DNA of 62,012 nt from Deltaproteobacteria bacterium (lineage in GTDB: Bacteria; Myxococcota; Myxococcia; Myxococcales; 40CM-4-68-19), in the NCBI GenBank assembly GCA_005879315.1, contig VBLC01000060.1:1-62012 (forward strand), in the 5' to 3' direction. The notes under the pieces are model-generated. The model did not search any database, was not told the DNA's origin, and saw only the letters and a program-made list of their open reading frames with translations. The number at the start of each line of letters is the position of its first letter. Positions within the stretch are counted from its first letter, which is position 1. Shown here piece after piece: positions 1 through 62,012 of the stretch. A program made the translations under genes and the position numbers.

Positions 1-766
1 CGAAAGGAACGCCGTTCCAGGTGAATCGCCTCTCGGCGAAGAGGGCGAAGCCCGCAGTGAAAGTGGCGAAAGCGAAGGTGAAGAGAAAGAACTCGATGAG
101 CAGCCCGCCCAGGATGGGCTTGCGGAAGTAATTGAAATAGTTTCCCCAATCAAAAATGCGCAAGCGCAGGCCGCCGGGCGGGACGGGAGCCTCTTCTCCG
201 CCGCTCTCGGCAAAGTGGGGCGGGTGCGCGGGCAAGAGAAATGAAGTTCCGAGAATGCTGGCGAAGGAGAGCGCCGCCGCGCAAAGGATCGGAACGTGAT
301 ATCCGAAATGCGCCGATAGATATCCCGAGACGCCGGGTCCGACGAGAAATCCGATCCCAAAGGCAATTCCGATCACGGCAAATGCGCGCGCCCGTTCCTT
401 CGGCGCCGTGACGTCGGCGATGTACGCCTGGGCGATCGAGAGATTGCCGGCGGTGAGCCCGTCGATGACGCGCGCGAGAAAGACGAAGAAGAGGTTCGGC
501 GCATAGGCGAGCACGATGAAGCCGATGAAGGTGCCGACCTGGCTGACGAGCAGGACCGGCTTGCGGCCGACGTGATCGGAGACCTGCCCCAGCGCCGGCC
601 CGGCGAGGAGCTGGCAGACGGCATAGGTGCTGACCAGCAAGCCGACCACGCTGGGGCTCGCCCCGTAGTGCTCCGCATAGAAGGGGAGCAGAGGCAGCAT
701 GATGGTGAGGCCGAGGATGTCGACCGCGACGATGAGGAAGATGGGGAGAAGCGGCGAGCTCCTCAT
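1..766 (-). CDS. MFS transporter, DHA1/TetA-like (partial, 3' end outside window)
   Basis: This is the N-terminal part (about 255 residues) of a major facilitator superfamily permease in the inner membrane. After the start MRSSPLLPIFLIV come alternating hydrophobic helices, the loop 2-3 motif DHVGRKPVLL and the helix 4-5 stretch DGLTAGNLSIAQAYIAD, both typical of the DHA1 drug:H+ antiporter/TetA group. The ATG at 764-766 overlaps the TGA of the upstream aminotransferase (763-765) as ATGA, so the two are probably translationally coupled. The substrate cannot be told from sequence. The family call is firm; efflux of a drug or metabolite is inference. Confidence 0.85.
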   Translation of the reverse strand, partial: MRSSPLLPIFLIVAVDILGLTIMLPLLPFYAEHYGASPSVVGLLVSTYAVCQLLAGPALGQVSDHVGRKPVLLVSQVGTFIGFIVLAYAPNLFFVFLARVIDGLTAGNLSIAQAYIADVTAPKERARAFAVIGIAFGIGFLVGPGVSGYLSAHFGYHVPILCAAALSFASILGTSFLLPAHPPHFAESGGEEAPVPPGGLRLRIFDWGNYFNYFRKPILGGLLIEFFLFTFAFATFTAGFALFAERRFTWNGVPF

Positions 767-1902
767 AGCGCGCGCAGCCGCCGGCAGGCCTCTTCCAGGA
801 CGTCGTCGTCCTTGGCGAAGCAAAAGCGCAGCAGCCGCTCGCCGGTCTTGCCGCGATAGAAGGCGCTCCCGGGAATGGACGCGACCCGCGTCTTCTCCAG
901 CAGGAGCATCGCCGCCTCGCGAGAGGTGGCTTTGCCCAGGGAAGCGCAGTCGGCGAGGACGTAGTAGGCGCCCTCGGGGACGATGGGCTCGAGGTGCGCC
1001 GCCCCGAGCGCCGAGCAGATCAGGTCGCGCTTCCTTTGATAAGCCGATTGCAGCTCGTCGAAATACCTGCGCGGCGCGGAGAAGCCGGCCGCGGCGCCGA
1101 GCTGCAGCGGGGTCGGCGCGCAGACGTAATAGAGGTCGTTGACCAGGGTGATGGCGTGGATCATTTCCTCCGGCGCGGCTGCGTAGCCCAGCCGCCAGCC
1201 GGTGATGCTGAAGGTCTTGGAGAGGCCCATGATGGTGATGGTGCGGTCGCGCGCGAAGAGCGCGGGCGAGATATGCTCGCGGCCGTCGTAGCGGATGTAT
1301 TCATAGATCTCGTCGGTGATGACGAGCAGATCGCGCTTTTTCGCCACGCGCGCCAGCGCCTCCAACTCCGCGCGCGTGTACATCTTGCCGCTCGGATTCG
1401 AGGGGGTGCAGACCACGATGGCGCGCGTGCGCGGAGTGATCGCCTTCTCCAGATCCTCCTCGCGCAGCGCGAAGTCGGGCGGCTCTAGAGCGAGAAACTC
1501 CGGCGTCAGCCCCGCCACCAGAGCGGCATTGAGGTGATATCCGTAATAGGGCTCGAAGAGCAGGATGCCGTCGCCGGGATCGAGCAGCGCGTTGATGGCG
1601 CAGGCGAACGCGCCGCTCGCTCCGACGGTCACGCAGATCTCCGTCAGCGGATCGGCGGTGAGGCCGTTGTCCCGCGCCAGCTTGCGGGCGATGGCCTGGC
1701 GCAGCTCGATGGCGCCCTCGGCGAAGGAATAGGTGCTGCGGTTCTCGCGGATGGCGGCGATGGCTCCGTCGCGCACGAGCGACGGCGTGGGCAGGTCGCA
1801 GATCCCCTGGCCGAGATTGATGCCCGAGACGCGCTCGCACTCGCGCGTCATGCGGCGGATGTCGGACTGGGTGAAGCCCCGCAGCCTTCGGGCGATCTGC
1901 AT
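763..1902 (-). CDS. Pyridoxal-phosphate aminotransferase, class I/II
   Basis: A 379-residue fold-type I aminotransferase. The NPSG motif lies at about 169-172, the PLP-contacting D197 and Y200 sit in ITDEIYEY, and the Schiff-base lysine is K229 in the SKTFSITGWRLGY block. The protein has the usual length for aspartate/kynurenine-type enzymes, and the N-terminal GINLGQGICD block is typical of that branch. It is the penultimate gene of a minus-strand run headed by gcvT and overlaps the MFS start by 4 nt. Amino donor and acceptor specificity cannot be read from the sequence. The DapC/AspB/kynurenine aminotransferase groups are all possible. Confidence 0.88.
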   Translation of the reverse strand: MQIARRLRGFTQSDIRRMTRECERVSGINLGQGICDLPTPSLVRDGAIAAIRENRSTYSFAEGAIELRQAIARKLARDNGLTADPLTEICVTVGASGAFACAINALLDPGDGILLFEPYYGYHLNAALVAGLTPEFLALEPPDFALREEDLEKAITPRTRAIVVCTPSNPSGKMYTRAELEALARVAKKRDLLVITDEIYEYIRYDGREHISPALFARDRTITIMGLSKTFSITGWRLGYAAAPEEMIHAITLVNDLYYVCAPTPLQLGAAAGFSAPRRYFDELQSAYQRKRDLICSALGAAHLEPIVPEGAYYVLADCASLGKATSREAAMLLLEKTRVASIPGSAFYRGKTGERLLRFCFAKDDDVLEEACRRLRAL

Positions 1903-1917
1903 AGGCCGCGCAGATTA

Positions 1918-2353
1918 CTACGGCGCAAACGGCTCGCGCAGCGGCGGGCCGGTGGCGATGTCGCGCACCGCTTCGAGGAGCACGTCGTATCCGCGCTCCA
2001 GGTCGGCGATGGAGATCCGTTCGTCGACGTCGTGGCCGGGGTAGGGCTTCCCCGGGAACCACATGCCGAAGGCGATGGCGCGGGGAATGCGCTTGGCGTA
2101 GGTGCCGCCGCCGGAGATGGCCGGCGGCGGCCGCTCTCCGGTGACGCGCGTGTAGGCGTCCATCAGCCGCCGCACCATCTTCGCCTGCGGGTCGAAGACG
2201 AGCGGCTCGTCCTTGAAGTAGAAGTCCTCCGGAGCGAGCCGTCCTTCTCGTCGCGGGCGACGGTGGCGACGTTGACTGCCCAGCCGAAGGACCTCGACCA
2301 GGAGCGGGTCGATCTTCGGACCGCGGCGCCGCGCAGGCGACGAGCATGAGCAG
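1918..2353 (-). pseudogene. Remnant of an M20 dipeptidase (PepV-like), frameshifted and truncated
   Basis: The frame ending at 1918 encodes an 86-residue piece from the ATG at 2178. Its ISGGGTYAKRIPRAIAFG, PGHDVDERISI and terminal helix match the metal-site end of M20 Xaa-His/PepV dipeptidases. Upstream in the same frame, DEPLVFDPQAK also fits the family. The preceding conserved-looking blocks (WAVNVATVARDEKDG, then KIDPLLVEVL) lie in different frames within about 100 bp, implying at least one and probably two or three frameshifts. Only about the last 130 of roughly 460 residues remain; the metal-binding N-terminal domain is gone. The remnant abuts the tusA-like stop. I read it as a decayed gene, although sequencing errors could account for some shifts. 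Confidence 0.7.
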
Positions 2354-2355
2354 CA

Positions 2356-2577
2356 TCAGCCGTGCCGCAGGACCATTTCCCAAACGCCCTCCGCGGTCTC
2401 GCGGGTGGAGAGAATCTCGTGGCCCAGCTCCTCGCAGTTGCGCTTGATGTCGGGGACCGCCGGGCGATGGTCGACGATCACCTTCAGCTCGCCGCCGGCG
2501 GCCAGCTTCGAGAGCGCGTACTTGGTCCGCGCCCAGGTGAGCGGACAGAGCAGGCCGCGCAGATCGAGAATCTCCAC
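2356..2577 (-). CDS. TusA/SirA-like sulfur-carrier family protein
   Basis: A 73-residue protein of the TusA (SirA/YedF/YeeD) fold. The family signature LRGLLCPL places the conserved Cys-Pro pair at C11-P12, followed by the amphipathic helix WARTKYALSKL and the strand GGELKVIVD. TusA proteins carry persulfide sulfur for tRNA thiolation, molybdopterin or other sulfur relays. Here the gene sits 18 bp behind gcvH and directly before a degraded peptidase, so context suggests no particular acceptor. The start is GTG at 2577, without a strong ribosome site. The family call is confident; the sulfur partner is unknown. Confidence 0.82.
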   Translation of the reverse strand: MEILDLRGLLCPLTWARTKYALSKLAAGGELKVIVDHRPAVPDIKRNCEELGHEILSTRETAEGVWEMVLRHG

Positions 2578-2595
2578 CAGCAGATTGTAAAGCCG

Positions 2596-2985
2596 TCACT
2601 GCTGCGCGGCGACCAGCTCCTCGTACTGGTTGGCATCGAGCAGCTCGTTCGCCTCTTGCGGCGCCGACATCTCGATCTCGATCATCCAACCCTTCTCGTG
2701 CGGGTCGGCGTTGATCCCCTCGGGCGCGTCGATCAGGGGCTTGTTCACCTTGGTGACCTTGCCGCTCAACGGGGCGAACAGCTCGCTCACTGCCTTGGTG
2801 CTCTCCACCACCCCGAAGGGCTCGCCTTTCTTCACCGTCGCTCCCGGCTCGGGCAGCTCCAGGTAGACGACATCGCCGAGCTGGTCCTTGGCGAAGGCGG
2901 TGATACCGATGGTGGCGGTGTTGCCGCTCACGCGCGCCCACTCGTGCTCCTTGGCGTACTTGAGAGATTGCGGATACGAGGCCAT
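2596..2985 (-). CDS. gcvH: Glycine cleavage system H protein
   Basis: A 129-residue lipoyl carrier of the glycine cleavage complex. It shuttles the aminomethyl group between the P, T and L proteins in the cytoplasm. The lipoylation site is K64 in VVESTKAVSEL, inside the hammerhead fold that begins YAKEHEWARV. The ending NELLDANQYEELV is also typical. The ATG at 2985 has a GAGGAG site just upstream. The gene follows gcvT by 36 bp, clearly in one operon. The usual next gene, gcvP (glycine decarboxylase), is absent here; a TusA-like gene takes its place. Confidence 0.96.
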   Translation of the reverse strand: MASYPQSLKYAKEHEWARVSGNTATIGITAFAKDQLGDVVYLELPEPGATVKKGEPFGVVESTKAVSELFAPLSGKVTKVNKPLIDAPEGINADPHEKGWMIEIEMSAPQEANELLDANQYEELVAAQQ

Positions 2986-3021
2986 CGCGACTCCTCTTGG
3001 GAAGCTACTGCGCGTGAGCGA

Positions 3022-4107
3022 CTACGGGTTCGTTTTCTTGACGAAGGGCGTCTTGATCACCTGCGCGGCCACCGGCTTGCCGCGGATCTCCACCTCGAAA
3101 GGCGTGCCTTCCTTGCTCAGCTCGCTGGGGAGGTAGGCGAGTCCGATCGGCTCCTTGAGGACGGGGCTCATCGTTCCGCTGGTCACTTCTCCCACGCGCT
3201 TTCCGCTGGAGAGCGCCGGATATCCATGCCGCGCGATCCCCTTGCCCCTCAGCATGAACCCGGCCAGCTTCCGCCTGAGCCCTTCCTTCTTCTGGCGGAT
3301 GAGCGCTTCCGATCCGATGAATCCGCCCGGCTTGTCGAGCTTGACGATCCAGCCCAGGCCTGCCTCGAGCGGCGTATGATCCTCGTCCATGTCGTTGCCG
3401 TAAAGGCGATAGGCGACCTCGAGCCGCAGCGAGTCGCGCGCCCCGAGGCCGCAAGGCTGCGCGCCTCTTTCGACCACCGCGTCCCAGAGCGGGCGCGCCT
3501 TGTCGGGCGGAGAGAAGATCTCGAAGCCGTCCTCGCCGGTGTATCCGGTGCGCGCCACGATGCAGCCCCGCACGCCCGCAACCGTCGCCTCGCGGAAATG
3601 GTAGTAGCCGAGATCGATCACTTTCGGCTGGCAGAGAGAATCGACCAGCTCGGGCGCGCGCGGACCCTGGACGGCGAGCTGCGCCCAATCGTCCGATCGC
3701 TGCGAGACCCGGGCGCCCTCCAGACCGTGCGACTTCATCCACTCGAAGTCCTTCTCCCGGCCGCTGGCGTTGACGCAGACGAAGAGGCGGGCGGCGGAGA
3801 AACGGTAGACGATGATGTCGTCGATCACTCCGCCCCGCTCGTTGCAGAGAGCGTTGTATTGCGCCTGGCCGTCCGCGCACTTGCTCAGGTCGTTGGTGAC
3901 CAGACGCTGCGCCGCCTCCAGCGCGCGCGGACCCTCGAGGGTCACTTCACCCATGTGGCTGACGTCGAAAACGCCGGCCCGCTCGCGCACCGCGGCGTGC
4001 TCCTCGAGCACGCCCTTGTATTGAACCGGCATCTCGAAGCCGGCGAACTCCACCATGCGGGCGCCGGCGTCGAGGTGTGCCTGATACAGCGGTGTGCGCA
4101 GCGCCAA
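3022..4107 (-). CDS. gcvT: Glycine cleavage system aminomethyltransferase (T protein)
   Basis: A 361-residue T protein that transfers the methylene unit from aminomethyl-lipoyl H protein to tetrahydrofolate and releases ammonia. The N-terminal LYQAHLDAGARMVEFAGFEMPVQY, the folate-binding region around VFDVSHMGEV, and the C-terminal barrel (SGTMSPVLKEPIGLAYL) give a full-length match. The start is TTG at 4105-4107, chosen because GGAGG lies 4 nt upstream and the protein then begins MALRTPLYQAH as expected. It heads the minus-strand gcvT-gcvH operon. I saw no glycine-riboswitch aptamer in the 98 bp before it. Confidence 0.95.
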   Translation of the reverse strand: MALRTPLYQAHLDAGARMVEFAGFEMPVQYKGVLEEHAAVRERAGVFDVSHMGEVTLEGPRALEAAQRLVTNDLSKCADGQAQYNALCNERGGVIDDIIVYRFSAARLFVCVNASGREKDFEWMKSHGLEGARVSQRSDDWAQLAVQGPRAPELVDSLCQPKVIDLGYYHFREATVAGVRGCIVARTGYTGEDGFEIFSPPDKARPLWDAVVERGAQPCGLGARDSLRLEVAYRLYGNDMDEDHTPLEAGLGWIVKLDKPGGFIGSEALIRQKKEGLRRKLAGFMLRGKGIARHGYPALSSGKRVGEVTSGTMSPVLKEPIGLAYLPSELSKEGTPFEVEIRGKPVAAQVIKTPFVKKTNP

Positions 4108-4205
4108 GAATCCTCCGCCCGGCGAAAACGGGTCGCGAAACTACCGAGGGGCACGAGCCGGTGCAAGTGCCGCATTTCTCGGCTGCGTGGTAAAGGTCCC
4201 GCCCG

Positions 4206-4898
4206 ATGAAGACGACCGCTCTGGTCCTTCCCATCCGCTTCGCAACCCGCACCAGCGCCGTGCAAACCACGACGCGCCAGCTCAGCCGCACCAGCGTGTT
4301 CGTCTGCTGCCTCGAGCCGCCCGAAATCGGCGCGCGCCTTTCCATGAAGCTCTACCTGCCGGGAGTGCGGGAGGCCGTGTCGGCGCAGGCCGTGGTGCGC
4401 GAGGTCGCGGGGCCGGGGAGCGAGGCGGGCTTCTGGGCGGATTTCGTCGACCTGGGGGAAGCGGAGGCGGAGTACGTCGCCGCGGCGATCGATCGCCGCG
4501 AGCGGGCGGCGGAAGCGAAACCGATCGGCGCCATCAACCTCCAGCCCGCCGAGGATCCGCGCCGCGCCTTTCCCCGCGTCAGTGCGCGGTTCGCGGTGCG
4601 CTTCGCCACCGTGCAAGATTTCGTGCTCGAGTATGCGGCGAACATCAGCGCCGGCGGCCTCTTCGTCGAAACGGAAGATCCGCCGCCGCTCCAATCGGTG
4701 GTGAAGGTGGAGATGCAGCTGCCCGGCACCAGCGCGCCGGTCCAGGCGCGCGGGCGGGTGGTGCATCGGGTGACCAAGGAACAGGCGCGCAAGAGCGGCA
4801 CTTCGCCAGGCATGGGAGTGCAGTTCGTCGAAGCGACCGACGAGTTCCGCGAGAAGATCGACGCGGCCATCGAGCACATCCTCGAGCAGCAGAAGTGA
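4206..4898 (+). CDS. Tandem PilZ-domain protein (TIGR02266-like)
   Basis: A 230-residue cytoplasmic protein with two PilZ-like beta-barrels. The first (about 1-95) is degenerate. The second (about 113-225) has RRAFPRVSARFAVRF followed by NISAGGLFVET and a late GMGVQFVE, the arrangement found in myxobacterial PilZ paralogues. PilZ domains bind cyclic di-GMP through an RxxxR plus (D/N)xSxxG pair; here RAFPR and NISAGG supply plausible ligands, so c-di-GMP binding by the C-terminal domain is likely. The gene is divergent from gcvT and its stop ends 1 bp before the convergent thrB end. Its output partner is unknown. Confidence 0.83.
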   Translation: MKTTALVLPIRFATRTSAVQTTTRQLSRTSVFVCCLEPPEIGARLSMKLYLPGVREAVSAQAVVREVAGPGSEAGFWADFVDLGEAEAEYVAAAIDRRERAAEAKPIGAINLQPAEDPRRAFPRVSARFAVRFATVQDFVLEYAANISAGGLFVETEDPPPLQSVVKVEMQLPGTSAPVQARGRVVHRVTKEQARKSGTSPGMGVQFVEATDEFREKIDAAIEHILEQQK

Positions 4899-4899
4899 G

Positions 4900-5808
4900 T
4901 CAGACGACCCGCGCGCCCTGGCCGCCCACTTCGACGATTTCCGATCGGCCAGCCACGCGGTGCGCGGACGCGGCGGTGGCCATCGCCGCGACGACCTCTC
5001 GCGACAGCTCGGCGGAGCAGAGCGCACACACGGTCGTGCCGGCGCCGGAAAGAGCGGCGCCATACGCCCCGGCCTGCTTCGCGGCCGCGAGAACGTCGGG
5101 CAACCAGGGGAGCAGCCCGGCGCGCGCGGGCTGGTGGAGGCGATCGTCCATCGCTTCGCCGAGCAGCTCGAGCTGGCCCTGGGCCAGCGCGGCCACCAGG
5201 AGGGCCGCGCGGGAGAGATTGAAGACGGCGTCTTCGAAGGAAACCTGCCGCGGCAAGACCGCGCGCGCTGCGCTCGTGGCCAGCTCCTGATCGGGAATGT
5301 AGAGCGCCGCGCGCATCGTTCGCTTGAGCGGAATGGGACAGCTGAGCACGCGACCGTCCGATGCCCGGACCGAGACCTGCGCTCCGCCGCGCAAGGAAGG
5401 GACGACGTTGTCGGGATGGCCCTCCATCTCCACCGCCGCGCGCAGCACGCCCTCTTCGCCGACTGCGCCGCCGAGAAGACGATCGGCCACGAGCGCTCCC
5501 GCCAGCGCCGCAGCGGCAGAGGATCCCAGACCGCGCTTCAGCGGGATGGAGCTGTGCACTTCCAGCTCGGCCGCGAGGTTGCCGGCGTCCTTGCCTGCCG
5601 CGCGCTGCGCCGCGATGACCACCCGGTTGCTGCCGTCCCGCGGCAGGCGATCCTCGCCTTCGCCGGAGAAATGCGTGATGCGCAGCCCTTCGCCCCCGGG
5701 CTTGACGCGGACGATCAGGTCCGGACCGCTCAGCGCGATGCCGACGCAGTCGAAACCCGAACCGAGATTCGAAGTGGAGCAGGGCACCATCACCGCGAAC
5801 GGATTCAC
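4900..5808 (-). CDS. thrB: Homoserine kinase
   Basis: A 302-residue GHMP-family kinase that phosphorylates L-homoserine with ATP in threonine synthesis. The phosphate-binding loop PLKRGLGSSAAA lies at about 89-100. The N-terminal VPCSTSNLGSGFDCVGIAL and the C-terminal GAALSGAGTTVCAL are the other two GHMP motifs. The start is GTG at 5806-5808, overlapping the TGA of hom (GTGA), with GGAGGG about 6 nt upstream. The operon order is hom then thrB. Threonine synthase is not in the window. Confidence 0.95.
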   Translation of the reverse strand: MNPFAVMVPCSTSNLGSGFDCVGIALSGPDLIVRVKPGGEGLRITHFSGEGEDRLPRDGSNRVVIAAQRAAGKDAGNLAAELEVHSSIPLKRGLGSSAAAALAGALVADRLLGGAVGEEGVLRAAVEMEGHPDNVVPSLRGGAQVSVRASDGRVLSCPIPLKRTMRAALYIPDQELATSAARAVLPRQVSFEDAVFNLSRAALLVAALAQGQLELLGEAMDDRLHQPARAGLLPWLPDVLAAAKQAGAYGAALSGAGTTVCALCSAELSREVVAAMATAASAHRVAGRSEIVEVGGQGARVV

Positions 5809-7091
5809 TTCTGTCCCTCCACGCGGATGCGCGCCTTGATCGCGCGCGTGCTGGGAAGCTTGGCGAGCTCCTCTTCCGCATTGGCCAGCGCCTGCTCCGG
5901 GGCGGCGTAGGTGAGCAGCACCACTTCGGCCGAGCCGAGTCGGCCGGGCTCGCGCTGGATCACGCTGGCCAGCCCGATCTGGTGATCGGCCAGGACGCGC
6001 GTGATCTGCGCGAAGACGCCGGGGACGTCGTCGACGGCGAGGCGGAAGAAGCAGCGGGTGCGCACTTCGCTCATCGGCGTCACCTGCGCCTCCGGCCCGC
6101 TCTCGCGCTGCGGCGGCACCGGATCTCCCAAGGCGAGGCGGCGCGCGACGTGGACCAGGTCGGCCAGGACCGCGCTCGCGGTTGCATCGCCGCCGGCCCC
6201 CAGGCCACTGAACATCACTGGCCCGCACAGATCGCCGACGACGTGCACGGCATTCTGGGCGCCGTCGACGCGCGCGAGCGGATGGTCGGCGGGAAGAAAG
6301 GCCGGATGAACGCGCGCCTCCACTCCGCCGCCGGGAGATCGCCGGGCGATGGCGAGCAGCTTGAGCACGTAGCCCAGCTCCCTGCCGTAGGAGAGATCGC
6401 GCGGGTCGAGCGCGCGGATGCCTTGCTTGAAGATCTGCGCGGGCGTGCACTGTGCATTGAAGGCGAGCCGCACCAGGACGCAGAGCTTGTCGGCCGCATC
6501 GACGCCTTCGACGTCGTCGCGCGGATCGGCCTCGGCGTAGCCGGCCTCCTGCGCCTTGGCGAGCGCCTCCTCCAGCGTCTCGCCCTGCGCCATGCGCGTG
6601 AGGATGTAATTGCAGGTGCCGTTGATGATGGCGTGCAGCTCGGTGACCCGGTTGGCGGCGAGATCGTCGGTGAGCGGCGCGATCAAGGGAATGCCGCCGC
6701 CCACCGCGGCCTCGTAGCGCAGCTCGGCTCCGCGGGTGGAGGCGATGGCGAGAAGCTGCGGTCCGTGCCAGGCGAGGACGCGCTTGTTGGCGGTGATCAC
6801 CGGCCGCCCTCGCTCGAGCGCCGCGGCGATGAGGGCGCGGGCCGGCTCCTCGCCGCCGAGCAGCTCGATGACCAGATCGACGTCGTCGGCGCGGACGATG
6901 GCGAACGGATCGGTGCTCAGCTGCTCGCGGGCGAGCGGCCGCGGCCGCGAGAGATCGCGCACCGCCGCCCGCTGCAAGACGAGATTGGCCCCGGCCGCGC
7001 GCGAGAGCACGTCGCGCCGCTCGATCAGCGCGCGCGCCACCGCTTGGCCGACGGTGCCCACCCCCAAAAGCCCGATGCGCACGGATTTCAC
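5805..7091 (-). CDS. hom: Homoserine dehydrogenase
   Basis: A 428-residue enzyme reducing aspartate semialdehyde to homoserine with NAD(P)H. The Rossmann motif GLLGVGTVG is at the N-terminus, the catalytic-domain lysine K103 lies in ITANKRVLA, and the substrate-binding signature INGTCNYIL sits near residue 150. Residues about 350-425 form an ACT domain (FRLAVDDVPGVFAQITRVLADH), suggesting feedback control, classically by threonine. The start is GTG at 7089-7091. A -10-like element ends 7 nt before it and no ribosome site is visible, so the mRNA may be leaderless. asd, the preceding pathway step, is far away at 39.3 kb. Confidence 0.96.
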   Translation of the reverse strand: MKSVRIGLLGVGTVGQAVARALIERRDVLSRAAGANLVLQRAAVRDLSRPRPLAREQLSTDPFAIVRADDVDLVIELLGGEEPARALIAAALERGRPVITANKRVLAWHGPQLLAIASTRGAELRYEAAVGGGIPLIAPLTDDLAANRVTELHAIINGTCNYILTRMAQGETLEEALAKAQEAGYAEADPRDDVEGVDAADKLCVLVRLAFNAQCTPAQIFKQGIRALDPRDLSYGRELGYVLKLLAIARRSPGGGVEARVHPAFLPADHPLARVDGAQNAVHVVGDLCGPVMFSGLGAGGDATASAVLADLVHVARRLALGDPVPPQRESGPEAQVTPMSEVRTRCFFRLAVDDVPGVFAQITRVLADHQIGLASVIQREPGRLGSAEVVLLTYAAPEQALANAEEELAKLPSTRAIKARIRVEGQK

Positions 7092-7097
7092 ACTGCG

Positions 7098-7106
7098 AGT
7101 GTATCA
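7098..7106 (-). promoter_or_regulatory. Putative extended -10 element of the hom-thrB operon
   Basis: On the minus strand the sequence TG-A-TACACT (7106-7098) is an extended -10-like element. A start site 6-7 nt downstream would fall on the GTG start codon of hom at 7091, giving a leaderless transcript. No convincing -35 hexamer is seen, which is common for extended -10 promoters. Confidence 0.4.
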
Positions 7107-7170
7107 GCGCATACCCTGGGCCGACACGCGGCTTGCGACTTGCCGCGCATCTCCCTAAAACCATGGACCG

Positions 7171-7608
7171 ATGGGGGAGATCGCGCTCAGCCAGAAGCTC
7201 GGGATCAAGGAGGGCCGCCGAGTCCTCCTCCTCGATCCTCCCAGCGGCTTCGCCCGCCGCCTCGATCCGCTGCCGCCCGGCGTCGGGGTAACCACCAAGC
7301 CCGTCAGCGTGGCCGACGTGATCATCATCTTCTCCTCCTCGCGAGCCATCCTCGGCGAGCTCTTCCACAAGGCCAAGCCGGTGCTGGCGCCGCGCGGCTC
7401 GCTCTGGATCGCCTGGCCGCGCAAGAGCTCCGGATTCTTCACCGACCTGGACGAGGCTCTCGTCCGTGCCGTGGGGCTCGCCGGCGGGCTGACCGACAAC
7501 AAGATCATCTCCGTCGACGAGATCTGGTCGGCGCTGCGCTTCGTGCTCAAGGAGAGCGACCGGCTCCCGCTGCCCCATCAGTCGGAAGTTTCCATGCCGG
7601 AAGCTTGA
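7171..7608 (+). CDS. DUF3052-family protein
   Basis: A 145-residue cytoplasmic protein with the DUF3052 layout: GIKEGRRVLLLDPPSGF near the N-terminus, a Rossmann-like core VSVADVIIIFSSSRAIL, then LAPRGSLWIAWPRKSSG and a C-terminal DNKIISVDEIWSALRFVLK. The fold resembles a methyltransferase without an obvious SAM motif, and its biochemical role is not known to me. Its stop (7606-7608) overlaps the start of the next gene as TTGA, so the two are probably coupled. It is divergent from hom. Confidence 0.82.
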   Translation: MGEIALSQKLGIKEGRRVLLLDPPSGFARRLDPLPPGVGVTTKPVSVADVIIIFSSSRAILGELFHKAKPVLAPRGSLWIAWPRKSSGFFTDLDEALVRAVGLAGGLTDNKIISVDEIWSALRFVLKESDRLPLPHQSEVSMPEA

Positions 7609-8711
7609 GCCCGCTTCCTTTCGCGCTGGAGGAGAACGCTCTCGCGCGGGCGCTGCGCGCGCGGCGCGAGCCGTACATCGATCTGACGCTGTCGAATCCG
7701 ACCGCGGCCGGATTGCCGTACGAGGAGGAGAAGATCCTTGGTGCGCTCTCGCGGCGCGAGGTGCTGCGCTACCAGCCGCACCCCCGCGGCCTGCTCTCCG
7801 CGCGCGAGGCAGTGGCCGAGTTCTGCGGCGTCGACCCCGAGAGGATCGTGCTGACCTCGTCGACGAGCGAGGCCTATTCGCTCCTCTTCAAGTTGCTCTG
7901 CCAGCCCGGAGACGAAGTCCTCGCGCCCGAGCCGAGCTACCCGCTCTTCGCTTATCTCACTGCGCTGGAGTCGGTGCGGCTCGTCCCGTACCCGTTGCGC
8001 TGGGACGGTGAATGGCATCTCGATCCCGCTGCGCTGCGGTTGAGCGACCGGACGCGCGCCCTGCTCGTGGTCAGCCCGGGGAATCCGACGGGCGCGTATC
8101 TGAAGAAGGCGGAGCTCGCGCAGCTCGTGCGCTGTCCGCTCATCTGCGACGAAGTGTTCGCCGACTATCCCGTTGGCGACGACTCGCGCCGGGCGCGCAG
8201 CTGCGGCAACGATCGAGTCTTGACCTTCACCCTCTCGGGTCTCTCCAAGGTCGCGGGGCTCCCGCAGCTCAAGCTCGCCTGGTGCGCGGTCTCCGGACCG
8301 GGCGCGGAAGCGGCGCTGCACAAGCTCGAGCTGATCGCCGATACGTACCTCTCGGTGAACACGCCGGTGCAGGTGGCGGCGCGCGATCTGCTCGAGACCC
8401 GCCATTCCTTCCAGCGCGCGCTGCGCTCGCGGCTCGCCGCCAACCGCGCCGCGCTGCAGGGTGCGCGCCGGCCGGATGCGAGCTGGGACGTTCTCGGCAG
8501 TGAAGGCGGCTGGAGCGCGATCCTCTCCGTTCCGCGCTCGCGCAGCGAGGAGGAATGGGCGCTCGCGCTACTCGAGGCGGGCGCGCTTGCGCATCCAGGC
8601 TACTTCTTCGATTTCCCGCCCGGCTCTGGCGCGCATCTGGTGGTCTCGCTCCTGCCGGAGCCCGCCGAGTTCGCACGCGGAGTGCAGATCCTCGCCCGCA
8701 CGCTCGGCTAG
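7605..8711 (+). CDS. Pyridoxal-phosphate aminotransferase, class I/II (second copy)
   Basis: A 368-residue fold-type I aminotransferase. LSNPTAAGLPY near the N-terminus, SPGNPTGAYL at about 157-166, CDEVFADYP and the PLP lysine K215 in LSGLSKVAGLPQLKLAW are visible. The start is taken as TTG at 7605-7607 overlapping the DUF3052 stop (TTGA). No closer in-frame ATG keeps the N-terminal helix, but the start remains uncertain. It is only distantly similar to the aminotransferase at 763-1902. The SLSN/LSK pattern resembles alanine or valine-pyruvate type enzymes, but the substrate is not assignable. Confidence 0.85.
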   Translation: MSPLPFALEENALARALRARREPYIDLTLSNPTAAGLPYEEEKILGALSRREVLRYQPHPRGLLSAREAVAEFCGVDPERIVLTSSTSEAYSLLFKLLCQPGDEVLAPEPSYPLFAYLTALESVRLVPYPLRWDGEWHLDPAALRLSDRTRALLVVSPGNPTGAYLKKAELAQLVRCPLICDEVFADYPVGDDSRRARSCGNDRVLTFTLSGLSKVAGLPQLKLAWCAVSGPGAEAALHKLELIADTYLSVNTPVQVAARDLLETRHSFQRALRSRLAANRAALQGARRPDASWDVLGSEGGWSAILSVPRSRSEEEWALALLEAGALAHPGYFFDFPPGSGAHLVVSLLPEPAEFARGVQILARTLG

Positions 8712-8753
8712 GCCTGCTATCAATTAGCGCAGATTTGCCCTGCCGTGCTCGTG

Positions 8754-8986
8754 CTCCTGCTCGTTTTGGTGCTCGGGTATCGTTCCCGTTCGGTGCTCGG
8801 GGCTTGCTCGCGGGCGATGGCCTCACTATGCGCTGCTGACCTGCGTGGTTACGCGCCATCACCCGAATCAGCACGAGCAGGAGCTCGACATCGGCCACGA
8901 AAAGAACCACCAGCACAAGCTCGACAGTCGGGCACAAAAAGGAGCACCAGCACGAGCTCGAAATCGAGCACCAAAACGAGCACGAG
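8754..8986. repeat. Long inverted repeat in a convergent intergenic region
   Basis: The arm at 8754-8775 is the reverse complement of 8965-8986 with one mismatch in 22 bp (core TGCTCGTTTTGGTGCTCG). The arms are 189 bp apart, and the right arm lies inside the dispersed repeat unit at 8859-8996. The 8712-9016 gap between the second aminotransferase and the GDT1-like gene holds no convincing gene. Confidence 0.7.
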
Positions 8987-8996
8987 AACGACCACG
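8859..8996 (+). repeat. Dispersed intergenic repeat, copy 1
   Basis: This copy begins TCACCCGAATCAG and ends GAGAACGACCACG, exactly as the copy at 53503-53603 does. The interior is built from GAGCACGAGCTCGA-like words and is 37 bp longer here through internal duplication. It lies between two convergent genes. Open frames across it (VLVL/ELV-rich peptides) are low complexity and not credible genes. A related inverted copy lies at 18308-18379. Confidence 0.75.
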
Positions 8997-9016
8997 GCTG
9001 TTGATCAGCATTGCAG

Positions 9017-9571
9017 TCAATAGAGCGCGCTGACCAGAGCAAAAACGCAGAAGAGCGCGCCAGCCGCCTTGCGCAGCACCCGCCGCGGCAACCGCGTGCC
9101 GAGCGCATTTCCCAGCGCGACCGCAATGACGGCCACGCTCCAGAGCGCCAGCGTCGCGCCGATGAAGACCGACCAGGGCGAGCCGAAGCGCGCCATCAGC
9201 GCCACCGTGCCGAGCTGCGTGGCATCGCCGATCTCGGCGACGAACACCAGCGCGAACGCCGCTGCCACCGCTCCCTTGCCTTCGATGGGCCGCAGCTCCT
9301 CGGGGTGCTCCTCGCGGAAGAAGAGGAGGAGTCCGAAGAAGAGCAGGATTCCCGCAGCGCCCCAGCGCAAGACCTGCTGCGGCAGCCGGACCGCGAGCGA
9401 TCCCAGCGCGAGCGCGACCAGCCCCTGCGCGAGGAAGGCGGCCCAGGCGCCGAGCAGTACCGGCAGGGGGCCGCTGCGGGTGGAGAGCAAGAGCACCGTA
9501 TAGGCCGTCTTGTCGACCAGCTCGGCGAGGAAGATGAGGAAGAAGCTGGTGCCGAGGGCGCGCCAGTCCAT
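9017..9571 (-). CDS. TMEM165/GDT1 (UPF0016)-family membrane protein, likely Mn/Ca transporter
   Basis: A 184-residue membrane protein with six predicted helices in two halves, as in the GDT1 family of divalent cation/proton exchangers. Each half should carry an E-x-G-D-(K/R)-(T/S) motif. Here the first reads ELVDKT (17-22) and the second EIGDAT (113-118), both slightly off consensus. The ATG at 9571 (MDWRALGTSFFLIFLAE) is preferred over the upstream ATG at 9625, because that extension is polar and crosses the operator region. It is divergent from a Fur-family regulator whose palindrome it shares, suggesting metal-dependent expression. Manganese export is a guess from bacterial relatives. Confidence 0.8.
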   Translation of the reverse strand: MDWRALGTSFFLIFLAELVDKTAYTVLLLSTRSGPLPVLLGAWAAFLAQGLVALALGSLAVRLPQQVLRWGAAGILLFFGLLLFFREEHPEELRPIEGKGAVAAAFALVFVAEIGDATQLGTVALMARFGSPWSVFIGATLALWSVAVIAVALGNALGTRLPRRVLRKAAGALFCVFALVSALY

Positions 9572-9603
9572 CGCGTCTCTCTGCGCAAGAGCCGTGGAGC
9601 ATG

Positions 9604-9619
9604 CAAGAGAAATCTCTTG
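9604..9619. promoter_or_regulatory. Inverted repeat beside the Fur-type palindrome
   Basis: The sequence CAAGAGA-AA-TCTCTTG is a perfect 7-2-7 palindrome. It can be extended outward to GCAT...ATGC with a single bulged base. It sits in the predicted spacer of the leftward promoter for the GDT1-like gene and touches the Fur-type palindrome at 9620. Confidence 0.5.
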
Positions 9620-9636
9620 ATGCAACTGCGTTGCAT
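9620..9636. promoter_or_regulatory. Putative Fur-family operator between divergent promoters
   Basis: ATGCAAC-TGC-GTTGCAT is a perfect 7-3-7 palindrome. Its right half gives TTGCAT (9631-9636), a -35-like hexamer followed after 17 bp by TAGAGG (9654-9659) for the regulator gene. Its left half gives the same TTGCAT on the minus strand, followed after 16 bp by CATGCT (9603-9598) for the GDT1-like gene. A repressor bound here would block both promoters. The regulator encoded at 9667 is the obvious candidate. Confidence 0.6.
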
Positions 9637-9666
9637 TTGCGGCGGCTCTCGGCTAGAGGGTCGGCC

Positions 9667-10095
9667 ATGAAGTTCTCCCGCAAGGCCGAGGCGGCTCTGC
9701 GGCGCCGGGGCGGGCGGATGACGCGCGCGCGGCGGGCGCTGCTCGAGCTGATCGAGAAGTCGCCGCGTCCGCTCGCTCCTCGCCAGCTGCACCGCGAGCT
9801 GCGGCGCGCTGGCGTGCGCGTCGATCTCGTCTCGGTCTACCGCAACGTCGCCGCGCTGCTCGAGCTGGGCCTGCTCCATCGCGTCCTCGGGTCCACCGCC
9901 GTGCGCCCCTGCGCCGAAGGCGAGCGCCCGGCGCGCTGCCACCACGCCGTCGTCTGCACCGCCTGCGGCAGCGCTCGCGAGTTTCATTCGCTGGCGCTGG
10001 AGCGCGCGCTCGGCGAGGTGCGGCGCGCCACCCGCTATCGCATCAGCGGCCATCTCCTCGAATTGCGCGGGCTCTGCGAGAGTTGCCGGAGCTGA
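9667..10095 (+). CDS. Fur-family metalloregulator (Zur/Mur/Nur type undetermined)
   Basis: A 142-residue Fur-superfamily repressor. The winged-helix domain (about 1-80) contains the recognition-helix segment DLVSVYRNVAALLELGLLHR. The C-terminal domain carries CHHAVVCTACG (H92, H93, C97, C100) and a terminal CESC (C137, C140), the paired CxxC structural zinc site of the family. The start is ATG at 9667, about 7 nt after a -10-like TAGAGG. The next gene, a ZIP-type transporter fusion, starts inside its stop codon (TGATG), so they form an operon. Context favours zinc or another divalent metal over iron, but the specificity is not proven. Confidence 0.88.
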   Translation: MKFSRKAEAALRRRGGRMTRARRALLELIEKSPRPLAPRQLHRELRRAGVRVDLVSVYRNVAALLELGLLHRVLGSTAVRPCAEGERPARCHHAVVCTACGSAREFHSLALERALGEVRRATRYRISGHLLELRGLCESCRS

Positions 10096-11588
10096 TGATG
10101 CTGCGGGCCGCCGGCCTCGCTGCTTTTTCCGCGCTGCTCGGCGGCGGCCTGGCGCTGGCGGCGCGGCGGCATCCGGCTCTCTTGGAGCGGACCCGCACCT
10201 TCGCCTTCGCCGCGGCGGCGGGAGTGGTCGCCTTCCATCTGCTCCCCGAGTTGCTGCCCGATCAGGGTGTGGTCGCGCTTCTCTGGATGGCCGCAGGATT
10301 CGCGCTGCCGTGGATTCTCGAAGTCGCCGCGCGCGCCGTCGGCCCTGGCCTCCTCGAGAGGAGCGGCTTCTCCGGCCTGCGGGTGGCGGCCGAGATCGGT
10401 TTCGCCGCGCTCCTCTTCCATTCCGTCGTCGAGGGGCTCGCGCTCGTCGCCGCCCTGGCGCGGCCGCGAGGGCAGGCCGATCTGGAGATCGCGCTCGTGG
10501 CCCACCACGCGCCGCTCACCGCGGCGGTCGTGCTGCCTTTCCTCGATCTGAAGGGACCTCGTTCGGCGGCGGCGCGGTCGCTGATGGTCGCCGCGGCAGG
10601 TCTCTTGGGCGCTGCGCTGAGCGGCGTCGTGCCCGGCCTCGCCGAAGGCGCTTTGTTGCAGAAGGCGACTGCGGTCACCGCCGGCGCGCTGCTGCACGTC
10701 GTGGCCGACGAGATCCGCACGCAGCGATTCGGCTCGCGCTGGGAGCGCGCCGCCGACCTGGGCGCCTGCGCCGTCGGCCTGCTGGTGGCGGGCGTGGGCG
10801 CGTTCCTCCATCTGCGCGACGGCCGCGAAACAGCGCCGCTGGTCGAGTTCATCCGCGTTCTGGCGGGAATTGCGCTCTCCTCTGCTCCGGCGCTGCTCTT
10901 CGGCGCAGCGGGAGGCGCGCTGCTGGCGGCGCGCGGGGTGGCCTCGCCGCTGCAGCGGGTCGATGCATTCCTGCTCGCCCTCGTCCTGCTCGGCCCCGCG
11001 GCGGCTCTTGCCCTCCTTCTGCTCGCCATTTTCCTCCGCGGCGGCCGCTCCACTGCGGGGGCGCGACCCTCTGCGCCGGCGGCGATGATCGGCGGGATCC
11101 GCGATCGCGCGCCGGCGTTGCTGGCGCTTTTGCTGGTCGCCGCTGGCCTCGAGGTTTCTGCGGCCCGGCTCGATCTGCATTCCGCCACCGGCTGGCTTCT
11201 CCTTGCGGCGCTCGGACTCTGCTCGCGCCTGGACGAGGCCGGCGCTGTGGCCGTCGCGGGAGTGCTGGTCCACAAAGGGCTCGATCCTGCCTTCGCGGTC
11301 GCGCTGCTCGCGGTCGGGCCGGCCACGCGAGCCGCGCCGCTGCGGGCGCTGCTCTCCACCGCCGTTGCCCTCGCCGCCGGCTCGCTGCTCTCGTTCTCCC
11401 GCCTTCTCGCCGGCGCCGGGCAGGGCGCCTTCTCGGAGGTGCACGAACCGATCACGGCGCAGCTGGCCGGCTCGCCCCTCGCCGCGGCGGCCGCGGCGGT
11501 GCTTGTCGCCCTCGCGCTCGGCACGCTCTGGACCGCGGGAGTGCGCGGCTGGTTCGCGCCGCTCCGTCACGGCCCGCGCGCGGCGTGA
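10095..11588 (+). CDS. ZIP-like metal transporter fused to a YraQ/ArsP-like permease domain
   Basis: A 497-residue polytopic membrane protein. The N-terminal half (about 1-245) reads as a ZIP transporter: H48 and E52 in FHLLPE, H109 and E113 in LFHSVVEGLAL, H137-H138 in VAHHAPLTAAVV and H201, D205, E206 in LLHVVADEI. The second half (about 250-497) has further helices, with LCSRLDEAGAVAVAGVLVHKG followed by AVALLAVGPATRAAP, resembling the repeat region of YraQ/ArsP-type permeases. The ATG at 10095 overlaps the regulator stop. The 3' end overlaps the convergent gene by 22 bp. The ZIP half is fairly secure; the second half is a weaker call. Confidence 0.72.
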   Translation: MMLRAAGLAAFSALLGGGLALAARRHPALLERTRTFAFAAAAGVVAFHLLPELLPDQGVVALLWMAAGFALPWILEVAARAVGPGLLERSGFSGLRVAAEIGFAALLFHSVVEGLALVAALARPRGQADLEIALVAHHAPLTAAVVLPFLDLKGPRSAAARSLMVAAAGLLGAALSGVVPGLAEGALLQKATAVTAGALLHVVADEIRTQRFGSRWERAADLGACAVGLLVAGVGAFLHLRDGRETAPLVEFIRVLAGIALSSAPALLFGAAGGALLAARGVASPLQRVDAFLLALVLLGPAAALALLLLAIFLRGGRSTAGARPSAPAAMIGGIRDRAPALLALLLVAAGLEVSAARLDLHSATGWLLLAALGLCSRLDEAGAVAVAGVLVHKGLDPAFAVALLAVGPATRAAPLRALLSTAVALAAGSLLSFSRLLAGAGQGAFSEVHEPITAQLAGSPLAAAAAAVLVALALGTLWTAGVRGWFAPLRHGPRAA

Positions 11589-12988
11589 ACCTGCAGCCGG
11601 CGCGCGGCGAAGCGCGCCTCGGCGCTCTGCGGATGGCGCTCGATCAGCTCGGCGAGGATCTTGTCGGACGTTGCCCGGTCGCCGAGGTTCTCCTCGTAGA
11701 TGCGCGCCGTCTGCAAGAAGGCGTGCGGCGCGAGCGGGCCTTCGGGCGCGATCTCCACTGCGCGGCGCAAGGCGAGAATCGCGAGCTGGCCGTGTCCGCG
11801 CTGCAGGCAGGCTTTGCTCAGCTCGATCCACGCCTGCGCCGAGAGCGCCGCGGGCGGCACTTCCTTTCCCGCTCTCCGCAGCACCTCCACCGCGCCTTCG
11901 ACGTCGCTCGAAGTCACCCTGCGCGCGAGCGCGAGCGCCGGTGGCATCGATTCCGCCTCGTGCGGCAACTCGATCTCCGCTAGAACGGGCGCAGGCGCGA
12001 CGGAAGCCGACCCGGCCATCTCCGGCTGCGCTTCTTGCTGCGGCTCGGGTTGCAGCTCGTCCAAGACCGGCACGAGATATTGTTCTTCGCCGCCGTAGCC
12101 GAGCTCGTCGCCGCGGGCGCGCACGAGAAGGCCGAGGGCGCGAAAGAGCATCAGCGGCGGATAGAGCAGGATGGTGTACTGAACCACGCCAGGCATCGCC
12201 ACCGTGCGATCGACGAAGAGCAGCAGGGAAAGCAGGGCCGACTCGCCGAGCGAGATGGCGAGAGCGAAGCCGGCGATCAGGACATAGTCGCGGCCCAGCT
12301 TGAGGGCATAGCCGATCACCACCAGCGGATTGAGCAGGTAGCGCAGCGGCGCGCCCAGCGCTCCCGCGAGGAGCGCCATGGGAAAGAGGAACGTGCCGAC
12401 GAGCAGCAGCAGCAGCACCACCGCCGCTTCCGGCCCGGTGGGCTGCAGCAGATCGCCGTTCCGGAAAAAGCTGCCGCGGCGGAAGACCACGTAGGCCACC
12501 ACCGGCCCGAAGGCCCAGATGCTGGCAAAGGCCGCGCGAATGACGGGGCCGAGGATGTCCTCGAAGAATCCGCGGAAGTCCCCGGGCGCGTGGAAGGTGT
12601 CCTCGCCGCGCGCCGTGCTGGTGGTGACGTGAAAGAGAGTCGCCAGGACCAGGCCTTCGGCGAGCAGCGTGCCCAGCGCGCCCGTGCCGATGATCCAGAG
12701 CACCAGGGCGCAGGCGACCGAGGTGAGGAAGCCCTCCTTGTGGAAGGGCCAGCGCACGGCCTCTCTCAATGTCTGCACGGTGAAGGGATTCTTCAGCGCC
12801 CGCCGCACGCGGATGTCGGTCGCCGCGCCGCCGCACAGCTTGCAGACGGCGATGCGGCCGTAGCCGGCGGCGCGCGAGACCGCGCACTGCCGGCAGAGCG
12901 CGGAGCCGCAGGTGCTGCAGCGCCAGCCGGCCTCGGCCTCCGGATGCGTGCTGCAAGAGGGGCCGAGCATCGAGGAAGGCGAGCTCAT
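11567..12988 (-). CDS. Zinc-ribbon membrane protein with C-terminal TPR-like region
   Basis: A 473-residue protein in three parts. Residues about 10-55 hold a cysteine cluster (C12, H15, C24, C27, C32, C35, C49, C52), a B-box-like double zinc site. Residues about 85-310 hold several hydrophobic segments of a Yip1-like or DUF4013-like membrane domain. The last about 130 residues, after an acidic Pro/Gln linker, resemble tetratricopeptide helices (WIELSKACLQRGHGQLAILALRRAVEIAPEGP). The ATG at 12988 overlaps the rpiA stop (ATGA). Function unknown; such proteins are common in myxobacteria. Confidence 0.75.
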   Translation of the reverse strand: MSSPSSMLGPSCSTHPEAEAGWRCSTCGSALCRQCAVSRAAGYGRIAVCKLCGGAATDIRVRRALKNPFTVQTLREAVRWPFHKEGFLTSVACALVLWIIGTGALGTLLAEGLVLATLFHVTTSTARGEDTFHAPGDFRGFFEDILGPVIRAAFASIWAFGPVVAYVVFRRGSFFRNGDLLQPTGPEAAVVLLLLLVGTFLFPMALLAGALGAPLRYLLNPLVVIGYALKLGRDYVLIAGFALAISLGESALLSLLLFVDRTVAMPGVVQYTILLYPPLMLFRALGLLVRARGDELGYGGEEQYLVPVLDELQPEPQQEAQPEMAGSASVAPAPVLAEIELPHEAESMPPALALARRVTSSDVEGAVEVLRRAGKEVPPAALSAQAWIELSKACLQRGHGQLAILALRRAVEIAPEGPLAPHAFLQTARIYEENLGDRATSDKILAELIERHPQSAEARFAARRLQVHAARGP

Positions 12989-13641
12989 CCGAGGATGCGC
13001 ACGCCGGCCGTTCCGCCGACCACGACGGTCGGCGACAGATCGATGAAGAGCCCGTGATCGACGACGCCGGCGATGCTCTTCAGCGCGCGGTCGAGCGCGC
13101 GCACGTCCAACTCGCGCGGCAGCGGCGCATCGACGATGACGCCGCCGTTGTCGGAGAGCGGTCCTTCGCGCCGCGCGACGCCGGGCAGGATCTCGCCGAT
13201 GCGCAAGAGCGTCGATTTCCATCCGAAAGCGACCAGCTCGATGGGCAGGCCGCGGGTGGCGCCGAGGGCAGGCACGAGCTTCGCCTCCTCGATGACGATC
13301 ACCCGCCGCCGCGCCGCGAGCGCCACGATCTTCTCGCGCACGAGCGCGCCGCCGCCGCCCTTGAGCATCTGCCGTGCAGTGTCCACTTCGTCGGCGCCGT
13401 CGAGCACGAGGTCGAGCTGCGGCGTTTCCTCCAGGGTGGTCAGGGCGAGACCGAGGCGGCGGCAGAGGTCGGTGGTCTTCTGCGAAGTCGGTACGCCGCG
13501 CACCCGGATGCCCCTGTGCGCCAGCGCCTCGAGCGCCGCCGCCGCCCCTCGGCCGGTGCCGTAGCCGATGACCATCTGGTCTTCGACGAGCGCCGCCGCT
13601 TTTTCGCCCGCCGCCCGGCGCTGCGCCTCCGCCGCATCCAT
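12985..13641 (-). CDS. rpiA: Ribose-5-phosphate isomerase A
   Basis: A 218-residue enzyme interconverting ribose-5-phosphate and ribulose-5-phosphate. The N-terminal phosphate loop GYGTGRGAAAALEAL, DLVLDGADEVD with its catalytic Asp, the LKGGGGALVREKI lysine block and the C-terminal GVVDHGLFID are all present. The start is taken as ATG at 13641 because GAGGG lies 5 nt upstream. A GTG at 13653, overlapping the chrA stop, is an alternative. It sits between chrA and a zinc-ribbon gene and away from the pentose phosphate operon at 19-29 kb, whose non-oxidative branch it would complete. Confidence 0.94.
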   Translation of the reverse strand: MDAAEAQRRAAGEKAAALVEDQMVIGYGTGRGAAAALEALAHRGIRVRGVPTSQKTTDLCRRLGLALTTLEETPQLDLVLDGADEVDTARQMLKGGGGALVREKIVALAARRRVIVIEEAKLVPALGATRGLPIELVAFGWKSTLLRIGEILPGVARREGPLSDNGGVIVDAPLPRELDVRALDRALKSIAGVVDHGLFIDLSPTVVVGGTAGVRILG

Positions 13642-13649
13642 ATCCGCCC

Positions 13650-14960
13650 TCACAGTCCGAGGAACTTGAGCCCCAGCCGCACCACGCCTCCGACGGCGAG
13701 CATGAGCGCGGGGTTGATGTCGAAGCGCGAGAGCGTCAGGGCGACGACGACGGCGATGCCGATCTCCGCCTCGCCGTTGAGGGTGACGCCGAGGGCGATC
13801 ATCGCCGCGGCCATCAGCCCGAGAACCGCCGGCGTCAGGCCGCGCAGCGCCGCGCGCACCGGCCGGCGGGAGCGCAGCCGGTCGAGCCAGCTGCCGGCCA
13901 GCGCCACGAGCGCAAAGGGCGCGCTGAAGATGGCGATGGTGGCGACGACGGCGCCGAGCCAGCCGTGCAGGACATAGCCGATGAAGGTGGCGAGCAGGAG
14001 CACCGGGCCGGGCGTGAGCTTGCCGATGGCCACGGCGTCGGCGAACTGCCGATCGGTGAGCCAGCCCCGGTTCGCCATCACCGCTTTCAGGTGCGGGACG
14101 ATGGCGAAGCCGCCGCCGTACGATCCCAATCCGGTGCGGAAGAAGCTGACGAAGATGGTGACGAGCTCGGCGTCGATGCCGCTCGCGTGCACCAGCGCCG
14201 CGGCGAGGAGCAGGATGGTCCAGGCCGCCGTGCGCATCGTGCCCTCGGTGGGCGGAGGAGGCGGAGGCGTCGGCTGGGGTTCGCTGGTGGCCAGCGTCGC
14301 TCCTTCCTCCGGCAGCACCACCGGCGGCTCCACGTCCGTGCGCCTGCGCCGCAAGTGGGCCAGGCGCGCGCGCTTGGTTCCGAGATCGACCGCGATGCCG
14401 ACCGCAATGCTGGCGAGCGCGATCTCGCCGGGCGCCGCGTCGCCGATGACGCTGAAGAGCAGGGCGGCCGCCGCCAGCGCCATCTGCCAGATGCGGGCCA
14501 CGGCCGTCTTGGCCATCTTCAGGGTGATGGCGGCGATGATCCCCACCACCGCGCCGTTGAATCCGCCCAGCAAGGTGTCGACGTCGGGACTCTTGCCGAA
14601 ATGCGTGTAGAGCACGGCCAGCGCCATCACCGCGGCGAATCCCGGCAGCACGAATCCGCTGTACCCGAGCAGTGCGCCGCGCACGCCGCCGAAGCGCAGG
14701 CCGATGTACGCCAGCGCGTTGGCGGCCGCGCCGCCCGGCAGCATCTGGGAAACGGCCACGGCGTTGTCGAACTCCTTCTCGGTGAGCCAGCGCTTGCGCT
14801 CCACCGTGACGGAGCGGATGGAGGCGAGCACGGAAAGCCCGCCGCCGAATCCGATCGCGCCGAGATAGAGCGACGCGTTGAAGTACTCGCCCAGCGAGCG
14901 GGGACGGCTGCGCGCAGGCAGCGCGGCGGGAAGCGAGGGAGCGTGGCCGTCCATGCCCAT
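13650..14960 (-). CDS. chrA: Chromate transporter, long-chain CHR family
   Basis: A 436-residue membrane protein with two homologous CHR halves. The halves carry GAIGFGGGLSVLASI and GSYGGGFAIVPHL, and each is followed by the matching MLPGGAAANALA / LTPGPVLLLATF block. A linker rich in Pro (about 205-230) joins them. Family members export chromate, probably in exchange for protons or sulfate, but many have unproven substrates. ATG codons occur at 14960 and 14954. A TATACT -10-like box (14968-14963) ends just upstream, so the second ATG could be a near-leaderless start. It is divergent from rapA with only 21 bp between. Confidence 0.88.
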   Translation of the reverse strand: MGMDGHAPSLPAALPARSRPRSLGEYFNASLYLGAIGFGGGLSVLASIRSVTVERKRWLTEKEFDNAVAVSQMLPGGAAANALAYIGLRFGGVRGALLGYSGFVLPGFAAVMALAVLYTHFGKSPDVDTLLGGFNGAVVGIIAAITLKMAKTAVARIWQMALAAAALLFSVIGDAAPGEIALASIAVGIAVDLGTKRARLAHLRRRRTDVEPPVVLPEEGATLATSEPQPTPPPPPPTEGTMRTAAWTILLLAAALVHASGIDAELVTIFVSFFRTGLGSYGGGFAIVPHLKAVMANRGWLTDRQFADAVAIGKLTPGPVLLLATFIGYVLHGWLGAVVATIAIFSAPFALVALAGSWLDRLRSRRPVRAALRGLTPAVLGLMAAAMIALGVTLNGEAEIGIAVVVALTLSRFDINPALMLAVGGVVRLGLKFLGL

Positions 14961-14981
14961 CCAGTATAGAAGGTTCCGCCG

Positions 14982-17900
14982 ATGGTGAAGTTCCTCAAGG
15001 GCATGAAGATCATCCATCGAGCACAAAGCTCGTGGGGCGTGGGGCACGTCATCGCGGTGAGCGACGATCCACCGCGGCTTTCGGCGCAGTTTCCGGGGCG
15101 GCCAGGAGGTCCGGTCATCCTCTCCTCGAGGGATCCGGCGCTGGCCCGCTTTCGCTTTGCCCCTGACTCGCCGGCGCTCTTGCCCGATGGAGCTGCGGCG
15201 CGCGTGCTGCGCGCCCTGCCCGGGCCGTCCGACGACCTGCATCGCTACACGGTCGAGGTGCCGGGAAAGAAGCCGGCCATCCGCAGCGAGGCCGACCTGC
15301 GCGCCCCCGCCCCGCGCGCCGGCCCTGCCGAGCAGCTCGTCTCCGGGCGCTGGGGCAATCCCGACGACTTCCGCCTGCGCGCCGAAGCGGTCCGCCTCGA
15401 TCTCGAGCGGCGCGCCGATGCGCTCGGCGCCCTCTTCGCCAGCCGCGTCTACGTCAAGCCGCACCAAATTTCGGTGGCTCATCAAGTGCTCTCCGCGGCC
15501 CAGCCGCGATTCGTCCTCGCCGACGAGGTCGGGTTGGGCAAGACCATCGAGGCGGGCCTGGTGCTCTCGGCGCTCCTGCACGCCGGCCTGGTCAAGCGCT
15601 GCCTCGTCGTCGCGCCCAGCCACCTGACGGTGCAGTGGCTGGCCGAGCTGTTCCACAAGTTCAATCTGCTCTTCACCTTGATGGATCCCGACCGCGCGCG
15701 CGAGGATCGCGAAGCGGCGGATGCGGAGGCGCCCGAGGAGGAGGGATCGCCCTGGGGTCGGCATCCGCTGATCATCACTTCGCTCGAGTGGCTCTCGCGC
15801 AGCAAGGAGGAAGCCGCAGCCGCCGCGGAGGCTGCCTGGGACCTGGTGATCATCGACGAGGCCCACCACCTGCGCGGCGAGCGCGCCTACGAGGTGGCGC
15901 AGGCCCTGGCGCGCAGGACCTGGGGACTGTTGCTTCTCACCGCGACGCCGCTCCAGCTCGATCCGGGCGAGTATCACGCGCTCTTGCGCCTGGTCGATCC
16001 GGCCCCGGCCGCAACCGAGCAGGAGCTGCGCGAGCGGCTGGCGCGGCAGGGCGATCTCTCCGCCGAGGTGCGCGCGCTTCTGGCCGGCGACGCCGGCGCG
16101 GCTGAACGCATCGCCAGGCTCTTTCCCGAGGATCCGGAGCTGAAGACCTTGCGCGGCAATGCGCTGCTCGCGCATCTGGCGGAGAGCTACGGGCTGTCGG
16201 CGCGCCTCTTGCGCAACCGGCGCGCGGTGGTGGGCGGCTTCACCCCGCGCCTGTTGCGAAAGTTGGAGGTCAAACCATCCGCCGCGGAGAAGGCGCTGGA
16301 AGAGGAAGTGCGGGCGGCGATGGCCGAGGCGAAATTGCCCTCCGGCGCAGTGCTGGCGTCGCTCTTCCGCCGCCTGGGCAGCTCGCCTCCGGCGCTCGCG
16401 GCGGGACTCAACGCGGCGGGGTTGAAGAAGCTCGCGGCGCGCGCCGCCGCTCTGGAGGGAAAGGACTCCAAGCTGGAAGCCTTCCTCGCGCTTCTCGAGG
16501 ACGAGCTGGCCGGCGAGAAGGTGCTGGTCTTCGCCGAGGCGCGCGAGACCATCGAGTACCTGCGAGCGGCGATCGCCAGGAGGCGCATCGAAGCGCTCGC
16601 GTACACCGGCGACCTCGCGCCCGCCGACCGCGACAAGCTCGTCGCCCGCTTTCGCGATGAAGACGGGCCGCGCGTCCTCCTCTGCACCGAGCTGGGCGGT
16701 GAGGGCCGCAACTTCCAGCACTGCCACGTGCTGGTGAATTACGACCTGGCCTGGAGCCCGGCGGCCATCGAGCAGCGCATCGGCCGCGTCGACCGCATCG
16801 GCCAGGTCCGCGAGGTTCGCATTTATGCTTTTCGCCCCGAAGGGACGTTGGCGGCGCGGGTGCTCGATGTGCTCGACGCCGGCATCGGCGTCTTCACCGA
16901 GCCGGTGGGCGGCCTCGATCCGGTGCTGGAGGGCGTCGAGGCGGAGCTGCTCGCGCTCGCCTCCACCGACGATCCAGCGCAGTGGGAGAAGCGCACGGTC
17001 GAGATCGCCGCGCGCGTCTCGGCTGCGCGGGCGGAAGTGGCGCGCGCGTACGACCCCTTGCTCGATCTGCGCAGCTGCGATCTGGCGGCGGTGCGCGCGC
17101 TGGCCGAGCGCGGCGCGCGGCGTCTCGGGGCGCGGATCGCCGCCGATGCGGACGCGGCCGCCGCCCTGCAGGCCGTCGCCTCGCATCTCGAGCGGCGGCT
17201 CGAGACGGTGACCATCGAGGCGGCGCGGCACGTCGGCCTGGCCGTGGACATCGAGGTCGACGTGCTGCCCGGCGAAGTCTCCTTTCACGTCGGCCCGGAA
17301 TTGAAAGTCGATGCGCTGGCTGGATTCGATCTCTCGCAGGATCGCACCCTGCTCGGATCGTTCCGGCGCGAGGTCGCGGTGAAGCACGAGGAGCACGACT
17401 CCTTCACCACCGGCCATCCTCTGCTGGAGGCGCTCTTCGGATGGCTGCGCGATGGCGAGCTGGGCCGCGCGACCGTCGGACGCGCCAGGGTCCGCGGCGC
17501 GACCGGCGCGGCGCTCGACGCGCGCTTTCTCGTCGCCCTGCCCGAGCCGGCCGATCTGGCGCAGGGCGCGCGCGTCCCCTCGCGGCGGGCGGCGCGCCAT
17601 CTCGAGGAGATGCTCATCCGCGTGGTGGTGCGGCTCGACGGCCGAGGGGGAGCGCGGGCGGAGGACGCGCTCGCCGCGCAGCTCGACTCGGCCGGCGTGG
17701 AACACGTCCCTGCGCCCGAGGGCGGTCCGCCCGCGACATTCGTGCAGGCGATCGAGCTTGCCCTCCACACTGCCGAAGAGGAAGCGCGCAAACGGCTGAT
17801 GCGGCTCATCGAGCAGGCCAAGGAGCGGGTCGAGGAGGAGAAGGCTTCGGCGCAAAAGCGCCTCGTGCGCTGGTTGGAGCAGAGCCGGGTGCGCGGGCCG

Positions 17901-18011
17901 GCCGCCGAGAGAGTCCTCGCCGCCGAGACCAAGCTGCACGAGGCGGTCGCGGCCGCGCTCGACGGAGCGCGCCTCGAGCTCGATCAGACGGCCTTGATCC
18001 AGCTGGTGTGA
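14982..18011 (+). CDS. rapA: RapA-like SNF2-family ATPase (RNA polymerase recycling)
   Basis: A 1009-residue SWI2/SNF2 ATPase. Walker A is DEVGLGKT at about 181-188, the DEAH box is at about 292-295 (VIIDEAHHLRG), and the LLLTATPLQL motif III follows. The helicase C-terminal half contains CTELGGEGRNFQ and EQRIGRVDRIGQ. The last about 250 residues include a long charged helix (EEEARKRLMRLIEQAKERVEE). RapA recycles RNA polymerase after termination in E. coli. This protein is close in length and end structure, but its N-terminal domain is shorter, so a general SNF2 remodeller role is possible. DUF3175 follows 13 bp later. Confidence 0.82.
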   Translation: MVKFLKGMKIIHRAQSSWGVGHVIAVSDDPPRLSAQFPGRPGGPVILSSRDPALARFRFAPDSPALLPDGAAARVLRALPGPSDDLHRYTVEVPGKKPAIRSEADLRAPAPRAGPAEQLVSGRWGNPDDFRLRAEAVRLDLERRADALGALFASRVYVKPHQISVAHQVLSAAQPRFVLADEVGLGKTIEAGLVLSALLHAGLVKRCLVVAPSHLTVQWLAELFHKFNLLFTLMDPDRAREDREAADAEAPEEEGSPWGRHPLIITSLEWLSRSKEEAAAAAEAAWDLVIIDEAHHLRGERAYEVAQALARRTWGLLLLTATPLQLDPGEYHALLRLVDPAPAATEQELRERLARQGDLSAEVRALLAGDAGAAERIARLFPEDPELKTLRGNALLAHLAESYGLSARLLRNRRAVVGGFTPRLLRKLEVKPSAAEKALEEEVRAAMAEAKLPSGAVLASLFRRLGSSPPALAAGLNAAGLKKLAARAAALEGKDSKLEAFLALLEDELAGEKVLVFAEARETIEYLRAAIARRRIEALAYTGDLAPADRDKLVARFRDEDGPRVLLCTELGGEGRNFQHCHVLVNYDLAWSPAAIEQRIGRVDRIGQVREVRIYAFRPEGTLAARVLDVLDAGIGVFTEPVGGLDPVLEGVEAELLALASTDDPAQWEKRTVEIAARVSAARAEVARAYDPLLDLRSCDLAAVRALAERGARRLGARIAADADAAAALQAVASHLERRLETVTIEAARHVGLAVDIEVDVLPGEVSFHVGPELKVDALAGFDLSQDRTLLGSFRREVAVKHEEHDSFTTGHPLLEALFGWLRDGELGRATVGRARVRGATGAALDARFLVALPEPADLAQGARVPSRRAARHLEEMLIRVVVRLDGRGGARAEDALAAQLDSAGVEHVPAPEGGPPATFVQAIELALHTAEEEARKRLMRLIEQAKERVEEEKASAQKRLVRWLEQSRVRGPAAERVLAAETKLHEAVAAALDGARLELDQTALIQLV

Positions 18012-18024
18012 CTACCTTCGCCGC

Positions 18025-18300
18025 ATGGCGACAAAAAAATGGTCGAAGAAGGTCAACGAGACGAGCGACGCGCTCGATCTGCGCAAAGGCGTCTTCAAGC
18101 TGAAGAGCCCGCGGGCCATCGCCTCGTCGCTCAAGCGCAGCGCGGAGCGGAGCAAGCGGCGAAAGAGCGCGCCTTTCCGCTCGGCGATGTCGATGCTGAC
18201 GTTCTACGAGAACCGCGGCGGGAAGAACCTCTCCGCTGCGGCGCGAAAGAAGCTCGCCGCCGCCAAGAGGGCGCTGCGGAAGCTTTACGGGCGGAACTAA
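18025..18300 (+). CDS. DUF3175-family small basic protein
   Basis: A 91-residue, very basic protein: ATKKWSKKVNETSDALDL, then SPRAIASSLKRSAERSKRRKS and SAMSMLTFYENRGGKNLS. This is the DUF3175 pattern. The high Lys/Arg content suggests nucleic-acid binding, but no function is established that I know of. It starts 13 bp after the rapA stop and is probably co-transcribed with it. Confidence 0.85.
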   Translation: MATKKWSKKVNETSDALDLRKGVFKLKSPRAIASSLKRSAERSKRRKSAPFRSAMSMLTFYENRGGKNLSAAARKKLAAAKRALRKLYGRN

Positions 18301-18307
18301 GGGGGAG

Positions 18308-18379
18308 CCGAGCTCGTGCTCGTGCTCGATGTGGTGCCCGACATCGAGCTCGTGCCTGAGCTCGTTTTAGTTCGGGGAC
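18308..18379 (-). repeat. Dispersed intergenic repeat, copy 2 (diverged, inverted)
   Basis: Read on the minus strand this stretch aligns with the 53503-53603 copy: CCCGAA, then GCACGAGCTCGA, GTCGGG and GAGCACGAGCAC in the same order. It is truncated at its far end. A 9-bp perfect stem GCTCGATGT / ACATCGAGC (18324-18332 with 18341-18349, 8-nt loop) lies inside. It fills most of the 99 bp between two convergent genes. Confidence 0.65.
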
Positions 18380-18399
18380 AATCTCGCGCCCGCTCTCTA

Positions 18400-19089
18400 C
18401 TAACGCGCGTTGTACGCCAGCCCGATCAGCGTGGTGAACGCTGTCTGCGAAGTGCTGCCTCCGGAGGCGAGCGAGAACTCCGGGCCGACGCGCGCGCGCA
18501 AGGTGACGGCCAGGTTGCGGTCGATCAGATATTCGCCGCCGGCGCCGAACTGCGGGCCGAAGAGAAGCCCGGTGGGATTGGCGAAGGTGATGAGCACGGG
18601 CACGTCCGCCCCGACGTCGAGCGTCAGCCGCGGATCGAGCTTGAATCCCGCGACGATGCCGATGGGCCCGCCGATGCCGACCATCGCGCCGCCTTTGTTG
18701 TTGTTGCCGTAGAGGACAGCGCCCGGATCGGCGCGCAGCGCGATGGCGCTTCCGCTGGAGAGATTCGCGATCGTGCGCCGGTAGGGCACGGAGAGGTTGA
18801 GGCCCACGACGTTGCTCGTCGTGCCCTCGAACCCGTAATTGAAGCCGACATGAAAGCCGAGGTCGCTGAGGTCGTCGAGACCCTTCAGATAGGTGAAGCC
18901 GATGCCGGGCCAGCCGGCCTCGACCTGGATCACGCTGTTGTCGCTGCCGACCGTGCGGCCGGCCGTCGCCGACCAGTTCATGTCGCCGGTCGGTGTGATG
19001 CTGGTTTCGACCAGCTGCCCGCGCGCAGGCGCAGAAACGAGGAGCGCTCCGAGCGCGCTCGCAGCAAGAAGTCCCTTCCCGAGATGCAT
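18400..19089 (-). CDS. Predicted outer-membrane beta-barrel protein
   Basis: A 229-residue exported protein. MHLGKGLLAASALGALLVSAPARG is a clean signal peptide with likely cleavage before QLVETS. The mature part is all beta in pattern, with alternating hydrophobic strands, many Gly/Thr and no Cys, and ends in TLIGLAYNAR. This suits an eight- to ten-stranded outer-membrane barrel. The ATG at 19089 is preceded by GGAGGA. I do not recognise a specific family. It is divergent from glk and convergent with DUF3175. Confidence 0.72.
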   Translation of the reverse strand: MHLGKGLLAASALGALLVSAPARGQLVETSITPTGDMNWSATAGRTVGSDNSVIQVEAGWPGIGFTYLKGLDDLSDLGFHVGFNYGFEGTTSNVVGLNLSVPYRRTIANLSSGSAIALRADPGAVLYGNNNKGGAMVGIGGPIGIVAGFKLDPRLTLDVGADVPVLITFANPTGLLFGPQFGAGGEYLIDRNLAVTLRARVGPEFSLASGGSTSQTAFTTLIGLAYNAR

Positions 19090-19208
19090 GTGTTCCTCCG
19101 CTGCCCCTTCGCAGGGAAAGTTGGTTATCGGACGGCAGGGAGCAAGCCCAGCCCTGCGCGCGGCAACTGCACAGCCGCAGAGCGCCTCGGGCAGCGCCCG
19201 GCCGTCGC

Positions 19209-19236
19209 TTGATCTTGGCGCGCCGTCGAGTACGTT
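19209..19236 (+). promoter_or_regulatory. Putative promoter of the glk-pgl sugar-phosphate operon
   Basis: TTGATC (19209-19214), a 16-bp spacer and TACGTT (19231-19236) form a weak sigma-70-like promoter. The predicted start site is only about 3 nt before the glk ATG at 19246, so the transcript would be nearly leaderless. No ribosome site is seen upstream of glk. Confidence 0.35.
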
Positions 19237-19245
19237 GCCCCCAAG

Positions 19246-20286
19246 ATGCAGGTCCTCGCCGGCGACATCGGCGGCACAAAGACGCTCCTCGCCATCTGCG
19301 AGGTGAGCGCAGCCAGCGAACGGACCGGCGCCCTCCGGGTCGAGGTGCTCGCGAGCAGGCGCTACGACAGCCGCAAGTTCCCCGGCCTCGGCGCGCTTTG
19401 CCGCACCTTTGCCGAAGAGGTGGGCCGCGGAATTCCCCGCTGGGCGGGATTCGGCGTGGCCGGGCCGGTGGCCAACGGGCGTAGCCACACGACGAACCTG
19501 CCCTGGATCCTCGACGAGCGAGATCTGGCGCAGACGCTCGGCATCGACGGGGTGCGGCTGGCGAACGACTTCCACGCGCTCACGCTCGGGATCCAGGCGG
19601 TGAAGTCGAAGGACTTGTTGACGCTGAACGAAGGAGTGAGGGACCCGAAGGGGCCGTGGGCGGTCATCGGCGCCGGCACCGGGCTGGGCGAAGCCATCGC
19701 GTCGGGCGAGCGCGAAGTGCTGGCGACCGAGGGCGGCCACACCTGCTTCGCCCCGCGCACCGAGCTGGAGATCGGCGTCCTGCGCTTTCTCTCCCAGCGG
19801 TACGCGCACGTGAGCTGGGAGCGGATCCTCTCCGGCGACGGGCTGGTCAACCTCGCGGAGGCGCTCGCTTCGATCACCGGCCTGCCCATGCCCGGTCCGC
19901 TGGCCGATGCGATCCACGACGACCGCTCGCACGCTCCCGCGCAGGTCACCGCAGCGGCGGAGAACGGCGACGCCCTCTGCGTGCAGGTCCTGCAACTCTT
20001 TTGCAAATTGTACGGCGCCGAGGCCGGCAACCTTGCCCTCAAGACGCTCGCCACCGGCGGCGTTTACGTTGCGGGCGGCATCGCTCCGCGCATCATCCCC
20101 TTCATGACCGACGGCCGCTTCCGCGAAGCGTTCTTCGACAAAGGCCGCATGCGCCCTTTGCTCGAGCAGATGCCGGTGCAGATGGTGCTCGACACCGAGG
20201 CCGGACTGCTCGGGGCCGCCGCTCTCGCCGCGCAGAAGGCTGCGGTCCAGACGCAGACCCGCCACACTCCAGCCACGAGCTCCTGA
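19246..20286 (+). CDS. glk: Glucokinase
   Basis: A 346-residue ROK/GlkA-type glucokinase phosphorylating glucose to glucose-6-phosphate with [12 protein letters not shown] (5-13) is the phosphate-1 loop. [19 protein letters not shown] with the catalytic Asp, and [10 protein letters not shown] follow in order. GGHTCFAPR and VAGGIAPRI are the usual later blocks. It is the first gene of an operon with tkt, tal-pgi, gnd, zwf, opcA and pgl. The next start codon lies inside its stop (TGATG). Confidence 0.95.
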
Positions 20287-22301
20287 TGACGCCCGATCTG
20301 CAGAAGAGGATCATCAACACCATCCGCTTCCTCGCCGTCGATGCGGTGGAGAAGGCCAACAGCGGCCACCCCGGCATGCCGATGGGCTGCGCGCCGATCG
20401 GCTACGTCCTCTGGGGACGGCACTTGAGGTTCAACCCCAAGGAGCCGCGCTGGGCCAACCGCGATCGCTTCGTGCTCAGCGCGGGGCATGGGTCGATGTT
20501 CATCTACGCCATGCTCCACCTCTGCGGCTACGACGTGACGATGGACGACCTGAAAGCCTTCCGCCAGTACAAGTCGAAGACGCCGGGGCATCCGGAGTTC
20601 CGCGACACGCCCGGAGTCGAGGCCACCACCGGCCCGCTCGGCCAGGGCATTTCCAACGCCGTCGGCATGGCGCTCTCGCAGCGGATGCTGGCGGCGCGGA
20701 TGAACGACGGGTCCGGCTTCCCCATCGACAACTTCGTCTATGGAATCTGCTCCGACGGCGACCTGATGGAGGGCGTCGCCAGCGAGGCCTGCTCGCTCGC
20801 CGGGCACTTGCGCCTCGGCAACCTGATCTTTTTCTACGACGACAACCTCGTCTCGCTCGCCGGCCACACCGACGTCACCTTCACCGAGGATCGCGACAAG
20901 CGCTTCGAGGCGTACGGCTGGCACGTCCAGCGCGTCAAGGACGGCAACGACGTCGAGGCGATCGACCAGGCGATCGAGAAGGCGAAAGCGGACCCCCGGC
21001 CCTCCTTGATCTCGGTTCGCACCGTGCTCGGCTACGGCGCGCCGCACAAGGCGAACACGCACGAGGCGCACGGCTCTCCTCTCGGCAAGGACGAGGTCAA
21101 GGCGGCCAAGGAGAACCTGGGCTGGCCGCTCGAGCCCGCTTTCCTCGTACCCGACGAGGTCCGCCGGTTCTGGGCAGGCCGCGTCGAGGAAGTGAAGAAG
21201 GGCTACGACGACTGGCAGCGCAAATTCGCCCGATGGCAGAAGGACAATCCAGCGAAGGCGCAGCTCTGGAACCAGCTCGCCGAGGGCAGGATTCCTTCCG
21301 ACCTGGCCGAGCAGCTCGCGGCCGCCGTCGCAAACGCAACTGCTCCCGAAGCGACGCGCAAGCACGGCCAGGCAGTCCTGCAAAAGGCGGCGCAGCTCGC
21401 TCCCGGCCTGGTGGGTGGATCGGCCGACCTCGATCCCTCGACGTTCACCTACCTCAAGGATGGCGGTGACGTGGCGCCCGACTCGTATGGCGGCCGCAAC
21501 ATCCACTTCGGCGTGCGCGAGCACGCGATGGGCGCGATCGTCAACGGCTTTGCCTACGACGGCTTCTTCCGTCCTTACAGCGCCACGTTCCTTCTCTTCA
21601 GCGATTACATGCGCCCGCCCATCCGCCTGGCGGCGCTGAGCCGGCTGCAGAGCATCTTCGTCTTCACCCACGACTCGATCTTCCTCGGAGAGGACGGGCC
21701 GACCCACCAGCCCATCGAGCAGCTGGCCGCGCTGCGGGCCATCCCCAACATCGAAGTGTGGCGGCCGGCCGATGCGCTGGAGACGGCGGCCTCGTGGGCG
21801 GCGGCGCTCGAGCGCAAGGAAGCGCCGACCGTGCTGGCCTTCACCCGGCAGAAATTGGCGCCGCTGCAGCGCGCGAAGGCGATCGGCGTGCGCACCGCGC
21901 TCGAGGGCGCCTACGCGCTCGTCGACGTGCCCGATCCCGACGTGGTCGTCATCGCCACCGGCAGCGAGGTCTCGACCTGCCAGGCCGCGCTGCAGCTCAT
22001 CGACAAGCGCGTCAAGGTCCGGCTCGTCTCCATGCCGTGCGCCGAGCGGTTCCTCAAGTGGAGCGAGGAGAAACGACGCGCGCTCGTGCCGCAGGGCAAA
22101 GCGAAGCTGGTTGCTGTCGAGGCGGCCGGCGGGCTCGACTGGTATCGCATCGTCGGGGACGGCCTGGTCATCGGCATCGATCGCTTCGGCGCCAGCGCGC
22201 CGGAGAAGGCGCTGGCCGAAGCCTACGGCCTCACGCCGGAGAAGATCGGCGGTCGAATCAGCAGATGGCTCTCCCAGGGCGCTGGGTCGGATGCCAGGTG
22301 A
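20286..22301 (+). CDS. tkt: Transketolase
   Basis: A 671-residue thiamine-diphosphate enzyme of normal length, moving two-carbon units between sugar phosphates. The N-terminal block [17 protein letters not shown], the ThDP/metal motif [13 protein letters not shown] (seen as SDGDLMEG), the central [10 protein letters not shown] and [13 protein letters not shown] with its conserved Glu are visible. The C-terminal domain contains VIATGSEVS. The ATG at 20286 overlaps the glk TGA. Its product pool is shared with the transaldolase domain encoded just downstream. Confidence 0.97.
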
Positions 22302-22338
22302 GCATGGAGCGGTCGGGTCTGGAGAACTGGAGCGAGCG

Positions 22339-25107
22339 ATGAAACCCGCGGAGAGGCTGAACGACTTCGGACAGAGCGCATGGCTCGATCTGATCGGACG
22401 CAAGCTCATCCGCTCCGGCGAGCTCAAGCGCATGGCCGAGGAGGACGGGATCCGCGGCGTCACCGCCAACCCGGCCATTTTCGAGAAGGCCATCGTCGAG
22501 TCGGACGAGTACGACGACGATCTGTCGAGATTGATCGCCGAGGGGAAATCTCCCCTGGAGATCTACGAGACGCTCGCCATCGCCGACGTGCGCGCCGCCT
22601 GCGACGTGCTGCGACCCTGGTTCGACAAGCTGCGCGGGGCGGACGGCTTCGTCTCGCTCGAGGTCTCGCCCTACATCGCGCGCGACACCAAGGCGACGGT
22701 GGCGGAGGCGAAGCGCTTCTGGAAGGCGGTCGACCGCCCGAACCTCTTCATCAAGATCCCCGCCAACCCTGAGGGGATCCCCGCCATCCGCCAGTCGATC
22801 GCCGCCGGGTTGAGCATCAACATCACTCTCATCTTCAGCGTCCGCGTCTACCAGCAAGTGATCGACGCCTACCTGAGCGGCCTGGAAGAACGCCTCTCGC
22901 GCGGCGAGCAGATCTCGCAGATCCACTCGGTGGCCAGCTTCTTCGTCAGCCGCGTCGATACCGCGGTCGACAAGCTGCTCGAGCAGAAGGGCGTCAAGGA
23001 TCTGCAGGGCAAGATCGCCAATGCAAATGCAAAGGAGGCTTACCAGGTTTTCCTGAAGACCATCGCCTCCCCCCGCTGGAAGGCGCTGGAGGCGAAGGGC
23101 GCCACCCGCCAGCGGCCGCTCTGGGCCTCGACCGGCACCAAGAACAAGGCTTACAGCGACGTGCACTACGTCGAGCCGCTCATCGGCAAGGACACCGTCA
23201 ACACCATGCCGCTCGGCACGCTGCAGGCCTTCAACGACCACGGCAAGGTGGCGGAGACGATCACGCAGGGAGTGGAGGAGGCGCGCGCGCAGCTGCGCAA
23301 GCTGGCCGAGCTGGGCATCGATCTCGAGCAGGTCTGCAAGAAGCTCACCGACGATGGACTCGAGCTCTTCTCCAAGGCCCTCGACGGCCTCTTGCACGCC
23401 ATCGAGGCGCGCGCCGCCGCGCAGCGGAGCGTGAAGCAGATGCAGCTCAGCGAGAGGCTGGGCAAGGGGAAGGACGACGCCGCGCGCGGCATCGAGCTCG
23501 CGCGGGAGAAGAAAGCGGCGGCGCGACTCTGGGCCCGCGACGCCTCGCTTTGGGGAGAGAAAAACGTCGCCAAGGATCGGCTTGGCTGGCTCGACTCGAC
23601 CCGTTTCGTGCGCGAGCAACTGGGCGACTTGAACGCTTTTGCGCGGCAGGCGGCGGAGCGATTCCGCCATTGCCTCCTCTTGGGGATGGGCGGCTCTTCG
23701 CTCTGCCCGGACGTGCTCGCCCGCGTCCTCGGCAAGCGCGAAGGCGGTCTCGAGCTGCGCGTGCTCGATTCCACCGCGCCCGATGCGGTCCGCAATGCGG
23801 CGAAGGGATTCGACCTCGACAAGACCCTCTTCCTGGTCAGCTCGAAGAGCGGCACCACCGCCGAGGTCTCGGCCTTTTATCGACACTATCGAGCGAAGAT
23901 CGATGACGGCTCGCATTTCGTGGCCATCACCGATCCGGGATCGCCGCTGCACAAGCTCTCCGAGAAGGAGAAGTTCTGGCGCGCCTGGCTCAATCCCCCC
24001 GACATCGGCGGCCGCTACAGCGCTCTGAGCTGGTTCGGCCTCGTTCCGGCGGCCCTGCTCGGCCTCGACGTAGGCGAGATGCTGAAGAAAGCCGACGAGG
24101 TCGCGCTCGCCTCGCAGCCGCAGGTGCCGGTGCAGGAAAATCTCGCGCTGCGTCTGGGCGCGATCGCTTCTGGCCTGGCGAAGAACGGCGCCGACAAGCT
24201 GACCTTGCTCCTCAGCAAGGGCCTCTTGCCCTTCGGCGGCTGGGTGGAACAGCTCATCGCCGAGAGCACCGGCAAGAAAGGCCGCGGCATCGTGCCGGTG
24301 AGCGGCGAGCCGCCGGGAAAGAACTATGGCAGCGATCGGCTCTTCGTCGCGCTCTCGCTCGCCAGCGACGCGCTGGACGTCGGGTATCTCGCCGAGGGCG
24401 GACATCCGCTCTTGCAGTGGAAGCTCGCCTCGCCACTGGATCTGGCCGGGGAGTTCTTGCGCTGGGAGATCGCCACGGCGGTGATGGGCGCGCTGCTCGA
24501 GATCGATCCGTTCGACGAGCCGAACGTCGCCGAGGCCAAGGAGAAGACGAAAGCGATCCTCCGACAACCGCAGGCGGCGCTGGAGCCGTCGCTGCGCGCG
24601 CAAGGCCTGGCGCTCTTTGCCAGCCCCGAGCACGGACAGGTGCTACGCAAGGGGGCGGGTACGCAGGCCGCGGCCACGCCGGCCGGATGGATCGCCGCGC
24701 ATCTCGCGCTCGCCCAGCCGGGCGATTACGTCGCGCTGCTCGCCTATCTGCCGCCCACGGGCGAGTTGGAGAACGAGTTCCATCAGCTGCAGGGCGCAGT
24801 CCGCGAGGCGACGAAAGCTGCCTGCACCTTCGGCTTCGGTCCGCGCTACCTGCACTCGACCGGCCAATTGCACAAAGGCGGACCCAACACCGGCCTCTTC
24901 TTGCAGATCACCAGCGACGGCGGCGAGGAATTGTCGATCCCCGGCGAGAGCTACGGATTCCGCGCGCTCTTCGCTGCCCAGGCGCGCGGCGATCTGGAGG
25001 TGTTGCAGGCCCATGGCCGGCGCGTCTTGCGCGTCCACGTCGAGGACGACAAGCCCGACAAGGCGCTGGCCGCGCTGCGCGAGGGCCTGCAGCGCCTGGC
25101 CAAATAG
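22339..25107 (+). CDS. tal-pgi: Bifunctional transaldolase / glucose-6-phosphate isomerase
   Basis: A 922-residue fusion. Residues 1-365 are a transaldolase: GVTANPAIFEKAI, the Schiff-base lysine K139 in NLFIKIPAN, then STGTKNKAYSDVHYVEPLIG. Residues about 375-915 are a phosphoglucose isomerase: LLGMGGSSLCPDVL, VSSKSGTTAEVSAF, ALSWFGLVPAAL and a late GQLHKGGPNTGLFLQI. The start is ATG at 22339 with GGAG about 6 nt upstream. Such Tal-Pgi fusions are known in several bacterial groups. One chain would take erythrose-4-phosphate, sedoheptulose-7-phosphate and fructose-6-phosphate through to glucose-6-phosphate, recycling carbon into the oxidative branch. Confidence 0.95.
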   Translation: MKPAERLNDFGQSAWLDLIGRKLIRSGELKRMAEEDGIRGVTANPAIFEKAIVESDEYDDDLSRLIAEGKSPLEIYETLAIADVRAACDVLRPWFDKLRGADGFVSLEVSPYIARDTKATVAEAKRFWKAVDRPNLFIKIPANPEGIPAIRQSIAAGLSINITLIFSVRVYQQVIDAYLSGLEERLSRGEQISQIHSVASFFVSRVDTAVDKLLEQKGVKDLQGKIANANAKEAYQVFLKTIASPRWKALEAKGATRQRPLWASTGTKNKAYSDVHYVEPLIGKDTVNTMPLGTLQAFNDHGKVAETITQGVEEARAQLRKLAELGIDLEQVCKKLTDDGLELFSKALDGLLHAIEARAAAQRSVKQMQLSERLGKGKDDAARGIELAREKKAAARLWARDASLWGEKNVAKDRLGWLDSTRFVREQLGDLNAFARQAAERFRHCLLLGMGGSSLCPDVLARVLGKREGGLELRVLDSTAPDAVRNAAKGFDLDKTLFLVSSKSGTTAEVSAFYRHYRAKIDDGSHFVAITDPGSPLHKLSEKEKFWRAWLNPPDIGGRYSALSWFGLVPAALLGLDVGEMLKKADEVALASQPQVPVQENLALRLGAIASGLAKNGADKLTLLLSKGLLPFGGWVEQLIAESTGKKGRGIVPVSGEPPGKNYGSDRLFVALSLASDALDVGYLAEGGHPLLQWKLASPLDLAGEFLRWEIATAVMGALLEIDPFDEPNVAEAKEKTKAILRQPQAALEPSLRAQGLALFASPEHGQVLRKGAGTQAAATPAGWIAAHLALAQPGDYVALLAYLPPTGELENEFHQLQGAVREATKAACTFGFGPRYLHSTGQLHKGGPNTGLFLQITSDGGEELSIPGESYGFRALFAAQARGDLEVLQAHGRRVLRVHVEDDKPDKALAALREGLQRLAK

Positions 25108-25122
25108 ACTCCGGAGGGAGCG

Positions 25123-26022
25123 ATGCAGCTGGCGATGCTGGGGCTGGGCAGGATGGGCGGCAACATGGTGCAGCGGCTGCTCAAGGGCGGGCACAAGGTG
25201 ATCGCCTACGACGTCGATTCCAAGCGCGCCACCGAGCTGGCCGCGCTCGGCGCCGCGCCCGCCACGACTCTCGACGAGGTGATCGCTGCGCTGCAGCCGC
25301 CGCGGGTCGCCTGGTCGATGGTGCCGGCGGGCAAGATCACCGAGGAGCTGGTCAACTCGCTGGCCAGCCGCATGCAGCGGGGCGACGTCATCGTCGACGG
25401 CGGCAACGCCAACTTCCGCGATTCGCAAAGGCGCGCCAAGGAGCTGGCCGAGCGCGGCATCCACTTCCTCGACGCCGGCACGAGCGGCGGCGTCTGGGGG
25501 CTCAAGGTCGGCTACTGCCTGATGGTGGGCGGCGCGCCCGAGGCGTACGCCATCGTCGAGCCCGCGCTGCGCACGCTCGCGCCCGAGGGCGGGCTGATGC
25601 ACACCGGGCCGGCCGGCAGCGGCCACTTCGTCAAGATGGTGCACAACGGAATCGAGTATGGCCTGATGACCGCCTACGCCGAGGGATTCGAGATCTTGAA
25701 GACTTCACCCTTCGGCGCGCTCGACTTGCCGAAGATCGCCGGCATCTGGCGCTCCGGCAGCGTGGTGCGCTCCTGGCTGCTCGAGCTCTTGCACGATGCC
25801 CTGCAAAGGGATCCCGGCCTCGACGGCATCCGCGGCTATGTCGAGGACAGCGGCGAGGGCCGCTGGACGGTGCAGGCGGCCATCGACCAGAACGTGCCCG
25901 CGCCGGTGATCACGCTCTCGCTCCTGATGCGCATCGCCTCGCGGCAAGAGGAATCGTTCTCGGCAAAAGTGCAAGCGGCGCTGCGCAACGAATTCGGTGG
26001 GCATGCGGTGAGGAAATCCTGA
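25123..26022 (+). CDS. gnd: 6-Phosphogluconate dehydrogenase, decarboxylating (short form)
   Basis: A 299-residue enzyme converting 6-phosphogluconate to ribulose-5-phosphate and CO2. The cofactor loop GLGRMGGNM is N-terminal. VDGGNANFRDS, DAGTSGGVWGLKVGY and GHFVKMVHNGIEYGLM are the substrate motifs, including the catalytic Lys and Asn. The length fits the short, often NAD-preferring GntZ/YqeC group rather than the 470-residue NADP form. GGAGGGAGCG precedes the ATG at 25123. It stands between tal-pgi and zwf. Confidence 0.94.
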   Translation: MQLAMLGLGRMGGNMVQRLLKGGHKVIAYDVDSKRATELAALGAAPATTLDEVIAALQPPRVAWSMVPAGKITEELVNSLASRMQRGDVIVDGGNANFRDSQRRAKELAERGIHFLDAGTSGGVWGLKVGYCLMVGGAPEAYAIVEPALRTLAPEGGLMHTGPAGSGHFVKMVHNGIEYGLMTAYAEGFEILKTSPFGALDLPKIAGIWRSGSVVRSWLLELLHDALQRDPGLDGIRGYVEDSGEGRWTVQAAIDQNVPAPVITLSLLMRIASRQEESFSAKVQAALRNEFGGHAVRKS

Positions 26023-26023
26023 G

Positions 26024-26051
26024 GCCCGAAGCCTGATGCCCGAGGCCTGAT
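26024..26051 (+). repeat. Two 14-bp tandem repeats before zwf
   Basis: GCCCGAAGCCTGAT (26024-26037) is repeated as GCCCGAGGCCTGAT (26038-26051) with one mismatch, filling the gap between the gnd stop and the zwf ATG at 26055. Each unit creates an out-of-frame ATG, the first opening a 4-codon frame. Confidence 0.7.
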
Positions 26052-26054
26052 GAC

Positions 26055-27605
26055 ATGCCCTACCGCCCCGAAGACGACGAGATCCCCAACCCGCTGCGGC
26101 CCGGGCTGCGCGCCGAGTCGGCGCCCGAGCCGTGCGCCGTCGTCGTCTTCGGCGCCAGCGGCGATCTGGCGCACCGCAAGCTGATTCCCGCGCTCTACAA
26201 CCTGGCCGTGGGCGCGCACCTGCCGGCGGCGTTCGGCGTGGTCGGCGTCGCCAAGAGCGAATACAGCGACGATCAATTCCGCGCCGACATGCGCGAGGCG
26301 GTGGGGAAGTTCTCCCGCACCAAACCCATCGACGAGGACATCTGGGCGGACTTCGCCGCCGGCCTGCGTTACTCGCCGGGATCCTTCGACGATCCGCAGA
26401 CCTTCGTCCGGCTCAAGGGCAAGCTCGAAGAGCTCGACCGCGCCCGGGCCACGCGCGGCAACCGCCTCTTCTACTTCGCCACGCCGCCCAGCACCTTCCC
26501 CACCCTGCTCACGCAATTGAAAAGCGCGGGATTGATCAATCCGCCGAGCGACCCTGCCTTCACCCGCGTCGTCATCGAAAAGCCCTTCGGCCGCGACCTG
26601 GCTTCGGCGCGCGCCCTCAACCGGCTCGTGCTCGAGACCTGCGACGAGCGGCAGGTCTTTCGCATCGATCACTATCTGGGAAAGGAGACCGTGCAGAATC
26701 TTCTGGTCTTCAGATTCGGCAACTCCATCTTCGAGCCGATCTGGAACCGGAAATACGTCGACCACGTCGAGATCACCGCCGGCGAGGAGCTCGGGATCGA
26801 GAGCCGCGGCAGGTATTACGAAGAGGCGGGCATCCTCCGCGACATGATCCAGAACCACGTGCTGCAGCTGGTCTGCCTCACCGCGATGGAGCCGCCGGTC
26901 GCCTTCGACGCAGACGCCGTGCGCGACGAGAAGATCAAGGTTCTGCGCGCCATTGAGACTTTCGACACTCCCGAGGAGGTGATGCGCAACGTCGTGCTCG
27001 GGCAATACACCGCGGGCAGCGTGGCGGGCACCGACGTGCCCGGGTACCAGGAGGAGAAGGACGTCGCCAAGGGCTCGCGCACGCCCACCTTCGTGGCCCT
27101 CAAGCTCAACATCCATTCCTGGCGCTGGGACGGCGTGCCCTTCTATCTGCGCTCGGGGAAGCGGTTGCCGAAGCGCGCCACCGAGGTCGCCATCCACTTC
27201 AGTCCCTTGCCGCATTCTCTCTTCGGCGACGGCCGCACGCAGCCCAACGTGCTCGTCATCCGCGTGCAACCGGAGGAGGGGATCGCGCTGCGCTTCTCGG
27301 CCAAGGTCCCCGGCGAGCGTTACCGGCCGCGCACCGTCTCGATGGATTTCCGCTACGGCACGACCTTCGGCTCGGCCAGCCCCGAGGCCTACGAGCGCCT
27401 CCTGCTCGATGCGCTGCGCGGAGATCAGACGCTCTTCACCAGGAAAGACGAAGTCGAGGCGGCCTGGAAGATCGTCGGCAACATCTTGAAGGTGACCGAA
27501 AGCGGCGAGTTCCCTCCGCCCTATTCCTACGAGGCCGGCACCTGGGGCCCGCAGGCCGCCGATCAGCTGATGGCGCAGGACGGCCGCGCCTGGAGGAGAT
27601 TATGA
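26055..27605 (+). CDS. zwf: Glucose-6-phosphate 1-dehydrogenase
   Basis: A 516-residue enzyme oxidising glucose-6-phosphate to 6-phosphogluconolactone with NAD(P). The coenzyme loop VVFGASGDLAHRKL, the active-site signature RIDHYLGKETVQNLL and the EKPFGRDL motif are all present. The N-terminus is about 20 residues longer than E. coli Zwf (PYRPEDDEIPNPLRPGL), as in actinobacterial and cyanobacterial forms that work with OpcA. Its TGA overlaps the opcA ATG (ATGA). ATG 26055 is chosen because upstream ATGs in the 14-bp repeats are out of frame. Confidence 0.97.
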   Translation: MPYRPEDDEIPNPLRPGLRAESAPEPCAVVVFGASGDLAHRKLIPALYNLAVGAHLPAAFGVVGVAKSEYSDDQFRADMREAVGKFSRTKPIDEDIWADFAAGLRYSPGSFDDPQTFVRLKGKLEELDRARATRGNRLFYFATPPSTFPTLLTQLKSAGLINPPSDPAFTRVVIEKPFGRDLASARALNRLVLETCDERQVFRIDHYLGKETVQNLLVFRFGNSIFEPIWNRKYVDHVEITAGEELGIESRGRYYEEAGILRDMIQNHVLQLVCLTAMEPPVAFDADAVRDEKIKVLRAIETFDTPEEVMRNVVLGQYTAGSVAGTDVPGYQEEKDVAKGSRTPTFVALKLNIHSWRWDGVPFYLRSGKRLPKRATEVAIHFSPLPHSLFGDGRTQPNVLVIRVQPEEGIALRFSAKVPGERYRPRTVSMDFRYGTTFGSASPEAYERLLLDALRGDQTLFTRKDEVEAAWKIVGNILKVTESGEFPPPYSYEAGTWGPQAADQLMAQDGRAWRRL

Positions 27606-28696
27606 GCGAGGCATTCACCGGCGAGCCGATCCCCGCGGGGCAAGCGCCGCGCGACCGGGACGAGCTGGTCATCCGCTTCGAGCAGGGCATCGATCTGCCC
27701 CGCATCAAGCAATTGTTGACCACGGCGCGCGAGCGCGGTGGGCAGTCGCCGGAGACGGTCTGCACCCTCAATCTCGTCGCCATCTACTTCACCGCCGCGC
27801 AGTACGAGCGGGCGCGCGAGGCGCTCGAAGCGGCGGGCACGCTGCATCCCTGCCGCCTGGTCGTGCTGGTCGCGGACACGGCCGTGGCGGCGGAATCGAT
27901 CACGGCGCGCGTGTCGGTGGTGCGGCAGCTGGGCGCGATCTCGATGGAGCGGGTGGTGCTCACCGCCACGGGGCGGGCGGTGCGGCACCTGGAGTCGGCG
28001 ATGCTCGGCCTGCTCGTGCCGGAATTGCCGATGGTGGTGGTCTGGGGCGGCCGGCCGATGGGCGATCTGCTCCAGCGCGCCGTCGAGTCGGCCGACCGGA
28101 TCATCATCGACTCCGGCGCGCGGCCGCCGACGTATCTGGCGGAGATGGCGCAGCTGGTGGCGCGCGGGGCGCCTATCGGCGATCTCGCCTGGGCGCGAAT
28201 CTTTCCCTGGCAGGCCCTGGCGGCGGACGTGCTCGACCTGCCCAACCTGCGTGAGCACCGCGGCAACATCAAGCAGACGCGCGTCGTCTGCGCCGGCGCG
28301 ATCGGCGCCGAAGGCCTGCTGCTCGCCGGCTGGATGGTGTCGCGCAGCAAGCGGATCGAGGCCTCGGTCACCGCCGAGGGCGACGCGCCCGATCCCGGCG
28401 AGGAGAACACGAACCTCACCGGCATCGCGCGCACCGCGCCGGTGGGCTTGGGACAAGTGTCGCTCTTCCAGTTCGTGGCTCCGCCCGCCACCTTCACCTT
28501 CCGCCGCGAGAAGGGAATTCTCGTCGCCGAAGTGAAGGGCGACGACGACGGGGCTTGCGTCCATCGCGTGCGACTGCCGCAGGAGACGCCCGGGCGATTG
28601 CTCAGCCTGGAGCTGAAGCTGCTATCCGGCGTGGACGAGCTCTACGCCGCCTCGCTGCAGGCGGCTGCGCGCCTCTTGCCGCAGAGCAAGAGCTGA
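27602..28696 (+). CDS. opcA: Glucose-6-phosphate dehydrogenase assembly protein OpcA
   Basis: A 364-residue OpcA, the partner that promotes assembly and redox control of Zwf in cyanobacteria and is conserved beside zwf in actinobacteria. It has the family order: TVCTLNLVAIYF, HPCRLVVLVAD, LLVPELPMVVVWGG, RIIIDSG, then DLAWARIFPWQALAAD. It lies between zwf (4-nt overlap) and pgl (TGATG overlap), the canonical neighbourhood. Whether the redox response of cyanobacterial OpcA is kept cannot be told from sequence. Confidence 0.9.
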   Translation: MSEAFTGEPIPAGQAPRDRDELVIRFEQGIDLPRIKQLLTTARERGGQSPETVCTLNLVAIYFTAAQYERAREALEAAGTLHPCRLVVLVADTAVAAESITARVSVVRQLGAISMERVVLTATGRAVRHLESAMLGLLVPELPMVVVWGGRPMGDLLQRAVESADRIIIDSGARPPTYLAEMAQLVARGAPIGDLAWARIFPWQALAADVLDLPNLREHRGNIKQTRVVCAGAIGAEGLLLAGWMVSRSKRIEASVTAEGDAPDPGEENTNLTGIARTAPVGLGQVSLFQFVAPPATFTFRREKGILVAEVKGDDDGACVHRVRLPQETPGRLLSLELKLLSGVDELYAASLQAAARLLPQSKS

Positions 28697-29409
28697 TGTC
28701 GGAAGTCGCCATCGTCTCCGACGTGGCCGCCGCCGCCGCCGAGCTCTTCCTCGAGGCGACCGCCGGAGCCGCCGCGGCGCGGGGACGGGCGGCGGTGGCG
28801 CTCACCGGGGGCTCGAGCGCGGCGCCGCTCTACGCCCGGCTGCGCGGCATCGAGAAGATCCCCTGGCGCGATTTGCAAATCTTCTTTACCGACGAGCGCG
28901 CAGTTCCACCGGACGACGAATTATCGAATTTTGCAATTTTCCAGGGGGTCCTCGGCGGCCGCGTCGCGTCCGCCCAGGTGCATCGGCTGCGCGGCGAGGC
29001 GCGCGACCTCGACGAGGAAGCCCGCCGCGCAGCGCGCGAGATGCGCGAGACCCTGGGCGATCCTCCGCGGTTCGATCTGATGCTCCTCGGCCTGGGGCCC
29101 GACGGGCATGTGCTCAGCCTCTTCGCCGGAGTCCCCGGCAGCGCCGAGCGCGGCGACGACGAGCTCGTCCGGCATGTCGAAGCGCCGCAGCACATCGAGC
29201 CTCGCGTCGAGCGCCTCACCCTGATTCCCTTTCTCCTTTTGACGGCGCGCATGGCGGTCTTGCAGGTGGCGGGCGAGAAGAAGGCGCCGGTGCTGGCCCG
29301 TGCGCTCGAGGGTCCAGAGGATCTGGTCGGCTGCCCCGCGCAATGGCTGCGCCACGCCGTCGGTCGGGTGGTAGTGGTCTGCGACGAAGCCGCCGCCTCG
29401 CAGCTGTAG
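28696..29409 (+). CDS. pgl: 6-Phosphogluconolactonase
   Basis: A 237-residue lactonase of the NagB/DevB fold hydrolysing 6-phosphogluconolactone. VALTGGSSAAPLYARL, the IFFTDERAVPPDDELSN block and LGLGPDGHVLSLF with the catalytic His are the family motifs. The ATG at 28696 overlaps the opcA stop. It closes the glk-to-pgl operon; 52 bp with no obvious terminator separate it from the next plus-strand gene. Confidence 0.94.
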   Translation: MSEVAIVSDVAAAAAELFLEATAGAAAARGRAAVALTGGSSAAPLYARLRGIEKIPWRDLQIFFTDERAVPPDDELSNFAIFQGVLGGRVASAQVHRLRGEARDLDEEARRAAREMRETLGDPPRFDLMLLGLGPDGHVLSLFAGVPGSAERGDDELVRHVEAPQHIEPRVERLTLIPFLLLTARMAVLQVAGEKKAPVLARALEGPEDLVGCPAQWLRHAVGRVVVVCDEAAASQL

Positions 29410-29461
29410 AGTACGGGTCCGCACGGTTGCCGTCCAAGCAGGCCCTCCCCAAGATGGGCAG

Positions 29462-29977
29462 ATGTGGCGCCGCTTCCTCGGCTATGGGTTCGTCGGCTGG
29501 GCGCTGGAGGTCTCCTTCACTGCGCTCACCGACGGCGTTTCGCTGCGCGACCGGCGGCTGAAGGGCCACTCCTACCTCTGGATGCTGCCCATCTACGGCG
29601 CGGGCGGCCTTCTCCTCGAGCAACTGCACCACCACCTCCGCGCGCGGAGCGTACCGCGCTGGGGCCGCTCGCTCGCTTACATGGCAGGCATCTACTCGAT
29701 CGAGCTCGGCAGCGCCGCGCTGCTCAGCCGCGTGATCGGCGAGGTTCCCTGGCGGTATCGGCGCGGCATCAACGTGCGCGGCTACGTGCGGATCGACTAC
29801 GCGCCTTTCTGGTACCTGTGCGGCTGGCTCTTCGAATCGCTGGAGAGCGAGCTGCGCAAGATGGGCCGGCCCTCGCGCAAGACCTGGCGGCCGCGGCTCA
29901 GCGCACCAGCCGCAGATGCGGCCGCGCCGCGCCGCTCTTTTCCGACTGCTCCTGCTCAGGCGGCGGCTCGTCCTTGA
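29462..29977 (+). CDS. CmpB-type (PF06541-like) membrane protein
   Basis: A 171-residue protein with four hydrophobic segments: GYGFVGWALEVSFTAL, YLWMLPIYGAGGLLLEQLHH, MAGIYSIELGSAALL and DYAPFWYLCGWLFESLE. The small membrane family labelled putative ABC transporter type IV (CmpB) shows the same GW-LE and LPIYG signatures. No ATPase partner is adjacent, so a transport role is not supported here. The Ala/Pro-rich last 30 residues overlap the end of the convergent sspB-like gene by 80 bp. The start is ATG at 29462. Confidence 0.65.
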   Translation: MWRRFLGYGFVGWALEVSFTALTDGVSLRDRRLKGHSYLWMLPIYGAGGLLLEQLHHHLRARSVPRWGRSLAYMAGIYSIELGSAALLSRVIGEVPWRYRRGINVRGYVRIDYAPFWYLCGWLFESLESELRKMGRPSRKTWRPRLSAPAADAAAPRRSFPTAPAQAAARP

Positions 29978-30338
29978 CCGCGGCGAGCATCGGGCGGCGC
30001 GCGGGACGCTGCTGCGCGGTCTCGACGACTTCGACGGGCAGGTCCTCCGGCCACACCTGTCCGTCGCCGTTGGCGTTGCTGGTGATGCCGAAGACCGCGG
30101 GCCAGGGGAGAGAGCAGCGGAAAGGCCTGCCGCCAAACGAGAGCGTCGCCTGGATGCGCTGGTCGTCGACCACCAGATCAGGAACCGAGTAGCGGTAGCT
30201 GAGATTGAGACGCAGGTGGGCGTCGCCCATGTATTGCGCAGGGACGACCACGCCCGGCCGGCGCGCGTCGAGGTGGACCATCGCCACCCCTCGCTTCAGA
30301 TAGGAGAGCAGCGTCTCCCTCTTGTCCGGCACCCGCAT
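29898..30338 (-). CDS. sspB: SspB-like ClpXP adaptor protein
   Basis: A 146-residue protein matching SspB, which delivers ssrA-tagged and other substrates to ClpXP. PGVVVPAQYMGDAHLRLNLSYRY and ATLSFGGRPFRCSLPWPAVFGI correspond to the beta-sandwich that holds the degradation tag. The disordered, acidic-to-basic C-terminal tail ends PHLRLVR, much like the ClpX-binding XB motif of E. coli SspB. The ATG at 30338 is preferred over the GTG just before it. It overlaps the convergent gene at its 3' end and is followed by the separate msbA-like gene on the same strand. Confidence 0.82.
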   Translation of the reverse strand: MRVPDKRETLLSYLKRGVAMVHLDARRPGVVVPAQYMGDAHLRLNLSYRYSVPDLVVDDQRIQATLSFGGRPFRCSLPWPAVFGITSNANGDGQVWPEDLPVEVVETAQQRPARRPMLAAVKDEPPPEQEQSEKSGAARPHLRLVR

Positions 30339-30384
30339 CACCTCGATCGCTACTCCTGCCCGCCTCGGCCCGCAAGCGGTTTCA

Positions 30385-32238
30385 CTACGAGTGTGCGGGC
30401 GCTGCGAACTGCAGCTCGTACAGGCGAGCGTACTCTCCTCTGTGCGCGAGCAGCTCGTCGTGCGTCCCCAGTTCCACGATGCGCCCCGCCGCGAGCACTG
30501 CGATGCGCGTCGCGTGGCGGATGGTGGAGAGTCGATGGGCGATCACCAGGCAGGTGCGGTGCTCCATCAGCCGGTCGAGTGCGCGCTGCACTTCGCGCTC
30601 GCTCTCCGTGTCGAGCGCGCTGGTGGCTTCGTCGAGCAAGAGGATGGGTGCATCTTTGAGCAGCGCGCGGGCGATGGCGATGCGCTGCCGCTGTCCGCCC
30701 GAGAGCGTCGCGCCGCGCTCGCCGACGATCGTGTCATAGCCGGCGGGCAGCGCGCGGATGAAACCGTCGGCGCGCGCCGCTTCGGCCGCCGCCTGCAGCC
30801 GCTCTTCCGCCACCGCCGGCTGGCCGTAAGCGATGTTGGCGCGGACCGTGTCGTTGAAGAGGAAGGTCTCCTGCGCCACGAGAGCGATCTGCGCGCGCAA
30901 GCTGGAGAGTGAAGCTTCGCGCAGGTCGCGGCCGTCGAGGGTGATGCGGCCCTCGGTGGGATCGGCGAAGCGCGGCAAGAGATTGAGCAGCGTCGTCTTT
31001 CCGCCGCCGGAGGGGCCGACCAGCGCGACCACCTCTCCTTTGCGCAGCACGAGGTCGACGCTGCGCAGGACCAAAGGCGCCGCCTCCCAGGCCTTGGCCT
31101 TCGATCCGTCGGCGGCGAAGCTCCCTCCACCGCCGTTCTCCCGCGCAGGGTAGCGGTAGGAAACGCGGTCGAAGCGCACCTCCTCGGCGAAGCGGGGCAA
31201 TTCCAGCGGGCCGGAGACGGGCTCGACCGGCTCGTCGAGGATTTCCCAGAGGCGCTGCGCGCCGGAGAGGCCCTGTGTCACGCCCTGGCCGGTGCCGCCG
31301 AGGCTCTTGAGCGGCTGGTAGAGGAGCACGATGGTGGCGAGAAAGGAGATGACCCGCTCCGGCTGGAGCTGTCCGGCGGAAACGGCGCGGGCCGCGAAGA
31401 CGACCGTGGCGGCGATCCCGACGGCCGCCATCCATTCCAGGGTTGGCGTGAAGATGGCGCGGACGAAGAAGCTCTTGCTCATGGTGCCGAGGAAGCGCTC
31501 CTGCTCGGCGGCGAGCTTCTCCCGCTCGTAGCGCTCCATGCCGAAAGACTGGACGATGCGAACACCCTGCAGCGCCTCGTGGAGGATGGTGTAGAGGACG
31601 CCGATCTGCTCCTGGCCGCGGTCGGCGATCCTCTTCAGGCGCCGGGCGAAGCGGAAGATGGGCCAGACGATGAGCGGCACGGCGACGAAGGCGAGCAGCG
31701 CCAGCCGCCAGTCGAGGGCGATGCTGAGCGCGAGCAAGACCAGCACCTGCATGCCGTCGCGCAGGTAGGCGGCGACTCCGTAGGTGACGGCAAACTCGAC
31801 GGCGGCGACGTCGTTGGCGAAGCGCGAGAGCAGATCGCCGGAAGCGCTGCGGGCAAAGAAGGCGGGCGGCAATTCGAGGAGCTTCTTGTGCAGTGCGAGG
31901 CGCAGGTCGGCCACCACGCGCTGGCCGAGCATTCCCATGCAGTAGAACTGTCCGAAGTACGCAGCGCCCCGGACGATGCTGATGGCGAGAATCAAGATCG
32001 GCAGGGCGCGGAGCGCGGTGTCGCGCGAGATCGCGCCCGGGTTCCGCAGGAAGGGGAGCGCGGAGGCCAAGGTGCCGGCGTCGAGAGCGCCGCCTTTGAA
32101 GATGAACTGGAACATCGGCCCGACCAGCCAGCCGAAGGCGCCGGTCGCCGCCGAGAGCACCACCATGGCGAGGATGGCGACCCCGAGCAGGCCCAGGTGC
32201 GGCCGCAGCGAGGCGAGCAGGCGCCGATAGCTCTGCAC
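30385..32238 (-). CDS. MsbA-like ABC exporter (fused permease-ATPase)
   Basis: A 617-residue half-transporter expected to work as a homodimer in the inner membrane. Six helices occupy about 15-310. The ATPase domain has Walker A GPSGGGKTT, signature LSGGQRQRIAIARALL, Walker B PILLLDEATSALD and the switch His in IAHRLSTIRHA. A Gly/Ser-rich insertion (NGGGGSFAADGSKAKAWEAA) lies between the YRYPA loop and the first ATPase strands. MsbA flips lipid A and phospholipids; an LPS role is plausible in this Gram-negative genome, but multidrug exporters look the same. Confidence 0.85.
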   Translation of the reverse strand: MQSYRRLLASLRPHLGLLGVAILAMVVLSAATGAFGWLVGPMFQFIFKGGALDAGTLASALPFLRNPGAISRDTALRALPILILAISIVRGAAYFGQFYCMGMLGQRVVADLRLALHKKLLELPPAFFARSASGDLLSRFANDVAAVEFAVTYGVAAYLRDGMQVLVLLALSIALDWRLALLAFVAVPLIVWPIFRFARRLKRIADRGQEQIGVLYTILHEALQGVRIVQSFGMERYEREKLAAEQERFLGTMSKSFFVRAIFTPTLEWMAAVGIAATVVFAARAVSAGQLQPERVISFLATIVLLYQPLKSLGGTGQGVTQGLSGAQRLWEILDEPVEPVSGPLELPRFAEEVRFDRVSYRYPARENGGGGSFAADGSKAKAWEAAPLVLRSVDLVLRKGEVVALVGPSGGGKTTLLNLLPRFADPTEGRITLDGRDLREASLSSLRAQIALVAQETFLFNDTVRANIAYGQPAVAEERLQAAAEAARADGFIRALPAGYDTIVGERGATLSGGQRQRIAIARALLKDAPILLLDEATSALDTESEREVQRALDRLMEHRTCLVIAHRLSTIRHATRIAVLAAGRIVELGTHDELLAHRGEYARLYELQFAAPAHS

Positions 32239-32280
32239 GGGCGCCTTCTATCACGAGCACTTTTCTGCTACGTCGCGGCG

Positions 32281-32985
32281 ATGCTGGAGACGGCAGGGCG
32301 GGCGCTCTTTCGCTGGCGGAGCTTCACTCCTCTGGCGCTCCTCGCGGTTGCCATTCCTTTGCTCTGGCGCAGCCGCGGGACGGCGAGCGCGCTGTGGTAC
32401 GTCGGCGGACTTTTGCTCTGTCTTTCCGGACAGGCCCTGCGCGCCTGGGTGCTCGGGCTCGTGCCCGAGGGCACCTCGGGGCAGAACGAGACGCTGGAAG
32501 CCGATCGGCTCAACACCACCGGCCCCTACGCCCTGATGCGCAATCCTCTCTATCTGGGGAATCTCGCCATCACCCTCGGCCTCTGCCTGATCGCGCACGA
32601 CCTCTGGCTGCTCGCCGCGGTGGCGCTGCTCTTCGCGCTCCAGTACGCGGCGATCATCGCTGCGGAAGAGAAGTTCCTCGCCGAGCGGTTCGGCGAGCAG
32701 TACCAAGCCTATCGCGCCGGGGTGCCGCGATTCTGGCCGCGCCTTGCGAAGATGCATGCCGCTCCCTGGAACTGGAAGCGCGCGCTGAAGAAGGAGCACA
32801 ACCCTGCCGCGGCGTGGATCGCCATCGCCGTCGTTCTTCTCGGGCTCGATCACCGGACGCGCTGGCCCTACCTGCTCGCGCTTGCGCTCCTGGCCGCCGC
32901 CTGGCTCTCGGTGAAAGGCTGGAAGCACCGCTGGCTGCGCGGCAGCTTCGCCGCGGACTTGCGGCGGCGGCTCAGCGCGCGCTGA
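32281..32985 (+). CDS. Isoprenylcysteine/phospholipid methyltransferase-like membrane protein
   Basis: A 234-residue membrane protein. Hydrophobic helices alternate with the conserved stretch TTGPYALMRNPLYLGNLAITLGL and the later EEKFLAERFGEQYQAYRAGVPRFWP. This is the SAM-binding signature of ICMT/PEMT-type methyltransferases (RNPLYLG ... E...Y..Y). Bacterial members methylate unknown small molecules or lipids; protein isoprenylcysteine is unlikely to be the substrate. It is divergent from the msbA-like gene and overlaps the end of the convergent kinase gene by 14 bp. Confidence 0.8.
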   Translation: MLETAGRALFRWRSFTPLALLAVAIPLLWRSRGTASALWYVGGLLLCLSGQALRAWVLGLVPEGTSGQNETLEADRLNTTGPYALMRNPLYLGNLAITLGLCLIAHDLWLLAAVALLFALQYAAIIAAEEKFLAERFGEQYQAYRAGVPRFWPRLAKMHAAPWNWKRALKKEHNPAAAWIAIAVVLLGLDHRTRWPYLLALALLAAAWLSVKGWKHRWLRGSFAADLRRRLSAR

Positions 32986-34000
32986 TCTCGACGATCTCGT
33001 GCGGCGGCAGATGGAGAAGTCCCCGCCGCACCGCCACCAGCTCGCGCGCCAGCTCCACGGCCGTGGCAGGCCGATCGTCGGGACTCTTCGCCAGGAGCCG
33101 TTCGGTCAACGTGCACAAGGCAGGAGGCGCTCCGGGATTGATCCGCTGGAGGGCGGGCGGCTCGTTGCCGACGATCGCCTCGAGCAACTCCAGCTGATTG
33201 ACCTGGGCGAAAGCGGGGCGGCCGGCGATCAGCTCGTAGAGCGTCGTGCCCAAGGCGTAGAGATCGCTGCGGCGGTCGAGCTCCTCGCCGCGCGCCTGCT
33301 CGGGGGACATGAAGCGATAGGTTCCGACCACGCGGCCGTGGTCGGTGATCCGATCGTCGGCGAAGCGCTTGGCGAGCCCGAAGTCCACCAGGATGGCCCG
33401 GTGACCGGGAGTGACGAGGACGTTGGAGGGCTTGATGTCGCGGTGGAGCAGGCCGCGGGCGTGGATGAAGGCGAGGCCGTCGCAGACTTGCGCGAGCGCC
33501 TCGCAGAGGGCGGCGAGGCGGAGCGGCTGGTTCTGCTCGACCTGCTCCTCTTCGCTGAGCAAGGCGTCGACGCTGGTCTCGAGCGTGAGCCGGCGCGCCC
33601 GGGCCGCGGCGAGCAGCGCGCCGGAGTCGGGCTCGGCGAAGAGGACGTCGAGGTCGACGCCCTCGGGCGCGTCCGATTCCGGCCCCGGCTCGAGCGGCTG
33701 CTCGGCGGCGACCGTCAGCCATTCGCGCAGCGCCAGGCCGTCGACGAATTCCATCGAGAGCCAGGGGATGGCGTCCTCCTCGCCGGCATCGAGGACGCGG
33801 ACGATGTTGGGATGGTGCAGGTTGCGGAGGGCGCCGAACTCGCGCTGCAGGCGGCGGGTCGCGGCAGGGTCGGTGCCCGGAGGGAGCATCTTCAGGGCGA
33901 CGGTGACGCCGGTCCTGGTGTCGAGCGCGCGGAAGACCGCCCCCAGGCCGCCGCGGCCGACCTGGCGCTCGAGTCGAAATGGACCGAACCAACCTCGCAT
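32972..34000 (-). CDS. Soluble Hanks-type Ser/Thr protein kinase with hinge insertion
   Basis: A 342-residue kinase. The Gly loop GRGGLGAVF (15-23), ATP lysine K37 in VALKMLP, catalytic loop HRDIKPSN (186-193), metal-binding D206 in VDFGLAK and the GTYRFMSPEQA activation segment are all intact. Residues about 96-160 are an acidic insertion, rich in Glu and Asp, just after the hinge where most kinases have a short loop. There is no transmembrane segment or sensor domain, so it is probably cytoplasmic and partner-controlled. The start is ATG at 34000. Confidence 0.9.
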   Translation of the reverse strand: MRGWFGPFRLERQVGRGGLGAVFRALDTRTGVTVALKMLPPGTDPAATRRLQREFGALRNLHHPNIVRVLDAGEEDAIPWLSMEFVDGLALREWLTVAAEQPLEPGPESDAPEGVDLDVLFAEPDSGALLAAARARRLTLETSVDALLSEEEQVEQNQPLRLAALCEALAQVCDGLAFIHARGLLHRDIKPSNVLVTPGHRAILVDFGLAKRFADDRITDHGRVVGTYRFMSPEQARGEELDRRSDLYALGTTLYELIAGRPAFAQVNQLELLEAIVGNEPPALQRINPGAPPALCTLTERLLAKSPDDRPATAVELARELVAVRRGLLHLPPHEIVEISAR

Positions 34001-34066
34001 CGGGGCAACAGTAGCCCAGCAGGAGGGCTGTGCCGAAATGTCAGACTGCAGGTCTACGATGGCAAG

Positions 34067-34495
34067 ATGGAAAACCAAAAACCGGGCCCGGGCCCGGGCT
34101 CGTACTCGGTCGCGGGAACGGGGACGCCAACGGGCGCGGAACAGATTCTGTTCGACCATGAAAAACTCGAGGTCTATGTGGTTGCGCGCGAATTCCTCGA
34201 AATGACGTACCCATTCCTTCGACGGAAGATGTCGCGCTCGCTTCGAGAGCAATTCGAAAGGGCGTCCTTGAGCATCGTCGCGAACATTGCGGAAGGCGCT
34301 GGCAAAACTTCCCGAGCAGACAAACAACGCCTCTATGAAATCGGCCGTGGCAGCACGACCGAAACCGCGGCCCTTCTCGATGCCATGCGCAGCCGCGAAG
34401 CCATCGCGGTGGAGGAATACCAGCGAGCGCGGTCGCTGCTCATCCGCGTGAAACAGATGCTCAGCCGCCTGTCCGGACCGCCGCGTAGCACTTGA
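34067..34495 (+). CDS. Four-helix-bundle protein (23S rRNA intervening-sequence / S23 family)
   Basis: A 142-residue protein. From about residue 27 it reads FDHEKLEVYVVAREFLEM, then REQFERASLSIVANIAEGAGK and helices ending RVKQMLSRL. This is the S23/IVP four-helix-bundle family, found as an ORF in intervening sequences of 23S rRNA and as orphan genes. Here the gene is orphan, with no rRNA nearby. The first 25 residues (ENQKPGPGPGSYS...) are translated inverted repeat, so the true start may differ, although no better in-frame start was seen. Avd proteins of diversity-generating retroelements share the fold, but no reverse transcriptase is present. Confidence 0.82.
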   Translation: MENQKPGPGPGSYSVAGTGTPTGAEQILFDHEKLEVYVVAREFLEMTYPFLRRKMSRSLREQFERASLSIVANIAEGAGKTSRADKQRLYEIGRGSTTETAALLDAMRSREAIAVEEYQRARSLLIRVKQMLSRLSGPPRST

Positions 34496-34566
34496 GTCGG
34501 CCGCACCCGTCGGCGTCCACGTACCCGTGAACGTCGGCGAACCCGGGCCCGGGCCCGGCTTTTGGT
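34074..34566. mobile_element. Inverted-repeat-bounded element carrying the four-helix-bundle gene
   Basis: Imperfect inverted repeats of about 66 bp lie at 34074-34139 and 34501-34566. Their outer core ACCAAAA-(A/G)-CCGGGCCCGGG... is almost identical. Their inner part (GGGACGCCAACGGGCGCGG against GTGGACGCCGACGGGTGCGG) matches at most positions. The heptamer GGTCTAC occurs outside both ends (34051-34057 and 34564-34570) in direct orientation, which could be an old target duplication. No transposase is present; movement would need help in trans. The unit lies between a kinase gene and uppS. Confidence 0.6.
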
Positions 34567-34579
34567 CTACATTGCAGGA

Positions 34580-35338
34580 GTGCCGCGCATCGCGAGAGAC
34601 CTCCAGGCCCTCAAGGCCGAAGTCCTCCAGCGGCCCCTCCCCCGCCACGTCGGCATCATCATGGACGGCAACGGCCGCTGGGCGGCGCAGCGCGGGCTGC
34701 CGCGGATCGAGGGCCACCGCAAAGGCTCCGACTCGGTCAGCGAAGTGACCCGCGCCGCGCGCCGGCTCGGCCTGCCGGCGCTGACTCTCTACGCGTTCTC
34801 CGCGCAGAACTGGGAGCGCCCGCCCGACGAGGTCGAAGGCCTGATGGACCTCCTCCGCGAATATCTCTTCAAGGAGCGCGCCGAGATCATGGACAACGAC
34901 ATCCGGCTGCACGCCATCGGCGACCTCGACCGCCTGCCCGCCCGGGTCCGCGAGCCCCTCGACGAGCTCCGCCGCGACAGCGCCGGCAACTTGAAAATGA
35001 TTCTCACTCTCGCTCTCAGTTACGGCGGCCGCGAGGAGATCATCGCCATGGTCCGCAAAGTGGCCGAGGACAAGCTGCGCCCCGAGCAGATCGACGCCAA
35101 GGCCGTCGAGGACCGCCTCTGGACCGCGGGCCTCCCGCCGCTGGAATTGGTCGTGCGCACCAGCGGCGAGGTGCGCGTCTCCAACTTCCTTCTCTGGCAG
35201 CTCGCCTACGCCGAGATCCACCTCAGCGAGACCCTCTGGCCCGACTTCGGCGAGCTCGATCTGCTGCTCGCGCTGGAGGACTTCCAGCGCCGCGAGCGTC
35301 GCTTCGGCAAGACCAGTGCGCAGCTGCGCCGCTCCTGA
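34580..35338 (+). CDS. uppS: Undecaprenyl diphosphate synthase
   Basis: A 252-residue cis-prenyltransferase building the C55 carrier lipid for peptidoglycan and O-antigen synthesis. GIIMDGNGRWA with catalytic Asp29, EGHRKGSDSV, YAFSAQNWERP and the C-terminal RTSGEVRVSNFLLWQLAYAE are diagnostic. The start is uncertain: GTG at 34580 fits the usual N-terminal length, but its AGGA lies directly against it. TTG at 34562 is in frame but falls inside the inverted repeat of the preceding element. That element appears to have displaced the native upstream region. cdsA starts 4 bp after its stop. Confidence 0.94.
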   Translation: MPRIARDLQALKAEVLQRPLPRHVGIIMDGNGRWAAQRGLPRIEGHRKGSDSVSEVTRAARRLGLPALTLYAFSAQNWERPPDEVEGLMDLLREYLFKERAEIMDNDIRLHAIGDLDRLPARVREPLDELRRDSAGNLKMILTLALSYGGREEIIAMVRKVAEDKLRPEQIDAKAVEDRLWTAGLPPLELVVRTSGEVRVSNFLLWQLAYAEIHLSETLWPDFGELDLLLALEDFQRRERRFGKTSAQLRRS

Positions 35339-35342
35339 AAAG

Positions 35343-36236
35343 ATGACCGGCGACAAGCGCAACCTGGCTGTCCGTGTCGCCACTTCGCTCGTGCTCTTGC
35401 CGCTCGTGCTCTGGCTGATCTGGCAGGGTGGCATCTGGTTCGCCCTGCTCCTCTCCGTGGCCGCGGCCGTCTGCGCGCTCGAGCTCAACCTCCTCCCCTC
35501 GAATCTGCCTGTCGCCCTCGACGGACCCAAGAAGTCGCGCTCCGCCGTCGTAGAGGAGATCGAGGAGCTCGAGCTGGAGAGCGCGGTCATCACCGGCGCC
35601 GGCATCGTCTCGGTCGGCGGCGCCTTCCTCATCCCGCTGCTCGGCGAGATCGAGCTCGGCTTCGTCTCCAGCGAGGCCGTCCTCACGGCGGTGCTGATCA
35701 TCGCCTTCGTCGACTCGCTCTTCTTCGAGGAGCAGCTGGCGCGAAGCCCGCAGCGCGTCGGCCTCGCGGTGCTCGGCGTGATCTATCCCGGCCTGCTCCT
35801 CGCTGCGCTGGTGCGGCTGCGGCAGCTCGACCGCGGTGAGTGGTGGATCATCTTCGCCATCACCGTCACCTGGCTCAACGACACCGGCGCATACTTCGCC
35901 GGCCGCGCTTTCGGCAGGCGCAAGCTCTTTCCCCGCATCTCGCCGAGCAAGACCTGGGAGGGAGCGATCGGGGGAGCGGCCGGTTCCATCCTCGGCGCGC
36001 TGGTCGTGCAACACTTCTGGCTCCCGGCCCTTCCCGCTTGGGGCGCTGCAGCGATCGGCGCCGGCGCCGCCGTGCTCGGCCCGCTCGGCGATCTCTCGGA
36101 ATCGATGCTCAAGCGCGCTTTCGGCCGCAAGGACAGCGGCCGGCTGTTGCCCGGCCACGGCGGCCTTCTCGACCGCGTCGACTCGCTCCTCTTCAACGCC
36201 CCCTTTGTCCTCTTCTGTGCACGCCTCTTCCTCTGA
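35343..36236 (+). CDS. cdsA: Phosphatidate cytidylyltransferase
   Basis: A 297-residue membrane enzyme making CDP-diacylglycerol from phosphatidate and CTP. The C-terminal signature SMLKRAFGRKDSGRLLPGHGG matches the family pattern SxxKRxxxxKDxxxxxPGHGG. NDTGAYFAGRAFGRRKL and SPSKTWEGAIGG precede it. Several hydrophobic helices fill the first 170 residues, with an unusual charged loop (KKSRSAVVEEIEELELES) after the second. It sits in the common order uppS-cdsA-rseP, although dxr, often found here, is missing. Confidence 0.95.
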   Translation: MTGDKRNLAVRVATSLVLLPLVLWLIWQGGIWFALLLSVAAAVCALELNLLPSNLPVALDGPKKSRSAVVEEIEELELESAVITGAGIVSVGGAFLIPLLGEIELGFVSSEAVLTAVLIIAFVDSLFFEEQLARSPQRVGLAVLGVIYPGLLLAALVRLRQLDRGEWWIIFAITVTWLNDTGAYFAGRAFGRRKLFPRISPSKTWEGAIGGAAGSILGALVVQHFWLPALPAWGAAAIGAGAAVLGPLGDLSESMLKRAFGRKDSGRLLPGHGGLLDRVDSLLFNAPFVLFCARLFL

Positions 36237-36280
36237 AGCTGCTGGCGCTGGCTGCCGTGCGCATTTAGACTGCCGCGCTC

Positions 36281-37921
36281 ATGGGTTCAGTCGCGTTCAC
36301 GCTCGTCTCCTTCGCGGTGGTCATCACCGTGGTGGTCTTCTTCCACGAGCTCGGCCACCTGCTCGTCGGCAAGAAGCTGGGTGTCAAGGCGATCCGCTTT
36401 TCCATCGGCTTCGGCCCGCGCCTCTTCGGCTTCACCTGGGGCGACACGGAATATCGCGTCAGCGCGCTGCCGCTGGGCGGATACGTCAAGTTCGCCGGAG
36501 ACAACCCTTACGAAGAGGTCGCCCCCGAGGACCGCGGCCGCGCCTTCCTCGAACAGCCGCCCTGGAAGAAAGGCCTGATCGCTTTCGCCGGGCCCGCCGC
36601 GAATTTCGTGCTCGCGGTGGTGCTCTACTTCATCGTCTTCGCTGCGCCCCACCAGGAGCTGGCCGCGCAGGTCGGCTACGTCAAGCCGCAGTCGCCTGCC
36701 GCAGCGGCGGGCCTGCGCTACGGCGACAGGATCGTCGCCATCGACGGCGAGCCGGTCGACGGTTGGAGCTCGCTGCAAGAGAAGATCCGCGCCAAGGCGG
36801 GCGAGCCGCTGCAGATGACGGTGCTGCGCGCGGGCCGCACCGAGACCTTGCGCATCGTCCCCGCGGTCCACGAGGAGACCAATCCCATCGAGACGGTGCG
36901 GCACGGCCGCATCGGCATCTCCGCCGTGCCGCGCACAGCCGAAGTGACCGTCGTCTCGCCCGACTCGCCGGCCGGACGAGCGGGGATGAAGACCTTCGAC
37001 AAAGTGGTGCGGCTGGAGGGCGAGCCCATCTCCAACTGGGAGCAGCTCGCCGACAAGCTCGCGCAGCGCGACGGCCCGGTTCAGCTCGAAGCGCTTCGGC
37101 CCAAGCCGGTGGCGGCGCCGGGCGCGACGCTCTGGGTGGACCAGCCGACGCAATTCTCGCTGCCCGCTCCGCCGCAGCCGGGCGAGTACGGCCTCGAGGC
37201 GAGCGACCTGACCATTTTCGTGGTGCAACCCGGCTCAGCCGCCGAAGAGGCCGGGCTCAAGCGCGCTGACCGCGTGCTCAGGGTCGGCGGCGTCGTCGCC
37301 CTCTCCTGGACCGATGAGGTCGACGCCGCCCTCAAGGCCGCCGGCACCTCGCCCGTGCAGATGGTGGTCCGCCGCGAAGGCCGCGAGCTCGCCCTCACCG
37401 TGCGGCAGCATCTGCGGGAGGAGCACGACGATGCCGGCGTGCTCGTCAAAGTCCCCGACCTCGGCGCGCTCCCCGACGTGAACAGCTTCGGCGACGCGGA
37501 GCGCATCTGGGTCCGCTACGGGGTCGCCGATGCGGCCCGCCGCGCGGTCGTCGGCACGGCGGGCTTCGTCCGCGCGCAGGCCCTCGGCATCGCGCGCATC
37601 GTCACCGGGCGCATCTCCAGCAAGGCCATCGGCGGCCCGCTGATGATCGCTGACGTCGCGCGCAAGGCGGCCGAGCAGGGGTGGCGCGACCTGATCGTCA
37701 CCATGGGCGCCATCAGCGTCGTCCTGGGGCTGATGAACCTGCTGCCGGTCCCGGTGCTCGACGGCTTTCATGTCCTCTCCGCCGCCATCGAGGGCGTGCG
37801 GCGGCGGCCGCTCTCGCTGCGCTTCCGCGAGGTGGCGAATCTCGTCGGCATCGCCATGCTCATCGCGCTGATGCTCTTCGCCTTCCGCAACGACGCCCTG
37901 CGCTGGAAGTGGTTCGAGTAG
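36281..37921 (+). CDS. rseP: Site-2 intramembrane metalloprotease RseP with three PDZ-like domains
   Basis: A 546-residue protease cleaving anti-sigma factors and signal-peptide remnants within the membrane. The zinc motif HELGH (H22, E23, H26) is in helix 1, and NLLPVPVLDG with its conserved Asp lies in the C-terminal helices. Between them are three PDZ-like repeats, each with a G-L/M-hydrophobic-x-D core: about 128-198 (AAGLRYGDRIVAIDG), 216-272 (RAGMKTFDKVVRLEG) and 310-375 (EAGLKRADRVLRVGG). E. coli RseP has two and most homologues one or two. The TAG stop shares one base with the tsaB GTG. Confidence 0.93.
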   Translation: MGSVAFTLVSFAVVITVVVFFHELGHLLVGKKLGVKAIRFSIGFGPRLFGFTWGDTEYRVSALPLGGYVKFAGDNPYEEVAPEDRGRAFLEQPPWKKGLIAFAGPAANFVLAVVLYFIVFAAPHQELAAQVGYVKPQSPAAAAGLRYGDRIVAIDGEPVDGWSSLQEKIRAKAGEPLQMTVLRAGRTETLRIVPAVHEETNPIETVRHGRIGISAVPRTAEVTVVSPDSPAGRAGMKTFDKVVRLEGEPISNWEQLADKLAQRDGPVQLEALRPKPVAAPGATLWVDQPTQFSLPAPPQPGEYGLEASDLTIFVVQPGSAAEEAGLKRADRVLRVGGVVALSWTDEVDAALKAAGTSPVQMVVRREGRELALTVRQHLREEHDDAGVLVKVPDLGALPDVNSFGDAERIWVRYGVADAARRAVVGTAGFVRAQALGIARIVTGRISSKAIGGPLMIADVARKAAEQGWRDLIVTMGAISVVLGLMNLLPVPVLDGFHVLSAAIEGVRRRPLSLRFREVANLVGIAMLIALMLFAFRNDALRWKWFE

Positions 37922-38532
37922 TGCGGCTCGTCGCGCTCGACACTTCATCGCCCATTCTCTCTTGCGCCCTGGTCGAGGACGACCGCATCCTCGCCGAGGC
38001 GCAACATCATCCGCCCGCGAAGGCGGGCGATCTTCTTCCCCAGGCGTTGCTCGACATCTGCGGGGGCAGCTTCGAAGGCGTGCAGGGGATCGCCGTCGGA
38101 ATCGGCCCGGGCTCCTTCACCGGCCTGCGCGTCGGGCTCGCCTGCGCCAAGTCGCTGGCGTATGCGCTGAAGATTCCCCTCGCGGGCGCCTCGAGCCTGC
38201 GCGCGATGGCGGGGCCGGGCCTGGTCTGCGCGGCTCTCGAGGCCCGCAAAGGCGAGCTGTTCATCGCCCTCTACCGCGAGCGCGCGGAGGTGTGGCCGGA
38301 GCAGGTGATTCGCGCTGCCGACCTGCCGGGGAAGCTGCGCGCGCTGGGCGAACCGGTCGCGGTCGCCGAGCCGCCGCCTCGCGCGGCGGAGATCGCGCGA
38401 CTCTGTCTGCCCAGGCTCGCCGGCGCCTCTTTCGATGCGGAGGCTTGCTTCGCGCTTGCGCCCAATTATCTCCAGCCCAGCACGGCCGAAGTGGCGTTGG
38501 CAGAAGGCCGCGTGGGAGGGCTGCCGCGATGA
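37921..38532 (+). CDS. tsaB: tRNA threonylcarbamoyladenosine biosynthesis protein TsaB
   Basis: A 203-residue ASKHA-fold protein, the scaffold that works with TsaD and TsaE to make t6A37 in ANN-decoding tRNAs. LVALDTSSPILSCALVEDD at the N-terminus and VGIGPGSFTGLRVGLACAKSLA are the family motifs. EARKGELFIALY follows. GTG at 37921 is the start, sharing its G with the rseP stop codon. The final codons overlap the next gene as ATGA. Confidence 0.92.
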   Translation: MRLVALDTSSPILSCALVEDDRILAEAQHHPPAKAGDLLPQALLDICGGSFEGVQGIAVGIGPGSFTGLRVGLACAKSLAYALKIPLAGASSLRAMAGPGLVCAALEARKGELFIALYRERAEVWPEQVIRAADLPGKLRALGEPVAVAEPPPRAAEIARLCLPRLAGASFDAEACFALAPNYLQPSTAEVALAEGRVGGLPR

Positions 38533-39305
38533 ATCTCCTTTTCGCCTTTCTCCTCGCCGCTCCCACGCAGCTCGCCTTCCTCACCCAGCCCGGCCAGACA
38601 GGCACCGGCGTCTGCTCCCCGAAAGTGACCGTCGAACTGGAGGACGCAGGCGGCGCGACGGCCATGGCTCCCGCGCCGGTTGCGCTGACCCTGACCGGGC
38701 CGGACGCGTTCTTCTCCGCCGCCGACTGCACCGGACCGATCATCGACCCGAACGGCGGGCTGATCATCCCGCGCGGGGGCAGCAACGCCAGCTTCTACTT
38801 CCTCCATCCGCACGTCGGTCCGCTGCCCTTGACGGTCAGCGGCGATCCATACGCGGCGGTCACGCAATCCTGGACGGTGGTTGCCGCCCCGGGCGTGGCC
38901 ATGGGCCTCACCTTCCTCGGCATCGGCTCGGTGAGCATCAAGCAAAGCGCCTGTTCCGAGGCATTGAGCTACGTCTTCCACGACATCAACGGTGCGCTCG
39001 TCACCGCGCCGCGGGCGCTCACGGTGATCTACTCGCCCGCCGACTACGTCGAATTCTACTCCGACGCTTCCTGTCGCAGCCGCCGCCTGCTCTCGGCCGA
39101 TCTGCCCGCCGGCTCCTCCGGCAGCCAGGTCTACGTCCGCGCCGGTCTGATCGGCGCTTACACCGTGCGGGCGGCCTCCCCGGGGCTCGAGCCGTCCACG
39201 GTGCAAGTGCTCATCAGCGGCGGGCCCCAGGGCTGCGCCTCGGCGCACGCCTTATGGCCGGCGCTCGCTCTTCTTCCGCTGCTCCGCCCGCGCAGATCAC
39301 GTTAG
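38529..39305 (+). CDS. Secreted protein with MYXO-CTERM-like tail
   Basis: A 258-residue exported protein of unknown function. The short N-terminal signal MNLLFAFLLAAPTQLAF leads to a beta-rich body with four well-spaced Cys (CSPK, DCTG, SACSE, ASCRSR) and Ig-like strands. The end GCASAHALWPALALLPLLRPRRSR shows the Gly-Cys, hydrophobic segment and Arg cluster of a MYXO-CTERM sorting tail, a signal thought to direct proteins to the outer surface in myxobacteria. It starts inside the tsaB stop and precedes asd by 12 bp. Confidence 0.72.
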   Translation: MNLLFAFLLAAPTQLAFLTQPGQTGTGVCSPKVTVELEDAGGATAMAPAPVALTLTGPDAFFSAADCTGPIIDPNGGLIIPRGGSNASFYFLHPHVGPLPLTVSGDPYAAVTQSWTVVAAPGVAMGLTFLGIGSVSIKQSACSEALSYVFHDINGALVTAPRALTVIYSPADYVEFYSDASCRSRRLLSADLPAGSSGSQVYVRAGLIGAYTVRAASPGLEPSTVQVLISGGPQGCASAHALWPALALLPLLRPRRSR

Positions 39306-39317
39306 AGTCTCTTGGTG

Positions 39318-40361
39318 ATGCGCAAATACAAGGTGGCGATCGCCGGCGCGACCGGCGTTGTCGGCCGCGAGATGATCAAGGTCCTCGAGGAGCGCGAGTT
39401 CCCCGTCTCCGAGCTCTTACCCCTCGCCTCCGAGCGGAGCGAAGGGCAGAAGCTCGAGTTCCAGGGCCGCGAGGTGGTCGTGCGCCGGCTCAAGCCGGAC
39501 TCCTTCGCCGGCGTGGACATCGCGCTCTTCTCGCCCGGCGCGTCGGTCTCGCGCGAGTTCGCGCCCCACGCGGCTCGCGCGGGAGCGGTGGTGATCGACA
39601 ACTCCAGCGCCTTCCGCATGGAGCAGGACGTGCCGCTGGTGGTCCCCGAGGTGAATGCCCACGCGGTGGCGCAGGCGCTCAATCGCCGGCGCATCATCGC
39701 CAACCCCAACTGCAGCACCATCCAGCTGGTGGTGGTGATGAAGCCGCTCCACGACGCCGCTGGCCTGGAGAGGGTGATCGTCTCGACTTATCAGTCCGTC
39801 TCCGGCGCCGGCCAGAAAGGGATCGACGAGCTGGAGTCGCAGTCGCGCGCGCTCTTCAGCCTGGGCGAGATCGCGCCCAGCAAGTTCCCCCATCGCATCG
39901 CTTTCAACCTGCTCCCGGAGATCGGAGGGGCGCGCGACGACGGCTACACCGAGGAGGAGATGAAGATGGTCAACGAGAGCCGGAAAATCCTCGGGCTCCC
40001 GCAGCTGGCCGTGTCAGCCACCTGCGTGCGCGTGCCGGTCTTCTACTGCCACTCCGAGGCGGCCCACCTCTTCTTCAAGGAGCCGCTCAGCCCCGATCAG
40101 GCGCGCGAGATTCTCCGCAAGGCGCCGGGCGTGAAGGTGATCGACGACCTCAAGGAGCACGTCTATCCCATGCCGGTCCTCGGCGCGGGCGACGACGACA
40201 CGCTCGTCGGCCGCATCCGCAAAGACCTCACCGCGCCGAACGGTCTCGCGCTCTTCATCGTCTCCGACAACCTGCGGAAGGGCGCGGCGACGAATGCCGT
40301 GCAGATCGCCGAGCTGCTCGTTCGCGATCACGCCGCCGCGCTGCGAAGCGCTTCCGCCTGA
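39318..40361 (+). CDS. asd: Aspartate-semialdehyde dehydrogenase
   Basis: A 347-residue enzyme reducing aspartyl phosphate to aspartate semialdehyde, the branch point to lysine/DAP, methionine and threonine. VAIAGATGVVGREMIKVL is the NADP-binding loop. C132 in ANPNCSTIQ is the catalytic cysteine. STYQSVSGAGQKGIDEL and VRVPVFYCHSEAAH hold the substrate-binding residues. ATG 39318 is chosen over upstream TTG/GTG codons because the strand MRKYKVAIAG then begins correctly. Its product feeds hom (5.8-7.1 kb) and the pathway containing dapF (53.6 kb). Confidence 0.96.
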   Translation: MRKYKVAIAGATGVVGREMIKVLEEREFPVSELLPLASERSEGQKLEFQGREVVVRRLKPDSFAGVDIALFSPGASVSREFAPHAARAGAVVIDNSSAFRMEQDVPLVVPEVNAHAVAQALNRRRIIANPNCSTIQLVVVMKPLHDAAGLERVIVSTYQSVSGAGQKGIDELESQSRALFSLGEIAPSKFPHRIAFNLLPEIGGARDDGYTEEEMKMVNESRKILGLPQLAVSATCVRVPVFYCHSEAAHLFFKEPLSPDQAREILRKAPGVKVIDDLKEHVYPMPVLGAGDDDTLVGRIRKDLTAPNGLALFIVSDNLRKGAATNAVQIAELLVRDHAAALRSASA

Positions 40362-40475
40362 CAAAGTGTCACCGCCGGCGTGAACCTGGGCCGACATTTT
40401 GACAGCAGCGGCTCTCGGGCGCCGCAGGCGGGAAGCCTTTCCGCTGGCCTCTCTCTTGCTAAGGCCACGAGCGGG

Positions 40476-42122
40476 ATGCGCCTCGCTTCCGTTCTCGCGC
40501 TTGCCGCGGTCGGGCTGCCTTGTGCGGCGCGCGCCGCCGTCAAAGTGCTGGTCAACGGCGGAACCTCCGACGTGCTGGTCGGCGCCGCGAACTGCAAGAC
40601 GCTGGGCCTCAACATCACCTGGACGCTGCCGCAGGTGCCGGTCGGCGGCGACAAGGTGCAAGTCCTGGGGCTGCGCAGCGCGAGCAACTGCACTTCCTTG
40701 ACCGTGAGCGATCCCGACAAGGTTTTTTTCACGCAGTCGCCGCCGGCTGCACAGGCCGGGGCGTTCGTCGTCACCTCCGCTCAGCAGATGGTCATCCTCT
40801 CGACCAGCGACGGCGGAGTGTCGAGCACCTGCGACGATCCGCTGGTCACGGCGCGCACCTCCGCAAACCCGCTCACCACCGTCGCCTGCGTGCAGTATCA
40901 ATTCCCTCCCAGCCTCACCACCGGAACGCAGGTCGACACCGGCTCGGTCAACGTCAGCTTCGCTCTCGCCAAGCCACAGCCGCCCACCAACCTCGACGTC
41001 GCCGGAGGCGACCTCCACCTGCGCATCTCCTGGTCGCCCGGCGACGCCGCGGAGAAGATCGGCTCCTACGACGTGCACGTCGTTCCGGCGGGACAGACGC
41101 CCGACGGCGGCCCGGCCGACACGGTGACCGGGACCAGCGACGACCTCACCCACACCGACGACGGCACGAAACTGCAGAACGACGCAGGCTATTCGGTCAC
41201 CGTGGTCGCCACCGACGTCTACGGCAACGTCTCCGATCCATCGGCCGCCGCGCTGGGCAGCCCGCATGCCGTCGCCGACTTCTACAACCACTACCGCGAC
41301 GTGGGCGGGGGCGCGCTGGGCGGCTGCTCGAGCGGCGGCACGGGCGCGTGGGTCGCGGGGCTGGCGCTCGTCGCGCTGCTCTTCGCGCGGCGCAAGCGCA
41401 AGGGCGCGCTCCTGGCGCTTGCTCTGCTTGCGCCGGCCTTGCGCGCCGCCGATCCGCCGCCGCGCAAGGCGCTGATCGGATTCGACATCGGCCGCTACGA
41501 TCCGCAGGTCGACAGCGAGTCTTCGCTGAACGGCGCCACGCCCTACCACGACGTCTTCGGCTCGAGAAAGCCGCTCCGCTACCAGCTGGAGGTGGACTGG
41601 GAGGTGGCCCATCCCTTCGGGTCGCTGCTCGTCGGCGGCAAGATCGGCTTCTGGCAGAACGCCGGCAAGGCGGTGGAGCTGCAGCCGGTCAACGGCCAGT
41701 TCGTGCAGTCGCAAGACAGCGTCACGCTCGACATCATCCCCTTCAGCGCGCTCTTGACCTGGCGCTTCGACTGGCTGGCCGATCGCTACCCGCGCTTCCC
41801 CTTCGTGCCCTACGCGCAGGCGGGCCTCTCGCGCGCGCTCTGGATCTCCTACAACGGCACGGGCTCGGTCTCGCACCCCGAGCGGGTCTCCGGCGGCAGC
41901 GGCTCGGGCTGGACCAACGGCTACACCACCGCCCTGGGGATGGCGCTCAATTTGAACGCCATCGATCCGTCGCTGGCGCGCGAGGCGTATATCGACACCG
42001 GCATCCAGCGCTCCTCGCTCTTCGCCGAGTATGGCTGGACGCATCTGGACAACTTCGGCAAGAGCGGCGCGCTCATCTTGAGCGACAAGGGCTGGCGCTT
42101 CGGGCTCGCCGTCGAATTCTGA
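40476..42122 (+). CDS. Two-part envelope protein: MYXO-CTERM-type surface domain joined to an outer-membrane barrel
   Basis: A 548-residue protein. The signal peptide MRLASVLALAAVGLPCAARA leads to a Cys-rich region and a fibronectin-III-like domain (about 165-262, PPTNLDVAGGDLHLRISWSP). Next come GGCSSGG (282-288), a hydrophobic stretch and RRKRK (305-309), a complete MYXO-CTERM-like tail. Instead of ending, the frame continues into a second signal-like segment (GALLALALLAPALRA, 310-324) and a beta-barrel (332-548) ending in Phe (LAVEF). I recall separate adjacent myxobacterial families, named after MXAN_2561 and MXAN_2562, with these two halves, so this looks like a gene fusion. Confidence 0.75.
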   Translation: MRLASVLALAAVGLPCAARAAVKVLVNGGTSDVLVGAANCKTLGLNITWTLPQVPVGGDKVQVLGLRSASNCTSLTVSDPDKVFFTQSPPAAQAGAFVVTSAQQMVILSTSDGGVSSTCDDPLVTARTSANPLTTVACVQYQFPPSLTTGTQVDTGSVNVSFALAKPQPPTNLDVAGGDLHLRISWSPGDAAEKIGSYDVHVVPAGQTPDGGPADTVTGTSDDLTHTDDGTKLQNDAGYSVTVVATDVYGNVSDPSAAALGSPHAVADFYNHYRDVGGGALGGCSSGGTGAWVAGLALVALLFARRKRKGALLALALLAPALRAADPPPRKALIGFDIGRYDPQVDSESSLNGATPYHDVFGSRKPLRYQLEVDWEVAHPFGSLLVGGKIGFWQNAGKAVELQPVNGQFVQSQDSVTLDIIPFSALLTWRFDWLADRYPRFPFVPYAQAGLSRALWISYNGTGSVSHPERVSGGSGSGWTNGYTTALGMALNLNAIDPSLAREAYIDTGIQRSSLFAEYGWTHLDNFGKSGALILSDKGWRFGLAVEF

Positions 42123-42153
42123 AGTTCCCAGCTCGGCTGCCATGCGCGGACCA

Positions 42154-42173
42154 GCGCACCTGATCGGGTGCGC
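42154..42173. promoter_or_regulatory. GC-rich hairpin downstream of the fused envelope gene
   Basis: GCGCACC-TGATCG-GGTGCGC forms a perfect 7-bp stem with a 6-nt loop, 32 bp after the stop at 42122. There is no T-run, so it is at best a weak or Rho-assisted terminator, or part of the leader of the next operon. Confidence 0.4.
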
Positions 42174-42211
42174 CCGGAGACTGTCGCCATCCGGCATGGA
42201 CCCGAAGCACC

Positions 42212-42227
42212 TCCGGTGATCACCGGA
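42212..42227. promoter_or_regulatory. 16-bp perfect palindrome upstream of the porin-kinase operon
   Basis: TCCGGTGATCACCGGA is a perfect 16-bp palindrome lying 143 bp before the porin ATG at 42370. The 247-bp gap (42123-42369) holds no gene. A dimeric regulator site is the natural reading. No regulator can be assigned. Confidence 0.45.
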
Positions 42228-42369
42228 CAAGCTCGCGCAGACCGGAGAAGCGGCCACGTCGTTATCTTGCGCGGCCTCAGGATTCCATGCCTCAATGGTT
42301 TCGCTCATTGAACCTGACCACTGCCAGCTCTCCTCCGAGCATCGGCCGGGTCTTGGATGCAGGAGGGTG

Positions 42370-43497
42370 ATGCGCACTTCTGCCGCGATGAGAAGAGTGA
42401 CGGCGCTGCTGCTGGTCCTGATGGCGGCGAGCGCGCCGCCCGCGGCGGCGGTCGAATTGCAGGACGGCAAGCTCTCCATCAACGGCTACGGATCCTGGGG
42501 CTACGGCGCCACCAACCTGAACGATTACTTGGTCGCCGGACACGGCGGCGACTTCGACTCGGGCGATTTCGCGCTGGCGCTCACGAGCCGCCTTTCCGAC
42601 CGGGCCGTGGCCGCAGCCCAGCTCCACTTCTTCCCCGAACGCACCGGCCTCTCTCTCGACTGGGCGTTCGGAGAATGGCGGTTCTCCGACCTCTTGCGCG
42701 TGCGCGCCGGAGTGCTCAAGCACCCGTTCGGCATCTTCGGCGAGGTGATCAACGTCGGCACGCTGCGTCCCTTCTTCCTCATCCCGAGCAGCGTCTACGG
42801 AGCGACGGAGATCTCCGGCTCCGGCGTCAACGGCCTGGCGTTCAGCGGCGTGATCCACCCGGGCAAGGGATGGGAGCTCAGCTACGACCTGTACGGAGGA
42901 TCGCTCAAGCTGCACGTGGAGGAGGTGATCTCCAAGGTCCTCCAGCAGGTGCAAGGCACCCTTCAGCCGGGCGGCACGCTCGAGATCGGAGTCGAGGAGA
43001 CCAAGTACGTCCTCGGGGGGCGACTGATCGCGTCCACGCCGCTGGAGGGGTTCGAGGTGCGCCTCTCTGCCTACGGCACGCCGATCCGCGAGGAGAACGG
43101 ACCGCGCGTCGTCGTCGGCCCCTCACTCCAGTACACCGGCGAAGCCTTCAGCGCGCGGCTCGAGTACTTCTTCTTCCACGAGACATATCAGCGCGCGCAT
43201 GCCGCTTACGCCGAGGCGGCCTACTTCCTCACCGAGAAATTTCAAGTCGGCGCTCGCGCCGAGATCTACCACACCACCCCGTTCCAGGCGCCGATCGACT
43301 CTTCCCTCTTCGAGCACCGCGAGCTCGCCGCCACCTTCAACTACTGGTTCGATCCGGGGCTGGTGGTGAAGCTCTCCTTCCACGCCATCGACGGCAATCG
43401 CTTCGCCTTCCCCGTGCCGCTCGACGACGCTCTTCTCGCCGGCTCCCTCAAGCGCACCACCTTCGCCTCCATCGCAGGCGTGCAGTTCAGCTTCTGA
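42370..43497 (+). CDS. Outer-membrane porin-like beta-barrel protein
   Basis: A 375-residue exported barrel. The N-terminal RRVTALLLVLMAASAPPAAA is a signal peptide. The mature protein starts VELQDGKLSINGYGSWGYG, then runs through alternating strands with motifs such as VRAGVLKHPFGIFGE and ends AGVQFSF, a terminal aromatic typical of BAM-assembled barrels. The PFGIFGE block resembles phosphate-selective (OprO/P-like) and short-chain porins. The start is ATG 42370 with AGGAGG 3 nt upstream; ATG 42388 is possible. It heads an operon with a mini-PBP, a hybrid kinase and a response regulator (TGATG overlap with the next gene). Confidence 0.75.
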   Translation: MRTSAAMRRVTALLLVLMAASAPPAAAVELQDGKLSINGYGSWGYGATNLNDYLVAGHGGDFDSGDFALALTSRLSDRAVAAAQLHFFPERTGLSLDWAFGEWRFSDLLRVRAGVLKHPFGIFGEVINVGTLRPFFLIPSSVYGATEISGSGVNGLAFSGVIHPGKGWELSYDLYGGSLKLHVEEVISKVLQQVQGTLQPGGTLEIGVEETKYVLGGRLIASTPLEGFEVRLSAYGTPIREENGPRVVVGPSLQYTGEAFSARLEYFFFHETYQRAHAAYAEAAYFLTEKFQVGARAEIYHTTPFQAPIDSSLFEHRELAATFNYWFDPGLVVKLSFHAIDGNRFAFPVPLDDALLAGSLKRTTFASIAGVQFSF

Positions 43498-43922
43498 TGA
43501 CACGCCTCTTCCTGCTGCTGACCACCCTCCTCCTCGCCGACGCCGCCGGCGGGGCCGAGCCAGGCTTGCGCGTGGTGGTCAACGAGGCCAATCCCGTCAC
43601 CTCGCTCTCGCGCGAAGAGCTGGCCGATCTCTTCCTCAAGAAGGTTTCCTCCTGGGGTGACGGCACGCTGGTCCTCCCCGTCGATCAGCTGGAAGAGACC
43701 GCGGTGCGCGAGAATTTCAACCGCGAGATCCTGCGCAAGAGCAGCAACGCCGTCCGCGCCTACTGGCAGCAGCGCATCTTCGCCGGACGCGACATTCCTC
43801 CTCCCGAGAGGGAGAGCGACGGTGCGGTGCTCGCCTTCGTCCGCCGCAACCGGGGCGCCATTGGCTACGTCTCGGCGGAGTCCTCGATGGCAGGGGTGAA
43901 GGCTTTGACGGTGCGCAGGTGA
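43497..43922 (+). CDS. Periplasmic PstS-like single-lobe binding protein
   Basis: A 141-residue secreted protein. After the signal [20 protein letters not shown] comes the start of a PBP-like domain: [48 protein letters not shown] and a closing [18 protein letters not shown]. These match the first lobe of PstS-type phosphate-binding proteins, but full PstS is more than twice as long. No pst ABC genes are near. Start and stop both overlap the neighbours (TGATG, GTGA), so it is tightly coupled to the porin and the kinase. A ligand-sensing role for the kinase is inferred. Confidence 0.75.
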
Positions 43923-46657
43923 TCCGCCGCCTCAACTTCCGGCAGAAAGTCCTTCTCGGCCCGGGCGTCGGCTTCAGCCTGCTTCTGGTCCTCTTGCTGG
44001 TGACCTATTCGCTGGGCAAGCGCAACGAGGCGCAGCTGGAGCGCATTCACAACGAGTATCAGCCGGCGCTCGAGCTGACCCGCGATCTGCAGGAGATCCT
44101 CGGCAACTTCCAGCAGACGATGCGGGACGCGGTCGCTTCCGAGGAGGAGGGCCAGCTCACCCATGCGGACGTGCTGGGCGCCCAATTCTTCGCGCGGCTG
44201 ATCGAGTGGAAGAGGCTCGCGGGAAGCGACCCGGCCCGCCTCGACGTGCTCGCCACGGCCTTCTCGGAATACTACGCGCTCGGCCTCGCGACGAGCAGGA
44301 TGATGATCCAGAAGAAGCGAGGCGACGAGGTGCTCGCGCGGCTTCAGGCCATGACCGCCGCCTACCGGGACCTGCGAGACCTGCTGGCCGCGGATGGTGC
44401 TCAGGCCCGCCAAGGCATGGATGAGGCCATCGCCGGCGCCCCGGCGCTGCAGCGGCGCGCGATGCGCTGGAGCGCGGGGCTCATCCTGGTGTCGGTGCTG
44501 CTCGCCAGCCTGCTGTCGATGGCCTTTGCTGGGGGTCTCTCGCGCCGCGTCGATGCGCTGCGCGACGCCTCGGCCCGCGTGGGAGGAGGGGATCTCGACG
44601 CACGCGTCGATGACGCGGGCAACGACGAGCTGGGCGACCTGGCCCAGAGCTTCAACCGGATGGCTCGCTCACTGCGCGAAATGCTGGTGGCTCGCTCCGC
44701 CGCCGAGGACGCGAACGTCGCCAAGAGCCAGTTCCTCGCCAACATGAGCCACGAGATCCGCACGCCGATGAACGGCATCATCGGGATGGCGGAGCTCTTG
44801 CTCGACACCGACCTGCAGCGCGAGCAGCGCGAGTACGTCCGCATGGTGCTCTCCTCGGCCGAGACGCTCCTCCGGGTGATCAACGACATCCTCGACTTCT
44901 CCAAGATCGAAGCCGGCAAGCTGGAGATCGATCCAGCGCCCTTCGATCTGCGCGATGCGCTGGGCGATCTGATCAAGCCGCTGGCGGTCCGCTCGGGCGA
45001 GAAGAGTCTGGAGCTGATGCTGCAGATCGCGCCCGACGTCCCCGACGCCTTGATCGCCGACTCCGCCCGCCTCGGACAGATCCTCGTCAACCTGATCGGC
45101 AACGCCATCAAGTTCACCGCCGAAGGGGAGATCGTCGCCCGGGTGGCCCTCGTCTCGCGGGAAGGAGAGACGGCGCTGCTGCGCTTCTCAGTCACCGACA
45201 CGGGCATCGGTATCCCCAAAGACAAGCACCAGGCGATCTTCGAGGCGTTCACCCAGGCCGACACCTCGACCACCCGCAAGTTCGGCGGCACCGGGCTGGG
45301 CCTCACCATCTCCTCGCGCATGGTGGCGATGATGGGCGGGACCCTCGGCCTCGAGAGCGCGCCGGGAAAGGGCAGCACCTTCTTCTTCGACCTGCCGGTG
45401 AAGGTCCAGGCCGAGGAGGCAGGCGCGACCGCGCGGATTCCGCCGGACATCAACGATCTCCCCGTGCTGGTGGTCGACGACAACGCCACCAACCGGACCG
45501 TCCTCCAGGAGATGCTGCGCAGCTGGGGGATGTTGCCCACGGTCTGCGTCGACGCCGCGCACGCCTTGGCGCAGCTCGATGCGGCCGCGAGCGCGCAGCG
45601 CCCTTTCCGGCTGGCGCTCCTCGACGCGCAGATGCCGGTGATGGACGGGTTCGAGCTGGCCGGGCGCATTCGCTCGCACGCCGGGCTGCGCGGCGGGGCA
45701 ATCCTCATGCTCTCCTCAGCCGGCGGCAGCGGGCAGAGTGCGCGCGCCAAGGAGGCCGGAATCTCGCTGACGCTGGTCAAGCCCATCAAGCAGTCCGAGC
45801 TGCTCGATGCCATCATGACCGCTCTTGGCCAGGGTCAGGAACAGGTCGAGCCGCAGAGTGCCGTCGTCCGGAGGGGAGGGCTGCGGCTGCACATCCTCCT
45901 CGCCGAGGACAATCCTGTGAACCAGCGCCTCGCGCGCACCCTCCTGGAGAAGCAGGGGCATACCGTGCTCCTGGCGCACAACGGGCGCGAGGCGCTCGCG
46001 CGCGCGCAGGCCGAGCGCTTCGACGTCATCCTCATGGACGTGCAGATGCCGGAGATGGACGGTCTGGCGGCGACCGCCGCCATCCGCCAGCTGGAGTCGA
46101 AGAGTGGAGCGCATGTGCCCATCGTGGGCGTGACGGCGCATGCGATGAAGGGCGATCGCGAGCGCTGCCTGGCAGCCGGAATGGACGGCTACATTTCCAA
46201 ACCGGTCCGGCCCGCCGCGCTCTTTGCGACCATCGACGAGGTGGTTCAGAGCCGGCCGGACTCCGTTGCTCGGCGCGCGGAGGTGCCTTCGGCACCGGCG
46301 CCAGCGGACGGCCAGGTCCTGGACGAGGCTGCGCTGGTCGCGCTCGTTTCCGGCGATGTGCAGCTCCTTCAGGAATTGGCCGCCCTCTTCCTCGAAGACA
46401 GCCCGCTCCGCCTCTCGGAGATGCGCACTGCTCTCGAGGCCGGCGACCTCCCATCTTTGCAGCGCGCCGCCCACACGCTCAAAGGATCGGCAGGGAGCCT
46501 CTGCGGGAGGCGGACTGCCGAGGCGGCTCTGCGCGTCGAGCAGTTCGCTGAAGAAGGCGATCTGGCCCAGGCGCGCCAGGCAACCGCAGCGCTCGGGGAA
46601 GAACTGGGCAAGCTCGAGCAGGCGCTCGCCAAGCTCGCGGCGACGCGATCTGCCTGA
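43919..46657 (+). CDS. Hybrid sensor histidine kinase with two receiver domains and an HPt domain
   Basis: A 912-residue membrane phosphorelay protein. TM1 spans about 11-30, a periplasmic helical sensor about 31-180, TM2 about 184-206 and HAMP about 206-257. The HisKA domain has H278 in [12 protein letters not shown]. The ATPase domain has its N box at about 391-396 and [10 protein letters not shown] at 456-465. Receiver 1 has D569 and K621, receiver 2 has D707 and K761, and the HPt domain has H852 in [10 protein letters not shown]. All phosphoacceptors are present. The GTG start overlaps the mini-PBP stop. The final acceptor is probably the receiver protein encoded 14 bp downstream. Confidence 0.95.
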
Positions 46658-46671
46658 ACAGGGATGAAACG

Positions 46672-47070
46672 ATGAGCACGATCCTGATTCTCGATGATGA
46701 CAGGGTGTTCCGTCGGCTGGTCGTCGATGCCCTGGCGAAGCGCGGCCACCGCGTGCTGGAGGCGGGGCGGGCGGCGGAGGCGGACCTGCAGCTGATCAGG
46801 GAAGAACCCGAGCTCCTGCTGGTCGACGGTCTTCTTCCCGATACCACTGGCGCGGCCTGGATCGAGAAACAGCGGAGGGAGGGGCGCAAGACGCCCGTCC
46901 TCTTCGTCACCTCGTTCTGGAAGAGCATGCGCGACTTCGAGGCGGTGACGAAGAAGCTCGGCCGCACACAGCTCTTGCGCAAGCCGGTCGGGGCGAACGA
47001 GGTCGCCGACAAAGTGGATGCCATGCTCGGCGGCGGCCCCGCCGCGCCGGCGCCTGCCGAGAAGAAGTGA
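46672..47070 (+). CDS. Stand-alone response regulator receiver protein
   Basis: A 132-residue receiver domain. Acidic residues D8-D10 in LILDDDRVF, phosphoacceptor D52 in LLLVDGLLPD, the conserved Thr/Ser in LFVTSFW and the lysine in LLRKPVGANEVADKV are all present. It has no output domain; the last 12 residues are a Pro/Ala tail. It follows the hybrid kinase by 14 bp and is the likely relay partner of its HPt domain. Output must be by protein contact, as in CheY-like proteins. Confidence 0.92.
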   Translation: MSTILILDDDRVFRRLVVDALAKRGHRVLEAGRAAEADLQLIREEPELLLVDGLLPDTTGAAWIEKQRREGRKTPVLFVTSFWKSMRDFEAVTKKLGRTQLLRKPVGANEVADKVDAMLGGGPAAPAPAEKK

Positions 47071-47093
47071 TTGCAGCGAGGGCCCGGCGCTTG

Positions 47094-47105
47094 CGAGCCG
47101 GCTCG
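47094..47105. terminator. Palindrome between convergent genes
   Basis: CGAGCCGGCTCG is a perfect 12-bp palindrome in the 55-bp gap between the receiver gene and the convergent GbsR-like gene. It lacks a T-run and could at most aid termination from both sides. The dispersed repeat seen in the larger convergent gaps is not present here. Confidence 0.3.
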
Positions 47106-47125
47106 ATGCGCTGCAGCCGGCAGTC

Positions 47126-47677
47126 TTACCGCCGCTTGGCGAAGCGCATCAGCGGGGCAAGGTCGGCCTTGCCCTGCTGCACGAGCGCGACCAGCAGCGC
47201 GCGTCCCAGGCGGGCCAGGTCGGCGAGCCGGTCGAGCCGCTCGATGATCCGCTGCAGCCTGCTGCGCTCCCCCGGCGCGCCGAGCCGGTCGAGCTGCGTG
47301 CGCGCCCGCTCGAACACCTCCAGCGCGCGCTCGATCTGCAACAGCTCCCGCTCGCGCAGGACGCGCGAGATCATCCGCCAGATGTCGCCTTCGGCCTCGA
47401 AGTACTCGCGCCGGTCGCCCGGCTTGCGCGAGCGGCGCACCACGCCCCAGTGCTCCAGCTCGGCCAGCGTCATCGAGGCGGCGCCGGTGGAGATCTCCAG
47501 CTGTTCGCAGAGCTCGGCGGCCGAGAGCGGCTCGCCGCGCAGATAGAGCAGCGTCCACACCCGCCCCATCAGCCGCTTGAATCCCCAGAACTCCATCAGC
47601 GCGCCGACGGCGTCGGCGACCTCGTGGAGCAGCTCGCGCTCCTTCGCGATCATCTCCCATTGAATAGCAGGATTCAT
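47126..47677 (-). CDS. GbsR/MarR-family transcriptional regulator
   Basis: A 183-residue winged-helix regulator. KRLMGRVWTLLYLRGEPLSAAELCEQLEISTGAASMTLAELEHWGVVRR holds the helix-turn-helix and wing of GbsR-type MarR relatives, with RKPGDRREYFEAEGDIWRM following. The C-terminal half is a long dimerisation coil. The ATG at 47677 overlaps the stop of the polyprenyl synthase gene (ATGA). A 20-bp palindrome at the predicted operon start site is the likely binding site, so autoregulation is expected. Known GbsR proteins respond to choline or other small molecules; the ligand here is unknown. Confidence 0.86.
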   Translation of the reverse strand: MNPAIQWEMIAKERELLHEVADAVGALMEFWGFKRLMGRVWTLLYLRGEPLSAAELCEQLEISTGAASMTLAELEHWGVVRRSRKPGDRREYFEAEGDIWRMISRVLRERELLQIERALEVFERARTQLDRLGAPGERSRLQRIIERLDRLADLARLGRALLVALVQQGKADLAPLMRFAKRR

Positions 47678-48732
47678 CGGTTCCGCGAGAGCAACGCGCG
47701 CGCCACCTGCGCCAGGAGCTCGCGGGTCGGGCTGGGCGGAACGCGCTCCAGAGCGGCGAGCGCCGCGTCGCGCTCCTTCTCGGCGATGCGCCGGGCGGCG
47801 CCGAGCGCGCCGGTGTGGCCAAGGCGCGCGGCGAAGGCTCTGGTCCGCTGCCGCATCTCCTCCTCGGGAAGATCGCCGCGCAAGAGTTTGCCCATCTCCT
47901 CGCGCAGCGGCGGCAGGCGCTTGAGCGCGATGGCGAGCGGGAGCGAGGGCTTTCCTTCGGCGACGTCGGCGAGCACCGCCTTCCCCAGCGTGGCCGAGTC
48001 CGCTTCGAAGTCGAGCAGGTCGTCGGCGATCTGGAAAGCCGATCCGGCGCGCAGGCCGAAGTCGTGCAGCGCCGTGCGCACCGGGTCGGGAGCGCCGGCC
48101 GCGATCGCGCCCGCCTCGCCGCAGAAGGCGAAGAGCGAGCCGGTCTTGAGGTGGGCGATCTGCAGCGCATCGTCGGAGGTGAAGGTCGTCGAGCCGCGCA
48201 GGCCGAGCTGCCGCGCCTCTCCCTCGACCAGCTGGCGCAGCGTGCGCACGAGCGCCTCGATCGCGCCGGCCGCGCGCGAGCGCAGCGCCAGCTCCAGCGA
48301 GGCGGCCAGCAGCCAGTCGCCCGAGAGCACCGAGACGGCGTTGCCGTACGTCACCCGCGGGGCGGGCAGGCCGCGGCGCGTGAGACCGTCGTCGACCACG
48401 TCGTCGTGGAGCAGGGTGGCGGAGTGCACCAGCTCGGCGACCAGCGCGAGGGCGACCCGGCCGCGGGCGCGTCGGCTGGGTGCGGCGGCGCGGGCGGCGA
48501 GCAGCACGAGGAGCGGCCGGACCCGCTTCCCTCCGGCGCGCAGGAGGTCGGCAGCGGCAGGGGCCAGCTCGCGCGGCCCGCGCAGGGCGGCCTGCAGAAG
48601 CATCTTCTCCAAGTGGGGGATGCCTTCGGCCGCCTGCGCGCCGGGGAGGAGCTGCGCCGCCAAGGGCCGCGCCGCCGGCTGCGTCGCCGACTCGTGAAGC
48701 TCAGCCAGCCCTCCGGAATGAAACGCCGCCAC
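47674..48732 (-). CDS. Polyprenyl (all-trans) diphosphate synthase
   Basis: A 352-residue trans-prenyltransferase. GGKRVRPLLVLLAARA, the first aspartate-rich motif LLHDDVVDDG and the second FQIADDLLDF are intact, with HLKTGSLFAFC between. Enzymes of this type elongate isoprenoid chains for quinones or carotenoids; product length is not predictable by eye. The start is taken as GTG at 48732 with GAGGAT about 8 nt upstream. A TTG at 48771 is in frame but lies beyond the predicted start site and inside the promoter. It is translationally coupled to the GbsR-like gene. Confidence 0.88.
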   Translation of the reverse strand: MAAFHSGGLAELHESATQPAARPLAAQLLPGAQAAEGIPHLEKMLLQAALRGPRELAPAAADLLRAGGKRVRPLLVLLAARAAAPSRRARGRVALALVAELVHSATLLHDDVVDDGLTRRGLPAPRVTYGNAVSVLSGDWLLAASLELALRSRAAGAIEALVRTLRQLVEGEARQLGLRGSTTFTSDDALQIAHLKTGSLFAFCGEAGAIAAGAPDPVRTALHDFGLRAGSAFQIADDLLDFEADSATLGKAVLADVAEGKPSLPLAIALKRLPPLREEMGKLLRGDLPEEEMRQRTRAFAARLGHTGALGAARRIAEKERDAALAALERVPPSPTRELLAQVARALLSRNR

Positions 48733-48749
48733 GTCGCTATCCTCTACAA

Positions 48750-48797
48750 GTTTCAGAAGTTTCTGAAACAACTAACGGGCCGTGGAGCGGCTGTCAA
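48750..48797 (-). promoter_or_regulatory. Promoter and operator of the polyprenyl synthase - GbsR-like operon
   Basis: On the minus strand, TTGACA (48797-48792) is followed after 17 bp by TAGTTG (48774-48769). Immediately downstream lies GTTTCAGAA-AC-TTCTGAAAC, a perfect 9-2-9 palindrome at 48769-48750 that covers the predicted start site near 48762. A dimeric repressor bound there would block transcription. The regulator encoded in the same operon is the obvious candidate. Confidence 0.7.
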
Positions 48798-48854
48798 GGC
48801 TCGCCCCCTTCTCCGGCCGCGGTCCGCAGCGCGCTGTGGTAAACGACACCCGCC

Positions 48855-50774
48855 ATGCGCCACCCTCTCGCCTGCTGCGCCCTGGCAGCGCTCGCCGCCG
48901 CCTGCGTCAAGCGCGTCGCCCCTTCCGTCGGCGACGATCGCACCACCATGTCCGGCGTTCCGCTGACCTTTGGCGCGGACAGCGAGCTCCCCGAGGGCAC
49001 CCGCGTCACCTGGGACTTCGGCGACGGCACGCCGCCAGCCGAAGGACCGCGCGCCGACCACGCCTTTCCCCGCGCCGGCGCGTTCACCGTGACCGAGACG
49101 GTGCGCGACAAGGACGGCCAGACCCGCACCTCGACGGCCCGCATCACCGTGCTGCGGCGCCTGGTGCCGATGGCGATCCCCGCCGATGTTCGCGCGGCGC
49201 TGATCCTCCCTGCCCCCTGGAGCAGGATCCCGGTGCACCGCGAGGTCGCCGGCAAGCTCGCGCTCGGCGCCGTCTTCGACGAGGTGGCCCACTCGGTGAG
49301 CGAGGCGGTCGGCTTCGATGCGCTCGACCCCGCCGCCGCGCAGGCGAACGGCTTCGATCCCGACGAGGGCCTCGCCCTCTACACCGTCCCGCAGGACGCC
49401 GAGGCGCTGGTCATCGCCATCGGCACTTCCGACGACGCCAAGTCGCTCGCCGCCGCGCGGCGCATGCTCGCCCACGGCGTCGCCTCGGGCAGGCTGGGCG
49501 GGCCTTACCAGCTCTCCGACGCGAAGCTCGACGACGGAACGCCAGTGCTCGTCGGCCAAGGCAAGGGTGGCGAGAAGGTCGCCGTCCTCCAGCGCTACGG
49601 CTATCTCTACCTGCGCACCGCCGGCGTAACCGATCCGCTCGCGGCGCTCAAATCCGCCACCAGCCTGCCGCCCGACAAAGGCCTCGCCGTCGATGGCCGC
49701 TACCTTGCGGCCATGCGCCACGTGGGCAGCGGCGACGCCATCTTCTACTCGCGCGCTCCCGAGGGGCAGGAGCCCGAGCAGCGCAACCGCTTCTCCGGCG
49801 AGATGGGCGGCGCGGCCTTCGCGCTGAACGATCGGCCCGAGCTGCTCCAGATGAGGCTCTTCACTCAGCTGCGCCACCTGGCGGGCGACGAGCTGGTCTC
49901 GGCCATGAAGCCGGGGCGGCCTCCGCCCGACCTGGCGGCGAAGCTGCCCTCGGGCGCCGCGGCGTACTTCCGCTTCTCCGCCGCCCCGCAGGCGCTCTGG
50001 CGGGAAATGTCTCGCGCTTCCGCGACGGACGCAGGCCGGCTGCGCGACCGGATCGCCGAGGCGACCGGTCTCGATCTCGAGAAGGATCTCCTCCCCAACT
50101 TCACCGGCAACACCGGAGTGGCCATCTTCCTCGACGCGCAATCGCTGATGGAGGCGGTGATGGGGGAGCAGGTCGGCTCGCTCGATCGCTCGGTCTTCCT
50201 CGCCGTCGCCGAGCTGTCCAAGCCCGAAGCGGTGCAGGCCGTTCTCGAGCGGGCCGTGCGCTCGCCGGCCGATCGCTTCCAGTTCGCCTCTGCCCAGGTC
50301 TTCCGCCTCGGCGAGGGGGCGCACGCCGCGCTCAAGGATGGCCTGCTCTATCTCGCCATCGGAGGCGCGCCGCCCGAGCCGGAGGAGCCGCCGCCTCCTG
50401 TCAGGGGCAGAAGGAAGAAGACTCCGCCGAAGCCGCAGCGCCAGCGCACCGCCGACGAAATAGGCCCGCTCGCCATGGTCCTGATGCCGCCGCCCAACAC
50501 CATGTCGCTCGGCGAAGAGCTGCGCCGCGAGGGCGTTCGCGGCTTCGACATTGCCGGCCTGCAGGCCGCCTGGGTGGACCTGGCCGGCACCGTCCAGTCA
50601 GTGGAGAAGGCCGCCGCCGAGCAGGGCGGCATGGCCGGTGCGGCGGCGCGGCTGTTTGCCGACCGCGCCTCGGGATTGCGCGACGCTCTCTTCCAGGTGC
50701 GCGGCACACCCGAGGGCCTGGAGGCGGACCTCTTCGTCCGGTTCCGCCCCCGCCGCGGCTCCGGAGGCAACTGA
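48855..50774 (+). CDS. PKD-domain lipoprotein with large C-terminal region
   Basis: A 639-residue lipoprotein. The lipobox LAAAC puts the lipidated Cys at residue 17. Residues about 30-100 form a PKD domain (VTWDFGDGTPPAEGPRADHAFPRAGAFTVTETV). The rest resembles DUF3352-type proteins, with repeated alpha/beta stretches, a Pro/Arg/Lys-rich disordered insert (about 515-540) and VMGEQVGSLDRSVFLAVAEL. No enzyme motif is visible. It is divergent from the polyprenyl synthase operon and 45 bp before tdk. The role is unknown; envelope location is inferred from the lipobox. Confidence 0.78.
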   Translation: MRHPLACCALAALAAACVKRVAPSVGDDRTTMSGVPLTFGADSELPEGTRVTWDFGDGTPPAEGPRADHAFPRAGAFTVTETVRDKDGQTRTSTARITVLRRLVPMAIPADVRAALILPAPWSRIPVHREVAGKLALGAVFDEVAHSVSEAVGFDALDPAAAQANGFDPDEGLALYTVPQDAEALVIAIGTSDDAKSLAAARRMLAHGVASGRLGGPYQLSDAKLDDGTPVLVGQGKGGEKVAVLQRYGYLYLRTAGVTDPLAALKSATSLPPDKGLAVDGRYLAAMRHVGSGDAIFYSRAPEGQEPEQRNRFSGEMGGAAFALNDRPELLQMRLFTQLRHLAGDELVSAMKPGRPPPDLAAKLPSGAAAYFRFSAAPQALWREMSRASATDAGRLRDRIAEATGLDLEKDLLPNFTGNTGVAIFLDAQSLMEAVMGEQVGSLDRSVFLAVAELSKPEAVQAVLERAVRSPADRFQFASAQVFRLGEGAHAALKDGLLYLAIGGAPPEPEEPPPPVRGRRKKTPPKPQRQRTADEIGPLAMVLMPPPNTMSLGEELRREGVRGFDIAGLQAAWVDLAGTVQSVEKAAAEQGGMAGAAARLFADRASGLRDALFQVRGTPEGLEADLFVRFRPRRGSGGN

Positions 50775-50819
50775 TGGCGAGCGTGCGCAGCAGATGCGAA
50801 GCGACGATGGAGCCGTGAG

Positions 50820-51434
50820 GTGAGCGGTACGATCGAGGTCATCTGCGGTCCGATGTTCTCCGGCAAGACGGAGGAGCTGATCCGCCGCCTGCGCCGCGCC
50901 GTCATCGCCCGGCGCAAGGTGCAGGTGTTCAAGCCGCGCGCCGACAGCCGCTACGATCCGGAGTCGGTGGTGAGCCATTCGCAACAGAAGATGCTCTCCA
51001 CCGTGGTGGAGAAGGCCTCCGACATCCTCGAGAAGCTGGCCCCAGACGTCGAGGTGGTGGGCATCGACGAGGTGCAGTTTCTCGGCCGGGAGGTGGTGCC
51101 GATCGTCAAGAACCTCGCCGACCGCGGCCTGCGGGTGGTGGTGGCCGGCCTCGACCAGGACTATCGCGGGCTGCCCTTCGAGCCGATGCCCGACTTGCTC
51201 GCCGAGGCCGAGTACATCACCAAGGAGCTTGCCATCTGTGTCGTCTGCGGCGAGCCGGCCAACCGATCGCAGCGCCTGATCGATACCGCCGAGCATCCAG
51301 TCGACGAGCGCGTCCGCGTCGGAGCGCACGAGGCGTACGAGCCGCGCTGCCGCAAGGACTTCTCGCCCGAGCCGCAGCCCGCCACCCGCCCGGCGCAGCA
51401 AGAGCTGTTGCCGTTCCTCCGGAACGGAGAGTGA
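50820..51434 (+). CDS. tdk: Thymidine kinase (type II)
   Basis: A 204-residue enzyme phosphorylating thymidine and deoxyuridine with ATP. Walker A GPMFSGKT (10-17), GIDEVQFLG with its catalytic Glu, and the lasso-loop zinc region (CVVCGEPANRSQR plus PRCRKDF) are present. Only three of the usual four zinc Cys are obvious. The GTG at 50820 follows GGAG. It is the first of three salvage genes (tdk, upp, hpt) with tiny gaps. Confidence 0.94.
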   Translation: MSGTIEVICGPMFSGKTEELIRRLRRAVIARRKVQVFKPRADSRYDPESVVSHSQQKMLSTVVEKASDILEKLAPDVEVVGIDEVQFLGREVVPIVKNLADRGLRVVVAGLDQDYRGLPFEPMPDLLAEAEYITKELAICVVCGEPANRSQRLIDTAEHPVDERVRVGAHEAYEPRCRKDFSPEPQPATRPAQQELLPFLRNGE

Positions 51435-51438
51435 GCGC

Positions 51439-52254
51439 ATGCGCGATCACGTCTACGACCACATCCCTTACCTGCCGCCGCAGATCGAGCACCGCTACGG
51501 CGCCAACGTGCACATCCTCGCCGACCCGCTCGCGCTCACGCAGCTCGCCCAGCTCTGCGCGAAGGGAACCTATCAACCGGAGATCAACCGGCTGGTCGCC
51601 ATCCTCTATCGCGATCTCTCGCGCGTGATCGTCAACGCCGAATTTCCCCGCCACGCCACGGCCACCTCGACGCGGATGATCGATTCCACCCCTCACGGCG
51701 TCTTCCACGGCGAGACGATCGATCCCGAAGTGCGCGCCGTGACGGTCAACATCGCCCGCGCCGGCACCTTGCCCTCGCAGATCACCTACGACTTCCTCAA
51801 TACCCTGCTCGATCCGCGGCTGGTCCGGCAGGACCATTTCGTCATGGCGCGGGTGCTCGACGAGGCGGAGAAGGTGGTGGGGGCGCGCATCTCGGGCAGC
51901 AAGATCGGCGGCGACGTCGACGACGCCATCCTGCTCTTCCCCGATCCGATGGGCGCCACCGGCGGCAGCATCAGCACGGCGCTCGAGGCCTACCGCGACA
52001 ACGTCATGGGCAAGCCGCGCAAGACCATCGCCGCCCACCTCATCGTCACGCCGGAATATCTGAAGCGGGTGACGACCGCGCACCCCGACACCATCATCTA
52101 CGCCCTGCGGGTCGACCGCGGGCTCTCCCCCGAGGAGATCTTCGACACGGTCCCGGGCACGCACTGGGACAAGGAGCGCGGGCTCGACGAGCGGCAATAC
52201 ATCGTCCCGGGCGGCGGCGGCTTCGGCGAGATCATGAACAACGCGTATGTGTAG
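51439..52254 (+). CDS. upp: Uracil phosphoribosyltransferase
   Basis: A 271-residue type I phosphoribosyltransferase making UMP from uracil and PRPP. The PRPP loop reads LLFPDPMGATGGSI, and the uracil-binding end is RQYIVPGGGGFGEIMNNAYV. ITYDFLNTLLDPRLVRQDHFVMAR lies before the flexible loop. It is about 60 residues longer than E. coli Upp and differs at the very end, so it belongs to a divergent branch. It starts 4 bp after the tdk stop. Confidence 0.85.
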   Translation: MRDHVYDHIPYLPPQIEHRYGANVHILADPLALTQLAQLCAKGTYQPEINRLVAILYRDLSRVIVNAEFPRHATATSTRMIDSTPHGVFHGETIDPEVRAVTVNIARAGTLPSQITYDFLNTLLDPRLVRQDHFVMARVLDEAEKVVGARISGSKIGGDVDDAILLFPDPMGATGGSISTALEAYRDNVMGKPRKTIAAHLIVTPEYLKRVTTAHPDTIIYALRVDRGLSPEEIFDTVPGTHWDKERGLDERQYIVPGGGGFGEIMNNAYV

Positions 52255-52263
52255 GAGCCCTCG

Positions 52264-52794
52264 GTGAAGCCATCCAAGGAACTCGACGTCCTCTTCAGCG
52301 CCGAGCAGATCGCCGCGCGCGTCAAGCAGCTCGGCGAGAAGATCGAGCGCGACTATGACGACAAGGAGCTGGTCCTCCTCGGCGTGCTCAAGGGATCGTT
52401 CCTCTTCATGTCCGACCTGTCGCGCGCCATCGATCTGCCGCTGCAGGTTGATTTCATCGGGCTCTCCAGTTACGGAGAGGCGACCGAATCGAGCGGCGTG
52501 GTGAAGATCACCAGCGACCTCTCGCGGCCCATCGAACACAAGCACGTGCTGGTGGTCGAGGACATCGTCGATACCGGCTTGACCATGCGCTACCTGCTCG
52601 ACAACCTTGCCACCCGCCATCCGGCCTCGGTCAAGCTCTGCACGCTGCTCAACAAGCCCTCGCGGGTGCGCACCAGGATTCCCCTCGATTATCTCGGCTT
52701 CGAGATCGAGGATCGCTTCGTGGTCGGTTACGGGCTCGACGCCGCGGAGAAGTACCGCAACGTCCCTTTCATCGGCACGATCAAGCGTGGCTGA
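52264..52794 (+). CDS. hpt: Hypoxanthine phosphoribosyltransferase
   Basis: A 176-residue enzyme making IMP or GMP from hypoxanthine or guanine and [23 protein letters not shown], the PRPP signature [14 protein letters not shown] and the base-contacting [18 protein letters not shown] and [15 protein letters not shown] are textbook. The start is GTG at 52264. Its last 8 nt overlap the next gene's putative start. Confidence 0.96.
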
Positions 52795-53398
52795 GGAAGC
52801 CAAAGCGCGCGGCGGCGGCGGCCTGCAGCGGCTGGTGCTCTGGCTCCTCATCGCCGGCCTGCTCGCGGCGGTGTGGTGGCTCGCCTCCGATCGCAACGAG
52901 CGACACTACCGGGTGGTGACGCGCGGCAACGCCGTGGTCATCGAGCGAGGCCGCTTCTTCCCCATGGGCACGACGCTCGCGCCGGAAAAGATGTACGCCC
53001 CCGTTCTGGTTCCCGCTGGAGAGAAGCCGCCGGCCGAGCGCGAGTTCGACGACCAGAACGAGCTCGACCGCTATCTCTTCGACGCGCTCTCCGGCTGGGC
53101 GCGAAATCTGGCGAAGAAAGGCGAGACGCGCGCCGCCTCCGCGCTGGTCGAGCGCGCCAGCGCGCTGCCCGGCCTCACCGGGGCCCAGGTGTCGGTGCTG
53201 ACCTCTCTCGCGACCGATCTGGCGTGGGACGAGGCGCGCACCGACATCGATCAGGCCGCGCAGCTGATCGATGCGGCGCTGCGCAAGCTGGACCTGGTGC
53301 GGCAGGCGCACGCGGCGCATTCGGCCGAGGCGGCCGAGCAGGCGCAGAAGCTGCAGAGGATCCAGGAGCAGCTGCGGCCGCCCAAAGAAGCGCGCTGA
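52787..53398 (+). CDS. Single-pass membrane protein of unknown function
   Basis: A 203-residue protein if it starts at GTG 52787. After a short basic stretch, residues about 15-35 ([18 protein letters not shown]) form one membrane anchor. A folded part follows ([34 protein letters not shown]), then a long helical C-terminal domain ending [20 protein letters not shown]. No known domain is recognised. It is the last gene of the tdk-upp-hpt run and ends before a repeat-bearing convergent gap (53399-53630). Confidence 0.65.
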
Positions 53399-53502
53399 CT
53401 CAAGCAGTAGCTCGACCGGGGCGCGGTGATTGGAACCGAGAACGGCGAGGCCTGAGGCCAATCCAGTCAGTGCCCAAAAGCCACCCTCGGACCCAAAACG
53501 AG

Positions 53503-53603
53503 TCACCCGAATCAGAACGGGCACGAGCTCGACGTCGGGAACGAAAAGGAGCACGAGCACAAGCTCGATATCGAGCACCAAGACGAGAACGAGAACGACC
53601 ACG
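53503..53603 (+). repeat. Dispersed intergenic repeat, copy 3
   Basis: This 101-bp copy begins TCACCCGAATCAG and ends GAGAACGACCACG, identical at both ends to the copy at 8859-8996. It contains GCTCGATATCGAGC (53563-53576), a perfect 14-bp palindrome. It lies in the 232-bp gap between the convergent membrane-protein gene and dapF; the rest of that gap shows nothing else. Confidence 0.75.
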
Positions 53604-53630
53604 TCTGATTGACCCGCATCGGGCCGTTGG

Positions 53631-54395
53631 TCAGGGCAGGTCGCCGGTGAAAACCAGCTCGGCCGGGCCGCGCATGCGCACCTTGTTCTCGCCGTCGACG
53701 ACGATGCCCAGCTCGCCGCCCGGCAGCTCGACGAGGATCTCTTCGTCGCGGAGCGAATCTCCCCGCGCGACCGCCGCCGCCGCTACCGCGCAGGCCCCGG
53801 TGCCGCACGCCTGGGTAAGCCCGGCGCCGCGCTCGTAGACGGCGGCCCGCCACGCCTGCCGCCCGTGGCGGGTGACGAACTCGATGTTCGCCCCTTCGGC
53901 GCGGCAGAGCGCAGGTCCCAGCTCCTGCGCCAGCTGCAGCGGATTGCCGTTGACGAACATCACCCGGTGCGGATTGCCGACCGAGACGGGCCAGGCGTCG
54001 TAATCCCCGAGCTTGCGCGCGGGCTCGACGACGGCGATGCCCATCTCCACCTCGACCATCCCGCGCTGCGCTTCGGTCGCCGCCACCGCGCAGGCCTTGT
54101 TCCCCGCGTCGGTGAGGAGGTGCACCGTCCCCGTGCCGGGCCGGGTGCAGCCCTGGGTCACCATCCAGAGCGCGGCGCAGCGGGCGCCGTTGCCGCACAT
54201 CTCCGGGACGGAGCCGTCCGCGTTCTGGATGAGCATGCGATCGCCGGGCAGGAGCGTGAGGACCCCGTCGCCGCCCACGCCGCGATGCCGGTCGCAGAGC
54301 GCGACGGCCCGCTCGGTTGCGAGGGGCTCGCCGCCTGCGCGCAGATCGAGGAGGAGGAAGTCGTTCCCCAGACCGTGGAGCTTGGCAAAGCGCAT
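53631..54395 (-). CDS. dapF: Diaminopimelate epimerase
   Basis: A 254-residue cofactor-independent epimerase converting LL- to meso-diaminopimelate for lysine and peptidoglycan. The two catalytic cysteines are C67 in EMCGNGARC and the one in TQACGTGAC. The GLGNDFLLLD start and VSVGNPHRVMFV are also conserved. ATG 54395 is preferred over the adjacent TTG 54398. It is divergent from the first of the tandem kinase genes and stands alone on its strand here. Confidence 0.96.
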   Translation of the reverse strand: MRFAKLHGLGNDFLLLDLRAGGEPLATERAVALCDRHRGVGGDGVLTLLPGDRMLIQNADGSVPEMCGNGARCAALWMVTQGCTRPGTGTVHLLTDAGNKACAVAATEAQRGMVEVEMGIAVVEPARKLGDYDAWPVSVGNPHRVMFVNGNPLQLAQELGPALCRAEGANIEFVTRHGRQAWRAAVYERGAGLTQACGTGACAVAAAAVARGDSLRDEEILVELPGGELGIVVDGENKVRMRGPAELVFTGDLP

Positions 54396-54423
54396 CAAAC
54401 GGCAGTCTAACGCGCGCGAATGC

Positions 54424-54452
54424 TTGACAGTACCTCTCGCGGGCGTTTCAAC
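54424..54452 (+). promoter_or_regulatory. Putative promoter of the first tandem kinase gene
   Basis: TGC-TTGACA (-35 at 54424-54429), a 17-bp spacer and TTCAAC (54447-54452) form a sigma-70-like promoter. The same TGCTTGACAG and 17-bp spacing to a TCAAC box recur before the paralogue at 56214. The start site would fall only about 5 nt before the GTG at 54464. Confidence 0.5.
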
Positions 54453-54463
54453 TTGGCGGCAAC

Positions 54464-56188
54464 GTGTCCCGGATCTGCCCCGACTGTCACAACAGCTACG
54501 ACGACGAGGTCCTCCACTGTCCGGAGGACGGCCGCGGGCTGGGCGACGTTCCGTCGACCGACGAGCTGATCGGCCGCATCATCGGCTCGTACCGGGTGGT
54601 GAGGATGCTCGGCAAGGGCGGCATGGGCGCCGTCTACATGGGCGAGCATCCGGTCATCGGCAGCAAGGTGGCGATCAAGTTCCTCCACCCTCAGTACGCG
54701 CACGACGACAAGATCGTCGACCGCTTCTTCACCGAGGCGCGGGCCGTCAACGTCATCGGCCACGACAACATCCTCAAGATCCTCGACCTCAACATCACCG
54801 AGGACGACCGGCACTACTTCATCATGGAGTTCCTCCACGGCCGGCCGCTGCAGGCGCTGGTCAAGCAGGGCGTCTCCGTGCCGCTGCAGGTGGCCGGGCC
54901 GATCCTGCTGCAAATCTGCGACGCGCTCGAGGCCGCGCACCGCAAGGGGATCATCCACCGCGACCTCAAGCCCGACAACGTCTACCTCATCTCGATGAAG
55001 GGGAAGAAGAACTTCGTCAAGGTGGTGGACTTCGGCATCGCCCGCGTCACCGACGACGCCGGCGTCTCCACCGGCAAGACGCAGACCGGCATGGTGATGG
55101 GCACGCCGGCGTACATGTCGCCCGAGCAGGGCAGCGGGCAGACCGGCAGGATCGACGGGCGCAGCGACGTCTACTCGCTGGGCGTGATGATGTACCAGCT
55201 CGCCACCGGCAAGCTGCCCTTCCCGGGGACCAACTTCGGGGAAGTGCTGATGGGCCACCTGCAGCAGAGGCCGCCGCCTCCGCGCAGCATCAGCCCGAGC
55301 GTGCCCGAGGAGTACGAGGCGATCATCCTCAAGTGCCTGGAGAAGAAGCAGGAGGATCGCTACCAGTCGATGAAGGAATTGCGCGAGGCGGCCGGCAAGT
55401 GCCTCGATGCGCTGGGCATCAGCCGCGACCTGCCGCCGGCGGACGACACCGATCCGGAATTGCCGCCCGCCGAGGGGAAGCCGCCGTCCACGCCGGGCCT
55501 GCGCACGCCGGGGCGGCCGACGCTGCCGGCGCGGATGAATCGCTCGAATCCCAACGCGCGCGCAAAGCCAGCCGTGCGCACCAGCAATCCTGGGCTGGCC
55601 GGCGCGCGCGCCGGCTCGCGGCCGCCGTTCCGTGTCTCAAACCCGCCGCAGACGATGGCGACGCAGCCGCCCTCGAGCAGCAAGGCGGGGCTCTTCATCG
55701 GCATCGGCGCGGCCATCGTACTCTTGGGTGGCGGCGGGTACGGGGTCGTCAAGCTCGCCGCCCAGAGCGCCGAGAAGGCCGCCGAGCAGCAGTCAGCGAA
55801 GGACGCCGCGCGCGCCAAGGCCTCCAGCAAAGCCGAAGAGGTGCCACCGGTCTTTCTCTCGGTCGTCAGCGAGCCCCTCGAGGCCGACGTGGTCGCCACC
55901 TGGGGCGGCGGCGAGCAGAAGGGACAGGCGCCGCTCTCCTTCGAGGTGCCGAAGAACAGCAAAGTGCATTTCGAATTCAGCAAGACCGGCTTCTTCAACT
56001 ACGCCATGGACCTCATCGCCGATCAGGCGCAGCAGGTGAAGGCCGTCCTCAAGCCCACCCCGGTCGCGGAAAAAGTGGAAAACAAGGACTCCTCCGCGAA
56101 CGGCAAGAAGAAGAAGTCCGACCGCGAGAAGCGGGCCCAGGAACTGCCGAACGACGGCGTGATCGACCTGGGCGATGCCCTGAAATAA
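54464..56188 (+). CDS. Membrane-anchored Ser/Thr protein kinase with N-terminal zinc ribbon (copy 1)
   Basis: A 574-residue kinase. Residues 5-23 (CPDC ... HCPEDG) look like a small zinc ribbon. The kinase domain (about 42-305) has GKGGMGAVY, K72 in VAIKFL, HRDLKPDN (165-172), D189 in VDFGIAR and GTPAYMSPEQ. A Pro/Arg-rich linker is followed by TM 408-427 and a C-terminal beta domain, PEGA-like (FLSVVSEPLEADVVATWGG ... PLSFEVPKNSKVHF), and a charged tail. It is about 60-65% identical by eye to the next gene in the kinase part, so this is a tandem duplication. Targets are unknown. Confidence 0.9.
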   Translation: MSRICPDCHNSYDDEVLHCPEDGRGLGDVPSTDELIGRIIGSYRVVRMLGKGGMGAVYMGEHPVIGSKVAIKFLHPQYAHDDKIVDRFFTEARAVNVIGHDNILKILDLNITEDDRHYFIMEFLHGRPLQALVKQGVSVPLQVAGPILLQICDALEAAHRKGIIHRDLKPDNVYLISMKGKKNFVKVVDFGIARVTDDAGVSTGKTQTGMVMGTPAYMSPEQGSGQTGRIDGRSDVYSLGVMMYQLATGKLPFPGTNFGEVLMGHLQQRPPPPRSISPSVPEEYEAIILKCLEKKQEDRYQSMKELREAAGKCLDALGISRDLPPADDTDPELPPAEGKPPSTPGLRTPGRPTLPARMNRSNPNARAKPAVRTSNPGLAGARAGSRPPFRVSNPPQTMATQPPSSSKAGLFIGIGAAIVLLGGGGYGVVKLAAQSAEKAAEQQSAKDAARAKASSKAEEVPPVFLSVVSEPLEADVVATWGGGEQKGQAPLSFEVPKNSKVHFEFSKTGFFNYAMDLIADQAQQVKAVLKPTPVAEKVENKDSSANGKKKKSDREKRAQELPNDGVIDLGDALK

Positions 56189-56213
56189 GCGGCGTTTCGG
56201 CACTTTTGCATGC

Positions 56214-56242
56214 TTGACAGCACCGGCTCGCGCAGCGTCAAC
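56214..56242 (+). promoter_or_regulatory. Putative promoter of the second tandem kinase gene
   Basis: TTGACA (56214-56219), a 17-bp spacer and GTCAAC (56237-56242) repeat the arrangement seen before the first kinase gene, including the upstream TGC. The promoter was evidently duplicated with the gene. The leader here is longer, and GGGGGG lies just before the GTG at 56287. Confidence 0.5.
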
Positions 56243-56286
56243 TGTCGAGAAGGCGTCCGGCGGGACGGCTTGCTCGCGGGGGGATC

Positions 56287-57957
56287 GTGTCGCGGACTTG
56301 TCCGGAATGCCAGAGCCAGTACGAGGACGAGATCCTCCACTGTCCGGAAGACGGCCGTGACCTGTCGGCGCTCGAGCCCGACGACGAGCTGATCGGCCGC
56401 AGCATCGGCAGCTACGTCATCAGCAAGGTGCTGGGCAAGGGCGGCATGGGCTCGGTCTACATGGCCGAGCACCCCGGCATCGGATCCAGGGTCGCCATCA
56501 AATTCCTTCACGCGCAGTATTCCAACGACCGGAAGATCGTCGACCGTTTCTTCAACGAAGCGCGCGCCGTCAACGTCATCGGCCACGACAACATCCTCAA
56601 GATCCTCGACCTCAACGTCACCGAGGACAACCGGCACTACTTCGTCATGGAGTTCCTCCACGGCAAGGCCCTTCAAGATCTGGTCTTGCCCGACCAGCCG
56701 ATGGCGCTGGAGGTGGCCGGGCCGATCCTCCTGCAGATCTGCGAGGCGCTGCAGGCCGCGCACGACAACAAGATCATCCACCGCGACCTCAAGCCCGACA
56801 ACGTCTATCTCATCGTCCACAAGGGGAAGAAGAACTTCGTCAAGGTGGTCGACTTTGGCATCGCCAAGCTCACCGACGACTCCGGCCAGAGCACCGGCAA
56901 GACGCAGACCGGGATGGTGATGGGCACGCCGGCGTACATGTCGCCCGAGCAAGCCGGCGGCATGAGCAACCTGATCGACGGCCGCAGCGACATCTACTCC
57001 CTGGGTTGCATGATGTATCAGCTCGCGACCGGCAAGCTTCCCTTTCCCGGGACGAGCTTCGGCGAGGTGCTGATCGGCCATCTGCAGATTCCGCCTACGC
57101 CGCCTCGCCGGCACGAGCCGGCCATCCCCGAGCGGTACGAAGCGATCATCCTCAAGTGTCTGGAGAAGAAGCAGGAGGATCGCTACCAGTCGATGCGCGA
57201 GTTGCACGACGCGCTCGCCTCCGCGATGGACCAGCTGGCGCTGAGCAAGGAGCTGCCCGCCGCCAGCCCTGCGGAGATCGCCGCGGCGGGCGGCACCAGG
57301 ACGAAGTCGAGCCCGGGCGGCAAGACTTCGCCCGCCCGGCCGACCTCGCGGCCTGGCTTCTCGAAGAGGACCTCAGGGCCGCCGACGCCGGCGCGGCAGC
57401 ACATGACTCATCCCGCTCCGCTGCCGGCGAGAGCCAGGACGGGCCTCTTCGTTGGCCTGGGCGCGGCGGCGCTGGCGGTCGTCGGCGGCGTCCTCTTCCT
57501 CGTCCTGCAGTCGATGGAGGAGAGCCGCCGCGCCACCGAGGCGATGCATCGCGCTGCCGACCGCGTGGCCGAAGAGGCGCGCCGCGCAGCGAAAGAAAAG
57601 GAGACGGCGCAGCAGCAGGAGAACGCCAAGGTGTCGCTCTCGGTGGTCTCCGATCCGCTCGGCGCCCTCTGCGAGGCCACCTGGAAGGAAGGCGCCAAGG
57701 TGGGCCTCACGCCGCTCGAGATCGAGGTGCCAAAGAACGTCAAGGTGCACTTCGCCTTCAGCAAGAAGGACTATCTGCCCTACGTCGAGGAGCGCATCGC
57801 CGACGCTGCGCAGCTGGTCAAAGTGACTCTGCAGGCGGAGCCGAAGGTGGTGGCCGCGCGGCCGGTGCCCGAGTCGAAGAAACGGGAGTCGAGGCGCGCG
57901 CAGCAGGCCAAGTCCGCGGACACCGCCAAGCAAGACGACATTCCGGTGGAATTCTAG
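56287..57957 (+). CDS. Membrane-anchored Ser/Thr protein kinase with N-terminal zinc ribbon (copy 2)
   Basis: A 556-residue paralogue of the preceding kinase with the same plan. The zinc ribbon has C5, C8 and C19 (CPEC ... HCPEDG). The kinase core has K72, HRDLKPDN and VDFGIAK intact. A shorter linker leads to TM about 386-408 (GLFVGLGAAALAVVGGVLFLVLQS) and a similar beta C-terminal domain (VSLSVVSDPLGALCEATW ... EIEVPKNVKVHF). The N-terminal 310 residues are conserved while linkers and tails differ, suggesting shared activation but different localisation or sensing. It is followed 11 bp later by a TPR protein gene, probably co-transcribed. Confidence 0.9.
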   Translation: MSRTCPECQSQYEDEILHCPEDGRDLSALEPDDELIGRSIGSYVISKVLGKGGMGSVYMAEHPGIGSRVAIKFLHAQYSNDRKIVDRFFNEARAVNVIGHDNILKILDLNVTEDNRHYFVMEFLHGKALQDLVLPDQPMALEVAGPILLQICEALQAAHDNKIIHRDLKPDNVYLIVHKGKKNFVKVVDFGIAKLTDDSGQSTGKTQTGMVMGTPAYMSPEQAGGMSNLIDGRSDIYSLGCMMYQLATGKLPFPGTSFGEVLIGHLQIPPTPPRRHEPAIPERYEAIILKCLEKKQEDRYQSMRELHDALASAMDQLALSKELPAASPAEIAAAGGTRTKSSPGGKTSPARPTSRPGFSKRTSGPPTPARQHMTHPAPLPARARTGLFVGLGAAALAVVGGVLFLVLQSMEESRRATEAMHRAADRVAEEARRAAKEKETAQQQENAKVSLSVVSDPLGALCEATWKEGAKVGLTPLEIEVPKNVKVHFAFSKKDYLPYVEERIADAAQLVKVTLQAEPKVVAARPVPESKKRESRRAQQAKSADTAKQDDIPVEF

Positions 57958-57968
57958 GAGGGGGATTC

Positions 57969-58862
57969 ATGTCACGGTTCGCTGCGCTCCTCTGTGCGGT
58001 CGCTCTCGCTCTGCCCCTTCGGGCGGAGGAAGGGGGCAAGGACGCCCTCGATGAGGCGCGCCAGCACGCGGCCAAAGCCAAGGTGCACTACGACCTCGGC
58101 GAATTCGAGCAGGCGGCGAACGAGTACATCATCGTCTACCGCCTGCGGCCGATTCCGGCGCTGCTCTACAACGTCGCCCAGGCTTACCGGCAGGCGGGCC
58201 AGTACGAGAAGGCGAAGAAGTTCTACAAGAGCTTTCTGCGCGAGAAGCCCGACCCGAAGATGAAGCTGGCGGTCCAGAAGGCGCTGAAGGAGATCGACCA
58301 GCTGCTCGCTGCCGAGAAGAAGACGAAGGAGATGCCTCCGACCGGCCCGACCGAGACGGTGGCCACACGAGAGAGCAAGACTTTGCCGCCCCCGGTGCAG
58401 AAAGAGGGAGGGGCCACTTCCGACATCGCCACGCAGCGCGCGGCTGTCGAGCCTGCGCGTGCAAACGATATCGCGCAGAAGCCGCCCCCGACAGTGGCCG
58501 TGGCGGTCTCTCCGTTGGGGACGTCTCCGGCGCAGAAGCCGTTTATCGGCACGCAGACGCCTCTGCCGAGGGGAAAGTCGTTCACGTCGAGCCAGCGGAC
58601 CTGGTCGTACGCGCTGGCGGGCACTTCGGTGGCGCTGCTCGGCGGCGGCCTCGTCTTCGCGATGAAGGCGAAGAACTACAACGATGAGCTGCTGGCGCGT
58701 ACGCACACCGCGGCGACCATCAGCGACTTGCAATCGACGGCGAGCTCCGCCAGCACCATGTCCGCCGTCCTCCTGGGCGCAGGCCTCGCCGCCGCTGGTG
58801 GCGCGGGCGTCCTCTACTTCATCCCTCTCTCCTCGGGCGCCGGGGTGGGCGGAAACTTCTGA
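57969..58862 (+). CDS. Exported TPR protein with two C-terminal hydrophobic segments
   Basis: A 297-residue protein. The signal peptide MSRFAALLCAVALALPLRA leads to TPR-type helices (about 25-110: YDLGEFEQAANEYIIVYRLRPIPALLYNVAQAYRQAGQYEKAKKFYKSFL, read in segments). A Pro/Thr-rich linker follows, then two hydrophobic helices (WSYALAGTSVALLGGGLVFAM and MSAVLLGAGLAAAGGAGVLYFI). This is a common myxobacterial layout, and such genes often follow kinases. The ATG at 57969 has GGAGGGGG 5 nt upstream. Function unknown; a periplasmic scaffold is plausible. Confidence 0.78.
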   Translation: MSRFAALLCAVALALPLRAEEGGKDALDEARQHAAKAKVHYDLGEFEQAANEYIIVYRLRPIPALLYNVAQAYRQAGQYEKAKKFYKSFLREKPDPKMKLAVQKALKEIDQLLAAEKKTKEMPPTGPTETVATRESKTLPPPVQKEGGATSDIATQRAAVEPARANDIAQKPPPTVAVAVSPLGTSPAQKPFIGTQTPLPRGKSFTSSQRTWSYALAGTSVALLGGGLVFAMKAKNYNDELLARTHTAATISDLQSTASSASTMSAVLLGAGLAAAGGAGVLYFIPLSSGAGVGGNF

Positions 58863-58879
58863 ATCGGGGGCAATCCTAG

Positions 58880-61582
58880 ATGCAATTAAACATGGGACAG
58901 GTGTGGCTCGCGGCCGTTACTGCGCTCGCGGTCGGCTGCTCGGTGGATCCGGCGAAGTTCTCCTGCGCCAACTCCGGCGAGTGCCCGAGCGGCTATTACT
59001 GCAACGTCTCGGCCGCGCACTGCGCGAAGGGCGCTGACACCACCGCGCCCACGCTGCTTGCCGCGAGCTGGGACAAGACCTCGATTCAGCCCAGCGGCAC
59101 GGCGACCTTGACGTTCACTACCTCCAAGCCGGTGGCGCTGGCGACGGTCGCGCCGGAGACCGCCATCCACAACGTGAACGTGGGCACTTTCACGGCCGTC
59201 TCGTCGGGCGCGCCGGACACGTACACGATGGCCTTCACCGCGCCTTCGGTCTGCGACGGATCGGGCGCGAATCCTTCCGACGCGGCGCCGATCAGCATCA
59301 GTCTCTCCTTCAAGGACTCGGCGGGCAACGCCGGCACCGGCCCGGTGGGCCGGCTCACCTGCGACGTCCGCAAGACGATTGGAGTCGCCGCCTCCAAGGT
59401 TCAGCTGGTAAGGGCGCCTTACGCCGATGGAACCGTGCGCACGATCGTCACGGCCGCACCCGGCGCCGTCACTTCGACGCCGTCGTTCGCGGGTGTCTCC
59501 CTGGTGGCGATGAGCGGGGCCATTCCGCTCGGCAGTGCGCCAGTAGGGGGCGATGGTTCTGTCGAGCAATTCGAGGTGGCCAGCGCTCCCACGGGTGTCA
59601 CGCTCAACCTCATGGACCGCACCGGGGCGAGCGTGGTCGTGACCAACTACTCCCAGCGCGTCGTGATGAACTTTCTCGGGAAGGATGTTCCCGGATCGCA
59701 CAACGCCGGGCAGGCATTCGACGTCAGCGCTGACACCAACGCAATGTTCCCTCCTCTCACCTGGATTACATCGGGACCGTCGCCGACCGGTGGAGCGCCG
59801 GTGGAGCTGCCTGTCTCGAGCCCGGTGACCAATGGCGTCTCCAACTCGTACATGGGCCTCGCCACCGCGGACAACGTGTCAGCACAGAGCAGCCTCGCTC
59901 CTCAGCCCGATGGCAGCTACACGTATGGTTTCGAGCCCGCCAACGTTGTTCCTACCACTCTCAACTTCGCGTCCGCGCCGCCCGCAGCGCGCGCATCGTT
60001 CGCGGCGGGCGCGATATCGGTGAACAGCCAATACACGGGGGGACGGTCCTACGCCATCACCATGTTCGGCGGTCTCGATGCATCCGGGGCGCCAGCTGAT
60101 CCTCCGGGAACGATCTGGGTCTACGACCCCAGCGTGAGCGGCTACGGATGGAGCACCGTGCAGGTGACGACCTCGACGAACACTTCGCCCTTTCCGTCAA
60201 CCAGCTACAGCTCCTTCTTCGGCCTGACCGCGCCGGCGGTCCGCGCCGGCGCCGGAATCGGTTATCCAGGCACTTACAATTGCTCGCCTTCCCCCTGCTA
60301 CACCGTCAACGATAGCCTTCTGATCGCGGGCGGCACCGACATCAGCGGCACGCTTACCGACCATCTATTCGTGTATGGCGAACGCCTCTACACTGGGAAC
60401 GGTGCGCGCTACATCGGGTGGTACGACGAAACGAAGGAGTTCGGAGGGACTGCGAACAAGCTCCTCGTAGCCAACGCTGGAATGGCATCTGCGAGCTCGT
60501 ATGTTCCTTGGCCGAATCCGACAGCCACCAGCGCCAACAACTTCGCGTATGTGACGATGCTGGTGGGTGGGCAAGGGATCACTGCGTCAAATAACGCGAC
60601 TGCCGGATGCCAATTGGTGAATAGCATCAACTTCGGCACGGGACCATCTGGTTTGGGTCCCCAGTTCAGCGTTCAGTCATGCGCCACGGCGGAGTGGGCG
60701 AATGCCGCGAATCCCGGAATCGGGTTCCGCACTGGTGAGGCGTTCGCGAGCAGCCAGTCGGAGAACACGAAGTTCTATCTCTTCGGTGGCAACCGGCAGA
60801 ACTCCGGATCCGGAGGCATCGACGGCCTGAAGAACGACCTCTGGGTCGGGCAGGTAACGACCGTATGCAATCCGGCAGGCGGCCCGCCTTGCGCCGCGGG
60901 AGCGGTCCAGCAACTGCAGATCACCTGGTCGCAGCTCGCGGTGGCCGGCACCCCGCCATCCCCGCGCTCTGGCGCGCAAATGACTTTTGGCGGCGATTAC
61001 CGCCATCTCCTCATCTTCGGCGGCACTGATGCCACCGGCGCTCAAGGGGATCTCTGGGATATCGATCTCGGCGCAGCGACGCCGACCTGGCGCCAGCTTT
61101 CACTCGCCGCCGGTGCTGTGTCGCCCGGCGCGCGCACCGGAGCGGCTTTCGTCGGTAGCTCCTATCTGGGATTCGTCTATGACGGCTCGAACTATTCAGC
61201 CTTCCTCATCGGCGGCTCCCAGAGCGGCCAACTCAGCAACGACATATGGAAAGTGGCGCACGAATCGGCGTCGCGTTTGCTGATGGTGCTTTCTACTGGC
61301 GTGCCGAATCTCGGGTTGAATCCCAACCTGACGCTGTCCTATTCACTTTTCCCAGGCACGAACTTCTTGCGTTCCATCGTGTACGTGTGGGATGGCCAGA
61401 CCTGGCGCGAGGTCGAACAGGGTTTCAACTTCACCACGGGCAGCGTCGTTTCTGGAGCGGGATCCTTGGTCCAACCTGACGGCAATATGTATGTCCTGGT
61501 CGAGGCAGCCAACCGCGTGACGACCGGTTTTGCCACCCCGGCATCCGTCGACGAGATCGAATTCCGAGCGGATTGGCAATGA
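58880..61582 (+). CDS. Large kelch-like lipoprotein
   Basis: A 900-residue surface or periplasmic protein. The lipobox LAVGCS gives lipidated Cys at residue 20. A compact Cys-rich EGF-like module follows (C29, C35, C41, C48). Then come Ig/Big-like beta regions ([15 protein letters not shown]), and in the second half kelch-like units such as [47 protein letters not shown] and [11 protein letters not shown] with downstream Trp residues. This is a beta-propeller arrangement. The DNA is visibly less GC-rich in its second half than its neighbours. The start is ATG 58880. Ligand or adhesion role is unknown. Confidence 0.75.
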
Positions 61583-61604
61583 GCCGTCGCGCGCTTTGGC
61601 CCTG

Positions 61605-62012
61605 ATGCGGCCTCATCGCTGCGGACTCTTGCCTGACGATGTGGCCCGCCTCTTCGGAGTCCCCGAGGAGGCGGGCCGCAAAGTCTTGGCGGCGGCCATC
61701 AGAGGCGAACGAGATCTGCAGAATGTGCGCGGAGTCCGGCGGGGCATTCTGGAAAAGATCGATCGGGAGACGAGCGCGGAGCCGTTGCGCATCGCAAAGC
61801 GCGAGACCGCCGCGGACGGCTTCGTCAAATATCTCTTCGACATCGGCGTCGAGGCGGTGCGCATCCCGATCCCTTGCGAAGCGCCGGGCGCCGACACCAG
61901 CGCGTACGAAGGCAAGGAGAAGAAATACATCGTCTGCGTCTCCAGCCAGGTCGGCTGCGCTCTCGCCTGCTCCTTCTGCGCCACCGGCACCCTCGGCTTC
62001 CACCGGAACCTG
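61605..62012 (+). CDS. rlmN: RlmN-type radical SAM methyltransferase (partial, 3' end outside window)
   Basis: The first 136 residues of a Cfr/RlmN-family enzyme, which methylates A2503 of 23S rRNA and A37 of some tRNAs. The radical-SAM cluster motif is complete: C-ALA-C-SF-C in [25 protein letters not shown] and [21 protein letters not shown] lead into it. The N-terminal accessory domain is present but short (about 75 residues). Catalytic Cys near the C-terminus is outside the window. The start is ATG 61605, 22 bp after the kelch-like gene. Confidence 0.88.

What the first reader, a model, noticed from the sequence alone, without database searches (positions are those of the whole stretch)
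34051..34570. Inverted-repeat unit carrying an orphan S23/IVP four-helix-bundle gene
About 66-bp imperfect inverted repeats with a striking CCGGGCCCGGGCCCGGG core enclose a four-helix-bundle gene of the family known from 23S rRNA intervening sequences. GGTCTAC flanks both outer ends in direct orientation. The gene's N-terminus is translated from the repeat itself. This suggests these genes can travel as small self-contained cassettes outside rRNA. The long GC stem would fold the whole transcript into a hairpin like an IVS.
Basis: partly seen in the sequence, partly recalled or inferred. Interest (0 to 1): 0.65.

Follow-up and report, generated by a model that had tools for sequence, protein, structure and literature searches.

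The report
S23 gene in a dispersed hairpin cassette
A small gene known mainly from inserts that interrupt bacterial ribosomal RNA sits here in the loop of a long hairpin that has spread through this bacterium's genome, and relatives of the gene across several bacterial phyla also sit between hairpin arms built of 6-8-base repeats, so the ribosomal inserts look like one visible part of a wider class of mobile hairpin elements.

Summary
An S23/IVP gene (PF05635, E 1.5e-19) lies between 66-nt arms that are 82% complementary; the transcript folds far better than shuffles (z -7). The arms are a dispersed family: about 14 other places in this Myxococcales MAG carry the same imperfect palindrome, mostly as ~125-nt hairpins with no gene, three as single arms. 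Relatives of the same genus have the kinase and uppS genes adjacent with no insert, and two gene-less copies also have clean empty sites. GGTCTAC is not a target duplication typical of the family. The genome holds ~15 S23 genes. A second multi-copy family (~650 bp, S23 between ~100-bp inverted repeats) has an empty site too, and its S23 copies are under strong purifying selection (dN/dS about 0.01-0.3). Across 22 further genomes, 43 of 67 S23 loci lie between inverted repeats against 1 of 124 control positions; their arms are degenerate 7-8-nt tandem repeats (6-nt in Myxococcota). This holds both between genes and for S23 elements inserted in 16S rRNA, which ties classical IVSs to the intergenic cassettes. 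How the elements move, and whether S23 drives it, is not shown. I found no published statement of this rule.

The parts
34074..34139 (+). left arm of the imperfect palindrome (hexamer-phased, CG every 6 nt)
34501..34566 (-). right arm, 82% complementary to the left arm
34082..34098 (+). GC core CCGGGCCCGGGCCCGGG of the left arm, preceded by A5 (34077-34081)
34542..34558 (-). GC core of the right arm, followed by T4 (34560-34563); terminator-like on both strands
34067..34495 (+). S23/IVP (23S_rRNA_IVP) gene, 142 aa; domain at aa 32-133
   Evidence: AlphaFold2 four long helices in aa 35-136, pLDDT 89.7; profile match to 2gsc XCC0516 3.7e-18
34067..34150 (+). N-terminal leader of about 28 aa, mostly translated from the left arm, no predicted structure
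34140..34500 (+). loop of the hairpin, holding the S23 domain; gene-less copies have a loop of about 0-40 nt here
34051..34057 (+). GGTCTAC, left flank (not shown to be a target duplication)
34564..34570 (+). GGTCTAC, right flank, next to the T-run
32972..34000 (-). flanking Ser/Thr kinase-like gene (start inferred), next to uppS in relatives
34580..35338 (+). flanking uppS, polyprenyl diphosphate synthase (GTG start inferred)

Best explanation
This is an IVS-like hairpin cassette outside rRNA. SHOWN: a dispersed imperfect palindrome whose arms are built of 6-nt repeats inserted between a kinase gene and uppS in this lineage; this copy carries an S23 gene in its loop while most sister copies carry no gene; S23 loci in general, intergenic or in 16S rRNA, tend to lie between arms made of 6-8-nt repeats. 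INFERRED: the elements are selfish. They sit in places where an inserted hairpin is tolerated (just after stop codons, between convergent genes, at rRNA hairpin tips). The S23 protein, a toroidal pentamer in its solved relative, binds the folded hairpin (RNA or single-stranded DNA) of its own family and helps it survive or copy itself, also in trans for gene-less copies, while strand transfer is done by a host enzyme or by another element. Tandem-repeat slippage keeps changing the arms, and recombination between the arms inverts or deletes the loop.
For: Arms and gene. Dispersed gene-less copies. Empty sites: uppS locus in G004-G006, a 66-nt single arm contiguous in nine relatives and a full hairpin in G001/G003, S23-bearing family D copy in G004, G005, G008. 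Patchy S23: 14, 12, 9, 3 genes in G000-G003 and none in G004-G006. Purifying selection on family D S23. Rule across phyla: 43 of 67 against 1 of 124 (Fisher 3e-24), arm period 7-8 in 40 of 42 arms, 40 of 42 at P<=0.01, lag-6 repeats at 24 of 39 Myxococcales S23 loci against 0 of 188 blocks. Same arms in 16S rRNA insertions. Coxiella 23S IVS carries GACAGAT heptamers in its 5' region, variable in number (PMC4990558).
Against: No movement was seen, no transposase or reverse transcriptase is linked to the arms, and no target duplication exists. Family A arms show no compensatory covariation; partner arms agree slightly less than arms dealt between copies (476 vs 492.6, P 0.011), so selection on the paired stem is not shown there. 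Only one of about 14 family A copies has the gene, so S23 may be a late passenger. 24 of 67 S23 loci of the census show no inverted repeat by this test. Family A was found only in this MAG.
Confidence: 0.6

Rival explanations
1. The hairpins are ordinary REP/ERIC-like intergenic repeats, possibly bidirectional terminators, moved by a trans-acting HUH (Y1/RAYT) transposase; S23 is cargo that once landed in a loop.
For: GC stem with T-run on both strands; positions after stop codons; single arms and doublets like REP/REPIN; 13 Y1_Tnp genes in G000 and 13-20 in S23-rich relatives, 1-4 in the S23-free ones.
Against: None of the 13 Y1 loci of G000 carries family A or D arms or hexamer repeats. It does not explain why S23 genes in several phyla sit between such arms or why S23 is conserved within family D.
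Confidence: 0.2
2. The repeats arise in place: slippage and hairpin-templated repair around S23 genes create inverted tandem repeats, with no mobile element.
For: Arms are degenerate tandem repeats whose unit differs between loci; GGGAAA unit number varies between family D copies.
Against: Family A hairpins without any gene are dispersed and have clean empty sites; family D copies with 92-98% identical arms lie at unrelated loci.
Confidence: 0.12
3. A MITE of a conventional transposon with GGTCTAC as target duplication.
For: Inverted ends, direct GGTCTAC.
Against: No target duplication in the family (P 0.46); the left GGTCTAC is separated from the arm; no longer element with the same ends and a transposase among the matches.
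Confidence: 0.05

Closest known systems
rRNA intervening sequences with an S23/IVP ORF (Leptospira, Coxiella; CPR 16S and 23S insertions)
   Same: S23-family gene in the loop of a terminal inverted-repeat stem; forms with and without ORF; Coxiella's has heptamer repeats in its 5' region (PMC4990558); IVP ORFs are known in CPR 16S/23S insertions (PMC11270868).
   Different: Here in an intergenic region, not rRNA, and member of a dispersed family; excision by RNase III untested.
REP/REPIN, ERIC and similar palindromic intergenic repeats
   Same: Imperfect palindromes of about 125 nt, intergenic, with single-arm and paired forms.
   Different: Arms of about 60 nt in 6-nt register, S23 gene in the loop of one copy, no RAYT gene flanked by the repeat.
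MITEs
   Same: Short, non-autonomous-looking, dispersed, inverted ends.
   Different: No target duplication, no parent transposon found.
DGR accessory protein Avd
   Same: S23-like four-helix bundle fold (own knowledge).
   Different: No reverse transcriptase in this genome.
Cyanobacterial STRR heptamer repeats, including those in an rnpB hairpin (own knowledge, not tested here)
   Same: Short tandem repeats placed in hairpins.
   Different: Not linked to S23 so far.

Membership tests
S23/IVP protein family (PF05635, TIGR02436) | profile score above the curated cut-off | tested here: met
   70.6 bits against 33.8 and 63.6 against 24
S23/IVP protein family (PF05635, TIGR02436) | four-helix bundle | tested here: met
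   AlphaFold2 mean pLDDT 89.7, four long helices in aa 35-136; sequence profile finds 2gsc
rRNA intervening sequence (IVS) | lies in an rRNA gene | tested here: not met
   no Rfam match at 33900-34700; flanks are a kinase gene and uppS
rRNA intervening sequence (IVS) | terminal inverted-repeat stem with S23 ORF in the loop | tested here: met
rRNA intervening sequence (IVS) | excised by RNase III | not testable with these tools
   needs RNA from the organism or an in vitro assay
REPIN/RAYT system | repeat family flanks a RAYT (Y1) gene | tested here: not met
   13 Y1 loci of G000 without family A or D arms
REPIN/RAYT system | dispersed intergenic palindromes | tested here: met
MITE | target-site duplication | tested here: not met
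   empty sites show none
MITE | parent transposon with the same ends | tested here: not met
   only hairpins, single arms and the S23 copy matched in the genome
Diversity-generating retroelement | reverse transcriptase | tested here: not met
   no RVT_1 match in G000

The most novel reading that the evidence does not exclude
S23/IVP proteins are the dedicated protein of a phylum-spanning class of mobile hairpin elements whose stems are built of 6-8-nt tandem repeats; rRNA intervening sequences are just the members that landed in rRNA, and gene-less hairpins are their non-autonomous derivatives, moved in trans by S23 with host enzymes.
Probability: 0.45. Interest if true: 0.9.

Novelty: new variant of a known kind. 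Interest (0 to 1): 0.75.

Why it matters
The origin and function of rRNA intervening sequences and of S23 proteins have been open for decades. If S23 genes everywhere ride in hairpins of short tandem repeats, the family gets a testable role (binding its own repeat stem), a source (a dispersed element family) and a rule to find more members, including gene-less ones now read as anonymous intergenic repeats. It also offers an explanation for some short-tandem-repeat hairpins of bacterial genomes.

Tried and rejected
GGTCTAC as target duplication: no support in the family. Compensatory covariation of family A arms: none; the first analysis was confounded by two copies in reverse orientation and corrected. 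Linked RAYT: none of 13 Y1 loci carries the arms. Linked reverse transcriptase: none in G000. Close relatives of this protein in viral contigs: none. My first flank test missed the window's own repeat because the left arm lies inside the ORF; redone. The joint alignment of the family A copy C101 with relatives was poor; its empty site rests on the contiguous matches.

Full report
WHAT IS THERE. At 34074-34139 and 34501-34566 lie two 66-nt arms, 82% complementary, with A5 before and T4 after a CCGGGCCCGGGCCCGGG core. Between them is an ORF of 142 aa (34067-34495) with the S23/IVP domain (PF05635 1.5e-19, TIGR02436 1.7e-17). AlphaFold2 gives four long helices in residues 35-136 (mean pLDDT 89.7) and no helix or strand in the first 29 residues, most of which are translated from the left arm. 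A sequence profile of S23 relatives finds the solved XCC0516 (2gsc, 3.7e-18). The transcript 34040-34580 folds at -256.9 kcal/mol, z -7.07. Of 33 gene-like ORFs of the window only one reaches a flank inverted-repeat z above 5 (5.9), against 13.9 for the S23 domain.

A DISPERSED FAMILY. The window is contig C38 of a 4.43-Mb genome whose nearest relatives are Myxococcales MAGs. The arms recur at about 14 other places: ten full hairpins of about 117-150 nt with a short loop and no gene, three single arms (C22, C52 twice), and one fragment at a contig edge that is probably a variant of the C118 copy. The arms run in hexamers with CG every six bases; the CG positions are conserved and mismatches between arms concentrate in the middle of the hexamer. 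Left and right arms are distinct lineages and show no compensatory covariation. The S23 domain occupies the hairpin tip where gene-less copies have only their loop.

INSERTION. In G004, G005 and G006 of the same genus the kinase gene and uppS are adjacent, with about 60 bp between them and no hairpin, close to the length left in this genome if the cassette is removed. A single-arm copy just after a stop codon (C52) is absent from nine relatives with a contiguous match, and the C101 hairpin is absent from two. No target duplication is seen; direct repeats next to copies are no longer than between mismatched flanks (P 0.46), so GGTCTAC is probably chance.

OTHER S23 GENES OF THE GENOME. About 15 are present, in several unrelated inverted repeats. 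Family D (about 650 bp) has at least nine S23-bearing copies with 92-98% identical ends; one copy has an empty site in G004, G005 and G008. Its S23 genes evolve under purifying selection (pairwise dN/dS mostly 0.01-0.3, up to 0.36 with the frame-shifted C83 copy). Two S23 lineages with dS about 1-3 live in nearly identical ends; in C74 both are present, convergent, which suggests that single-gene copies are deletion or inversion derivatives (inference).

THE RULE. In Myxococcales, 24 of 39 S23 loci have flanking repeats of period exactly 6 above every one of 188 control blocks; two more have period 7. A named genome scan reached Chitinophagaceae, Patescibacteria, Meiothermus/Calidithermus, Nitrospiria and others. 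I then took the S23 genes of 23 of those genomes by profile and analysed 67 loci from 22 of them: 43 lie between inverted repeats (z above 5 and above all 40 shuffles), against 1 of 124 control positions in the same loci (Fisher 3e-24); 19 of 22 genomes have at least one. The arms are degenerate tandem repeats, best period 7 in 28, 8 in 12 and 9 in 2 of 42 arms, 40 at P<=0.01. Control positions are mostly coding, so an intergenic-matched control is still wanted, and the genomes were reached through S23 similarity, not sampled at random.

LINK TO IVS. Several Woesebacteria, Levybacteria and Parcubacteria loci of this set lie in the V1 loop of the 16S rRNA gene: flanks are 16S sequence, the S23 gene is in the loop and the stem is made of repeats such as GTTAACAAATTAAC. 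Thus rRNA insertions and intergenic cassettes share one architecture. Independent support: the Coxiella 23S IVS has tandem GACAGAT heptamers upstream of its S23 ORF, variable in number between strains (PMC4990558), noted there as a local oddity. IVP ORFs in CPR 16S and 23S insertions are known (PMC11270868). In the ten searches of the open-access library I found no report of the intergenic cassettes or of the repeat rule; subscription papers and preprints were not searched.

MECHANISM. Shown: dispersal, insertion, gene-bearing and gene-less forms, conserved protein in family D, shared arm architecture. Not shown: movement, enzyme, role of S23. No reverse transcriptase is present in the genome. 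HUH transposases are common in the S23-rich relatives and rare in the S23-free ones, but none of those in this genome carries the arms. I judge most likely that S23 binds the folded stem of its own family and helps it persist or copy, with strand transfer by another enzyme; the main rival is a REP-like repeat with S23 as cargo.

LIMITS. MAG data; family A known from one genome only; empty-site junction at uppS not exact; 24 of 67 census loci without a detectable inverted repeat; no experiment.

Noticed in passing
L024, L025, L027, L031, L033, L078, L087, L094, L099, L190, L197, L199 (start region of S23 genes of G000-G002): Ribosome-binding site and start codon lie in a nearly perfect ~20-25-bp hairpin with compensatory changes between copies (99.2% of cells paired, 11 double-change cells, 0 of 500 shuffles): S23 translation seems locked. 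The window copy lacks it.
   Followed up: partly
G033, G043, G049, G028 and G000:C74: S23 genes often occur as convergent pairs, so the gene itself is part of a larger palindrome.
   Followed up: no
L332, L336, L337, L339 and L223, L226, L232, L236, L244: S23 elements in the V1 loop of the 16S rRNA gene, with shared ends GGTCCGYAGGACCGAAC / TGTCCRYAGGACAGAAC.
   Followed up: partly
family D arms, L113-L121; related motif in L078, L087, L099: Each arm holds a nested hairpin (GCAGGCGC-GCGCCAACGCCTGCGGCGTTGTCACTG-GCGCCTGC) with a compensatory C-G to T-A change in two copies; a similar motif precedes S23 in G001/G002.
   Followed up: no
G000-G006: Y1_Tnp (HUH) genes: 13-20 in the four S23-rich genomes, 1-4 in the three S23-free ones.
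   Followed up: partly
L018 (G000:C118, about 212-340) and L020 (G000:C92, 1-60): Contig C92 starts inside a family A hairpin whose flank resembles that of C118 with some differences: likely strain variation or assembly breakage at the repeat.
   Followed up: no
window 10035-12956: The only other gene-like ORF of the window with flank inverted repeats above z 5 (5.9).
   Followed up: no
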